64,000 bases of DNA from Colius striatus. Taxonomy: Eukaryota > Chordata > Aves > Coliiformes > Coliidae. A program made the translations under genes and the position numbers. Positions 1 through 64,000 of the stretch are shown here, piece after piece. Numbering within the stretch: the stretch's first letter is position 1; each line of letters begins with the position of its first letter. The stretch spans positions 31,774,664-31,838,663 of the forward strand of contig NC_084768.1 in the NCBI RefSeq assembly GCF_028858725.1, in the 5' to 3' direction. The notes beneath the pieces were generated by a model. The model saw only the letters and a list, made by a program, of their open reading frames with translations. It was not told the DNA's origin and made no database searches.

Positions 1-235
1 AGAAAAAGATGTACATTAAAAATGAGATTATCCTTGAATGTTCATTTGATCCTGAAACACTACCAGCTAAACATCACTCAAGGAGATACAGGTGAACACT
101 CAGTCTGAATCATCCAGAACAAGCTGCACAGTTACAAGTGGACTGTTCACATCTTAAAGAAACGTGTCTTCCTCCTCCTTCCCACTCTCAAACCCCACAA
201 TGAAACATAAGTCAAAATGAAGAGAAAGGAAATAA
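1..235. other. Downstream flank of RNPC3
   Basis: AT-rich sequence with no gene, repeat or motif recognised other than the GT-rich stretch after the distal poly(A) signal. In vertebrates the amylase genes lie on this side of RNPC3, but none is visible here. Confidence 0.5.
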
Positions 236-241
236 TTTATT
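236..241 (-). terminator. Distal poly(A) signal AATAAA (long 3'UTR)
   Basis: The only AATAAA on the minus strand between the USSE and the window edge that I found. A G/T-rich stretch (TGTGGGGTTTGAGAGTGGG) follows at about 203-185, fitting a downstream element, so cleavage would fall near 215-225. Confidence 0.5.
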
Positions 242-1286
242 AGAGATTTCACAAGCAAACAAACAAACATACATTTGTCATGAGTCTTGTGACAGTTTAA
301 AGATATCTGGAACTTTTAGGATGAGAAAACTTAGACTCTGCCTTAAATACTTTACAAACACTACTACGCACAGTTCAAGAGTCCCGGTGATTACAGTGCT
401 TCTTCCCTCAGCTGGGTAATACTTGAAAGAGTTGGAACACAAAAGGGACCTGGAACATCACAAAGGCATGTTAAAAGTAAGAACAGCCAGAAAACAGTAG
501 TGTTATGCCTTCTTTTGACAACTATATTGCAAGATGCTTAGCCTTCAGAAAAGCACCAAATGTCTGGAAATATCTGACTTGACAGATTGCATTAATTTTA
601 TATTATCTGTAAGTCAAACTATGTAATATGAAACCCACAAGAAAAATATCTGAAGTCCCTGCCAACAACACTACCTCAGTGCAGGGAACACCCTAAAAAA
701 GAAAAACCAGCAAGAAGGCAGCAGTGATTAACAGTTCAACACCAAGTACCCCATTGCCAGATGCTGTTAGATTTTCTTCTCAAGAAAGAAAAAAAAAAGT
801 AAGGAATGTACAAACTAGAATCAACTACAGATTGTTTCTCATACACCAGGACAACAGTAATCATCAAGTGATCCAAAGCATTGGTCAGCCCTTCCATATT
901 ATTAAGAATTGCACTGTGACATATTGTAACCAATGTGTTATTGTATTAAGATGACACCCTCAGTGTGAGCTCAGCACAGCTCAACACATGCCAACGGAAC
1001 ACTTCTAGCTCACACAAGCCAAGCAATTTCAACCATGTATCAGCAAGTTATATGATGCTTGAGGAAGAAGGTGGAAACCACCTCTTAAGACTGGGAACCT
1101 TCTTCGTGTCTATTCACACAACACAGACAGCTCATTGATGTTTTTGCTTATTTTTTCCCCCTGAAGTACCCTTTGCTTTTAAAATTACCAGCTTAGTTCA
1201 AGATCTAGAACCTGTAAACTCTTCCCCACATCTACTCTGTACAAAAACTTAGATGTAGTTGAGTTCTATGGGAAACATTGCACAAA
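242..1286 (-). other. RNPC3: RNPC3 long-form terminal 3'UTR exon, distal part
   Basis: AT-rich sequence between the USSE and the distal AATAAA. No coding frame of note and no repeat was recognised. It is read as 3'UTR because the acceptor and USSE lie on one side and a poly(A) signal with a GT-rich downstream stretch on the other (inference). Confidence 0.5.
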
Positions 1287-1310
1287 AAAGGATACAACAA
1301 GAAAGGATAC
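1287..1310 (-). promoter_or_regulatory. USSE, tandem U12-type 5' splice-site motifs (U11 snRNP-binding splicing enhancer)
   Basis: Two exact copies of GTATCCTTT lie on the minus strand at 1310-1302 and 1295-1287, separated by six bases. Tandem U12 donor sequences are the defining feature of the USSE, known from the genes for U11-48K and U11/U12-65K. In the 65K gene it lies in the 3' untranslated region. Two U11 snRNPs bind it and activate the upstream acceptor, giving an mRNA form that is held in the nucleus, so lowering 65K output. The motif is seen directly; the role follows from published work on the family. Confidence 0.88.
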
Positions 1311-1352
1311 ACTCTGCATGACAGTATTACTGCAGTATTACGCAGGAATGTT

Positions 1353-1372
1353 TCTAAAGAAGAACAGCAGAA
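1353..1372 (-). promoter_or_regulatory. Strong splice acceptor upstream of the USSE
   Basis: The minus strand reads TTCTGCTGTTCTTCTTTAG, with AG at 1355-1354 and the exon starting at 1353. It has a long pyrimidine tract and lies 43 bases before the first USSE motif. This is the placement expected of a 3' splice site that U11 on a USSE activates by exon definition. Confidence 0.7.
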
Positions 1373-4009
1373 TGTGGTTTAATTTCACTTGATTCTCAAT
1401 ATTGCACACACAAAACTTTATGCTACCTATATTAAAAGCAAAATTGCTTCTAGCAAAACACAGTTTTGACCCTTGATGAGATTTTAATGAGGGCTGGTGA
1501 GGCCACCAACACTAAACTCTGTACTAAGAAGCAAATATGTTTTTTGATAACTGGAACTCCTAGGCCAACGAGATTTTTCTGTCCCTTTAATTCTCCTTCA
1601 AGTCTTGGCCGTTTTACAGACTCAATTTTCCCCATCAGATCCAAAACCCAATTATGTTTCCATTCAAGTCACTGAAGAAGCTGGAAACCTCTCAACATCA
1701 TTTCCTTCTGTATCATATATATATAATATTTCTTTTCTCCACAAAAACTGCATTTTAGTTGCAGAAAAAAAACAGTTACCTCAAATATTAACTGCAACTT
1801 TTGACAGCCCATCAAGGAAAACCACTTCATCCAGTAAGGAGTTACATAGCATTTGCATAAACCATAAGTATTATTTTCTCTCCAAAGGATATTGCCTCTG
1901 CAGAGAAAATAATAATTAAAAGCTAATTGCAAGAACATTCTTGAATGTAACAGTTTCTTACTGTTAAAAACAAACATAAGTTTAACTTATGTCCATTTAG
2001 TTGTTAAAAACAATCCCCTCAAGAACCTTGAGACACAGATCAATTTGAAGTCCCCCAAATGCTTACATAAACTTGTTTATATGTATATTTATGCACCCAT
2101 GGATCCATAGAAATCTTTATTATTGGTCTATAGCACATTCTGTGGTCTTTACATACCAATGGTCGAGGTAAGGAAGAAGTTCTGCCCTCGATACATTAAA
2201 ACAACAGCAAGGTAACCCATGCAAGACTTTCAGGAGCACAAATAAGTCTTGCATAAGTACATGTTTTCTCACTCTAAAAAAAGGCTTGACCATCAATGTG
2301 ATTAATAAACAAATAAGCACCTCGTTATTTTCTGTGTGTAATTCAAGTATGATTTAGCATATCTCAGTTAGAACTAGATTTCATGTAAGAATTGGGTGGA
2401 AAGACATGGAATTCCTCAAAGAATAAGAGTATTCAGACTTTACTTATAAGGCCTTCCAATAGCTAAAATACCTCAAGTTTCTTTTTGCAGTTAAAGAAAT
2501 CTTAGTAATACATTTTCTTAATTAGACACTGCTTAAAATACAAGTGGGTTTTTTTTCCTGACAAGGAAGGAGTGAGAAACAAGACTGAAACATTCCCCTA
2601 ACCCCTTGTTCTTAACAGAATACTTTGGTCAACGCTCTTTTGTCTCTTCAATAACCAGGACAGAAGAATGCCATCTTCAATTTGATAAAACAAAAGGGAT
2701 TTTGCAAATTACAAATCAGTAGCTCAAAACAGGAACTGGTAAGACCAAATAGCACCTCAGAAACCATGGAAATGAGATCAAATATGATTTGATTTTAAAA
2801 AAACAAACCTTGGAGAACTGACAGAACGTGAAACCTACAACGGAAGGAACTGCTCTAAACAGAAATACTGCCCTCACAGTTACCACACTGCAGGGTCTCC
2901 AACGCAGTTTTAAAAGTCAAAACCAGATGTTCACAATCTTAATTTCAAACTGCAGTTTCTTTGTAAAGTAACAATGATGAAAATATCCACATTAAAACCA
3001 CAGAATGGATTAAGAATAATGTTTCAGAAGCATTCTGCCTGAGTGCATTTGGTCTTACGTGAAGACATAACCAGAGTGATGCCAGTCTAAGTAAGTTTAG
3101 CCCTTTGAATTTGAGCTGGCTGATCTATCAGAGTGTGCAGATTGAGAGATAAGTGATTCTGATACTTGCACCAGTTACTTCAGATGCTCATTTGAGACAG
3201 TTCATCACTCGAATGTTTTTCAGCCATGAAACAGCTCTCAGTTAAATCAGAGCTGATTTTGCTTGAGTTAGCTTTATATAAAACAAACACTTGGAGGAAG
3301 GAGAACTGAAGCAAAGCTATAACATAGGAAATAAAGTTAAATAGTGATTATTTTGTGCTAAAAGTTACTTTTCCATCAAATTTAGACAATAATGCCGAAA
3401 ACTAGGACCTATCATTGAACAACAAAGGAAGCCTTTATCCATGCAACATAGCTCTTTCTGGCACAATATCCTTTCCTAAATCAGGCAAGTTTAAAGGATG
3501 CTGCGACAGCACTAAGATGTCCTCTTTCCAAGTTAGCAAAGCCAAAGGTCCTTTACACAGCTAGCAGAAGGGAGTTTATTGCTAGAAACAGTTCTTCAGG
3601 ATCCCTTTACAATGGTGGGGACAGAAGGGAAGGAGGAAAGTGGCAACTCTTTTCAAAGTCAAAACTCCAGAAAGTTACTGAACGGTAAATGGTCCAATTC
3701 CACAGAATTATTCTCTTTAGCTCCCCAGATTAAGGGCTAGGAAAACTGACAACTACCCTAGGATATCAGGATTAGGGAAACAGCAGTCTCCAAGCTTCTG
3801 AAGAGAGGAAGAAGCAACATTTTTAACTTACACCAGCTATATACTATGCATTCTGGTTTCCTGATGTAAGTGCACATTTAAGAACAGAATGTTGTATGGA
3901 GCATTTCCCTTCCACCATCATTATACTTAAAGAAGCCATTAATAAGATAATAAGTAAAAAACAAAACCAAACCCAACAAGGCAAATGGACAAAATCCCCA
4001 GCCTATTTC
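1354..4009 (-). other. RNPC3: RNPC3 alternative 3'UTR or 3'UTR intron
   Basis: A 2.6-kb AT-rich stretch between the proximal poly(A) signal and the acceptor upstream of the USSE. It holds two more AATAAA hexamers on the minus strand and a 13-bp perfect hairpin with a U12 donor-like loop (1869-1914). The open frames here are short and unrecognised, and I call none of them genes. It is probably intronic in the long mRNA form or untranslated in readthrough forms (inference). Confidence 0.6.
1869..1914 (-). repeat. Perfect 13-bp hairpin with a U12 5'-splice-site-like loop
   Basis: Arms 1869-1881 and 1902-1914 are exact reverse complements (TATTATTTTCTCT and its complement) around a 20-base loop. 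On the minus strand the loop contains ATATCCTTT (1892-1884), the perfect consensus of an AT-type U12 donor, just after a good acceptor (TTTTCTCTGCAG, AG at 1899-1898). The structure is seen directly. A role in U11 binding is inference. Confidence 0.6.
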
Positions 4010-4015
4010 TTTATT
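4010..4015 (-). terminator. Proximal poly(A) signal AATAAA (short 3'UTR)
   Basis: The minus strand has AATAAA 25 bases after the stop codon and 7 bases past the GTATGA donor's last base. A GT-rich stretch (minus strand, about 3985-3950, with TTGTTGGGTTTGGTTTTG) follows as expected for a downstream element. It would give an mRNA with a very short 3'UTR of about 50 bases. Further AATAAA hexamers at 3580-3575 and 2121-2116 could serve readthrough transcripts. Confidence 0.7.
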
Positions 4016-4021
4016 GAAAAT

Positions 4022-4028
4022 TCATACC
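4022..4028 (-). promoter_or_regulatory. Candidate 3'UTR splice donor of RNPC3
   Basis: The minus strand reads CAAG followed by GTATGA, with the last exon base at 4028, 13 bases after the stop codon. It is a reasonable U1-type donor. Splicing from here to the acceptor at 1354 would leave the protein unchanged and put the stop too close to the junction to trigger nonsense-mediated decay. Use of the site is inferred. Confidence 0.6.
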
Positions 4029-4040
4029 TTGTGCAGTGTT

Positions 4041-4100
4041 CTACTTTTTCCTTTTCCCCTCATTGGCATCCTGTTTTGGTCTGGCTGAACGAGCAAATTG
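4041..4100 (-). CDS. RNPC3: RNPC3 coding exon 14 (C-terminus and stop)
   Basis: Encodes [19 protein letters not shown] and a TAG stop at 4043-4041, aligning with human [19 protein letters not shown] as recalled. The segment is short and is hidden among other frames. It was found by matching the expected [11 protein letters not shown] end of RRM2. The acceptor is ATCTCAG with no polypyrimidine tract, as expected for a U12-type intron. Confidence 0.94.
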   Translation of the reverse strand, partial: QFARSARPKQDANEGKRKK

Positions 4101-7100
4101 CTGAGATTCTGTTAAGGACTACAATGGTCAGTAATAAACAGAAGCCAATCAAGCAGTAAAAAAAGAGCAGCATTATTTCAGCAAAAGGTAGTTTAAAGAG
4201 CAGCTTTTATCCCTGAATCAATTCTACTACAGTATAAATATTCTAACTTTAGTGTCTACTACTCAAACTGATTTGCAGTATCAAAAATGTTAAGAGAGTC
4301 TGCCCAAGAATATACAGGACTAAGCAAACAGGGAGGACTAACCAGGAATGAGTTAGGCATAGAGAGTAAATACAGCAGCAAAAAGGCTTGACATTTACAG
4401 TCATGTAGCATGTAGCCATGCCAGTATGTTAATTCCATAACTTTGATGTCTCAGTAGGTATTTGGGAGTAGAACACTTAAGAGGAATGAGGTTAGGGTGA
4501 ACAAGAGTACAAAGAAAAGGAAATTAACTGTGAGACATTTAAATGAAAAATAAGAAAGGACTTACAAAAAAACAGGGCAATGCAGTCAAAAAGCATAGAA
4601 GTCCCAAAGAGTAACTGACTGGAGAAGCAGTCTAAATAGAGACAACTGACCCTGACAGGAATACTATGTTCTTAATTCTGTAAACACAGGCTTCACCAAA
4701 ACAAAAAGCCTACTTCATTTAAATGAAATGGTCATACAAGCTAAATTATCTTTGTGTTTCTAGGATCAATGAACTAAGACTAGAGGAGATAATTTTATTG
4801 TCTTAAATAAAGCACATTTACTTTCCTGTTTCAGAAGAGCTGCCTCTATGTATCATTCAGTTAGCGTAAAATTAACAATACTACACTATTCTATGCTGCC
4901 TGGTGCTCTTAAGGCATTTCCTCTTTCCATAGTTTTCTAGCAAGTAGAAGAGTGTGACAGCAGAACTAGAGATTGAAGGATAGATCACAATAAATATAAT
5001 GCAAATGTTTGCAGGAAAAAAAAGATACAACCACCATGGGTTTCTCAAATAAAACATATCCATTTGCTTCTTTTAAAGCTTTAGCAGCTGCTTTTTCATT
5101 AGGAAGTCCAATGAAAGCCTGTCCCTTCATCCGGCCTTCTTTCATCAAACGTATATCAAACCTAGAGGCAAAAGTGACAGTTACTCATGATTAACCACAC
5201 TTTCGTGTTTCACAGCTCACATGTCATTCTCATGCTTGGAGTTGGAGAACCAGCAGAAATGGGAGCAGAGCCTCAAACCAGGAATTATGTAATTGCAAAC
5301 CGTTTTGCCTGGGGATGATGTTTAGTAACAAGCATTAAGACATTTCTGTATTAGACTGCAGAATGGGCAATTGGTGTGCAACTGTAGTAAATATGGCACA
5401 TGTTAAATGATCAGATGCACACAATCATCTACACTGTTCATTCTCCTGTCACTCTGCCAATAAGCAGTGAATTTAGTAATGACAATGTAAGGGTGAAATA
5501 GTAGGGTCTCCAGACGCTGTTTAAAAGTTTCTTTTGAGATAGCATAAAGAAAAAGAAAAGATGACTAGTTCTTAAATCCCAATTTACACCAGTATTACAC
5601 AACACAAAAGGCATGGTTTTCACCAAGTACCACATTAACTTACATATTTCGTTCCTCTTCTGACTGGAAATCAACGTATCTTCCAAAAATGAACTTGAGA
5701 TCCTGAAATTAAAGGGTAGGTGTAGCAGTAAAGCTGATAAAAAAAGCCCCTTTGATCAATATTTAACTTGCTTGTTTACCTACCTTTTCTTGAACTTGTT
5801 TAGCTAAATTCTTCACATATATCCTGCAGTTTGGATCACCTGGCTCATAGTTTTTGAAAACAGAGTATTTTTCCATTTCTTAGAGAGACAGAAAAACAGA
5901 CAATGTTTCAGCTCATTGACATACTTTCTATTTCTGTTCCATATAAAATATCGAAATTTAATGTATGGTCAATCATTACAGGAAATACTCATTTAAACTA
6001 TTTGTTCCAACAAAGAGCTGTTATTAGATAACTTATTCTCCCAGTTATACCTTCTCTAGAAAGTCTGTTTTTTTCTAGATCCCTTCTAGAAATAAATTCT
6101 GATGGTATTTCATCGTCTTCCTCCTCAGTTTCCATTTTATCATTTGAGCTAGGAGCTGGGAAAATCCTTCCAAAGCCTGTGTTATTGACTTCCTCTGTGG
6201 CTGCACGAAGGTCTGAAATTTACAACACATTATGTAAGTGGTTTGTATGTTTCAATGGTTCATCTAATTTTCATTGAGGAAAACTGTGTCTATTACAGTA
6301 CAATACCAAGAAACACAGACTGACCACAACCCTCTAAGAAATCATCACATCTCATTGCCATTATCACCCAGTATTTTTATAGTAGATAACCAGTGCACCG
6401 CAGGAGCTGGCCATCACTTGAATGCTGCTCTTTAAGAGCTAGAAAAGGAAAATCTAAAGTTAGCCTGATGAATATATTCAAGTACACTGTATAACACAAA
6501 GTGCAATTCACCATAAAGCCATGGTGCTTTAACATGGGGAAAACAGCAGATGCAGAGCAGACACAAGTTGGTGTTCTTAAACAAGCCCTGATGTATATAC
6601 TATTTAAGAAAGTTCCAATAGAAAAGAATTCCCTGGTCTAAATTTCAGCAGCCTTCTACACACTGAAGCCACATGAATTCCATATTAAATGCATCTGAAT
6701 CACAAACTCCCTTACCATTTCTTTCTTCTTTTTCTGAGTTTATCTGAAGAACAGCTGGGATGTCAGTAGTAATATGGAACTCGATTTTTTTATGACCTAC
6801 ATGCTGTGGCTGCTCAAAGACATCTGAAGGTGACAGTGTAGGGTGCAAACTGCTGGTTAAAACAACAGAACCTTAATTAAAAGGTACAGATACTGATGAA
6901 TGCAGAGTCAAATAGAGGATTTCTTCCAGAAAGATTTTACGCTACGTTTACCACAAGTACCCAAGCCTTCCATGTCATAAATTTCACCCAGCACAGTTCA
7001 AGTTGATTAGAACACAGTAAATACAGTTGGCATGGCTGGCAGCAAGAGCAGAAGAGTTATGTACCACATTACAGTACAAACAGGCACTTAGGAAAAACTA

Positions 7101-10100
7101 CACCAGTAACTTGGATAAGAAAAGTAAGTGGCCTTGCTGCTGCTCTCACAGAGTATCAAGTATGCCAAATTTTCAAAAATCACTCAGAGGAGGAAGAATG
7201 CAACTCAAAAATACACCCACAAGTGATCATATCTACACAGAAATACTACACTGATGTCTACTGTGCCACAGTGCTGCAGTTTCAAAAACCAAAGCAGCTT
7301 TTATTCTTCCATAATCATCCTTACATTTATTTCAAGAAGTATCAAAATAATAAATACAGATTGCTCCTGTCAAGGTTAAGCCATGACAATGCTTTTCCTT
7401 TTTATGAAAGGAGGATTTTTCTTAGTTTGATAAGCTAGATGTGTTTGTTTTGAGAAACACAGAGCTTGAAGCAGGCACACTTTACAGATTAAAGTTGTTG
7501 AGCAGATCTGAATTCAAATGACACAAAAATTTGGACCTTTAGAAGAATCAAATCAAGTATGAGGATAAGGGAACACCACCTCCACTAGCAAATTTACCAA
7601 ATCAGTGAAGAATACTTGTATTAAACCAGAAACACTAAAGGAAACATCATACAGAGATTATTATGTACTACATGGAATAATTTTGTGAAAAGCTGCAAAA
7701 GCCACACAAACAATACAAACCTGTGGGGAGTACACACAGGAACATTCAGCAAGTCTTTAATTCTTTGCCTTTTTCTAACACCACGCTTCTTTGTGTTTAT
7801 TGGTCTTTTAGGCTGAAGGGTTGCTAATTCCATCAACTTGGTCATTCTATTTTAAGCAACATTTTAAAAAGAGTTAAAAGTGGTTTACAGTTTATTTGAA
7901 AATACTCATTTTGAAAACACTTTCTCCTTCCTTAAGGCTCTTGAAACACAACTTTTCAGAATATGGTTATAAATCCAGCTATCTCAAGAGAAAAACTACC
8001 TTAATAAACTGACACACAGCAAACTGACACTTAAGCTGACACTGACACTTAACTGACACTTTGATAATTGATCAAAATCCTAAGTAGCTGGATGACACCC
8101 CTTCCTTCCCCTGGCATGCACCTAATTAGGACAATGTAGAAATGCTACGAAGCCCCAAGCTGAACCTTTATTTTAAATAAATACTATTTCCACTCAACAG
8201 GAGTGCCTTTTCCCAAAAGCACGTATTAATACAAACACAGCACAGCAGCTTTCTGATTTACTTTTCAGTTTAAGTACAAATGAAGAAAATTGCCTTCTCA
8301 TTTAGTATTAAAGATTAATAAAATGAGCTATGATGTAATTCAGCCCCAAAACTGAAAGAGGATCCTGCAGCACAAACAAGCACCCATTACTATTATTCCC
8401 AGCAAGACATACTGATGCACAAAGAATGTTTTGCAAGTCAGAGTGCACGTATCATTCAGGCTGAGGAGTTTACCACTCAGTAAAAAGCAAGTGAAGAATC
8501 CAGAGAAACTAACTATTGCTTCCATCAGCACTCCCCCTCCCATTCACTGTGTCTGTTCTGTTGGGTTTTTGGACATGGTAACAAATGTTAATTTGCATAC
8601 CATTTGACCATTTTCCCTTCTCTTACTGTGATTCAGAACAGCACTGTCCTCCTGTTTTTAAGTCACTTTGAAGCATCCTTATGTGCCTGGAAAGATTATC
8701 TTACCTATTGCAAACATTAACAGATTCTACCATCTGCTGATCTAGAAGCTTCTTAGAAAAGCAGAAACACCACTTTAGAAAAGCCCAAAAGCTTGTAAAT
8801 GACTAAAATGCATACCTCTCCTTTTCTTCCTCATCTTCACTTTCATATTCTGACTCTTCTGAACTAGACAGTTGCTGCTCTTCCTCTTTAGGCAAAGGGG
8901 GGTCTTCAGGAGGCAGAGGTGGGATCGGGGGAGGTGGCACAGGCACTGGTAAATACTCTTCATACTAATTATGGGGAAAATTTAAAAGAATTAAACATTT
9001 TAAGAAAAAAAATAATACATCTTGCTTTCCCTTTCATAATAAAACCAGTGACAATAATTAATTAGAACATGACAGGAAGCACTTTAATAATATGTATATA
9101 GGGATCAAAAGTTTTAGGAGTTTGAATGTAGACCTGCTACCACATTGCTAACATTTTTAACCCTGAATCTGTTTGAGAGTACTTAAAACGTGAATTTAAA
9201 AAGTTACCATGGGAGGGCGAGCAGTAATTGGTCCAAAAGGTGGAGGAAGATTCATTTTATTCATAAGATGAAGTACCTGAAATGATGGAAGAAAGATTTC
9301 CCTTAAATAACTAAAGACAGTTCCTTCTAGGTATCATAGTCAGCAACTTCTGGCAGGGATACATCAGCACAGTTTTAATGAAGACACAACTACATTGATT
9401 ATTAAACAACGCAAAAGCCTGCACTGGAGATCCAACTAACTGTAAACATGAGTCATACACCAAGTACTCAAGTCACCTCTAATTAGGTAGATCATACCCA
9501 GTTAAGTCTCCAGTGTCAATTAAGTAAGTTACTCCTTGTCAATGAAAGACAATTCAAAGAGGAAAACAGAGATGTTTCTACTTTGATACTTCCATTTTTT
9601 GCTGTTTTTTACTCACCTGGACATAAAATTTGGGCACGCTTGCCAAGGCATTTGCTATGTTTGCTAGAATTGTACTTGAAGGCGGTGGATACAAATATTT
9701 GAGGCAAGAATTGATGGGAAAGGTGAGGCTAAGGAAAAAAGCAGATTAAAAAGAAAACATTTTAGCACCATCACCACATAAGGAATGATAACAACAATTA
9801 CTAGAGGTTTGGCTACTCGTTACCTCTGAAGTATCACTGAAATATTATTATTTCCCTAAGAAAAGTTTTGGGACACCTACATTTTGTCTTTAACGTGAGG
9901 GAGCTCTCCTAAGGCCTGACAGACTCACTGGGCTTGGGTATAATGAAAGTATCAACACATGGAGGAAGCCTGAAGTACACAGAAATAATCACAGATTCTT
10001 AAGGGTTGGAAAGGACCTCAAAAGATCGTCTAGTCCAATGCCCCTGCCAGAGCAGGGGCACCTAGAGTAAGTCACACAGGAACTTGTCCACAGTCAACCT

Positions 10101-13100
10101 ACCCAAACCAAAAGTGCAGCATAGGGTGCTGCACAAACATCAAAATCAATGCTCTAAGTGCTGCATTTATTAACCTCAAAAGGAATGTATTCTTCCTGTA
10201 TGCAAAATACAAATAGGGGGGAAAAGCTCTTGAAAAACAAAAGTCAACACTATTCTGCTGTTAATACTGGGACATTCTACCCAATCCTCAAACGTTTCCT
10301 AAGAAAGCAATACATAGTGCTAGAAGGCTACTCTGTCATCCATAACTTCACAGCTCAAAGCATCAGTCACTGCTCAACTGTAAGGGTTCATTTTTAAGAA
10401 AATTCCTGCAGCTATGCATGTAAAACAGTAGCACTCTTTGAAACACACCAGGAGAGAATGCAGCCTAATGCCTTCTCTCTTCTTCAGCACTGCACAACAT
10501 CTATTTCAAAATAAGTACAGTAATATTCTGTTATAGTTTAAGATAATAAAAACTCCCACTAACCCATGGTTGGGTGCAATTCCACTCTCTATTTTAACAC
10601 AGCTTGGTTCTTTCTTCTCCTCTTCTTTCACTGCTTCTTCTGAACTAAAAATCCATTTAGCATTAATTAAAATGGGGCAAAATTGAAACGTATTTCATAT
10701 ATTATGTAAGGCACTTAATCTCACCTATTAAAAAACATAAGAAATAGTTTAGTATCATTTTAAAACATATTTGAAAAATGGTATAACTACAGCCATTACT
10801 AATTCTTAATAATTAATACATGTAGAAAATTATAGCAGCCAGGCTTTTAAAATATGTATTTATGCAGCTTTAAGTAAGTCTTCCCGATATTCAAACAGTT
10901 CTGACATAAATCTATCCACAGGAAAAGAACTTCAATTGTTTCACGTTAATCTCTGCTTAGAGACTGTATAAAATGATTGATTCATTTCTATTCAGAGAGG
11001 GGACGAAGTAACTTAATTTCTATAAGTGATTATAATAAAGCACTATCATATAGTTTCTATCACTTAGTTACATGTCACACATGTAAAATCAAAAGCTTAA
11101 CTATGCCACTTTTGTAAAAACTACTTTAGTAATATGCCCCAACACACACAAGAAAAGCAGTATAAAAGGTGTCTTCAAACACAGAGAACCTGTGCAACAC
11201 AGAGGTCAGCCTACACAGACTGGCATCTTGCTCTGTAAATGAGATCAAAAAGGATCATCTGCTGATTAAAGACCTTAATAACTATAGGAATAAGGATGGG
11301 ATTTATTTCATGATGATACTAAGTGAAACAATATTAATGAGAGCAATGAGGCACTTTATCTATAGACAGGACCCTGCCTGTAACACTTCCAAATTTACCC
11401 TTCTACTTAAGAGTGCTACAAAAGTATCATGAACACTCCCTTTCTTTGACCACAAACATAAACCTAAGTCATTATGCACATACCTTTTACACTTCTCTGA
11501 GACAGAAGGCTGGCTAAGTACCTGCACACTATCTTGCTCCTTTGCAAATTCAACAACTAAGGTGTGACCTAAAAGTTTCAGCTGATGTAGTCTTGACAAA
11601 GCCTTCAAATAATTATAATGGAGGAAAGAAAGGAAGGAAAGAGGAAGAATGTCAGAATTATTTCAAAGCATAATTGGTTTTAATTTGGTCGGTAAATTAG
11701 CCATGTTTGGTTTATAGTTTATATATCAATGCATATACACCTTAGACAAAGCCCTGATCAGTCTCATGTAAGTTTGCCATACTCAAAGAGACAAACTGCA
11801 TCAGATGATTTCCACAAGCCCCTTCCAACCCACCTTCTTAAGACCCTACAACAGTGTTCATTTTATCAAACCCTTCAAGCATCTCCTGAAACAGAAATTT
11901 AATGTTACATTGCTCTGCATATTTTTTTCCACCCCAACAATGAGCAGGAGATGATGGTTGAAACACTTTTAGAGCACAATGGGCAACTCTGAAGTGCTTT
12001 ACTAAAACATTCAATAAGAAACTCAATACAAACCTTTACAGCTGCATTTTCACTGGGAAAGGTAGCAAAAGCAGTATGTTTCTAGAAAACAAACGAAGTC
12101 ATACCGAGTTTAAGCCAAAAAGGTAAGAAATTGCATGTACAACTTATACCCACAAGTAATTCCTAAGTTCAAGTATACATATTTGAAAGCTTCCAGTATT
12201 AGTCATCTAACTCTCAAATAGGACAAAGGTAAAGGACCAGAAAATGTTTTCCTGAAGAATCTAGAAGTACCTTCTGCAGTCACAAATTAAGACAGGAACT
12301 CAGTAGTTTGAGTAGTTTGAGTAGCAAGAGCCTAAACTGCAAAGAAGGATGCACTGGTAAATTTAATCTTGCATTCAAAAACGGAGGATTAACTGTAAAT
12401 TACTGTCCTGCAAGTCTGGACAGTTTGTAACTAACATTTTTAAGTTTAAAAATGAAAACCCTTCAGCTTTCCAAATTCAACCAAATCATCACAAAACACA
12501 CAGTTTATCTTAAAGCTGTTTTAACGAACTTCAGTACTTAATCTTGCCACTAAATGATTGGGCATCAAAACCCCAAAGCTTTTAATACTGTTGTAAAAGC
12601 GGGTAATTAGGCAAATTACCGTAAAATCAAGTCAGTATTTTTAATATCCTATAAAGGAAAGCATGCCCCTGACACAAGACAGGGCTATCGTTATCTGCAG
12701 TTCTGCAGGAACACAAGGCTTTTTGCAGACGGCATTTATCACCGGATAGGCATTCTTATAGTTTTCTAATTTGGAGGAACAAGAAAACTAAAAGATTTCA
12801 AGCGACAGACCCTTGAAACTGCATCCCCACGCCTACCAAAAGACCCTTCTGCACTACTTTTCCACAGCCTCATTCCTAAAAACGAGCGAGGCCGCAGCTG
12901 CGGCCCAGGCTATGGGACTTCGAGCCGCTGGGGACGCGGCATTCCCACATCGAACGCTCCCCGGCCGTCCTGCCTCGGCCCAGCGCCGCTCTCCAGGGCG
13001 AAGGAAGAGCCCTGCGGAGGCAAACGCGCTCGCCCCCTCCCCGCTCGGCACCGCGGCGGGCGGCAAGTGTCCGCTCCCGCGCCCGCGGCCGCCCCAGGCC

Positions 13101-13337
13101 CCGGCCCCTCACCAGCCGCCCGTGGTCCGCCAGGACGCGCACAGACACCGCCCCGAAGTGCTTCAGCAGATCCTCCTTCTCCGCCGCCGTCAGCTCGGCA
13201 GGCAGGTGCCGCACCAGCAGCGTCCGGCCCCGCCGCCGCGCCACGCCGGGGTGAGGGGGGACGCCGGGGTGAGGGGGCCCGGCGCCCAGCCCCCCGCCCG
13301 CCGGCCGCGGCTCCTCACAGCCCGGCGCCGCCGCCAT
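4041..13337 (-). CDS. RNPC3: RNPC3, U11/U12 small nuclear ribonucleoprotein 65 kDa protein (14 coding exons)
   Basis: Nuclear RNA-binding protein of the U11/U12 di-snRNP of the minor spliceosome. In the known family the N-terminal half contacts U11-59K (PDCD7) and the C-terminal RRM binds the 3' stem-loop of U12 snRNA, bridging the two snRNPs. The joined exons total 1572 bp (523 residues plus stop), all in phase with GT-AG borders. RRM1 is about residues 38-113 (RNP2-like LLVRHLP, RNP1-like TAFATF). Next come a proline-rich stretch (about 222-240) and an acidic Ser/Glu stretch (about 242-266). RRM2 is about residues 427-508 ([14 protein letters not shown]). The start is the ATG that gives MAAAPG, in the same frame as an upstream ATG at 13403 that lies in the promoter. 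The C-terminus ends KRKK, where I recall KRKC in human. By alignment to recalled human numbering, P480 and R508 correspond to the positions of the P474T and R502X growth-hormone-deficiency alleles; both are wild type here. Confidence 0.96.
4101..5028 (-). other. RNPC3: RNPC3 intron 13, U12-type (minor spliceosome) GT-AG intron
   Basis: The donor at 5028-5020 reads GTATCTTTT, one base from the U12 consensus GTATCCTTT. It is a very poor U1 match beyond GTA. The branch site at 4118-4111 reads TCCTTAAC, an exact match to the U12 branch consensus core, with the branch A at 4112, 11 bases from the intron end. There is no polypyrimidine tract before the CAG acceptor. These three features together define U12-type introns. 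All other introns of the gene lack them. Confidence 0.88.
4111..4118 (-). promoter_or_regulatory. U12-type branch-point sequence
   Basis: The minus strand reads TCCTTAAC, ending 10 bases before the splice junction of exon 14. This spacing is within the narrow window typical of U12-type introns. Confidence 0.87.
5029..5161 (-). CDS. RNPC3: RNPC3 coding exon 13 (RRM2 core)
   Basis: Encodes [20 protein letters not shown], with RNP1 as GQAFIGLP, followed by [20 protein letters not shown] and PMVV. The acceptor is TGCCTCTAG. The donor is GTATCTTTT, which fits a U12-type and not a U1-type site. If the following intron were retained, translation would run on to a stop at 4966-4968, giving a protein lacking the last RRM2 strand. 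Confidence 0.95.
5644..5702 (-). CDS. RNPC3: RNPC3 coding exon 12 (RRM2)
   Basis: A 59-bp exon encoding [19 protein letters not shown] plus two bases of the next Met codon. It is the alpha-1 and loop region of RRM2. The acceptor is AATTTCAG and the donor is GTAAGT. The preceding intron is only 81 bp. Confidence 0.95.
5784..5878 (-). CDS. RNPC3: RNPC3 coding exon 11 (start of RRM2)
   Basis: Encodes [17 protein letters not shown] and then [20 protein letters not shown] is the RNP2 strand of RRM2, the U12 snRNA-binding domain. The acceptor is TCTCTAAG and the donor is GTAGGT. It ends in phase 0 (residues 409-440). Confidence 0.96.
6051..6212 (-). CDS. RNPC3: RNPC3 coding exon 10
   Basis: Encodes [20 protein letters not shown], an acidic METEEEDDE run, and then [19 protein letters not shown], which matches the human region leading into RRM2. 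The acceptor is AATTTCAG and the donor is GTATAA. It is in phase 1 at both ends. Confidence 0.95.
6716..6849 (-). CDS. RNPC3: RNPC3 coding exon 9
   Basis: Encodes [20 protein letters not shown] and then [16 protein letters not shown], aligning with the human segment around SDVFDQPQ and RIEFHISTD. The second half (INSEKEERN) is less conserved. The acceptor is ACCAGCAG and the donor is GTAAGG. It ends in phase 1. Confidence 0.94.
7721..7846 (-). CDS. RNPC3: RNPC3 coding exon 8 (basic segment)
   Basis: Encodes [20 protein letters not shown] followed by [20 protein letters not shown]. This is a basic stretch that could act as a nuclear localisation signal (inference). The acceptor is TTAAAATAG and the donor is GTTTGT. 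It is in phase 2 at both ends. Confidence 0.94.
8009..8061. repeat. Small CTGACACTTA tandem repeat in RNPC3 intron 7
   Basis: Several imperfect copies of CTGACACTTA or CTGACACT in a row. It is short and diverged, with no sign of function. Confidence 0.7.
8816..8964 (-). CDS. RNPC3: RNPC3 coding exon 7 (proline-rich and acidic segment)
   Basis: Encodes [18 protein letters not shown] followed by [20 protein letters not shown] and an acidic run ending KER. The polyproline stretch and the Ser/Glu run suggest a disordered linker with possible casein-kinase-2-type sites (inference). The acceptor is ATAATTAG and the donor is GTATGC. It ends in phase 2, with the last Arg codon split. Confidence 0.94.
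9208..9276 (-). CDS. RNPC3: RNPC3 coding exon 6
   Basis: A 69-bp exon encoding [17 protein letters not shown] and then TARPPM, near-identical to the mammalian protein. The acceptor is ATTTCAG and the donor is GTAACT. It is in phase 0 at both ends. Confidence 0.95.
9617..9728 (-). CDS. RNPC3: RNPC3 coding exon 5
   Basis: Encodes [18 protein letters not shown] and then [19 protein letters not shown], a strongly conserved block of the 65K linker. The acceptor is TTCCTTAG and the donor is a consensus GTGAGT. It enters in phase 2 and ends in phase 0. Confidence 0.96.
9987..10100 (-). mobile_element. Old CR1 LINE 3' fragment in RNPC3 intron 4
   Basis: Plus-strand text AAGGGTTGGAAAGGACCT, then TAGTCCAATGCCCCTGCC and CAGGGGCACCTAGAG, is the reverse complement of the CR1 3' end. 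It is diverged and 5'-truncated. It has the same orientation as the gene. Confidence 0.85.
10564..10644 (-). CDS. RNPC3: RNPC3 coding exon 4 (charged linker)
   Basis: An 81-bp exon encoding a Glu/Lys-rich linker ([14 protein letters not shown]) and then [10 protein letters not shown], where IAPNHG matches the human protein as recalled. The acceptor is TTTTTAG and the donor is GTTAGT. It enters and leaves in phase 2, so the terminal glycine codon is split with exon 5. Confidence 0.94.
11484..11602 (-). CDS. RNPC3: RNPC3 coding exon 3 (completes RRM1)
   Basis: Encodes the last helix and strand of RRM1 ([19 protein letters not shown]) and the following linker ending in KCK plus two bases of the next codon. 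The acceptor is AAG preceded by a long CT tract (complement of the purine run at about 11621-11650). The donor is GTATGT. It ends in phase 2. Confidence 0.95.
12034..12081 (-). CDS. RNPC3: RNPC3 coding exon 2 (residues 76-91)
   Basis: A 48-bp micro-exon encoding [16 protein letters not shown], which carries the RNP1 motif of RRM1. It is flanked by acceptor TTTTCTAG and donor GTTTGT and is in phase 0 at both ends. It is too short to appear as an open reading frame. It was placed because it joins exons 1 and 3 exactly as in the human protein. Confidence 0.95.
13113..13337 (-). CDS. RNPC3: RNPC3 coding exon 1 (residues 1-75)
   Basis: Starts at the ATG on 13337-13335 and ends before a GTGAGG donor at 13112. 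It encodes a Gly/Pro-rich N-terminal tail and the first half of RRM1 ([12 protein letters not shown], then [12 protein letters not shown]). The tail contains a duplicated hexapeptide PPHPGV from an 18-bp tandem duplication (13243-13278). Base composition is very GC-rich because the exon sits inside the CpG island. The exon ends in phase 0. The 5'UTR boundary is not defined by sequence alone. Confidence 0.93.
13243..13278. repeat. 18-bp tandem duplication inside RNPC3 exon 1
   Basis: ACGCCGGGGTGAGGGGGG is followed directly by a copy differing at the last base. Read on the minus strand it gives PPHPGV twice (residues 21-32) in the N-terminal tail. The reading frame is kept. Confidence 0.85.
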
Positions 13338-13359
13338 CGCAGCGCGCGCACGCGAACGG

Positions 13360-13427
13360 AACAAACCGCGCGAGAGCTGGGGCCGGAAGTTGGGGGGACT
13401 CAAGTCTCGCGAGACTGGACGCGCCGC
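13360..13427 (-). promoter_or_regulatory. RNPC3 core promoter with ETS site and CGCG element
   Basis: CCGGAAGT (13383-13390) is a consensus ETS/GABPA site. TCTCGCGAGA (13405-13414) is a perfect palindrome known as the CGCG element, bound by BANP and earlier linked to ZBTB33, and common in housekeeping promoters. Both lie 45-80 bases upstream of the start codon in CpG-dense DNA. No TATA box is seen. Transcription probably starts between about 13345 and 13400 (inference). Confidence 0.75.
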
Positions 13428-14141
13428 GGGCGGAGCGGCTGAGGAGGGCGGAGCGGCTGAGGAGGGCGGAGCGGCTGAGGGCGGAGCGGCTGAGGAAGGC
13501 GGAGCGGCTGAGGAAGGCGGAGCGGCTGAGGGCGGAGCGGCTGAGGAGGGCGGAGCGGCTGAGGAGGGCGGAGCGGCCGAGGAAGGCGGAGCGGCTGAGG
13601 AGGGCGGAGCGGCTGAGGAGGGCGGAGCGGCTGAGGAGGGCGGAGCGGCTGAGGAGGGCGGAGCGGCTGAGGAGGGCGGAGCGGCTGAGGGCGGAGCGGC
13701 TGAGGGCGGAGCGGCTGAGGGCGGAGCGGCTGAGGGCGGAGCGGCCGAGGAGGGCGGAGCGGCTGAGGGCGGAGCGGCTGAGGGCGGAGCGGCTGAGGGC
13801 GGAGCGGCCGAGGAGGGCGGAGCGGCTGAGGGCGGAGCGGCTGAGGGCGGAGCGGCTGAGGAGGGCGGAGCGGCTGAGGGCGGAGCGGCTGAGGAGGGCG
13901 GAGCGGCTGAGGGAGGCTGAGGGCGGAGCGGCTGAGGGCGGAGCGGCTGAGGGCGGAGCGGCTGAGGGCGGAGCGGCTGAGGGCGGAGCGGCTGAGGAGG
14001 GCGGAGCGGCTGAGGAGGGCGGAGCGGCTGAGGGAGGCTGAGGGCGGAGCGGCTGAGGGCGGAGCGGCTGAGGGCGGAGCGGCTGAGGGCGGCTGAGGAG
14101 GGCGGAGCGGCTGAGGGCGGAGCGGCTGAGGGCGGAGCGAG
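13428..14141. repeat. GC-rich minisatellite (15- and 18-bp units) next to the RNPC3 promoter
   Basis: About 0.7 kb of near-perfect tandem copies of GGCGGAGCGGCTGAG, with an 18-bp variant carrying an extra GGA-type triplet and a few AGGAAGG variants. Two 10-base partial units (GGGAGGCTGA at 13911 and 14032) mark a 121-bp higher-order duplication. Because both main units are multiples of three, the array holds long open frames on both strands (Glu-Gly-Gly-Ala-Ala or Arg-Ser-Ala-Leu type). These are by-products of the repeat and not genes. The array begins 13 bp beyond the CGCG element. Confidence 0.95.
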
Positions 14142-14634
14142 GCGGGAGGTGTGCCATGGTGGTCTGTCGTGCCGGCCTCTGCCCGTTCTCCAGCCCCTGT
14201 GCTGCCGAGCAGCAGCCTGAGCCGAGCCGTCGGGGTCTGCCCGCTGGAGCCGGGCATGCCGGCAGCGCTGTGGCAGGCTGCCCGCCAGCAGTCCTTAAGA
14301 GCCATGTTTCTGTCAGGCGATGCCTTGCACAGGTGATACACAAAATCCGCTCTAATCTGAAATAGTGCTCCAAAGGGAGAGGTGCCCCATGCTTTCTCTG
14401 CCTTTAACAGTTAGGAACATGTCCTCAGACTATATTGTAAGAAGTTGCATTGCTTTCAAAATACCGTTATTGTTAGGCAGTAGCTGAAGACACTTCTCTT
14501 TTCCTCCTGCCCCTTACTTGAACAACAAGTTCTGTGATCTTTCTGGCATAGACATGACATGGCACTTTTGCATAGCCATGGCAAGCAGCAGGAGTGAAAT
14601 ACAGCATGCTTCCAACCTGTAATTATCGTAGGTT
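14142..14634. other. Edge of CpG island and unique sequence
   Basis: The first 190 bases are GC-rich and continue the island. The rest is ordinary AT-rich DNA. A transcript running rightward from a bidirectional promoter is possible, but I see no exon or reading frame to support one. Confidence 0.5.
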
Positions 14635-14945
14635 CATAGAATGGAAGGGTTGGAAGGGACCTTTAGAGATCTAGTCCAACCCCCCTGCAGAAGCAGGGTC
14701 ACCTAGATCAGGTCGCATAGGAACATGTCCAGGTGGGTCTTGAAGCCCTCCAAGGAAGGAGCCTCCACAGCCCCTCTGGGCAGCCTGTGCCAGGGCTCCC
14801 TCACCTCAACAGGGAAAGAGTTGTTTCTTATGTTTAAGTGGAACTTTTTGTGTTCCAGCTTCATCCCATCACCCCTTGTCCTGCTGCTAGCTACTATCGA
14901 AAAAAGGGATGTCCCAACCTCCTGACACCCACCCTTTACGGGTGT
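14635..14945 (-). mobile_element. CR1 LINE 3' fragment (young-looking)
   Basis: Begins at CATAGAATGGAAGGGTTGG and runs through CTCACCTCAACAGGG and TTTTTGTGTTCCAGC, the reverse complement of the CR1 3' untranslated region and the end of ORF2. It is 5'-truncated at about 14945. It is nearly identical by eye to the copy at 39388-39659. Confidence 0.93.
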
Positions 14946-16808
14946 GAAATGACATTCTGCAGCGTGAGCAGGGAGTACAGAGGTAGATACCAGCCAGCCA
15001 CTGCTGCAGCCAGCCAGGCTGATCCAAAACTTGCCTGGTTTTCCTGAAGTCAGAGGCTGGGATCTCAAAAAGGAGGGGGGAGGAAATTCCCAAACTTGAT
15101 CGATTCAATTTCATGTCTTATTGCTTTCATGTATTATGATTGCTGTGTGGCAAAAGCAACGCCTGCCTAAATCACTATTACCACTGCCTCAGGGTCCAAC
15201 AGAGCCAACCTGATACCACTGTGCAGAGACTGAAATACTTGCCTGCTGCAGAGGGAGACCCAAGCTCTGGGACTGGTGTCTGGGGTGCCCTGAAGCCAGC
15301 CACAGAGAAAACACATTTCACAGGCTGTGCAGTGGAACTGGTGAATGGGCAATGATTTTTATTGTATCTTTCAACTGAAAAAAATTAGGCCACCAGTCCA
15401 TAAAATCCTCAAGGCTGCTTCTTTTCCTTGAAGAGTCTGAGGGACCTGGAACCTACCAGGTCCATCTCTCATACCTACAGATTCTAGGATTCACTGTACG
15501 TGCAGTACACCTGATGGGTCTCAGACCACGTTCATTTTCTGAGTGCTTGACAACTTGGGGAAAAATCTGGTTATTGTGGGTGATCACAGTAGTTTCATTG
15601 AGTAGATTAGATGACAGTCAAATTCATCCAAACAGGCTTGGTGAGGAGTTCAGAAAAAAGACTGGGGGAAACCACAGGATACTCTAAAGGGATCTAGGAG
15701 AAAAGCAGAAATTTAGCAGCAGTTTCTTACAGGATCCATTACAGAATTTGTATTGCTGTCAGTATAAGCTAGGAAATATCTATGAACTTGGAAACATGTG
15801 GAAGAATTGTCACAATATGCAAATATGGCGATGTACTTTCTATCTTGATGACACCAGCAGTTTTTTTCTGAGGCTCCTGGAACTTTAAAATTAATACTGG
15901 CTGGCCTAATAAGTTCTGTGTGTGGCCTGTGGTTTGTATGGAATCCAGAAGCCTTTCTGGGATATGTGCAATTGTAGCAGATGGGAGTGTCAGGATTGCA
16001 AAAGCAAGTCGGTGGTGGCCGTGCTGCTGCATCCTGTTTAAATTGGCCTGACTTTTACTTCACTCCTGGGTAATGACATAGGTGAACTTTTTATGCAGCA
16101 GATTTGTGAAACTTGTAGGCAAACCAAACTTCCCTTTTTGTAGCTCTCTAGTACATTCCAATTATTAGTCTGCATGTCAGTTACCAGATGGTGAAATAAT
16201 GATGTAACCTGAAATACATTTTCCTCTCAGAATGGAGAAGAACTGTTCTCAGTTCCAGTCAGGAGAGACTGAGAAAAATGTTTATTTTCAAGTGACATTG
16301 ATAACTACAGTGACAAGAACAATTTCACTGGAAACAACTCTAATATCTTATGACTGTTCAGCCCACCTGTCTGTCTCGGTGCAGAATCAAAAGCATCTCC
16401 CTCAAAGAAAGAGAAAAACTTTTCTAAAGTCTGTTCACCCTGGTGGCCCAGGCCATTGAAGCCGAACGTCTCTCATCTCTCTCTGAGCAGCACTCTTCGC
16501 AGAGTTTTTTGCAAGTCAAGGGGATAAAAATGTTCAAGTTTTTATTTTAAGATTCAAAAAGCAAAACAATTTTATTCTTTTCCCTCCCCTTCCTCTCTAT
16601 ATTCAAAATGTATCATTAATATGTTGGGTTGTTTGGGTTTTTTTTTTTACTTTCCAAGATGTCAAATTTGTAGATACTTGAACAATAGGGTTCCTTAACA
16701 CAAACACATCATGGGTTTGTGTTGAAATTCTAGGTTTAGGATTTCTTTGCTTATATAGAGAGAAATTTCAATGCATTATAGTCATACTAGTATGAGTCAG
16801 AAATACAG
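14946..16808. other. Intergenic, nothing recognised
   Basis: Ordinary mixed-composition DNA with no gene, RNA gene or repeat that I can support. Open frames here are under 90 codons and resemble nothing known to me. Confidence 0.6.
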
Positions 16809-16895
16809 ACTCATTCAGGCCAGAAAGGAACGACATCATTTTGTGGAGATCTCTAGTCCAGCCTCCTACTCAAACCAGGGTCAACACTGAATTCC
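16809..16895 (-). mobile_element. Probable ancient CR1 fragment
   Basis: Plus-strand CAGGCCAGAAAGGAACGAC, then CTCTAGTCCAGCCTCCTAC and AACCAGGGTCAACAC, follow the order of a reversed CR1 3' end but with many changes. This is a weak call from order and spacing alone. Confidence 0.5.
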
Positions 16896-17322
16896 AGGCA
16901 TAACACTCAGGACTTTCTCTTGGCTGGTCTCAAAAGGCCTAAGGGTGAAGATTCTACAGCCTGCACAGACAAGTTTTCCACTCTATAATTAACTGCCCAG
17001 TGATTTCTTTTTTCTCCTCTTTTATCCAGTTGGAAGTGACTGTGTTTGTATAACTGTGTGATAACTTCAAAAAGATAGAATTCCAAATTCCCAATCAAAA
17101 TGTATTGAGTAGGTAAGAAATACAAGACTGAATAAAATGAAGCAAGCTGGCTTTGCAGAGTATCCTGATATTTTGCACACCACTCATTACCCACCCCCTA
17201 AAGCTCTTCACTAGTGACATCAAATGAGCAGTTGCCATGTAGGCACAGATACAGTTGTCCAAAGTAGTAGCAGCAGCAGTACAATTCAGTCTGTCCTTTA
17301 CAGTTATTTATGAAAGCAGCAA

Positions 17323-17364
17323 AACTTGTTAACGTTGAATGTTAACATTGAATGTTAACAAGTT
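17323..17364. repeat. Inverted repeat with three GTTAAC sites at 13-bp period
   Basis: The arms AACTTGTTAAC (17323-17333) and GTTAACAAGTT (17354-17364) are exact reverse complements. Between them GTTAAC recurs at 17341-17346, giving copies 13 bp apart joined by GTTGAAT and ATTGAAT. GTTAAC resembles HNF1 half-sites, but the arrangement is not the canonical one. Confidence 0.75.
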
Positions 17365-17414
17365 CTATTTACATTTATTTGAAAAAGCATATGTAAGGGT
17401 CAGTTGAAATTGAT

Positions 17415-17435
17415 GGGTTTGGGTTTGGGTTTGGG
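17415..17435 (+). other. G-quadruplex motif
   Basis: Four GGG runs are separated by three TTT loops on the plus strand, a textbook intramolecular G-quadruplex pattern. It is not the vertebrate telomere repeat, which has TTA loops. Confidence 0.8.
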
Positions 17436-20400
17436 TGGTATGGGTTGACAGGCTCACAATTGTATTGAAAGTACTTATCTGCAGTCTTAAAAAGGCAGTG
17501 CCACTGTTTCTTGGAGCAAAACACAAAGATGCAGTTAGATAATCATCCTGATAAAGTGAGATCAGAAAGAGACTAAATATTGAAGGAAAACTGCAATGTG
17601 GGTCTCCTAGACCCTGCTGTTATCATTATTGATTATGTCATTGTTTTTTTGGGTTTTTTTAATATGCCTCTAAGTATTTTCTGTTGTCTCCAATAGATGT
17701 TTCAGTTGGCTGGACACAAGCAAGCTCTGAGGGAGGACACAAGTAGCTTCATTAGCATGAAGATGAGCCCAAGGTAGTGTACCTTGTTTTACCTGAGATG
17801 CAATCTCCAAGAACAATCTAATGTTTTGGAACTCTCCTGAGTGGCTAGGACCAGAAAGGTCACCAGAAGCAGAGTTTTAAATGGCCCCCAAACTGGTTGC
17901 ACAATCACAAAATGAACATTACTGTAAACTGGGGTCATGTTCTTTCATTAACGAAATTACATAATAGAGTTACCATTAGAGAAAGAGACTGTACAATTGA
18001 ATTTACTGACCTCTCTGGTTTTGCATTCATCCTTTACTGACACAAGAAAAAAACCTTCAGATTGCAATAATAGCATCTCCAAATAACCTTAATTCTAGTT
18101 TCTTTAAATTTTTTTAATACTATTTGAGAGTTTGCCAGAAAAGGCTTCTTAAAAGAAAATGGGGAAACAAAAAATGCTTCCTTCATCTTTTTTTTCAAGT
18201 GATACTGCCATTTTACTTGGGGTTTTTTTCTGTCTTCATTGAAACACATGAAAGGCTTTTGTTGCTCTCTATATATTCTGTGCATTATTCAGACTGGCAA
18301 CTGGGGTTCCATGTCTTGCAGCATAGGAGTAAGAAACCATTTAGTGTTAACATTCATTTTATTATAAAGTGCTACTTTTTACAGGGAGTTGGCAATCAAA
18401 ACAAATTAGCTTTCACTCAATATATTGAGGGAAGAACTGCAGGCTGCTTTTCATCAGTTTTCAAATTTAGTTCTCAGGTTACATGTTTAAAGCTAAGGCA
18501 ACGTATTTCACATCTTAAAGCATAACCCTTCAGGTGATAGTTTACATCACAGACACCTCTGCATAAGCTTAGTGACTGTTTTTTTTCTCCCACGAGTCCT
18601 TGTCTCGACCCATGACCTTTTCATTATACTCTCTCTCCCCTGTCCAGTTGAAGAGAAGAACTGACAGAGCACCTTTGGTAGGTGCCTGGCACCCAGCTAG
18701 GGTCAACCCACCACAACTATGTAAGCACATACATCCTCAAAGAGACTGCAAAATCATTGTTAAATGTCATTTCACTTGACTCGTACATTTTGTGGAGGAT
18801 TTCATTTCCATTCAGAGTATATTTGAATACAATTAAGTAAGAAAGAATACACAGTATCTCCTCTATTAGTGTGTTTTATTACATTTCTGTGAAGAGAAAA
18901 GACAAAGTAGATATTTTAAAAAGCTCTAAGTCGGGTAACTGTTTTCTTGGGCACTGTGTACCATGCTCTCTGAAGTGTAAGTAACTGTTTTCTTTATAGG
19001 TTTAATTTTTCTATCTGAATAAACTACCAAACCAATAGATAATTCACTTAGAAGCCTACTTTTCACATTTGACCACTAGATGATGCTGTGACTCTTAATT
19101 GCAAACGATACCGTCCTATTAACATGTTGTTATTCTTTTGTGTTACAAAACTCTACAGTATTTTCATATGAGAAAAATTGATGGTTTTTTTTCTTGTTCC
19201 CACAAGCATTGTAGCTGTTACCATATATTGAATAGTCACAGCCACAGCAGGCTTTGAGTTGAAGTATAAATCAACATGCATTCTAAAAGTGAGCTTCCTT
19301 ACTCACAAGACAAGCTTATTGTGGTGATATAGGTATAAGGGAGAGAGTCAATCCATCCATATCACAATCAGTTCCAGTGGTTTCCAAGAAAGTCCATAGC
19401 AGCATGGTAGTCCAAGGTGAAGCCAGGAAGTCAATTTGTAGGTCAGCAGCTGGTGAAGGCAGGAATAGGTAGAACTGGGGAATGATCTGTAGTGGATACA
19501 CGTTAGACTGACTCCAGTTTTGCAGAAGGGCCATGTCATCTGCATAAATGGAAGAGATGTTGGGCAGGCAGCTTTAAAGAGACCTTTTCTGGGTAAGGGA
19601 AATTTTTCAGTCAGAAGAAGGTATTTTCTACTTGAATGCTGAAATCAGCACATTTGTGGATTTCAGGGATACTTCAAGTGGACCAACTGAAACAAGTTGC
19701 AGTTTACAGAAGGGAAGTGGAACAGGTGCTGCAGTGTTTGGTTATGTAATATGATTATACTTACATCCTCTACAAATAACTCTTTGCCCTTTGATGATAA
19801 TAGATTCAACAATAACATGACCCTTAGTTAATTATGGGCTATGTCAGTTTTTCTAAAGATTAATTTACAGTTTGAAATTTCAAGCAACACTCCTACTAAG
19901 AAAGGTTAATTTAAACTGACACAGCAGAGCCAAGCTCCTGAGTCACACGTCTGTTGAGGAGTAATCTTAGTCTTTTCCTTTCTGTTTTGTAATATCAAAG
20001 GTGAATTTCTATTCAAAAATTCTGTTGCAAAAAGCTGTAACACCTCTAGGAAAAACATGTTCTACTTCCCAAACTGACTTTGATAAATAAAAAGCAACAG
20101 TGACCCTGACATTTGTAAATCCTTTAAAATGTGCCATCTACCCTCAGGATATGAGAATCCAGTTTAGAACTAATTTTTACATTTGGCCCTAATAGATACC
20201 ACTCTAGCCAATTTAAAATGGATTGGGTGTGCAGCAGGAATACTTGAGAGCATCCCGAAAATGGAGCACACAGCAAATGGTGTTAAGATAATATTAGTAA
20301 CTGAAACCTCATACAAGTGCAAGTTTTGGTCATATGTTTTCTTTTGTGTCTTCTTTGTGTACATTACAAGAGTATCAGCTCCTTGCTCAGATAATATTCC

Positions 20401-20520
20401 CACTGAGGTCATGTAACGACCTGTATCTGGACCTGAAATGTATAAATCTAAGCAAACATATTTCTTAATGTTTTTTTAATCTATACAGTGAAACCAGATT
20501 ATTAAATTCTAAGTGGTCAG

Positions 20521-20583
20521 GCAGTTAGGCTAGATGATTGTTGTAGGTCTCTTTCAACTGAAAGAGTCTATACTATTCTGTAA
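20521..20583 (+). mobile_element. CR1 LINE 3' tail, diverged
   Basis: GGCTAGATGATTGTTGTAGG, then TCTCTTTCAACTGAA and ATACTATTCTG, match the last 60 bases of a CR1 element in forward orientation. Confidence 0.75.
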
Positions 20584-22628
20584 TCTTTATAAGCAAAAAG
20601 AATGTAAAAGTCGTGGCATAACCCAAGTGTCTGGCCTGTGCCACACACTCATCTTCCAGGAGCTAAGGATTGCCACAAACCTCAGGTGGTCTCCCTGGGG
20701 AAAGCAGAAGAGGCTTTGATTTTACATCCTCCGTATTTGACAAATAGCAATAAAAACCAGAATCATAACCAAACCAAATCTTTCATAGAGATCCTAGAAA
20801 GCCCATCACTGCACTTTACACAAACAGATAAACTGAGAAACTGCCTTTTTGCCTGAAGTCCTGTAGCCCCTTTCATAAAGGCAGACAGAGAGCATCAAAG
20901 TTGTGTGACTAAAAGCCCTTAACAGCCACCATGATTCAAAAATTATGTTAAACAAATTATTTCAAACCCAAGATGTGACTGATGCCAATTGAGAATTACA
21001 AAGTATTAAAAGCCCTGAGGCTCTTTCTCCAAGGCTCTGGGAGCCCCCAGCTGAGATCCAGCCACTCTAGTGTTTTTAGGCAAGGAAGGCACCGTATTAC
21101 AGTGCAGACATATCTTTAAAGCAACGTGCTACCCACAGTGAGAAGTTACATCACTTGAAATGCTGTTACAGCAATCTCCTAATAAATGCTTTTCTGAGCA
21201 GTTACAGAAAACTGAGGTAAACTGTAGCTAACAAATTGTGAAAACTAGTAGAATCATACTTGGAAGTCACTTACAACCCACGTTTTTAATTCTTTAAGTA
21301 GTTTTCCAAACCTAAAAAGTCACCATACGCTTTTAGTGTTATGAATGAAATATGCTATACACAACTGCTGGGAGACAGTTGTAAGCTTCCTGTGCAATCC
21401 AAAACAGAGTAAAAGAAATGTTGCAGCAAATAGTCTGGCCACTCCTCTGATGTTAAAAGGAGAGTTCCAGTGTATTCTCTGGAAACACTGTAGTGCAACT
21501 TGGATGATTGATTTGGCAAGTCAGCAAGAGAGGGTTATTGTGTCATAATCAGCTTACGCTATCTGATGCTGCTGTCAGAAGCGGCATTCCCTCCACCAGG
21601 AGCCACATATTGTGCTGTCTTCACTGTGCTGGCAAGCTGCTGATATGGTCAACACTGGATGTTTCTGCTTGTTGGTCTGGCTGAAAGCTAACTCAACAAG
21701 AGCAGAATTGTTTAACTTCAGGCATGTGCCTGAGATGCTTCTACAATACGAGCTTTGCTGTACTAGAAGAGATGTATAAACTCCCCTGGGGGAAATGCAC
21801 ACATTTTCTACATTGGCTTTAGGGATCCTGATGGAAGACTTTGTGAATAAGCCCTCAAATAGATAACTATTAATACTTGGTTTCATTTTTAAGATGATGT
21901 TTGCAAAGTGCCTGAGGTGTCTGCATGTTAAAAAGCAGATAGAGCTGTTATACTGCTAATGTAATTCGTCCCATGGTAGTTGTTTCTGCTTTCCATCAAA
22001 GCAGAGCAGACAAATCATAAGCTCTACTCATGCTGTAAGTCTCTGCTTATGCTAATGAGGAAGGATGATTCATTGGCTATTGACTGATAGAAATAATCAG
22101 TAATTCTGTGTCAGAATACCAACTGGCTTGAATGGCTATTAGACAAACAATTGGATAACTGTGGACAAGCAGAGTATATGAAAGATGATGTGGTTTTTTT
22201 TCTAGTTTTTCGTAGTTTTCTCCAACCTATTAATCCATCTGTTCTGATCAGATGTTGTGATATCATATTTATGAGTTCTTGTGTATTTTTTTGCATTGAA
22301 TAGGCCTCAGGAATAGTAAACCAATATTTTTACCAAAAAGTTTTCTTTTCTAAGTACGTAAACTTTTTTTCTTGTTCTTCCACAAACATTAATAAAGATC
22401 ATATTGCTGCTTGCTGAATCAACTGTAAATATTTCCTGTGAGTTGGATTTTATTTCCAAAGTTGCTGACCTGCCTTCTGTGTATGACTTTGTAACAGATG
22501 ACAATCTAGGAGACATCTGTTAAGCTGTAATAGTTCCCAAACAGGGAACATATCCTACATCATGAATGTAAAAAGCTGAACTAACTTTCTGCATCTATAC
22601 AAATCTTCTTTAAAAAATAGCAAACGGT
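20584..22628. other. Intergenic, nothing recognised
   Basis: AT-rich DNA with no supported feature. Confidence 0.6.
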
Positions 22629-22684
22629 AACTAGATGAGTAGATGATCTCTAAAGGTCCCTTCCAACCCCTACCATTCTATGAC
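22629..22684 (+). mobile_element. CR1 LINE 3' tail
   Basis: GTAGATGATCTCTAAAGGTC, then CCTTCCAACCCCTACC and ATTCTATGA, form the canonical CR1 3' end in forward orientation. It is only about 55 bases long and is directly followed by a second CR1. Confidence 0.88.
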
Positions 22685-22689
22685 TCTTC

Positions 22690-22980
22690 TCCCCAGTAAT
22701 GAACAATGGGACAAGAGGAAACAGGCTCAAGTTGCACCAGGGGAGGTTTTGACTGGAAATGAGACTTTTTCCCTGAGAGGGTTGTCAGACACTGTCCCAG
22801 GCTACCCAGGGAGGTGGTGCCCAGATGAGTTGTGGAGTCTCCTTCTCTGGAGACATTCAAAACCCACCTGGATGAGATCCTGTGTGACCTACTCTAGGTG
22901 GTCCTGTTCTGGCAGGGGAGTTGGACTGGATGAGCTTTCAAGGTCCCTTCCAGTCCCTAACATTTTGTGGTTGTGATTTG
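22690..22980 (+). mobile_element. CR1 LINE 3' fragment, forward
   Basis: Contains GAGAGGGTTGTCAGACACTG, then CAGGCTACCCAGGGAGGTGG, ACCTGGATGAGATCCTGTG and GGTCCCTTCCAGTCCCTAAC, all typical of the CR1 3' region. It is 5'-truncated. A short open frame over it is a remnant. Confidence 0.92.
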
Positions 22981-23548
22981 TGAAATAATAAAACACTGAT
23001 CAAGTTGCTTGGGTTCTGTCCATAACTGTGGACCCACTTAGGAATTTGGTGACCTTGTATATGATTAAAATAAACAGTAGCTGGCCAGTAGGGTTGGGCC
23101 TAGGTCGGCAGCCAACTGCCCCAGGATGGCTGGCTGGCAAGGTTTGGCTGGGATGGGCAGATGACCACTTTGTTGCCTCTCTCTGACTTTCTTCTAGCAC
23201 TGTGCCTCCTTATCTTAGAAAAAACTAAAAACATAGTTCATGTTGCAAAATGAGTTGTCTCATTGCTTTCAGCTTTCTCAACAGGCTTTAAGAGATTAAT
23301 TTTTCAGAAGAATAGCATATGGATTTTACCGTATATATTCAAATGCATTTGCTGCTTCTCCAGCTGTCTTTTTACAAGTTATGTGAGTCTCAACTACAAA
23401 AACCCCTAAATCTCTCAGAGCAATGCATACACAACATAAGCACAAAAACATCTCAGTGGAGACAGAGGCACTGCATTCATAAATGGTAAATGTTGAGTTT
23501 TTGAAAACTAGCCCATGACAAAGAGATGTCTATTAGCTACATTTTTCA
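22981..23548. other. Intergenic, nothing recognised
   Basis: Includes a GC-richer stretch at about 23085-23185 (GGCTGGCTGGCAAGG). I see no gene or clear repeat. Confidence 0.55.
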
Positions 23549-23735
23549 CGGAATCCCAGAATGGTAGGGGTTGGAAGGGACGTCTAGAACTCATCGAGTC
23601 CCACTCTCTGCTAAAGCAGGTTCCCCTCCATCAGGGGGCACAGGAACGCTTTCAGGTGTGTCTGGAAACAGCTTGTTCCAGCTTGTGCCTGTTACCCCTT
23701 GTCCTATCATTTTTACTTTATGCCAGCACCCTCTG
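23549..23735 (-). mobile_element. CR1 LINE 3' fragment
   Basis: Plus-strand ACGGAATCCCAGAATGGTAG, then GGGGTTGGAAGGGACGTC and AGCTTGTGCCTGTTACCCC, are the reverse complement of a CR1 3' end. It is moderately diverged and 5'-truncated. Confidence 0.9.
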
Positions 23736-26700
23736 TGCACAAATTCATGTCTTCACATTATGTATCCATTGATTTACCTTGTTTTATTCTAGCATTCTAA
23801 AAGTGATCTAGTTGGAAAACCAGAAACAGCTCACTAGACTGCAGACACTGTTAAGCCTTGGAGTAAGTTCTATCATTTAAATTCAAACAGCAGTCTTCAA
23901 ATTAAGATATATATTTTGCTTGAGGAGTATATTGATATAGCACATGACAGTAGCTAGTTAGTACCACCCTTATCTTGTTTGTTATAGTGGCAAAATGCAT
24001 TGTGTTTCTGTATTTAAATCCTTCTCCACTGTAGAAAAGTAATTCCCAATGACTATCACGGAACTAGAGTAATTCCCTGTTGTATTATACTGCAAAATAA
24101 ATCTGTCAGTGGTGCTTAACACTGTAGTTCTATGCGACAGCAAAAATGGACTTGCTGCCTATATGGGTTTCCATTGAACACACAGTTTTAGTAAGGATAG
24201 TATGACATGTTTGCTTTGCTTACTAAGAAGATATGGAAATGAATTATGGATTTTTTTCTTCTTAATGACTGTACTTCCATGTGATTATGTTTCAAGTAAA
24301 TCCAAAATTAAGATCTTTCAAATAGTTTGAGATATAAAAGTGCTTCTTTTATTACTAAAAGTTTACACGTTACAAATTCATTCAATGATGAGAGAAATAA
24401 AATTCACAGAAGCCTAGTAGTCAGTGAAATAAAAATGATGTAGTTCCCTATTATTTTAGAGTGAGATAGTACAGAAAATCAGAGAAAAGCAGGAGTGTAG
24501 AAAGCAGGTTACATGTTGGTGCTGTACTATTAGAAAACACGGGAACAGACATACTTTGATTGCCAGCTTTCCAGTAATCTTTTCAGCTTCCCAGTTACTA
24601 TTTAGCAGGAAAATGTGAGGACGAGAGTGTGAACATGATCAGCCTTCAGATGCAGCAATGCAATGTCCTGCTCATACACCAGACTGACCATGCTGCAGAC
24701 CTGCCAGAATGTTCTTAATTATCTCAGGCAGCTGTGCCTTCCGTGATCATTAGATTGTGCTAAGGTGTTCTGCTGTACAGTCTAGTACAGTCTGTACTTC
24801 TATAATTTAATTTTAAACCACTCAGAAAACAGGCTCTCTTCCTGTTCTTCAGTGAATCCATGCTACAGCTAACATGTCACTAGAAGTAAAGTCTGTAATG
24901 GGTCTTCCTCTTGCTTTAGTATAGGACTGAATTGTCACTGAACGTTTCTGCTTTTGCACCAAAATCCAATTAAACTGTATTTTCTAGTCCATCCAGGAAA
25001 AAAAGCTGGTTTTCCTTTCCTTTAAGCTGCAGGCATCGAGAAATGACAGGATATGGGTCTGTGGACTTGCCTAAACTAACATCACATCTAAGAGCTGAGG
25101 AAGGCATCAGGAAGCAGTTATCTGAGTGAAAACAGACATAACAGATATGATTTTCTAAAATGTAACATCAGCTAAAAATTCTGCTAAGAAAGTAGCATCT
25201 CGCTGATGCTCCTCTTGCTGGCCAGGTACATGGCAACAAAGACCAAAGATGTCTCAGCAATCTGGAAACAGCTACTGCAAATAAAGCTCATCCATCAAAT
25301 CCAAAACAGTTTAAGACAGTTGGCCCTGGGACAAGCATCTACACAAGTTACAAGACAGCAGGCAATCAGTGCCTTCCAGGTTCAAGACAAGTACACTTAT
25401 AAAAGGTTCAGTGAGTTTGCGACAGGCGCTCTCACTAAACGTGTGCAAATGCCGTGGGCAGGTGTCTAAGCCTGGTGCCATCATTCATTTATCTTACTTT
25501 CATATAAGCATTAAAATACCTCTGACCTGTAAATTCTATTCATATCTAGTCCTTCTATCTTTACTTTCTTATCAGACCTTCTCTTCTTTGGCTTGGTCAC
25601 CATGCCATTTTGTGATACCACGTGTGAAATTAAGCCATGGTCCTACTATTAGATTGGCACAGAGGTAGAAGACCATTTGTGGATTGTGAGTCTGAAGTTA
25701 TAAGCCTCACTCACTATCTGTTAAAGCATAAAAAGTTCCTTCCATTAATTTCAATGAATGTTGGAAAAGTTTTATGTATTTTGAATACACTGAAGCAAGA
25801 CTTTCTTTTACACTGTGTTTCTATGGAATCTGTCACAGATGGTTACAGTCTGCAGGTATTGCTTTGAAACAAGTGAACAGTGTTATGTAAAAGAAGCTTC
25901 AACTCCAGGCTGTCAGAATTGAATATTCAGGGCAGAGTGTCCAATCTAATCCAGAGATCAAGGTAGTGGGAAAACTCTGAATAAAACTCTGAGGGAGTCC
26001 TAACAAAATAGAGTTAGTTTAATGGGAACATTCTTTTACAATTTTTTCAAGAAAAAGTGATCTTTAATAAATCTACCAATGTGCAGCAGGGTTTCTTGTC
26101 TCTTTGAAATTAATGATGTGTTGATGAGAAATTATATCTGCTTAATGAGAATGTATAGGTATATATTAACTCATCTTTGGTTCAAAATAGAATATATCAT
26201 TCCGCTCTGTAAAGTAATAAAGTTTCTACTTTAATCTTTACTTTGATGGCTTTTCACCGTTTGAGCCAATAGCTGATGGGAAGAGAAATGAATTCTCTTC
26301 TGAGAAACTCAGTTTAATTGCTAAGAAACCTGATCTATTTGTCAGTAGTTTAGTACTGTTCAAACAAATCTCATTGATCCTCGTTTAAAACTCTCTACCA
26401 TTGAAAATGACTGGTTTGCATTCCAGAAATGGAGTTTCAGCAAATGATTGTTCCTGTTAATACAGATCCAGAAAAAAATCCAGTTAGGAGGAATTTGCAT
26501 ACTCTGGACAGAAAAAATTAACACAAAAATTTGGACATATGTCACACTTAGTGTAACTGGCATAAATCTTACTTGCCTGACTTATCAAGAGTATTATTTA
26601 GAGTTGTCTTGCACAGCCAAAGTACTTCTTGAGCTCTTCTTTCAGTCTCACAGGAAACACGGCATTAAGCATCTCTTGACACTCAGACATTAAGTGATGC

Positions 26701-29700
26701 AACATGGAGAAGCATATTCAAAATGACTTCCTGAAATCAATGATATTGTACTGACATGCAATTATAACCTGTTATGAAGCAGGTCTAACAATATCACAGA
26801 GCGTATAAGAAAGAACATACTGTATCCTCTTGCAAAACCGGGCAATCCAGCAAAGACAGTAACTGATGGAACGTCAAAGCACTTCTGACTAATGAAATGC
26901 AGTGTCACCCAGCCTGTGCCAAATTATAGGTGAGCAGGACTATGTGCCATAATGGCTTCATTGACTTATCCTAGCCCTAAAAAGCATCTGTTGCATCATT
27001 TGGGTCTCAGACTTCTGCTTCCACCAGTTGCTGGCACTGGTGGTCTTTTGCAGCAAGGATGAAAAGTCCAAAAGGGAGGAATGCACAGAAAGCAGGAAGA
27101 GAAAGCCACAGCAGAGTGGTCCAGTTTTGAGATTTCCCAGCATTGTTCTCAACAGTACATCTCTGTTCTACTCACTGTAGAATCCTACATTATCTGTTTG
27201 ATTTCACTTAATCAGGTTAATTATCAGTCTGTATCCATGATATAATCTTTCACCAGGACATAAACAAGTCACACATAGGAATGATTCATGTTCATCCATA
27301 TTCACAAAGCTCAAATCTTCTGCAGTTGAAGCTGAGTCATAAAGTTTTAAGAGAGAAAAGACACCCTAACATACATGTAGTGATGCATTTAAGACATCAG
27401 CATATCTGCAATCATCTCAGCAGGTGACATAGAGAGCTTTCTCTCTACCCATTTTCTTTTGACAGGGAAGCAATTGTTATTTCCCTTTATGGAGTCTTTC
27501 ACTCCTTAAGGAGAAACAAACAGAAATTTATGTTATAATTACATATTCCACCTCCCTCTTATTAAGGGCCAAATTATGTATGAGTGCAGAAAAATAATCG
27601 GTCTCCTTAGGGAAAAGTGTAATAATCACATTTTACGTTATTCAACTCAGTCGAACTTTGAGGACAACAGAAAATCATTTTCCTATCAAAATGACAAAAG
27701 AGAAATCAAATTTCTTTACCTAGAATATTTGAACTGACAAGCTGTCAGAACTGTTTTTGCTGAGAAGAGGTTTATAGACCACAGAATAAGAAAATGTGTT
27801 TTTTTCAGTTTTCTGCCTTTGAATAACCTCCTTATCAGTGATTTTGCAGCATGGAATCAGGACAGAAATGATTTTGCATTCATTATGAGCCACCAGCATT
27901 TTTATTTCTCACTGTAACATTTCTCAGTAAATTTATATACAATCCTAATCTTCCTATATTTGTCATGGCTTTACTGCATCTGATGATGTTCATATCAGAG
28001 CTGGTAAATGTCCAAGTAACACAGCATATAGATACATTTACATAGATAAAATATTCTCATTATTGGTAAATGAGCTTCCCCTGTCTTCCATGTATGTGAT
28101 GTCATCATGTTGGAAACATGCTCAGAATGAGGCATATTTCCACTGAAATATATTGTCTTTAATTTTTTATGTCTGCATAACTTCAGGCGTTTATATGGAA
28201 AAGAGTACCAAAGACTTCAGTTATGTAAATAACAAAAACATGATTTGCATCCCCAAACTTCACATTTCCCAGTTTACCTGGCAAAATTACGTCATTACAT
28301 GGACATGGTAAGAACGTATTGTTGACACTTGCTTTAAATGTTTGTCTGTTGAAGTTACTAGAACAATCTGACATGTAATTCAGAAAACAGAAGTGCAATT
28401 TCCAAATACCAATCTGGCAAGGTACCAGTGGCATCTATTGGCAAAACAGAATGGGCAAGGGGCAAATAAAAGTAAAATATAGATGATAAATAGATACGTG
28501 AGGGAATTACAGGGCAGTTATGAGCCAACAGCAAGCTTTTACTTTTAATCAGGGCTTTGTACAAGTCAAGATTATGATGCTCATAAAGGCTTCATAATTA
28601 TTGTGTGGAAAAAAAGTAGTCATTGTGCATATTGAGATATCCATTCTCAGCCCTGAAATTTCTACTATAGTGTATAGCAAGTAGGAAGGAAATGTGGAAG
28701 AGCACATCAGGATTCTATGTGTTGCAGGGTTTGCCCAAAGCATGTCTAACGGAGGCATACTGCCAAGATATGCCAATCAGAACAAAAAGCATGACACGAC
28801 TCAGTCCTACCATTTAGTTACAGACGATTTAATAAAGCCTGCAGAGGATGTGTAGAATGGAAAACATCTGTGTCCACTGATATATTTAGATGGCTCTGGT
28901 GTTTAAAATAAATATCTCAGACTAGGAGAACACCAGGGAATTATGTGAAGAAAGATTCTCACTGAGCAATAGCTTGCAATATTAGAGGCAGACTTTGGGA
29001 TCATTATCACCTACATTTATGTACCCATCTTAGGTACTTACACCTGGAGCTTAGGGCTCTTTGCAGGTAATGAAATTAAAAGTTGCTTTTACAGGGCAAA
29101 TAAAACTGTTATTTCACAGGGTAACTAACATCTGAGACGACATCTAAGTAAGGTGATTAAAACAAGCTGGTATGAATATGCTTGATTTGAGGCACATTGG
29201 CCACAGCCAGGAGTCTGTTCTGTATAAACATAGGGAGCAATGAATTTCTACAGGATTTCTAAACAGACTAATTCAGGATGTGTGCACATAATGCAATATG
29301 TAAGCTGCACTAGTCAAGTACATATAAGGAATTTGTCATCCTTGCAAAAACAGCTCTTGAGAGTGAGGCTAGACAAGGCAAGTGGCTTTGTGCTGGAGTA
29401 AGGCTCTCACACTTTGCAAAAGTAAAATCTGATTATCAATTGCAGCAAATATCCTCCAACAAAGTTATGAATAGCAGATGTTGAGAGCCTCCTGGGCACA
29501 GGATGGTCTTCTTTCTTTATGTTATGTGTAGTCCTAAGAATGGAACTACACCTTATGTATTAATATTTTACTGAATATGACAATTTCCTCAAAGTTGTAA
29601 CAGAAGAAATAGCAGCAATCGCTGACTGTGAACTACTGCGGTATGGAATAAATTGTATTGTCACATGCCATTTCCTCTTTTTGATTGTTTTTGGACTGTG

Positions 29701-32700
29701 GATTATATTAGGCCACTGGCAAGGTACGGTGAATGAGGGCTGATTTGGAGAAGTATGCCCAGATGTAAGCAAGATGTGCTGCTGCAGTAGGCTGTGCTGA
29801 TTCACTGGAATTCCTATTCCCTAAAGGCACCTTGCGAAAGTAACTAAAATCCATGCAAACCACTGTGGGAGAAACTGTCACCCCCAACAACATGATGAAA
29901 TACCCACATTCTCCTAAGTGCCTAACATCAAAGATAATCCATTTAGACCAGCTCAAAAAGTCCTGCAGCTGTCACTAGAAGCTGGATCAGGCTCCATGCC
30001 CAGCTAAGAAACTTGTTGCAGAGATTAGTAAGAGATATTCTTTAGCCTGTACCATATTTATAGTTGTGAGTATCCTCTTATTTTCTGACCCAAAACAAGA
30101 AGTCCACTTGCATGGAATTTCAGCAATTTCAGAGCAAAGCTCTGAGCAAAGTTTCAGAGCAAAACAGGCTTTCCTGTTTTGCCAGGCTGGCACTGCAGCT
30201 CACTGATGGGCAACGTTTCAGCTACAATGCTAGTGCAGCAGATTTAAAGGATTGCCACATTTTATACTAATTCAATTGAATGCATGTCCACGTTGCTGCC
30301 TGGATCAGAAGTGGGAGCAAGGAAATAATGCTTATTTCTAAAAAACCCCCTTTTTAATCTTTCCTCTCCTCCTCATCTTTTGAGTATTTTCTCTGCTTGA
30401 GGAGATGGCTGGGTTTTTTTGATGAAGTTGCTGAAGAGGTGCTCAGCAAACCCATTTGTTTTTGCATGTCCAAAGGGCAAGCCACCTTCTCCTTGTTTAG
30501 GATGTAACTCTGCTTTTAGGACTAGAACATCTTGCTCAACTGTAGCCTTGTATCCAAACAATAAAAGACTTATCATGTTGATTTGAGCACTCGGAGATCT
30601 TGTTTTAGTAGCTTTGGGAAGAAAGAACACATCTGTATTCAACTTTTTTGCCTTCAGGTGATTACTAGGCTGGCTATTTTGAATACATCTTGGCATTTTC
30701 ACAGGACTCTTCAGAACATTTCAATACCTAATGAATCATGATTAATATTTTCTTATGTCATTACTTTCTAATTGATTAGAATCAAATGTAATTGTATTCA
30801 TCATTCCACAGGTGGAAATACTGACTGCAAGTATTGTGTAATCACCACACTGAATGATATAGAACTAGTGTCCATCTAGTAAATGGAATATTTTTCCCAA
30901 TGTGAAAACAACATTCAATCACTCTGTAACGTGGAAAGTTTCCCATTCTAGCTGTTTCCACTGTTTGTAACCTACAAAGCTGTATAACAGATTTGTAATG
31001 ATAATTCTAAAAGTATACTAGCAGTTTGGAAGAAAAATGAATTTTATGAATATAAAGTATCTTGCCAGTCAATACTTCTACTGTGCTTCAGGAGTGTTAG
31101 TTTCATAATATTTGTTAACCATAGCAAATTACAAAATGGTTATACACTGAAACACAATTGTGTTGTGTTTTATCGGTTCTGCTTAAAAATCTTAGTTACT
31201 CAGAAGATTTACAGTGCTGTCATGTGTTATAACATTGTTTTGTCAGTGGATCTGTGCCAATTTAATACTGGCAGAAGATCTGGCTCTACTAATGGTATAT
31301 TTTTATCTTTCATCTTTTTATTTTTAGGAAATTTGAACAACAGATGCACCCAAGATGTAAGTGGCAGTGAAAAGGAAGTACTGTTTAAGTACAGAATTGC
31401 TGAATATCTTCTATTTTGCCTGCTTTGAATTTAAACTAAGACATACATTCAAAATCCTAGCATTTTTAATGTAAGTACATTGTTTTTGTTAAGCCAAGAA
31501 GCTGAGACTGTCACCAATAAATTTTGATTAGTCATGACCTACTAACTGAAAGCCAAGCAAGTATTCACACACTTTTTAATGACAAATCAATTTGTATCTA
31601 CTACTAAGGCCCTGTTTGGGAGAAGCAAATTAAAATTATAAGGTTTCTCAAAGATTAAATGCAACTATGTTACTGTTAGGTGGGTCTTTTGATATCACTG
31701 ACACTCTGTCGAGTTTTAAATTCCTAAACTTTAGCAAGATCTGGGGTATTTTTTCAAGAAGTATGTCCAAAATTCAACCTTTAAAGTTAAATGTCTTTGT
31801 ATTGCATCTGACCATTAATTTTTAATTGATTTTTCTAATTCCATAGTCTACTACACTTTTTGAAGTCAGACACAATGTGTCTTTATATGCTGTATAAACT
31901 TGTACATTATATATACACTATTATATATTATATATACTCAGATATAATAGTTCTTTATGAAATGTTTTGAGGTTCTGAGAGGACTTAGCAATTACTGAGC
32001 TATTTCACAGTCTTCACTGTGCCCACTGTCCAGATCATGAGCTGGTTTTTCACTGGTGTTGGGTCCTTACTATTTTTATTGTCTAAAATTTTTACATCAG
32101 TATGATTTTTTATCAGTATGAGCATAAGTATACTGTTCAGTTCTAAATTTGTTAATTATATGGTAGTCTGATTTCACTTAGAAGAAGATTAAGTTATGAT
32201 TATGCAAGAAACCATACATAAGTGTCTTTACAAGGTGTAGATTTATTCAGTGTAGACTAGAGCAGGTACATTGCTTCAGAGTACCCAAAAGCAAAGAGGT
32301 TCTATTTGTCCTTTAAAGAGTAATACATTTGTTGACTGCAGTGCTTGGTATGTGAAAGTTGCCAAGCAGATGTTTGCAGTTAACATCAGCCAAAGGAATT
32401 ATGAATGACTACAAAACTACCAAACCATTTTATTCTCCAACCAGAATGAGCCCTGTGTCATGGCCATGAACAGGTAGGGTTGAGCAGTTTGTGCTGTTGT
32501 TGTTTTTTCTGATTATTGCCCATGCTTTTTTGTTTAAACACACGGAGCAAATAGGCTAACTTAAGGTGAAGAGCTCAAACATACGGGATAGCTCATTTAC
32601 ATGTGGTAAATGTGATCTATATGTATCTCACAAGTGTTATTTATTGTATTTTTCAAAGAGATAACATTTTTAAATGTTGAGGTTGTGTATCTATATTAAG

Positions 32701-34160
32701 GTTTACTGCCTTTGACATGTTTCAAGCAGCCAAATTAGCATCTCAGGAAAATCCCACCAGCTGTTCTACTACAGGTACACTGAGTCAGCTCCACAGACGA
32801 TACTGTACTAAATAAAGCAAAGAAAAGTAGGGATTAATATTCTAAATACAGTCTTAGCTTTCCTATGCTCTAGCATACACTGAAATAATTTGAAACACTC
32901 ATAAGAGTTTCATTGCATTTTAAAGCAAGCCCCAGGCATCTCATCAATGCTTCTTTAACTCCACTTACAGAATCCTTTCTAATGGCATAAGAGTGTAGGA
33001 AATGTCTAACAAGAGCAGACTAATTGTTCTGTCTTGTTCACCACTTTGCATCCAGCTAATGACAGGTTTTGAAGGAAAAGTAGCAAGCATTAGATTGCAT
33101 AATGCTGTAATAAACACTCCTGCTTCTGTGCAAGGGAAGAAATAAATTCCTTAAAGCCTTGTGACTGACAGATCTTATTAGAAGTTTTGTCCTAGCTACT
33201 GCTACTGCAAGTGTTATCCCTATTGAGCTTGATTTTTGAGCAGCTTTTGCATCTATCAGAATAGTAGCCTGTCGACAGTTGATCTCATAGGTTAATCCTG
33301 TATTGGGCACAAGAATTTGTTAGCCTTCTCAACGCTTAAAAATCACAGGTCAGATTCCCTTTCTGGGCTGGTAACTACACTGATCATAAGCAAATGTATA
33401 GCAAAAGCAACTTTATTTGTTCAGAGACAGAAACAGCTTAAGTAGCTCATCGTTAGCCAGACTGAAGTTCATGGAGCCACACGAACTCACACACTCAGAG
33501 TCAAGTCATAAACTCAAATCATACATTTTGATTACTTTTTTTTTCAGTCTACCAGGATATACTGTATTGGTTAGATTCTTGAGTTGACTTCTGAATGGGA
33601 TGTACATGTGTAAAAGCCAATGCTGCATATAGCTATTAAGTTATTCAAATATGCTTTCATAAATACTTGAGCTAATTCTGGGAAAACTAGAAGTAATACT
33701 GAAAAAGTCATTGTTAGTATCTTCCTAAACAAAACTCTTCTTATTTTCTGTAAAACCAGTATATTGTAACAGATATGAGATTATTTGCTCTGAATTTGCA
33801 GTGTAATAGGAGAGAGAGTTTCCTGACCCTGTGTCCCCTCCCTTTCTTCTCTCTGCTAATTTTGAGAATGGGTTCTTGATATTCTCACAATGGAGGTATT
33901 ACTATTCTCTAAAAGGTTGTTAAATTGTAGCAATAGAACATTTCAGCTTAACAAGATAAGCAGTGAATCATCCAGTGGCAAGTCAAGCCTCAACAGTTGG
34001 AGAAGACATATCTCCCTAAAGAGCATCATGTCATGTTTTCTAATCAAGAAGCTTTCAGCACAATCATAGCTTAGAAGATGCTTGTCAGGGATATTCATAC
34101 TCTTTGAGTCATCTTTAGGGTATTTTGATATTGGTCGTATACACCTGAGTTATTAACTTC
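23736..34160. other. Intergenic desert
   Basis: More than 10 kb of AT-rich DNA without any gene, RNA gene, CR1 tail or tandem array that I can support. A short alternating AT tract lies at about 31907-31932. Open frames are all short and have no recognised similarity. Confidence 0.6.
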
Positions 34161-34164
34161 AGTA

Positions 34165-34350
34165 ATCTCTCTGGGGCAAACGCCGTGTCCCTCCTCAGTA
34201 TCCAAAGCAGCCCGTGCCATTCCGGCCTCAGCCGTTAGAGGTCAGTGTCAGCAGGGAAACGTCTCCTGCGAGCGACGGGCCCCCGGCTGGCCCGGGGCGA
34301 GCGGCCCCGCGGGAAGGGCTCCGAGCCGCATCCACCCGCCGCACTGTGCA
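34165..34350. other. Isolated CpG-rich patch (orphan CpG cluster)
   Basis: About 185 bases with roughly twenty CpG dinucleotides and high GC, sharply bounded by AT-rich DNA. It includes GCGAGCGACGGGCCCCCGG and GGGGCGAGCGGCCCCGCGGG. No reading frame, splice site or known repeat was recognised. It could be an orphan promoter, an enhancer or part of a GC-rich mobile element. Confidence 0.75.
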
Positions 34351-37300
34351 CTTGTTAGATGGGAGCTTATTTTAATGTAAATAGAAAAAAGGAATTTACT
34401 CCCACGACTTGATTTGGATTAACCTTTTGACTGTACTCTCAAACACTGCCTTTTTGATTATCTGAGCAAATTGACACAAGCAGGGGTGCAGCAAGGATGA
34501 GTTCCTCTACTGTTTATTCTTCTGCTTTCTCATATTTAAAATTTGAATCTGCAGTTTTGGAGGATTTTAACTCTATGAGAGACAGTCAGTTGCTATTCTC
34601 TATGTAAATTTGCCCAGCTCCTGCAATCCATAAGGTCAGGAATATCACTTCTTTGAAAGAACAAAAATAGTGGGGAGGGGAGGAAGGAAAGAAAAACTCA
34701 ATTGGAGGCTGCAGCAACAAAGAACTCATCTTTAGGGCTTCATGCAGAAGAGGAGGTAGCTGGGCCCTTCTTTACCATTAACATTACTAAACTATTTTAA
34801 CACTAAAGGCAATCTGTCATTTTGAGTAAATTCTCTTCTGCTTCTATAAACACAGCCGTAATCAATTAAAGACCTACTTGTGAAGGAGCTATTGTGTGCA
34901 GTTCCATTCAGACATTGCTGAGTTGTTTTTTAGACAGCCTGTGGGGAAACACTGGTAAGGTGATGGGAAAGTTCAAAGTGCCTAACTTTTCAATGTGGAT
35001 TTTGTTATTGAGACTTCTTTTTTCTGTCTGTTTTTTTTCCATATTGCTTATCACAGCCAGGGTGAAAAATGGGTGATATCTCTCTATGCATTTCACATTT
35101 ATAGCATGTGCTGCTTGGGAGGTTCTGCAAATATTTTGAAAGATTCTCTAATGTAATTCCTTGGGGAACTTATGCATGGCAGCAGATCAGTTACTAAAAT
35201 TATAGTACCGAAAGAACAAACAAACCCTATAGCAACTATACTTACATTCATAGATACGTATATGATTGTGCACATGGGCTTAGTTCCTAACATGTTAGAC
35301 AGCAGACCAGTGCAGTCTGGGACAATGAAATAGAACCTGGTTTACAGGAGTGTGAAGATAAGTATTAATTTCTATCTGATACAAGCTCTTCAAATTTCAG
35401 TGTAATCTTGAAGGAAACAGTCAAATAGGTAATTCCAATAGCTCAGATTAGATTATTATTTTACTATCTTTCTATTGCACTTGGTCACCTGTGCCTTCAG
35501 AGTCCTTGAATGTTACCAATCTTTCCTGGTTATTTTAATCTGTTTCATTTTTCTCAATGAAGGAAAAAGTAAGGTTAAAAGAAAAGTGTGTTTTAGGAGA
35601 CCAAGCTCTTACTCTTATTTTATTATCTTTTTTCCCCCTAACATTGGAATGGATTTTAAGGACATGAGTGAGGACAGAAAAACTGAAATACAAATGGAGT
35701 TAAAATTCTTTACCATTTCTTTGTGTTTGCACTAAAAATAAATGGAATAAAATTTTAAGAATAGGCCACATTAAAAGAAAAAAGAAAAAGTAGTGATGTA
35801 GAGATGCTCATGGAGAAAAAGTGAAAGGACAGGTCATACCTGTAGAATCTGGATTTCATTGGGCTTTCCAATGTGTTTATTTTTGGATCCATTGTCAATC
35901 TTCACCACATAGTCAGGTAAGGGTAAGAACCTCACAGAAAAGTATATTTGTATCACTCTATAAATTCTTATACACACTGCCTGGGAACTCAAGAATGAAA
36001 GTGCCTTATTCTAAGAAAAGTCACTTAATAACTATCATTGGGCCAATCAGTATTTTGGCATGACATAAATTAAAGGGATAGTGGGGAAAAAAAGTGTGAA
36101 GATGAAAAAGAAACTTCTTCCTTAAAAATGTAGTGAAAAATCACAGACTATGGCAATCATACTTCTTTTACAGTGCCTAATCTACCAGTTAAAGCAAAAA
36201 TGAACATTGGGTTTTTCTAGGGCATTTAGGGCAGAGTGAAACCCGGTCGTGTGCTGTGCTAGCGCTAGAGCTAACTTTCTAAACTTCATTTTTCTTTGAA
36301 TGACAGCTTTTTGGAAGTTATACAGGAGAGCCTTGGTGCATATACCAGGCACTTTGTAGATGAGTCAGGACACCTTAACTAAATCCATTCATTACCCTGT
36401 CCCCATTGGGACAGGCAAAAGCTGCCAATTTGATGTTGGTAACGTGGATGCTGCATTAGGGAATAGGCTAAGCCTGCCAGAATTCATTCCTGAACTTTAG
36501 CAGCCACAAAAGAGTATTTCTCTGTCGTCTGTAATTGATTCAGAGCCAGGTCCCAAAAGGACAAGCTTCCTTTTGTGTGCCATCTATACCAGGGTCTAAG
36601 GACCCACAGTGCTACAACTTTTTTTTCCTTCTTTTCTTTTTTTTTTTTTAGCTAGATCACAGGAAACATCTTTAAAAAGAACAGAAATAAAATCTAAAAT
36701 GTCATCAATTATACTCCTGAGTTTTCTAAGATACATTATTTATTAGCTTGGTTATTACATTCTGGTCCATACTTTTGGAAAACAGTCACAGTCAGTTTAT
36801 TATGATCTGAGTATTTAATGTCAATAGAGTGTTACCGTTGGAGATTAAATGGGGTCTGAAACCAAAACAGAGAAGAAATGTATTTGTACAAAAAATGAAA
36901 TTTCCAGTGCTTCGGCTCACTGAGCACAGTACTTATTATCATCAGTTCATATTCAGGTCAGATTCCTCCTTCCTTTGAAAAACAGGTTGAAAAACCCTTT
37001 GAAGGCTTCTCCCATCTTCCCCTTACCCATCTGGTTACAAATTGATTAATATCGAACGCATCGTTACTTCGTGCTTCATATTTGCGTGTTCTGCATCTGC
37101 TGTGCAATGCATTAAAGGTTTCAGGACAGTAGATCAAATATTCCTAATAAGGATTACGAAAAGTTGTAAACCTCATTAGTATCATCAGTGCATCCTGGCA
37201 ACATTCTCAACTCATTCTGTAGAAAATATCCCAGAAATTTAACACGTATGACTCTTAGATAGTAAAACTGTTGGCCAGCCCCAGTGTATTCTTGTAAAAG

Positions 37301-38582
37301 TAGTTTGCCTATGTGCTTGTGTTTCAAATGGTTTTAAAAACAGCTGAGTATTCTCACAGCTTCTATTCCCAGCTTTCACCCTAGAAGTGAGTTTTAATTT
37401 GTTAAAGCAGGCATCCTCTGTTTGAACTTGAATACCTTCACTGTATCTTTCCCTGTATTTGAGTACAAGTATATTCTACTAGAAATGTTTTTCAAAATGC
37501 TCATTAAACATACAGACTTATTCATATCAAAGCACACAAGTGCAATAAATGCATAGGATAGAGCCAAGAACAGAGAAAGCTGTGTGTGGATAGCTAATCA
37601 TAGTTGAAACCCAATGGTTTTAGTGGTGAAGCCTTCCTTCTTCTTCCCACCCACTCAACAGCAGTAAGCAAAAGAACCCAGAAAGGGTGAGGCTCAGTCA
37701 CTATAGACGTTCAGATGTTTAATGAATGTGCCATAGCTTTCACTAACTAACTGCAAGGCCTTCTCAAGCAGACTCCAAATTCCTGCTGAAATGAAGACTT
37801 TCTTTCCTGGACTAGGCCTGGCATTCCTGAGAAACAATGGCCCTTTTCAAGTCCTCTCTGAAATTTCACAGGTGAAGGGAAAGGGGCAGTCATTTGATCC
37901 CATCCACAAGGAGCCTGTTAGCATTTTAAAAAGCGAAGACAGAGTCTATCATGGAATCACTGGCAAAACTGGTTAGTGGCAGAAAGAGGCAACCTAGACC
38001 TACAGCTCAGGAGACCCCTGTGAGGTATGAAGCAGTTTGACTTTTACCTCATTCTACAACCTCTTTCTCAAATGTTTTCAAGCATGGGCTACACAACCAA
38101 TAAGGCTCAGGAGACAGGTCACTAAGTTGTATCCCATACTTTGGAACAGTGGCTTTTCTGCTTCCTTTGGCTAGCACTTCACTTGGAGCTAGTACCAATC
38201 AAAGGAAGCCATTGATGGCCTATAGTATTGTGTATGGAGAACACTTACAAGTAATAAGGGGGTTCAGGGGTTTGAAACATGTTTAGTGCCCTTATTTCAG
38301 AAAGACAAGCATGTCACAGTAATTCCAGTTGTTTGGGTATAAAAACATTATAAAATTCGTTAGAAGACATTCAGAGGTAGATTGAGAAAACTTAGGATTG
38401 GGATGCATTTATAACACATTTCTGAATTTTGAGTCCAAATTTTGGCCTTTGACAAAATAAAATTGTACCTCTTCATTGTTCTGGTCCATGTCTTATCAGA
38501 ATCATTTCAGTTTCTTCTCAAGAAAAACTCAAATTCATAGGTAAGCCAACCACAGCATCAAAGCATTTTCAAAGAGGAATTT
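34351..38582. other. Intergenic, nothing firmly recognised
   Basis: AT-rich DNA. It holds a poly-pyrimidine run at about 36617-36650 and a short cluster of five CpGs at 37052-37087. No genes seen. Confidence 0.6.
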
Positions 38583-39196
38583 GCACAGAATCACACAGAA
38601 TCATAGAATGGTAGGGATTGGAAGGGACCTTTAAAGATTATCCAGTCCAACCTCTCTGCTTAAACAGGTCTCACCTAGATCAGGTCACACAGGAATGCAT
38701 CCAGGAGGGTTTTGAAGACCAGCAGAGAAGGAGCCTCCACACCCTCCTTGGGCAGCCTGGGCCAGGGCTCCCTCATCCTTACAGAAAAGAAGTTTTTCAT
38801 TATGTTTCAGTGGAACTTTTTGTGTTCCAGCTTTTGTCCATTACCCCTTGTCATAGCACTGACACTACAGAAAAAAGTGTTGCCTCACCCTTCTGACACA
38901 TACCTTTTAAATATTTGTAATACTAATGAGGTTACCTCCTTGGTCTCCTCTATCCAGACTGAACAGTCTCAGATCCTACAGCCTTTCCTTGTATGGAAGA
39001 TGCTCCAGTCCCCTGATCATCTTGGTGGCCCTGCACTGGGCTCTCTCCAGAAGTTCCCTGTCTCTCTTGAGCTGGGGAGCCCAGAACTGGACACAAGACT
39101 TCAAATAAGGCCTCACCAAGGCAGAGCAGATGGGGAGAAGAACCTCCCTCAACATGCCTTTCAGGTGGTTCATGTGACTACGTTGAGAAGTCATTA
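38583..39196 (-). mobile_element. CR1 LINE fragment with ORF2 3' end (0.6 kb)
   Basis: The longest CR1 copy in the window. It starts with the CACAGAATCA tail repeats and runs through the 3'UTR into the end of ORF2. The minus-strand frame at 39194-38976 shows [19 protein letters not shown], then [20 protein letters not shown], typical of the CR1 reverse-transcriptase C-terminus. The frame is cut at both ends and the copy is dead. Confidence 0.95.
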
Positions 39197-39387
39197 CCTT
39201 GTGTAACCTTCAGGAGCAGTTTTGTACTTAACATGTGGAGGATATTTTTCCATTTGAAGTCCATCTTGGTTTTACAACATAACTTTATAGCCATGCCAGT
39301 GAGATACTCAAGCCAAAGTGGACTGACTACCAAGAATAATTTCCAAAGAGAATAAATACTTTATCTATAAAGTACTCTTTCCTATTT

Positions 39388-39659
39388 CATAGAATCACAG
39401 AATGGTAGGGGTTGGAAGGGACCTTTAGAGATCATCCAGTCCAACCCCCCTGCAGAAGCAGGGTCACCTAGATCAGGTCACATAGGAACATGTCCAGGTG
39501 GGTCTTGAAGACCTCCAAGGAAGGAGCCTCCACAACCCCTCTGGGCAGCCTGTGCCAGGGCTCCCTCACCTCAACAGGGAAAGAGTTGTTTCTTATGTTT
39601 AAGTGGAACTTTTTGTGTTCCAGCTTCATCCCATCACCCCTTGTCCTGTTCCTCTTCAC
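39388..39659 (-). mobile_element. CR1 LINE 3' fragment (young-looking)
   Basis: CATAGAATCACAGAATGGTA followed by the CR1 3'UTR in reverse complement, up to about CCTCTTCACTCATAG. It lies 190 bp from the previous copy in the same orientation. It is nearly identical by eye to the copy at 14635. Confidence 0.94.
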
Positions 39660-42600
39660 TCATAGCATGCATATATATGGCTTTTTTGATTCTTTTAGGC
39701 AAAATCCCTGGTGCAGAGATGTTCATTGGTCCTCATTGCTACGTAAGTAATACACTTCTTAGTGAACATGATGGGCATACTGCCTTACCACAAGCCTGAC
39801 AGTACAGGTTAGAATATTGTTGGGACAGTGCTACAGTTGGTTTGATTGTTGTGAGGATAACAGCAACATCATCAGTGGTGCTTACCTTGTTGTTGCTGAA
39901 TACCTGGACAATGATTACATTTGGCCTTTTATTCCTTGAGTTCTTCCCAGTATCCTTTGCCATTGCTAGAAAAATGTATCTAGCTTCTTGACTAATTTCT
40001 CAGACACCAAAAAGCTGAAAATCACAGCCTGAGTTTGTTTCCTCATGACTGGCAGCTGCCTCTATATCATTTGGCTTAGCAGCAGCAGATGAGACAGCAG
40101 GTGCTGAGACAGTCAGTACAGGCAGAGTGAAGCACGGGCAGGGTGAAGCACAGGGGGAGAATGCCAAGGAATTGCTTCTTGAGTGAACATGGAACAAGGG
40201 AGCCCTGGAATGTGCTCCCAGGATTGGTGCTGAGGTGCTTTCCAGGGAAAGTGGGTCAGTTGTGCCACCCTCACAATGACTGGTACAGTCTCCTGCAGGG
40301 AGAAGATTGTTTTACACAGGCGCTCCACCCATACTGGCAGAGAAACAGAGCTTATTGGCACAGGGAAGGACTAGTTGGTAGGCAGCTCTCCCTGGGGCAG
40401 GTCTGACTGAAAAGGCTGGAAGCACTTGCAGAGGTATGTGAGGTAAAGAATGGGGATAGGATTCTTTTCTTTTTTTTCTGGTTGTAGAATTGAATTTTGT
40501 AACTATGAAACAGGGTAACACAAAGGGCTTCAGAATGACCTGGACAGCTCTTTCAGCAGCCATACTCGGGCTTTACCACAAGAAGCACTCAAGATCTTTC
40601 CATCGCTGTCACACCTTGGACTTCCCTTTCAGTCTTTCTGCAGGCTTCCCTTTTAGTACTGAGTTTGAACTGTTGATGACTTGTGACTCTGAAGAAAGCA
40701 GAAGGAGGAGTACCTTGCTATTCGGGGTATCATTAGTCCCATTCAGTTCCTTTATTTGTATGTGTGGAAGCTGGTTTTTGCTGGTTTACTGGAACTCTGT
40801 TTCACCACACTGCTGTTTGAGTTGGCAGCGCTATACTTTTTATTAGAACAAACATAGATCCAGAAACTAATGAAACAGAAATAGAAGGTTCACTGTACTC
40901 CACTCTTTTCAGGGAAAATAAACATCATAGGATGCTTGAAAAAAATCCCATTATATATCTTCCCGATTAACAGCTAAAATCTAAATGGCTCCTTCTTACA
41001 GGCAAGACTAACCAGAAAGATTATGTTGAGCTTTGCTTGAAGGAACCTATTTATCTCTCTGTTTTTATTGTTTTCATAAGTTCCTGCTACTTTGGAAGCA
41101 TGGAATTGATTATAGATCTTGGTTTAATGCTATGTGTTTCTGCAAAGCTCATCAATTGGAGAATGAAAGTCTTCAGGTTTTCGAAAGCAGCTTACTGCAA
41201 GCAAGTTTCCTTTTCCCCACCTTAAATTAATAGAAAAGAGTGTGGTTGGTTTTGTTTGTTTTGATTTGTTGGGGTTTTTTTAAGTAGAAGGAGGAGAAAT
41301 AGTTCTAAACACTGAAAAGCCTATGTCCAAGGTTTTGTAGGAGTTAGAACTAGGAAAAGTATGACAAGTATCAGTGGCAGAATGCACTATTAATGTCCTT
41401 GGTAAGACACACAATGCCTATCTGTTAGCAGATACTTCGGATATTTTCCTTCACTGGGCTACTCAAAAGCAGCTATCCTCACTTTTGAGTTTCAGCCACC
41501 AAAGATGGACTAAATTGTAGTACCCATTATCTGTAAAGTGTACCAAAATAGTCACATGAAACCTGACCCACACAGAACCTCAGAACACCAGGGCTGAGTG
41601 TTTGCTCCTCAGACCTGAAATGTACCCTCTCTTCCCCACCTCCTGCCTCAGCTCTCCCCAACTGCTGGAGTAAATGAGGCCATTCATACGGCAGAGACAG
41701 AGAAAGAATTTTGAGAGTTATGAAAAACTGCCAGTATGTAATGATACCTCCTGCAGTGCTAACCACAGTACTAATGATGGCAAAGCTACACCCTGCATGT
41801 GCTAACTGCCATCCTTTCTACTGGAGAGGACTTTTTATCGTTCTGGGAGGCTTCAAGTCAGTGATAAAAGACCCATTGGATCTAGTTGCCATTAGATTTC
41901 TCCAATCATGTTTTAGAGCTTAAACATACACAAGCATTTCAAATGAATATTTCATCACTCCACTGCACTTTAATTGTCCCTCTCTCTTTGTGAATGATTT
42001 CCCATATTACTGTAAAGGCTCTTTGGATCATGGGTTAGTGTGTGTCTGCATGTGTGTGTAGGCATAACTGGGCTTCATGCAAACAACAGAATAAATTTGA
42101 ACAACATTGTCCTGCAGAAGTGTCTTGTCTAAAACTCTATCGACCAAAGCCCATTATTCAACTCACATGTAGGTTTGTGCTGGCTGCTGTAACATTTTGG
42201 CCATAAGTGAACAGAAACAGGTTCTGCTTGCAAGGTCTGCTCTCTTCCTACTTTAATGCTTTAAAGCTTCAAACACTTTTCTATGCTTCCTTTACTTTTC
42301 CTCTCTCTATTATTTCCTTCCTTTCCTCATTGGAAGCCATGTAAGAAATGAAAGCTGATGATGGGGCAAGGAGCACAGTAATTATGCTCACGTTAACCTT
42401 TACCAAATTTGCTGGATATCTTCAGGTCTTACAAAACTGGATTCTAGATGCTCTGTAGCAGAAAACGCAGGATTGGATGGTTTCCTTCAGTTACTGCCAA
42501 AAATAATTGCTCTGGTTCAAAAAATATGGGGGGAGGGGCAAGTAATATTAGTATCCTCCTCAACAGATTCTGTAGTTGTAACCCCACATGGTAGTGAGTG

Positions 42601-45600
42601 GGAGAGGTAAAATGTAAGGTGTCTCCTTGAGCGAGTGCTAAAGGAGTCAAGTGATGTGCTGAATTGCAGGAAAAGAGAAGGGAAGGGTAATGCTTCCTAC
42701 CTGTCACACCCTCACCATAGAACCAGGGCAGATGTTATCTAGCACAGGTAAATTTGCTTTTACTGGCAGTTTCATCAGGAGTGAGTATTTATGATTTGTT
42801 GACTGATTCCTATTCAGCTTTGCACTGATACCTAACACGTGTATTCCTATCTCATAGGTCTGAGTTAGATATGGAACCCTGCAAAAACAACCCCCTCATA
42901 AAAAAGCAACAAGCAAAACAAACAACAACAACAACAAACCAAAAAAGGGGGAAAAATTGTTAATTCTGGGCTGTTGGTAATTCAGGGAAATCTATTAGAG
43001 GATGTACATTGCAGTTACACCCTGCTCAGACAATAGGCCTAGAAAGAACTAACAGGATGCAGCTGACCCACAGAGCAATTTTCAGGAGTTCCAAGCAAAT
43101 CTCACATTAAAATCCTTTTAGCCCTCAGCAGGAATGAAATACATAAACAATCTCTGAATCAATTTAAGATGTAAAACAATCTCACTTTATTAGAAAAGCC
43201 CAAGGAAATTTTGACTTAACTTCATTCTTCGTCAACAGCAGAAGCTGCCTCATAATTAGTTAAGTATTGAAGTCTCTCTGTTTTCAAAATAGCTAGAATA
43301 AAATCTAATTATAACAAAGCTACAAGGAAAGTTGCATTACTGGCCAAGAAAATAAGAATATTTAATTCTTATGATACCATCAGTTGTGTTTTAGTAGGAA
43401 TATACTTGTAATGGTTTAGGAACTGACAATCAAATGCAGAATTTCTTGCTAGCTTCACAGAACAAATAGTGTACTTTCCAAATAGTGGCAAAAGTACATT
43501 ATTGTACAGCATTAATGCAACCTTATGTTATGAGCAATCCAACACTGAATTATAGACTTCTATGATTTCCATCATACTAACCATCAAATACTCTCCTAGC
43601 ATCAATCATTTTGTTTGTTGAAAACAAACAAGTAATCCTTTATTAAAGCTAAAAGTCTTTCAAGGTTGAACAGTCAAGAATTAAGAAACGTGCAAACATT
43701 TTAATTGCTACAGAAGGCATCTCCTTTGTTTGTGCTTTGTAAAACAGAAGTAAATCCTTAGAAGTGAGAAAAGTTTTACCTAATACAAATCTGTTCAAAC
43801 TCATTATGCAAGTCATTATGCATATGTTATGGAGTTCATAATCTGTTTCTTTTAACTGAATCTGTGATGTGGGTTACATGGAGTCCACATAGCATCTCAG
43901 ATTAACAGTTCTGGAGTGTGTAGATTCGTTAACGAGGAGTGACAAATAATCACAAACCAGAGGTTTTAACCAATGTTCTCATTTAAATTCAGGATTAAAT
44001 AATAGCTATACTGCAATGAGGTTTTATGATGCTTTAGTAAGAGAGTGGAGGTGGCAACTGGTTTTGATTTTCTCCCGAAAATGAAGCAAAATGTAATGAG
44101 AATGTTTGGATAAGGATTTTTCTATATAGTATATTTGTTTCCTGAGTTTTCTATAATGATAATCCTCTTCATGGAATATCAGCTACATTTTATATGACAG
44201 GATGTGAAATGTAGGACATTTAGCTATGAATGAACAATTAACAGTGCTCTTGACTAATTATTATGTTAATTCTACACTGGAAAGTTGATGTAATTATCTA
44301 GTCATGAATGACACCTTTTAAAAGAAAATTGTGTTGAAGGGTGGACATGTAGTGCCAATCTGGAATGGATCTTTGGACATTCTACAGGTCAGGAATGCAA
44401 AATAAGGCTTGAAGTTTCTTCTGACTGATCAGTGCCATTTTGATTACATTACTTTTCAATGTAAAGCATCTGTATTACTGAGATGTGGTAACTAGTTTCC
44501 AAAGCAAGTTTTTAGAAAGATCCTAATCCAAACTTCACCATGTCATTGAGCCCTTCTTTTTGACTCAAGTTAAAAAGCCCATAAAGGATGCATTACATGC
44601 ACCACCAGATAATTCCAACTATAAGAGCATCAAAGAACTGAGTATCCTGGTGCGTGACAAGTAAAAGCTGAAGTGATGCATATCTTTTAACAAAGAGGAA
44701 ATAGAGAGACTTCAACATAACACATTTGAAAGAAAACACATCATCATTCTAACCTTATGACCACATTTATGTCCACTGTCACTGGTAAAAAACTGTAATT
44801 ACTCTACTGAAAACCTGCTGTCAGTAGAATTGGGGCTAAACAAGCTAGTGTGGAACTGAACTGGAAACAGGGATGATGCCTCTTTATTGCTGTTTTCCTG
44901 TGTTATTCTTTTACCTATCCTGTATTATTCTCTGGAAGAGGTATTTCATCCATCTCACTTTTGTACCTCAGAAAACACAGTATTTTCATCTTGAAGAGAT
45001 AGGGTTCTTCACATCATGTTTTAGCACCAGCAAAAGAAACACTGAAATTCTTCATAGAAGAATTTAGACTCCTTTTCCTCTATAAAGTTTACAGATGAGC
45101 TTTTAGAAGATTCTATGATAACACTGCAGTAAAGCTACATCAAGTTCTGGTACCTGAGAGACAGGAGTGTTGCTTGACATAGACAGGATTAGAGCACTCC
45201 ATTAGAATATGGTTTTAAATGCAGAGGCCTCCTTCTACCTTCATCTCCTTCTTCACTCTTCCGCAAATAATGTCTAAAAGGACATTAAAAAGAAGCAATT
45301 GTACAGTAGAAGACACTGCATGAACCTTTCCTCTCTGTGCCGTGGGTCTGTGTGGGCTCATTATGGGAATGGAATGGATGCCTGATCCAAATTTTACTTT
45401 GATGTGGCCAGTCAAAGGATTCCAGTTCATTTCAAGGGGTGTTTTTGAAGAAGCCTCCGTAACTGTTAAAAATCTCTCATTTCTGTGGAGTTGTTTTCAG
45501 TCTGTTTCCCAGCTGAAACATAGGCATATCACACAGATATTGATCTGCGTGCTCCTGAAGTTACTCCTCTTAGAATTTTCATGCCTTGTCAGTCTTTTAA

Positions 45601-48600
45601 TTTAAAGACTGAGCTAACCTCTTTCTCTCAACCAGTAAGTAGTATTTCCAGATAAATACTGAAACAAACACTGTATAGATGAGATTTGTCCTCCTGTCCA
45701 AAGAATACGTGGGAGCATACTGTGGGTGTCACTCTTTGCTCATCTCCAAACTCTCCAGGTTATTTCTCTAAATGCATTTTTCTGTATTTGAATGCAGAGG
45801 TAAAAGTACAGTTTCAACACTAAAAAGCTTCAACAGAAACTCATTTGTACTGTTCTGTACCGCAAAGGCTGCAAACCGCAAATGCTGGAGGAGAATATAT
45901 ATGACTGTGTCTGTGAACAAGATTCATCATGAAAATAGGTCAATATAAGGTCCTTGTTCTCTGCCTTCAGCCACGTCTGTTTTGATTTTCCTCTTTGTAA
46001 GATAACAGACACACACATGCGTAAACACACATGATGTGAGTGAGTACTAAATAAACAGCCCTATAAGAGGGAGTACAATATTTCACTGACTGTAGAGTGA
46101 AGCCCAATTGTATTGGCAGACTCCAATGATGCTGGACAATAAAACATTTGTAAGTTTTGCTGCAGACAGTCTGGCTGGCAGTTTCAGCAGCTCTAATTTA
46201 TTGTGAATAAATAATTTCCTGGAATCTCTGAGGAGTCATTTTAATGCTCCAAAAAAAGCAAAAAACTGGCACACCATTACATTTGCTTTCCGTTGTTTTG
46301 AACCAAAAATGAAAGAATGAAAGAAATCCACCCCAATTTCAAAGATAGTACTTTGCAAATGTCAAATCTCCCATTTTCACACTGGTTTTGCACATGAATA
46401 ACTTGTATTTACTTCATCTTTGTATTGAAAGGCATGCCAAATACCATCTGTTTGCAGTTTCTTTTTTTGTGTGTTATTTCTCAGTTCCAGGCAGAGAAGC
46501 TGTCTAGGTTAAAGAACTCCCATATTTCTGTAGTGTATATTTAGATTCTGTTTGTGTTTTTATCCTACCGTAAATTGCTTATTACTTGTAGCACAGTGAG
46601 CAGACCATTTTCAAAGGCAGCCCATTCTTGAACCAGAACCAGAAACTCAAAAAGGCGGTGTAAAAACCAACTTCAGAATATGTTAGAAGCCAACTGTAAA
46701 AATATAGACTGAGTCAATTAGTTGATTCAGTTTTGCTGCCATCAGCAAAAAAAAAAGGCAGCAGCTTTAGTTTCCACAGTTGCTGAGTACATTTTTCCAT
46801 GAGGCACCTAGCAGTTCCTGCCAGTGAACTAGTATAGAAGTACCTTTTGCACTTTTATTCAGTATAATATACCTTGATATTCCAAAAGATTCTGACTAAG
46901 AAACTGCACCAATAAAAGGGATACAATTTTATCACTGATAACATCACTCACATATCTAACAGTATTCCAGAAGACTGTACCTCTTTTAGTTCTGCTAGTA
47001 TCAGCATAAGTATGTATAATCCACTGAAACATCATAAAGCTACTGTGATTCCCTGTACTGGTAACAGGGAACTCTAATGGAAAGCACTACAATTTTAACT
47101 GTAAAAGTTACTACCTGTATTGTCCAAAATGCTTTCTACAGATTAGTATCACTGTGTAGGTCATCATTGAAATGGTTTATAGTGTCGTGAAAAACAATAG
47201 ACGGAATACAAATTGTACAAATATATCAACAGGACCAGGTACATCTCTGAGCTGAGAAATTCAGAGCTCAGTCTTATCATGCAGTACATTGGTGCTGTAC
47301 TGTTTCCAATTCCAGATACTTTACAGTCAACGATCTTTAACTTGATATTAATTTGATATTAACTGTTATCTGCATAAAACACTTGTGTTTCTATTAGGTT
47401 ACCGTTTCTCATTTACTGTACTTAAGTCCAAGCAAGTCCCACAGCTGTTCAGGTGAGTTCCTGAGAGAGTCTCAAGGTGGAATTTCCTCTTCCCATCTTT
47501 GAAGTTATCACCTCAAAAACCACCCATGTAGCTTTATCTGTTGCAGCAGCTTTCAGAGTCAGTCAGTTGTTTGTAAAAGAAGCTTGGTACTCATAATTTA
47601 TCCTCCTGTTTGACCCATCCCTATTAGCATCTTTCTTTGCTTCATGTTACTCATTTTTCTGTCTTTCTCACCCCAAATTCATTTATCTAGGGCTGCATGG
47701 CCTTTTTAGCACTCTTGCAAAACTCCAGCATGTCTTCTCATTCAGAGATGATTCTATCAAAGCATTTTCTTTTCCTTACAGTGTCTTTTATCTCAGCAAT
47801 GTTAGTGTCCCTATTTGTTTATATTTGAGTCTTTAAATTTGGACATGCTCCTTGTGATTAAGAGCTGTTCAATCATGGAAGAATAACACAAAGTTTTGGT
47901 GCCCCTTCTAACGTGCATTTTACTGCTTCATAATAAACCAAATATTTGTTAGGAAGAGAAGAAAAATAAGTCTATGTATTCTTCATATTATACAGGTGAT
48001 TCTTTCATAGGCAATATCTGTTTCTCTGCATTGTTAGAGGGAAACTATGTCACCTAGTAGTATTTTTAACAAATGTTTTAAATGCCAGCTATGCTCAGGA
48101 TACATTAGTGTAAGGAGCTCTAAACTGGGAAGCATGAATAAGGGCCTGAAGAAGGAGCCAAAGTTGACATCTGAGGTCTCTAACCTTACAATGAATAAAA
48201 CAGTGCAGATGGAGGATAGAATAAGAAGCAAGGAGATAACAGAAAGGTAGGTTTATATCTATACTTATTGAAGTATTTGAAATATTCATCAAGCAAAAAG
48301 ACACAAAGAAAGACTACAGTCTGTTACTTCCAGTATTTCTCACAAAGAGAGAAATAATTGTTTCATGTAGATGCCTTTTCCATGTAGGTGTCTTGTCCAG
48401 ATATGAGATGCCATAGCTCCTATGACTTAATTACTAGACATTTTTCTAAATGTTTGTGTTTGATTTGGTTTGTTTTTTCCCCCTACAAGTCATGAATGAA
48501 ACATATGGCACACAGCTATCAAGTTTACAGTTACATTGGGCTTCCTATTTCAATGGAAGCAAGGAGACCCATCAAAAGGGCATTCAAAATAACCGAATAG

Positions 48601-51600
48601 ATATCTAACAGTGTGAATGATATGAATGAACAGATACCTAGGCACTGTGAATATCTTTCCTAAAGATACAGACTCACATTCATGCTCATAATCCATATTC
48701 AATTACCTCTGCAGTAGCGACAGAAATTTCTCAAGGAAAACATTTGTAAATTAAAAAGAAAAGAATAATAGTTATATTGATTCTCCTAAATATATTCCTG
48801 AAAAGCAAACATAACAGACAATGAATCTGATTTCAGAGAAGTGTGATTTATATGTTCTGAGACCTAACAACAGTAATTGATCTATTGTATGTGTTATATT
48901 CTGCTCCTCTGAGGAAAATACACTGTTTTGTTACCCAAATATGAAGAAATTAGTGAAGAGAGATTGGTTAGAATGCTTCTATGAAATACTTTATTAAAAT
49001 GAATCTCAGTTTCTTTGAAAAGAAATCTTGATATTTTTCGACCTGTAAGTTGATATATATGTGTATATAATATTTCTCTTTCCAGTTGAAGCAATTCTTA
49101 TTCATTTGAAACACAGTTCTGAGCACACGGAATTCAATAACAACATTCTCATCAACTTTAAATAGATTTTGGATTAGGCTTTTAAAAACAAAAAGAAATG
49201 CTATGTAAGTCTCTAGCAGTGCTGTTTTGCTAAGTATGGAATCTTTTAGAAATCATTTTCAGAGCAATTTTTGTTTGCCTGAATGTGCCATGAAAAAGTG
49301 CAGAGATGTCTAGTCCTAGGCTGGATCTTTGTTATTTAGTACCTGTGTTTACCAGAAATGCAAAAATGTTCAATCGAATTTACCTGCTTAGGAAGGCAAA
49401 AGGTTCTCACTAAACAAGGTAATCCTGTCTGCTAAGGTGCCAGTTCCTGATGTGTTAAACACTTTTACCAGACTTGGATAAAAGATAGATAATGACTAAT
49501 CAGTTTCCATGTTCAGAAAGGAAGATTTTGGCTAGCTATTGTGGAAAAACATTCAAATCATAAAAACTTGGAGAAGTATCATATTTCCACCATAAGGAAT
49601 CTGATAGATGGACATTCTTCAGCAATGAATTAAATATATCTCGTCAATATATATATTCAATCTCTTTGGATTCATTCAGCCATATAGTACACTTACACAT
49701 TGAGACTAGAGAGACAGTAAATACTGAGAATAATGAAAAGGACAGTCATTAGCATAGAATGATGCATCTCTCCTCCTCCTCCTTCTTCATGCAAGTGCTT
49801 ATAGAATTTTTAAAAGAAAATGTTTTTCTTACTGAAAACTATCCAGGGATCTCTTTTGACCTTCTTACACGGCAAGAAAGACTAGATAAAAGAAAGTCTC
49901 TCTTGCAGCTTTTATAGAAACTAATATCCTCTTGAGTGGCAAAAATGCACCAGGCAGAAATACGACACGAAGAGTTTCTCAGCTATTTAACTGAGGACAG
50001 TGATGTAGCTACAAACTTTGATTAGGAGTCTTCATTTGATGTCTGAGCTGAAACCTTACTTCCTAACTTTCTAACCAATGCCTTAACTGGAGATTTTCTG
50101 TTCTCTTTCCAAAATGCATAGTGAACAAACCCAAAGGGAAAATAATGTTGCTAATATATCTTTGCAAGTATAAGATGTATAAATTAGCTAGCAGAGCTTC
50201 ATTTGGTTATTATAGTTACCCAAATACATTGCTTTAAATCCTTAAAATGGAGACTGTGTGCAGTTTGCTTAGCAGAGCTGATACTTGTCAGTCGGGAACA
50301 GAAACCGGGATCAGGGTGAGATCTGGCTCCAACTGGATTTTACTGCAGTGATGTACAGAGCTGACAGAGACATTTCAGAAACTGGAAATTCCAACCCACA
50401 GGAATTGCAGGATTTTTTAGATCCTGGGGAGATGTTACATTTCTTAAGAACAATAGATTGCAACAATTTTTATTCAGTATTGCTTTGGATAATTAGTTTC
50501 ACGAGCTTGTTTGTCATTCATGCATATGATAAATTAATATGCACATTTATTCCTTAGTCACTAAGTTCTTTAAACTCAGTAGGTTAAAATATCTTGCCAT
50601 CAGAAAATACACTTGATTATAGATGACTGCCAACAAAAAGTAAACAGCCATCTTCAATGAAGAAATGTGCTGAAAGCTAATACCTTTTGAACTCTGAATC
50701 TTTATTTCCACTCTCTATGGAAATAAACACATTTATGGTTTGTTTATTGCTTGCAGAAAGAAATCTTGTTCATCCTCCTCCCCTCCACCCCTTTCATTTG
50801 CTGGTCTAGCTACCAAGCAGAGCCTAATCACAAGATGTCTGTGTATATCACGCAGATGTTCACTGTCAACAGAAAATCAATGTCTGGCATGCAGTTATAT
50901 TGTGTTTTTAGACTGCACTGAGCACACTTACTTGAAAAGCAACATTTTGTGTCGCTATATCTGTATTTCATAATAAAGAACAAGTGCCCACTTCAAGTTA
51001 TGGATCACCTCTATTGTCATTCCACAGCAATGTGTTTTACAGATGTCTCCAAATGAATTTGAGGCTGAACTCCCTTTGCTGCTGAACCATAAGGAAGTAT
51101 GATATGTTATCTGTCTGGTATTCAGATATTAAATTTTGTTTGAAGAGGAGTTAGAATCCCCTTGAATTCATTTAATAACTGCTCTATAAAACAAGACCTC
51201 TGGCAGCTGAAGTCTGACTGATAGCTCTGACAGATTTTCAACGCATTACCTTTAGGTAGAGGTGATGTAGTAACAGCACTTTGTTTCCTGTGAAGCCAAC
51301 AAATAACTCTTAACTTCATGTGAAAGCTTAGATGGAGCTCATCAGCTCCTCCATGGCTTTTGTGGCACTTTGTGCCACTTGGGATCATGGTTTCTATCTG
51401 TTATTAATTGGAGGCAGCGGCAGCACTGGGAGCCATCTTTTCAGACTACGTCTGACACGAGTGCTGAGTGTTACATGATCTGCTTCAGTGAAGCAGAAAA
51501 AGGAGACCATCAGGGAGTTGGCTGTGCTCCCTACTTTTCTTCTGTTCTCAGCTTGGACACTCTTAGTGCAACCTGTGGACTGCTCACACCTCTGCCAGCT

Positions 51601-51711
51601 GGCAAGTGTTCCCAGAAGACAGTCTGTCAGTGAGGGTAGCTATGAAACAGCCTGGTATCTCCACTTTTCTCTCTGCCATGATGTGCTGCTTTGCCTGTGG
51701 TGGGAGGGCTG
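39660..51711. other. Intergenic desert
   Basis: AT-rich DNA with a slightly GC-richer stretch at about 40060-40440. A short AAC run lies near 42913-42937 and a TTGATATTAA pair near 47341-47363. No gene, RNA gene or mobile element was recognised. The 118-codon frame at 40490-40846 has no visible similarity. Confidence 0.6.
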
Positions 51712-51725
51712 GTAGCAGGTGGCGC
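51712..51725 (+). promoter_or_regulatory. CTCF-like core site
   Basis: GTAGCAGGTGGCGC matches 12 of 14 positions of the CTCF core consensus CCASYAGRKGGCRS, including the invariant AG and GGC. A single short motif has many chance matches in a window this size, so the call is tentative. Confidence 0.4.
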
Positions 51726-54700
51726 TTTCACACCAACACCCATGAAGGAATCTTGACCAATAATGGGCTAGTCATCAGCATGCAGAAATGGAACCTGCAT
51801 CGTCTCTAAAAGTGTAGCTATTGTCTCAGATCGAACCCCACATTATCCTTCTGTAGCTACTCCCTATCTCATTTTGGTGTTTTGGTTACTGTTTTCTCTT
51901 CTTCCCATCTGATGACCCAATTAATTTATGCCACCAGAAGACCTCAGGTAATTTGCCTCTTCAGCTCTTCATCTGCCTGACAGGCAAATATTTCCTTTCT
52001 CCCTGCCTGTTGTTCTTGAAAGGATGGAAAGTGTGACAATTAAGTACAGGAGTGAAAAGGAAAAACGTATTACTACTCAGTCTTCATTCATGTCTTTTTC
52101 AGTCACATGGAATTTCAGAGAAGTGAGAATTGAATCACAAAAGGGAAAAAAAATATGAGGGAAGTTTTCCTAAAGTACTTCATTCAAAATTACTAATGTT
52201 GAAAGAGCCAACTGTAATTAGATATTGCGAAGAGGACCACTGAAAAATGAAATAGCTGTGTTTTTTCCACATATTCCTTTTCTGCCTTGGCTGCCTATGC
52301 AAATTTGAGGGCTTCAGAGTGTTTCTTTTATACCTGGCACATTTTAGGAAATATAGGCATAAGCACAATTAGTGCTGTTATACTGTAAGAAACCCTTGAC
52401 TTCTCTCCAACGAAACACCACCTCTGTGACTGTCACTACCCCATGGCTGGCCTGTGATGGGATTAGAAGGGTTCTCTTTTGGTTTAAGTGTTGAAGATCT
52501 TGGGAGAGCTTAAGTGGAAAGTTTGCTTGACTTTTTTGCAGGGACAGGTAGGAAATCTCTAACAGGCTGTATGTTAGAGCACTGACATGGAGCCTGTGCA
52601 GCTGAGGAATCCCTTCACGTCATCCCACCACTTACTGTGTAGAGTTTCCCACCCTGGCTGATTGATAGTGTGCTGCCCTACAAGGCAGCCTTGTTCTTCT
52701 CCAGAGTCACCACTCTTCAGTGCCTGTAAGTTTCTTTCAAAAGTGTCAGAATTAAAGGTGTGTTATAGATGCCTCATTTCATTTTGTTTCAGGAGTCCAT
52801 TCTGGTGCTATATTATCTAAGATGTACATCAAAGCTAAAAGACAAGCTTCTTTAGGCAGTATTCTTATGCCCTTTTTGCTCTTCTCTATCATCATCCCCG
52901 ATTTCTCCTTTCAGCACTGATAACTCGCAAACTAAATATATTAGTTAACAGAGGATTAGTCCAGACAACCCCTTTAGCTTTCAGTGTCTTTTATTTCACT
53001 CTCTCTCTCTCACCCAGTTCATTGATCAGTATTATGCTCCACTGGGAATAAGAAGAATAAAAAAACCTCTTCTATGTTACTGTTCTTGTTTCTTGGTGCT
53101 ATTTTTAATGGTTGTGCATGGACATTCTTTCTACTGTCTTGCTTGCGGCATTAAAACTATTTTTTACACTGTAATACATCCAGTGCAAATTTGTTACCAA
53201 AAGAATTAATGGGTAAAATTATTATTAAAGCTCAAGTACAGGAAGTACTTCAATATTAGGGAGCCTCTCATAATTTCAAGGGAGCCTCTCATAATTGCAG
53301 CATTTACCTTCCTGTCTTCTAATTATGCTTTTTGAAAAATGCATACAGTAAGGTTTAAAGGTTATCTGGGAACAAAACATTAATTGCTTTGCTTTTAAAT
53401 GAAAGATTAGCAGAATTCTGGGGAAATACAATATTGGTTAACATGGGGATTCTTCTTTATAACTGAAATTTGAGCTTATGAAGATTGTGGTTGGAAATAT
53501 ATTATAAAGAATGTTATCCCACTCTGGTCTGCAGCTCTGATGATGCTGTCTTGATAATTTGCAGCTTCTGTAGGTTGTCAGCTTCTCCCAGGCACTTGGG
53601 AGCTGCTAGGGCTCCACATGATGCTGAGAAATAGGAGAGTCCAAAAAAAGGACATTTTTTTTCCTGAGAAAAGTAGACCTGAATATAAAGCAAAAAATAA
53701 TGTAAAGTGTACGTATAGTGTATGGAGCTGATGAAGATCCAAAAGACATTGCTTTTGAAGCCAGTTTTCAGAAAAATTGCAATTCCTCTGATCAGACAGT
53801 GATCTAAGAGAAAAATTCAAAAGAAAATACAAATTCTTCATTGACAGATGAGTTTGAAGATACGAACATGGCACATGAGACAGCAATTAGTGAACAGAAT
53901 CACCATTATCCTCTGCAACGATTTCCAACCAAATGAAGAAAGAAGGCTGCGAAGCCATATGGTACATATATTATAAAGTAACCTGTTCCATTCCTTAGAC
54001 TTACTATTACTGCTTTTGACACAGCTACAGGAAATAAAAAGCTACTGGAATGCAGACCAGGAAAATGTATTCCCAGAAGGCTTTGCAAAACTAGAGGCTG
54101 GAATCCTTGAGTGGAAACAGACTTTGCAAAGCAGTCTCCCATTTTCTGCAGCTTAGAGGATGTGCTCAAATGTAAAATACATTCTACAAATGTGGTCATA
54201 TTTATTAGCTGTGCTTTTCAGACACTTATGGAAAGAAAGTCAAAGAAAGGAAAAAGAAAAAGACTTAAAAAAGGGAAGTTTCCTCATGGAGAAGATGAAT
54301 GTAGAGTAGCAAAGAGTTGTTTTCAGGAGAGGAAGCACAAAGTCAAAGACTTTGTACTTCATACGCAAGATTTGATTATTTTCATGCACTGGGAACCCGA
54401 ATCAAGCATGTTCTCATTGGAAAAACTCAGTTTAGTTTTTTTCATTGGTGCTTTATCATTTTTGTTGTTCGGTCTAAGCACAGTTCAGTGCATTGAAATC
54501 TGCTGTCTGTATTTTCTATCTTGCCAAGCTGGTTCAACAAGCTAAAAGAAAATGGGTTTTTGTGATTACTGCATACAAAGATCAAACTTCTCCCCTTGAA
54601 ATCTAAAATTAAACAGTGAAATGCTGACAAAAGTAACAGATCTCCAAGGCATTAGATCAAAGATGTGGCCACATCCATTTCTTCTGACACAGACAATTGT

Positions 54701-57700
54701 AAGAGGGGCTGCACCCTGAGCTTAAAGCAATCTAATTAAACACGTAGTTGACTGTCTGCTGGAACGGTGGTGGTCATGGTGAGTAGGCAGCAACGGGCAG
54801 TAGCAGGATGAAAGCTCTCCTCCAAGATCAGCTGCACCTGGAAAAGAGAGTAGGGCCTCAGACTGCCTTTCCTCTACTTGCCATCCCCATCATCTCTTGC
54901 CTCATCTTACTGGAGATTTGCCTGATGCATGTGAAAGGAATGCAGGCCAGGCTCACTTGTTACTTTACAGTGGTGGTTTGGAAAATTAGATCAAGATGAT
55001 CACCTGCTGAATTTGAACTAGAGTTCCTCTTTAGTCTGTCAGCTCTCATTCACTGCCTATGCTTCCAAAAATGTCTGTGGTATCATAAATACACACAGAG
55101 TCATTCAGAACATTAAAGCAAAGTTCTCGAAGATCCTACAACTACGTTCACACAGGCCAGATGAAAAATGGGAAGTGCAGTTTCCAGAGGGTGAAGAGTG
55201 ACATTAACTTTTCTTAGGAAGACTGTAAAAAAAAGTATTGGGTTTAAAAAGAAGAGCAACAACTGTATATTGGCAAAAGCAATGTGTTTTCTTCCCCCTG
55301 TATTGCATTGTCTTTCCAAGAGACAGGGGTGGTACAAAGCTAAGACAAAGATGAGTAGGCAAAGGGAACACTAATGAGAGGTAATAAGGAACAGAAAAAG
55401 AAATGGAAGGAAAAGACAGTGTAGGCCAAATCAAATTCTATTTTGTACAGCATGCTGAAGGTAAAAACAAGGAGATTGATGTGGGAAGTAGGTGGGAAGT
55501 CAAGAAATGAGTTCAAGGTGCTGAAGGGAAAAGTATTTAGGATAGAAGATGATGGTGATGATTTTGGCAGCAACATCTTGGACTAAAGCAAGAAAGAACC
55601 AAGCCAGGGGAAGGCAAAAGTTGTCAAGGTAATGGTGAGGAAAACTAAAGAGGGTAATAAGACTAAGTCTCCAGAAACCCATCACACTGGCCAGATTTGA
55701 ATCTACTTTACTGAGATAAATCCTCTGGTTTCTGTGGCTAGTGTGGATGCACATCAGGGGTAAAAGACATTATTCTTTAGTAAAACCCAGACCTATGCTT
55801 TTATAAAAGAAAAAACCAAATCCCTTTTTGTTGTGGCTCAACACTTTGTGAGAGTGGAAGCAAATAACTGGAGAAGAGCGTATTTTTTTCAGTTAGTAGA
55901 TACATTTCCAGTAGGACACATGCATAAAGTTTTGCTATTTGTTCAAAGGAATGAAATGTCCTTACATTTACAACAAAATCTCAGTTTGCAAAAAAGATAG
56001 TGAGGTTTCACTTGGTTGAAATGAGGGAAAGCTAGTGACAATGTGTTATTTTTTGTTATTGCACCAAAGTTAGTATGTTAGAACAACTGTTGTGTCACCC
56101 CTAGTCCTTCCCTTATTTTAGTCACTGTGGTTCCAGAGGTGCCAAATCAGCTCTTTGGGCTAAAATTTTAAAGCCTACAAGAAGCAAAAACTAGAAAATC
56201 TTACATCTAATAATGAATGTCTTTGGTTTAATCCCACAAACACATAGGCAGGTAATTTTACTTTCACAGTGACTTCCAATTACTTTTCTGGGATTATTTC
56301 TGTTACTAAAATTCCTCATGTACGTAGGAGTTTAGGAGCCTGGATCTGTTCTTCACTTTTTCTGCCATGTGCTGGCAGTGTTTTAGAAAGAGAGACACTT
56401 TAAAAAGATCCCAGACAGGAGCATAAAGAAGTCCAAAGGGAGCAATTAAGAAATGGCCAAAACACTGTAACAATTAGGATAGCAAGGATTGTTCTGTAAG
56501 TAAAGCTGGTGACTTCTACATGGGCTACATAAATGCTATGAGAACCCTTTTACAATTTTGCTCCCTCCTTTGCCTCCCTTTTGCAAATGAATAGAGCTAT
56601 TCATTTCAATGGAACTTTTGTCTGTGTGGGTCTGGAAGGCTGTCTGAGCAACTTGCACAGCTCCAGGTAGTGAATGTTTGTAGAATCCCGAATGTTAGAC
56701 AGCCTGTAATACTAGTCTGGATGGCTCCAGTGCAAAATAAAGTGTCTCAGTAGAGATCACCTACTGCAAAGACTGAAATAAACTAAATGATTGGCCATAC
56801 CAATTAATTACATAGTTTTAATAGATTAGAAAAGAAGAATCAAAGAAGAATTGGTCTTCCTTTGCCTAGGCTGATGCACAGCAGTATTGACAGAGATGGA
56901 AAAAGGTGCATGACTGCCAAGTGTTGCTGTCATGAAAGAAAATTAATGTAAGAAAGTCCATCATTAAGGAATCAAAGTCGTCTTCACTAGAACAAAAAAA
57001 CCCCTGGCAAAACGAAGTGCTTAAGTGCTCTCAGATACACACTCAAGTTGAAAGGATCTGTTTTGCCATCACATGCACTTTGTTTTCACAGCCTCAATAT
57101 CATTTATAAGCAGAATATAAGCCACCTGTAAATGTAGGGCATTTGTTTGTCTAGCTGTATCCTCCTCGTAAGCTCTGTCCATCTCCCATCTAGTTCAGAT
57201 TTCATCATGCTTTCAGAGCCATGAATAAATCTCTCTCGTCCATCCTTCATTGCCTGGATTCATTTCTGGTCCTACCTCTTTTGGCAGCCCCTACACAATG
57301 TTTGCCACTTCTTGCCAGGGAGGTTGTTTTTCTTTTCAATGTGACTCTCAATTCTTTGCAGCTATCCATGAAGATAACTCCTCCCCGATATACCCTTCGG
57401 CAAAGCTGACAATTAGTGAAGAAGAGAGGCAGCAAAGGAATAATTTTTAAATTGAAACAATTCATATCTGCATGGAAATAGCAAAACTAAAGAAAATATT
57501 TGTTTTCTTACAAGCCCTTGGTTACATGGGCACTGTACGTGACCATCTCTTTCCAATACAGAGGTACCTGTTTGCAGTGAGAAATGATGCATTTTATTTC
57601 CAGATGGATTTTAACAGAGCAGGTTTCCATAGCTTCCAGCTGTCTTTGTAAGGACTTGTCAGAACTTTCTTCTGAAAGGAATCTAGAGGTATTCAGGAAA

Positions 57701-60700
57701 TCACAATAACTTTAATAAATCATAAACTGAAACCTGTGAAAGCTGAAAATACTCATTAGCATGAGGTTGAAGGAGGAGGTAGGAAGAAAAGCAAGGGACA
57801 GAGGATGATTTGGGTTAAAAAACCATTCTGAAATATAACACCTCCCGTTGTGCAAAATGACTCAAAAAGGCAGCAGTTATTTCAGAAACTGTGCTGGGAC
57901 ACAAAGCTGGTGACACAAACCCTCCATCCATGCTGTGGGTGAGCAGGTCATGTTTTGCCTGACACATCTCCCAGTGAATGTGTCTTTGGGTGTGTGCATC
58001 TATCCTTTCATACACAGCTGTTTGTATTGGAGAAGATACAGATATTTACAGAAAATGGACTGAAAAAAGACATCCAGGCAGAATAGTTGTATTTTAAAAA
58101 GCAGTTAACTCATGTCTTTTAGGGATGTATTTTGCCTGAAGTTCTTTCAAATTTACTCCCTCTCTTGCTGGCTCAAGAGCATCTTACAAACCAGGAAATA
58201 TCTACAGCTCCTCGTGGGAGACCAAAGCCAGCTCAGTGTACACAGAGCAGTGCAAGTGCCACAGGCTTTTCTGGACTCTGTTGCAGACCTACTTCCACAT
58301 TACTGACAGGAAAGCAATTTGGTGCTTCAGAATATCTGATAACATATTATTGCTTTATATCAGCAACTTGAAGTTAAGATTCTCTAGTGGTATGCTCAGA
58401 ATATGAATTAAGTTCCTAAGTTGTAGCTTTAAAAAACCTCAATGAAAATGGGCATTTATAAACCAATTAAGAAAAGAAAATTCATTTTCTGTTTATTGTC
58501 ATGACAGGCAGGAGGTCAGATTCGGTTATCCCCACATAACCTCACTGAACTCACTCTAATAGGGTCACAGTGCTGCAAGCCAGGGCAGAGCTTAGCCCAA
58601 TGTGCAAATTTCAGGAAGAACAAACCTTCATTGCAGAGCTCAAAAGAATCCTTGTGCTCTCTGATGGAAAGGTATAAAGGGGTGCTTGTTAATACTAGTC
58701 AACACAGTCTACTTTATGGAAAAAGATGGGGGATCTTGGTAAGAACCTGTGGCTCTCATACCCAGCAAGGCCAAAGTTCTCCAAGAGAAAAATATAGCCA
58801 ACTAGAATTTTTAAAAACACTACTTGCTCTGTACATCTTTATAATTGTGTGACACATTCCTACAGAGAGACTTTCTGCAGGAAAAATCAACAGCTCAGTA
58901 ACTGACATTAGAGTGTAGTGCTTTTAAGTGTTCACTATATTTTTCTTTTTGATACAAAATGTAGTCTTTTCAGACCTCAACATGCAGGGCATTTTTTTCC
59001 CCGACTTCTGGTTGTGCTTGGATTACCTCAGCATTTGTGCAAGTCCTGTTGATTGCAAAACCTAGAAATTGCTTCAAACTCTCTCCTGGTATCACTCTGG
59101 GGGAAGAGTGAAGCAGTATGCTTGTGTATGTGTGAGGAAGAAAGAAAAAGAGGAGAGCTCTCTTTTGTATGGCTTTGAGAGAAAATCAAAGTTTTTAAAA
59201 GGATATTGGAATCATCTTATATCTGTAGATGTCTGTAGGTCTGACATAAAACCAGGTGTGGATGGTAATGCTGTTTCTTTAGAATTCAGCCACCCTCACA
59301 AGAAAAGCTCATACTGTCGCTGTGTCAGTCATTTGGTCTTGATTATAGCCTGGAAAACTGCAGGTGAGATCTCTTTGTAGATTAAATAGTACAGCCCCGA
59401 GCACCCTGTAGTGACCATGCAAAGATGCTGGACCATGGATCAGGATTCCAGTTTGTGGCAGCTGCTGCCCTGGCTCCCATTTGCCTGAGGAGGCTTCTTG
59501 TCAGGAAATCTGCAGTCTCATTCCCTCTCCTACCCATCAGCACCGAGTTAACAGGCTCCATGGTTTTGTGACCTGCAGAATGTAGGTGGGTTTGTTCACC
59601 TGCATGGAGGCTCTTTTTTCCCCCTACTCTGACCCAGCATAGACACAGAGTGACATTTGCACTGTTCCTTGGGCTCTGCATGCCTGCAGAGGGGGCCAGA
59701 GAATTTAAGTCTCAGACTACCCAATCCCAGTGAATGTCTTGTTCTAGAAACCTGTTAAGTAAGTAACATTTTGAACAGAAACAATGGGAAGCACAATGTA
59801 GCTCGAAGTTTTGATTAAGTATTGCCCTCTAAGGCAATCTGCTCATCATAGTTTTTGCTTCAGTAATTCACTAGCCATCTGCAGTGCTCAAAACTCTTGG
59901 AAAAAAGCATTGATTTTTCTTGTTATCAATGCTTTATAGATTTCACTTCAGCTCTTGTGGAACGTGTACCAACAGTCTTAATGCTTGTTGCATTTTTAAA
60001 GAATTTTGTCAGAAGCTAAAGGCAATATGACTTTTCCAAAACAGTATGGAATAAGAAAAGAGAAATCAGGATCCATCTGTAAATTCTCCGTGTACCACAG
60101 TCATTTATTACTTCATGCTGAAATTTGAAATATGAGAACAAAGCAGAGGGGAAGCCAAATAAAAAAGCCACACCAGAAAGTACCATCTGCAAAATTCCAT
60201 GAATAAAAATGCACAAATGTTATGAATTAAACCTTTTCTGGCTTCCCTTACAGCTGCAGAACCTCACACTCAGAGAGACAGGAAGGACTATTCAAAAATT
60301 TCCTATTAGTCTTCAGCAAAAGTCCATACCATTTATTGAAAGCATTAAATAAAAGTCTGTTTGTTGGCATGCTCAAGAAAATGTAACAGCTGATAAAGAA
60401 TGAGAATGGGAACCATAAAATGCACTATAAATTGCAAGTAATTTCAGCTTTCATCTTTAACACAGTCTTTACTATAGACACAGTTGATTTGGCTAACAAG
60501 TGGTAAGGAACAGTGGGGAAGACGGTGCATCTCACACTGAGAGGTCATACAGAAACAGATGTTTTATTGGAAAGTATCACCTTGTGGATGATGAAAGTGC
60601 CCATAACACTTTTAATTTTGGTATAGAATCCTATGGAATAAAAAAAAAATAACGATATGTGCCTTGTCAACCACTTCTTTAGACATGCTAAGTCATTGCT

Positions 60701-63700
60701 TTAGGAAAAAACTATCAAAAATCAATAAAGAAATAACCAAGGCGAAATGGTAAAAATTCAGAAGTCATTTACATTCGTCTATAAACTCTTTCAGTCTGTT
60801 GGTTTATGGACCTTTTCCAAAGTTAAAGTTTGTCTTAATGTTTAGGAAAGGAAACCTCAAAAATCTGGAGAAATCTCCCAGATAAACTGCTTCACAATCA
60901 GTAACTGGCTGCTTGCACTGAAATATGATCTGCTCCACTGAAGTCAGTGTGAAAGGGACTGAGACTCAAAATAAGGCAAAAATTTCTAGCCACAGAGCTG
61001 GTGCTACTGGACAAAGAACATTTCAGGAAGATTTTGGGTGCTAAAATTCTAGATTACATACTTGCTGATTTATAGATTCGTGTAAGAAAATGAATCCAGG
61101 TATTTCTCTTATCAAGCACATAACGTTACTCACTGCATTTGCTGATATCAGCATCATTCCTTTATTCTGACAAATATGAACTTGAAATTCTTCTTGTCCA
61201 AAATATTCTCTATCTCTATATCTATGTATTATCTACTCCTACACTGCAGGATTTTACAGGAAGATGTTGTGTAAATGCATATGGCCACACTGCACATGCA
61301 GAAGAAAGGAGTTTGAAAAGGAATGTGATATCCCTGAAATATGCTGTGAAGCCTCCATCTCAGCAGTGGAGAATGAAGTTACTCATGCAAAGTCTCCTAG
61401 CAAAGGACCCTTCACGTCACAGCTGTCATGACATTTCTCCCTTGAAATGCCTTGTGCAACTGCACTTTGAGATTTCCTTCATCATACATTGCTTTTGAGA
61501 TCCTTAAGCAAGAAAATACCTTGTTTATAGCTACAATATTTCTAGGTAGATGGACGGTCTCCAAGGAAAGCAATCATGGAAAATAAGTGTTGATGCTATA
61601 GAGCTGTTTACAAGTAGACAAAAGCATTTCCTTATGCTTACATATACTCTCACTTATAGTTTTGGTGTTTACTTATAAACAAAGTACATCACTTTTCCCC
61701 AAAGCTAAAGCTATTTTGACAGATACTGGTGTTTCTGGAAGTAATGCTGAACTGACAGGCAACCAGAAGAAAAAGTCTCAACCGTCAGATAAACTTTATA
61801 CAAGGCAAATGTTGCATTTGTGTTAAACATTTTATACCTTTCCCATGGCTACTAAACATGGTGAATGATGTATTTGTACATAGGTTTCTGCTCTTGACAC
61901 AAATAGATTCATTTGTAAGCGGAAGGCTGGATATCACATTTACAAAGACTGTGCTGTTACCAACACTGGAAGCACAGGTCCATGGCAGAGAGTAAGAATC
62001 TTGCTTGAAAAATTAAGCTGATGAAAGATTTCTAAAAACATGCATCAAGGGAAATCAAAGATTTTCAGGATCAAAATGACTGAATACAGAGAGAGTTCAC
62101 CAAGTGTTTTTCACAACCTATTAAAATCTTGCATAGAATTGAGCTGCCCGAGAGGATGCAAGCTGAGTGCTATCACAGTCCTTTTCATCAGAGAAAGATG
62201 GGAGAGAATGTTCCTAAGCAGGTATCTACACACTGAAAAAACCCCTGACCTCCTGTTTCTGACTAACTCTTCAAACCAGAACCCCCTGGGGTACAGCAGC
62301 ACAGTAGTCCCGTGTCAGTTAGCCCACAGGAGCAATGGAAACTTTAACTGCCAATGACAGTTATATTCAAGCTTGTAAAGAACAACACGTCAAAGCTGCA
62401 GAGAGCAGTGATACCTTTGTCACCAGCTGTTAGTCATGTTCCAGCCTGTACATATATAGCCTGTACAGGTTTGCAGCTTCATGATATTAAAATATTTCTG
62501 AAATCCTGGAGGAGATATTAAACACAAGCAAATGCATATAGACTGCAGAAATTGAAATGTTGGCATTGATTTTCAGAAATAGGGACTTCCCTTTGGTGGC
62601 TCAAGGCTTTATGTGCTTTGTGGTCAGGGTCAAGAGAATCGCTCTCTGTATTTGCAGTTCAACTTGGCACTGAAGTAGCAAATAAACTTTGCTTGTGGCT
62701 GCTCTCCAAAGCAAACAGAACTTTTATCTCTACTTGAAACTTTTATTAAAGCAATGAATATCACATCTAGTATTTATAAATTCCTTCTATCCTGCACTAA
62801 AATGGACTATACAGAGGATCATTTGGGTAACTGGTTCAAACTGAATCCCAGGTCAGAGGAAAAATTGTGCATGGCACACTGTGTTAGGCTGGAGGGGTGA
62901 TCAGATCTTCTGCTCCTCTCTTCACCCTCTTAACTCTACAGTCTCTAGAAAAAGAATCTTGACTCAGGTACAGTTGTCCTGGGAGCCCAGCTCTGGCATG
63001 GTTCCTTTTCTTCTACTCCCAGTGAATCTCCTTTTAAAAGTCCTAATCTGCCCTGGAATCTGATTTCACATTTGAGTCAGGAAAATACTAGCTCATTCTT
63101 CCATTTATTCTACAATATGTGAATATGAACACATTTTTTTTCCTGATGCAATCAAAACTAATTAACACCCCAATGAAGGTATTGGGATCAATTTCTTGGA
63201 TATTTAACTCATATAAATCTTGGACTCTCTGTATATAGAAAGAGCATTTACTTGAAGCTGGATCCTTGATATTTGACACTTTTTCCAGCCATGGATGGGC
63301 TCCAGATATTTCCCTGACACATAAAAGAATTTTATTTGAATATTCTTACAGTGGTTGGAAGCATTTTTCAGCAAAGGACCTCACTCAGGATGATATATGT
63401 GGTGAACAGGCTTTCCAAATAATAATTCTTCACGAGCCTGTACTGTACTACCGTAAACTGATCATGTACATGTTAGAGCTGTTGCACTCAGCACAGATGT
63501 TCCACCAACAAAAGTGCTTCAAGCTGAGAAATTGCCTGCTATTAATCATACATTATTAAAAACCGCCTCTGTTTTAGCTATCAATCCATTGAAAAGCAGT
63601 TGATATCTATTGTTACTCTGAGAAAGTAGTGAAACTGATATAAATGTTACTGTGCAATGGAAGTAAAGTGAAAAGCAAACTCCTGGTTTTGTGTACAAAT

Positions 63701-64000
63701 AGGGGAGGCATTTTAGAGAACACCAGTGATAACTTCTTGTCTTCTGTTCCTTTCACAAAACAGAGCCAGACGTTTCAAGTGCAGGCAGGAGTTGAGTTGC
63801 TTGTGGAGACAGACTGAGCAACGCTCAGCTTTGTAGCACACATGCTCCCTTCTACATGACAGGGCAACTACAGTGGGTCTGCCCAGTAGCCCATGTCACA
63901 TTGCAGCTATATCAGCCCCAGTGGATGCTCCAGCACTTTAGGTCTCAACTAAAAACAGCAAAAAGGTTCAGAGAATGGGACAGAAATAATACAGAAGTGG
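51726..64000. other. Intergenic desert to the window end
   Basis: AT-rich DNA without supported genes. The 144-codon frame at 54111-54545 includes a basic stretch and hydrophobic segments, but has no recognisable family and no promoter or codon-use signal. No COL11A1 exon, such as Gly-X-Y repeats, is visible up to the edge. Confidence 0.6.
53259..53297. repeat. 21-bp tandem duplication
   Basis: GGGAGCCTCTCATAATT occurs twice, starting at 53259 and 53280, separated by TCAA. It looks like a recent slippage duplication. Confidence 0.85.

Follow-up and report, generated by a model that had tools for sequence, protein, structure and literature searches.

The RNPC3 gene and its last coding intron

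The window, which is the whole stretch of 64,000 nucleotides of Colius striatus DNA analyzed in this study, carries on its minus strand an intact RNPC3 gene encoding the U11/U12-65K protein. All features of this locus described below are located on this strand. The gene, the sites at its 3' end, their spacing, and the neighbouring gene were observed directly in the DNA of this genome, which is that of a bird (1.21 Gb, with at least 150 matches to beta-keratin). A total of 14 coding exons form a spliced frame of 524 aa, and 13 of the 13 coding introns are bounded by GT and AG. Exon 1 (13113 to 13337) opens the spliced frame with the start codon at 13337, and exon 13 (5029 to 5161) contributes part of the C-terminal RRM (RRM_1 match, 2.9e-05). 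The 524-aa frame and the match of residues 387 to 523 of the spliced protein to the C-terminal RRM in PDB 3egn (3.6e-72) support the gene identity proposed in an earlier sequence-only reading. The last coding exon (4028 to 4100) is 73 nt long, with its stop codon TAG (4043 to 4041) 13 nt before the exon end. Twelve matches to RNPC3 were found in the same genome, eleven at this locus and one distant match on C19, and none of the twelve is a retrocopy able to reveal the 3' end of the mRNA. The Rfam scan of the window gave no match at gathering scores.

All 13 coding introns and the 3'UTR intron were tested against U12-type consensus words. The last coding intron (4101 to 5028) begins with GTATCTTTT, one mismatch from the U12 5' splice site, and contains TCCTTAAC (4118 to 4111), which has no mismatch to the U12 branch site. 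Its branch A lies 11 nt before the AG end, the right distance for the U12 type, and its U2-type donor score is -1.0; this and all other splice scores come from generic vertebrate matrices, not fitted to the host genome. The other 12 coding introns show 2 to 7 mismatches to the U12 5' splice site and 3 to 4 to the branch site, with U2 scores of 4.0 to 12.5. Those at 9207 and 8815 have just 2 mismatches in the 5' splice site and 3 in the branch site, and their U2 scores are normal (6.4 and 7.3). By its sequence motifs the last coding intron is classified as U12-type.

Elements of the 3' untranslated region

The stop codon is followed by a U2-type donor AAG/GTATGA (GTATGA at 4022 to 4027, with its G at 4027), in the order and, for the donor, at the position given in the sequence-only reading. 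This donor scores 7.8, above 99.0% of the 3430 minus-strand GTs in the window, and is expected to be common to both isoforms. Together with the proximal acceptor AG (1354 to 1355), it predicts a 3'UTR intron of 2674 nt (1354 to 4027) in the long isoform, with the next exon starting at 1353. The acceptor, expected to be activated by the USSE, scores 9.8 and exceeds 98.9% of 4449 minus-strand AGs in the window. It had been described as strong, and it is indeed present and good, though not the best nearby, as the AGs at 693 (11.4) and 779 (10.0) score higher.

A tandem of two perfect U12-type 5' splice sites, GTATCCTTT-cttgtt-GTATCCTTT, is located at 1287 to 1310, with the copies at 1310 to 1302 and 1295 to 1287. 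The first copy begins 43 nt into the exon, as noted earlier, and reading the pair as a USSE is supported by our analysis. The U11 snRNA of the same genome has the 5' end AAAAAGGGC (read at L011), and its computed pairing to the two copies is -4.9 and -6.1 kcal/mol, while 15% of random 15-mers reach -7.0.

Downstream of the USSE, a suboptimal U1 site CT/GTGCGT (366 to 373, score 3.2) fits the site that we deduce from the compensatory U1 mutant T4G,CT8/9AG of PMC5473595, and its donor G is 130 nt before the distal AATAAA. In the window the word CTGTRCGT has one minus-strand copy (373 to 366) and two plus-strand copies. Computed U1 pairing at this site is no better than 21% of random 11-mers, and such weak pairing may befit a suboptimal site. 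Duplex energies of U11 and U1 were rejected as a discriminator, since they do not separate these sites from random sequence. The stretch from the USSE to the U1 site holds twelve AGs scoring above 4, three of which are preferred as candidates for the distal acceptor. The strongest in this stretch (693 to 694; 11.4, 99.7 percentile) is far from the U1 site, the second (450 to 451; 7.5, 95.3 percentile) is nearer, and the third (412 to 413; 6.0, 90.3 percentile) is the nearest. The sequence-only reading had called the switch complete, although two elements of the published circuit, the distal acceptor and the U1 site, were missing from its list.

The distal AATAAA (236 to 241), already noted before, ranks 7 of the 128 AATAAA in the window by downstream-element score and 3 of 128 by downstream G/T content, and is the probable conserved poly(A) signal of both isoforms. 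An amylase gene follows on the same strand, with its start codon 3921 nt beyond this signal.

Another AATAAA (4010 to 4015), a candidate intronic poly(A) signal, is found directly after the donor. Its first base is intron base 13, 12 bases from the donor G, and 6 bases separate the motif from GTATGA; its position was correctly given in the sequence-only reading, while the spacing of 7 bases was not. Its downstream flank is the most G/T-rich among all 128, in agreement with the GT-rich tail remarked on earlier. Its downstream-element score ranks 10 of 128.

Probable wiring of the 3' end switch

A 3'UTR switch of RNPC3 controlled by a USSE was published for human and mouse (Verbeeren et al. 2017, PMC5473595). 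As we read that paper, both isoforms splice the 3'UTR donor in mammalian cells, and the choice lies between two acceptors: the upstream one, associated with the USSE, gives the long nuclear mRNA, and a second, downstream 3' splice site gives the short exported mRNA (PMC5473595). Both forms end at one conserved poly(A) site, and the authors report no other poly(A) site nearby, either from RNAseq or from 3'RACE on reporter constructs expressed in CHO cells (PMC5473595); a cut within the 3'UTR intron may have escaped the primers used. The U1 site is reported in all Tetrapoda examined, including birds (PMC5473595). USSEs were published in two genes, one of which is RNPC3 (PMC6865273), the acceptor-to-USSE distance is reported to be under constraint (PMC8329584), and USSE feedback spans plants and animals, being most conserved in vertebrates (PMC3584512).

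The bird locus shares with the human and mouse switch the same gene, the tandem U12-type 5' splice sites, the upstream U2 acceptor, the suboptimal U1 site, the terminal poly(A) signal, and amylase as the next gene on the same strand. The differences are the distance to amylase (3.9 kb, versus about 15 kb in human; PMC5473595), the spacing from the U1 site to the poly(A) signal (130 nt versus about 100), and the donor-adjacent AATAAA, which is absent from the passages of PMC5473595 considered here. The bird locus follows the published plan, as judged from the U1 site at 373 to 366 and the same-strand amylase 3.9 kb downstream, and is very likely the ortholog of the published RNPC3 feedback. Because the bird has a matching U1 site and terminal exon, we take the published wiring as the default here. 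Apart from the distal acceptor, almost all elements published for the 65K feedback now have base-level positions in a bird locus. In the sequence-only reading, the whole circuit in a bird was taken to show its depth of conservation; such a finding is not new, since the U1 site was already reported in birds (PMC5473595) and the feedback circuit is already known. A literature search on RNPC3 in chicken, 3'UTR, and amylase returned nothing on the topic by title and abstract start, and another on USSE in birds gave nothing relevant among the matches listed.

By extension from the mammalian paper, U11 binding, splice choice, nuclear retention, and read-through would act in the bird as follows. The post-stop donor at 4027 would be spliced in both isoforms. 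When the U11/U12 di-snRNP is plentiful, it would bind the tandem sites (1310 to 1287) and activate the U2-type acceptor at 1354 through exon definition, giving a long 3'UTR (1353 to about 220) that would be retained in the nucleus, and 65K would therefore fall. The sequence-only reading had likewise expected 65K to fall at high U11, with a long nuclear mRNA as the means, in agreement with PMC5473595. At low U11 levels, splicing would shift to a distal acceptor (693, 450, 412, or another AG there), giving a short exported 3'UTR. Both forms would end via AATAAA 241. Cleavage of the long form would be hampered by the suboptimal U1 site (371), and read-through toward the downstream amylase could follow.

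Several observations count against this two-acceptor wiring. Twelve rival AGs compete for the role of distal acceptor, with the strongest one far from the U1 site. The U1 spacing deviates from the mammalian value, the duplex energies are near random, and a good-looking poly(A) signal lies within the supposedly always-spliced intron.

The tandem could in principle be a chance match in an ordinary 3'UTR, and the genome-wide counts lend this some colour: the 1.21 Gb genome holds 7 pairs of GTATCCTTT spaced 2 to 14 nt and 19 (7 + 12) pairs of a reversed-pattern control, so that the tandem motif alone is not enriched and was rejected as significant by itself. One of the six other pairs, at L003, likewise follows a good AG at a distance of 32 nt and adjoins a flank that resembles a CR1 repeat by eye. 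What counts is the location in RNPC3, one of the two published USSE genes, with acceptor, U1 site, and poly(A) signal in the expected order around the tandem. Only about 4e-4 pairs are expected per 64 kb from the genome density. Over the two strands of the window together, this tandem is the sole pair of RTATCCTTT words within 30 nt; simulating 60 strands with a Markov model produced none, and about 2e-4 are expected. A chance match is therefore extremely improbable. L003 itself was rejected as a further USSE target on account of its CR1-like flank, with no gene recognised by eye among the 40 longest frames in 39.6 kb.

A different wiring was proposed in the sequence-only reading, in which splicing of the donor at 4027 contends with cutting at AATAAA 4015 and the unspliced RNA is the short form. 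With a cut there, the coding sequence should stay whole and the 3'UTR should measure roughly 50 nt. The chance that an AATAAA falls within 20 nt of any one donor is about 1.4-1.9%, and the downstream flank ranks highly as described above, though 9.9% of random positions equal or exceed its downstream-element score. However, the mammalian short form is spliced from a downstream 3' splice site and uses the common poly(A) site, with no nearby alternative reported in the passages of PMC5473595 considered here. The donor is good (99 percentile), a U1-bound donor 12 nt upstream is expected to shield the poly(A) signal, and this wiring would give no function to the U1 site at 371. We regard this contest as very unlikely to be the basis of the switch, and the proposed wiring is corrected accordingly to the two-acceptor one. 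A three-way switch, compatible with the published wiring as an addition to it, would combine the choice of two acceptors with real cutting at the donor-adjacent poly(A) site whenever U1 runs short. Both poly(A) signals are high in downstream G/T, and it is established that U1 silences intronic signals (telescripting; PMC5499120, PMC6946686), but use of the donor-adjacent site is a conjecture from its sequence, and the three-way switch is judged rather unlikely. No work joining RNPC3 with intronic polyadenylation was found in a literature search.

Wider reading and related systems

Should the poly(A) site beside the donor be in use, the cell would sense its supply of U1, U11, and U12 around a single 73-nt exon. 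The last coding exon of bird RNPC3 would then be a three-input sensor of spliceosome supply, a reading that we put forward as speculative and distinctly unlikely. Entry into the exon through the U12-type intron would require minor-spliceosome activity, the exit donor 12 nt before a strong poly(A) signal would let U1 supply pick between cutting and splicing, and the USSE would read U11 and send the excess to the nuclear long mRNA. Output of 65K would peak in a band between two failures: with too little minor splicing the coding end would be blocked, and with too much U11 the 3' end would be diverted.

The arrangement at the donor resembles that of the IgM heavy chain, in which an intronic poly(A) signal also lies between a donor and its acceptor. 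The IgM contest swaps protein ends, whereas the bird protein would stay unchanged. In IgM a suboptimal donor contends with an intronic poly(A) signal (cited in PMC5473595). A signal of this type with its downstream element was found at 4015 to 4010, while the competing donor at 4027 is not suboptimal (7.8). Because AATAAA 4015 has the top G/T-rich flank (1/128), an IgM-like contest there is possible, judging by sequence, in addition to the published wiring.

SNRNP48 (U11-48K) has the same enhancer type and U11 logic as RNPC3 (PMC5473595, PMC8329584), but its USSE works via a poison exon and NMD. Its stretch in this genome (L017, 9901 bases) holds no tandem with at most 2 total mismatches at 11 to 29 nt from start to start. 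Inspection by eye gave only a degenerate tandem candidate, which occupies L017:4070-4049 and follows an AG that ends at 4104.

Organization of the RNPC3 3′ end in Colius striatus

The coding region of RNPC3, the gene for U11/U12-65K, lies on the minus strand at 13337-4041, where 14 coding exons join into an intact frame of 524 aa and all 13 coding introns possess GT-AG termini. Residues 387-523 match PDB 3egn, an entry named RNA-binding protein 40, at 3.6e-72. The assembly containing this window has at least 150 hits to the Pfam Keratin family PF02422 (150 of 216 candidates scored), which identifies it as that of a bird. The sites described for the 3′ end in the sequence-only reading were each found on this strand at their noted positions. 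They comprise the stop codon TAG (4043-4041), a post-stop donor with its G at 4027, a donor-adjacent AATAAA (4015-4010), an acceptor AG ending at 1354, both copies of the tandem GTATCCTTT that forms the USSE (1310 and 1295), and a distal AATAAA (241-236). Scored with generic vertebrate splice matrices and ranked within the window's minus strand, the donor exceeds 99.0% of GTs and the acceptor 98.9% of AGs. The spacing of 7 bases between donor and AATAAA was miscounted; the donor G lies 12 bases from the start of AATAAA, and 6 bases separate the two hexamers.

The RNPC3 3′-end layout is the bird ortholog of an already known circuit. According to PMC5473595, U11 bound to the USSE activates the upstream 3′ splice site and gives a nuclear-retained form with a long 3′UTR, and the short form arises from a distal 3′ splice site. 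Both forms end at the same conserved poly(A) site, which lies about 100 bp downstream of a suboptimal U1 site. The switch had been proposed as a choice between an unspliced short mRNA ending at the donor-adjacent AATAAA and a spliced long one. Its sites are all present, but its wiring agrees only in part with the published one, in which the short form is itself spliced and the poly(A) site is shared.

The U1 site pattern CT|GTrCGT occurs exactly once on the window's minus strand, as CT|GTGCGT at 373-366. This pattern was deduced in this analysis by numbering the mutant along the 5′ end of U1, starting from its second base. On this numbering, the compensatory U1 mutant reported for the suboptimal site, T4G,CT8/9AG (PMC5473595), implies CT|GTrCGT as the published U1 site. 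The same paper places the suboptimal U1 site in all Tetrapoda examined, including birds (PMC5473595). The single match at 373-366 links the terminal exon of the bird gene with its published RNPC3 counterpart; it lies 130 nt before the distal AATAAA, compared with approximately 100 bp to the poly(A) site in the published description. On this basis the distal AATAAA is probably the signal common to both forms and not one of the long form alone. Between the USSE and the U1 site, 12 AGs scoring >4 are candidate distal acceptors; AG 693 scores highest (11.4), and AGs 450 and 412 are closest to the U1 site.

The downstream G/T fraction of the donor-adjacent AATAAA 4015 is 0.82, ranking first of the 128 AATAAA in the window, and its downstream-element score ranks tenth, which together make it a candidate intronic poly(A) site. 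The distal AATAAA 241 ranks third and seventh of 128 by the same measures. As single tests the downstream-element scores are modest, being reached by 9.9% (4015) and 6.6% (241) of random positions. On sequence grounds, AATAAA 4015 may act as a functional poly(A) signal within the intron, silenced by U1 at the donor. In PMC5473595, no nearby alternative poly(A) site is reported from RNAseq or from reporter 3′RACE in CHO cells, whose coverage of this intron is not evident.

An amylase gene on the same strand begins 3921 nt beyond the RNPC3 poly(A) signal. A CpG-rich stretch (G+C 0.78, CpG observed/expected 0.96) was observed between the two genes on the minus strand of the fetched downstream region (L008:8464-8200). 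It lies about 2 kb upstream of the amylase start codon and is perhaps a promoter.

A U12-type last coding intron

The last RNPC3 coding intron (5028-4101, minus strand) is U12-type. It opens with GTATCTTTT and carries, 11 nt from its end, a TCCTTAAC branch site free of mismatches, and its U2 donor score is -1.0. The remaining 12 coding introns display 2-7 mismatches at the 5′ splice site word and 3-4 at the branch site, with U2 donor scores of 4.0-12.5. Such an intron in bird RNPC3 is expected, since the gene is included in a published minor-intron gene listing (PMC6865273) and conservation in chicken is stated for 94% of the minor introns of human (PMC10639083). A gene for a part of the minor spliceosome thus depends on the minor spliceosome for its own stop-codon exon. 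No discussion of a joint action of this intron and the USSE was found in a non-exhaustive search of partial literature texts.

The tandem motif elsewhere in the genome

The RNPC3 tandem is the sole pair of RTATCCTTT within 30 nt in the window, and no such pair occurred in 60 simulated strands. Across the whole 1.21-Gb assembly, pairs of GTATCCTTT spaced 2-14 nt number 7, rarer than those of the reversed pattern (19), and the motif alone is therefore no proof. An AG scoring >9 within 90 nt upstream was found for only two of the 7 pairs, namely that of RNPC3 and one on C8 (L003:1501-1522; G000:C8:12125374-12125395). The latter has a good AG 32 nt upstream, adjoins CR1-like repeat-like sequence as judged by eye, and is probably a chance occurrence.

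SNRNP48, the U11-48K gene and the partner gene of RNPC3, was located by 5 matches on C6 (locus L017). A tandem USSE with at most 2 total mismatches at 11-29 nt was not found in its fetched 9.9 kb. A degenerate GTGTCCTTT-ggc-GTGATCCCTT at L017:4070-4049 (minus strand) was recognized by eye; it follows an AG ending at 4104, sits 33 nt into a putative exon, and may be a diverged USSE.

A distant RRM relative of RNPC3, with 32% identity, was also observed in a single unbroken frame of 276 aa (L033; G000:C19:13439963-13440364). It may be RBM41, a name that is a guess.
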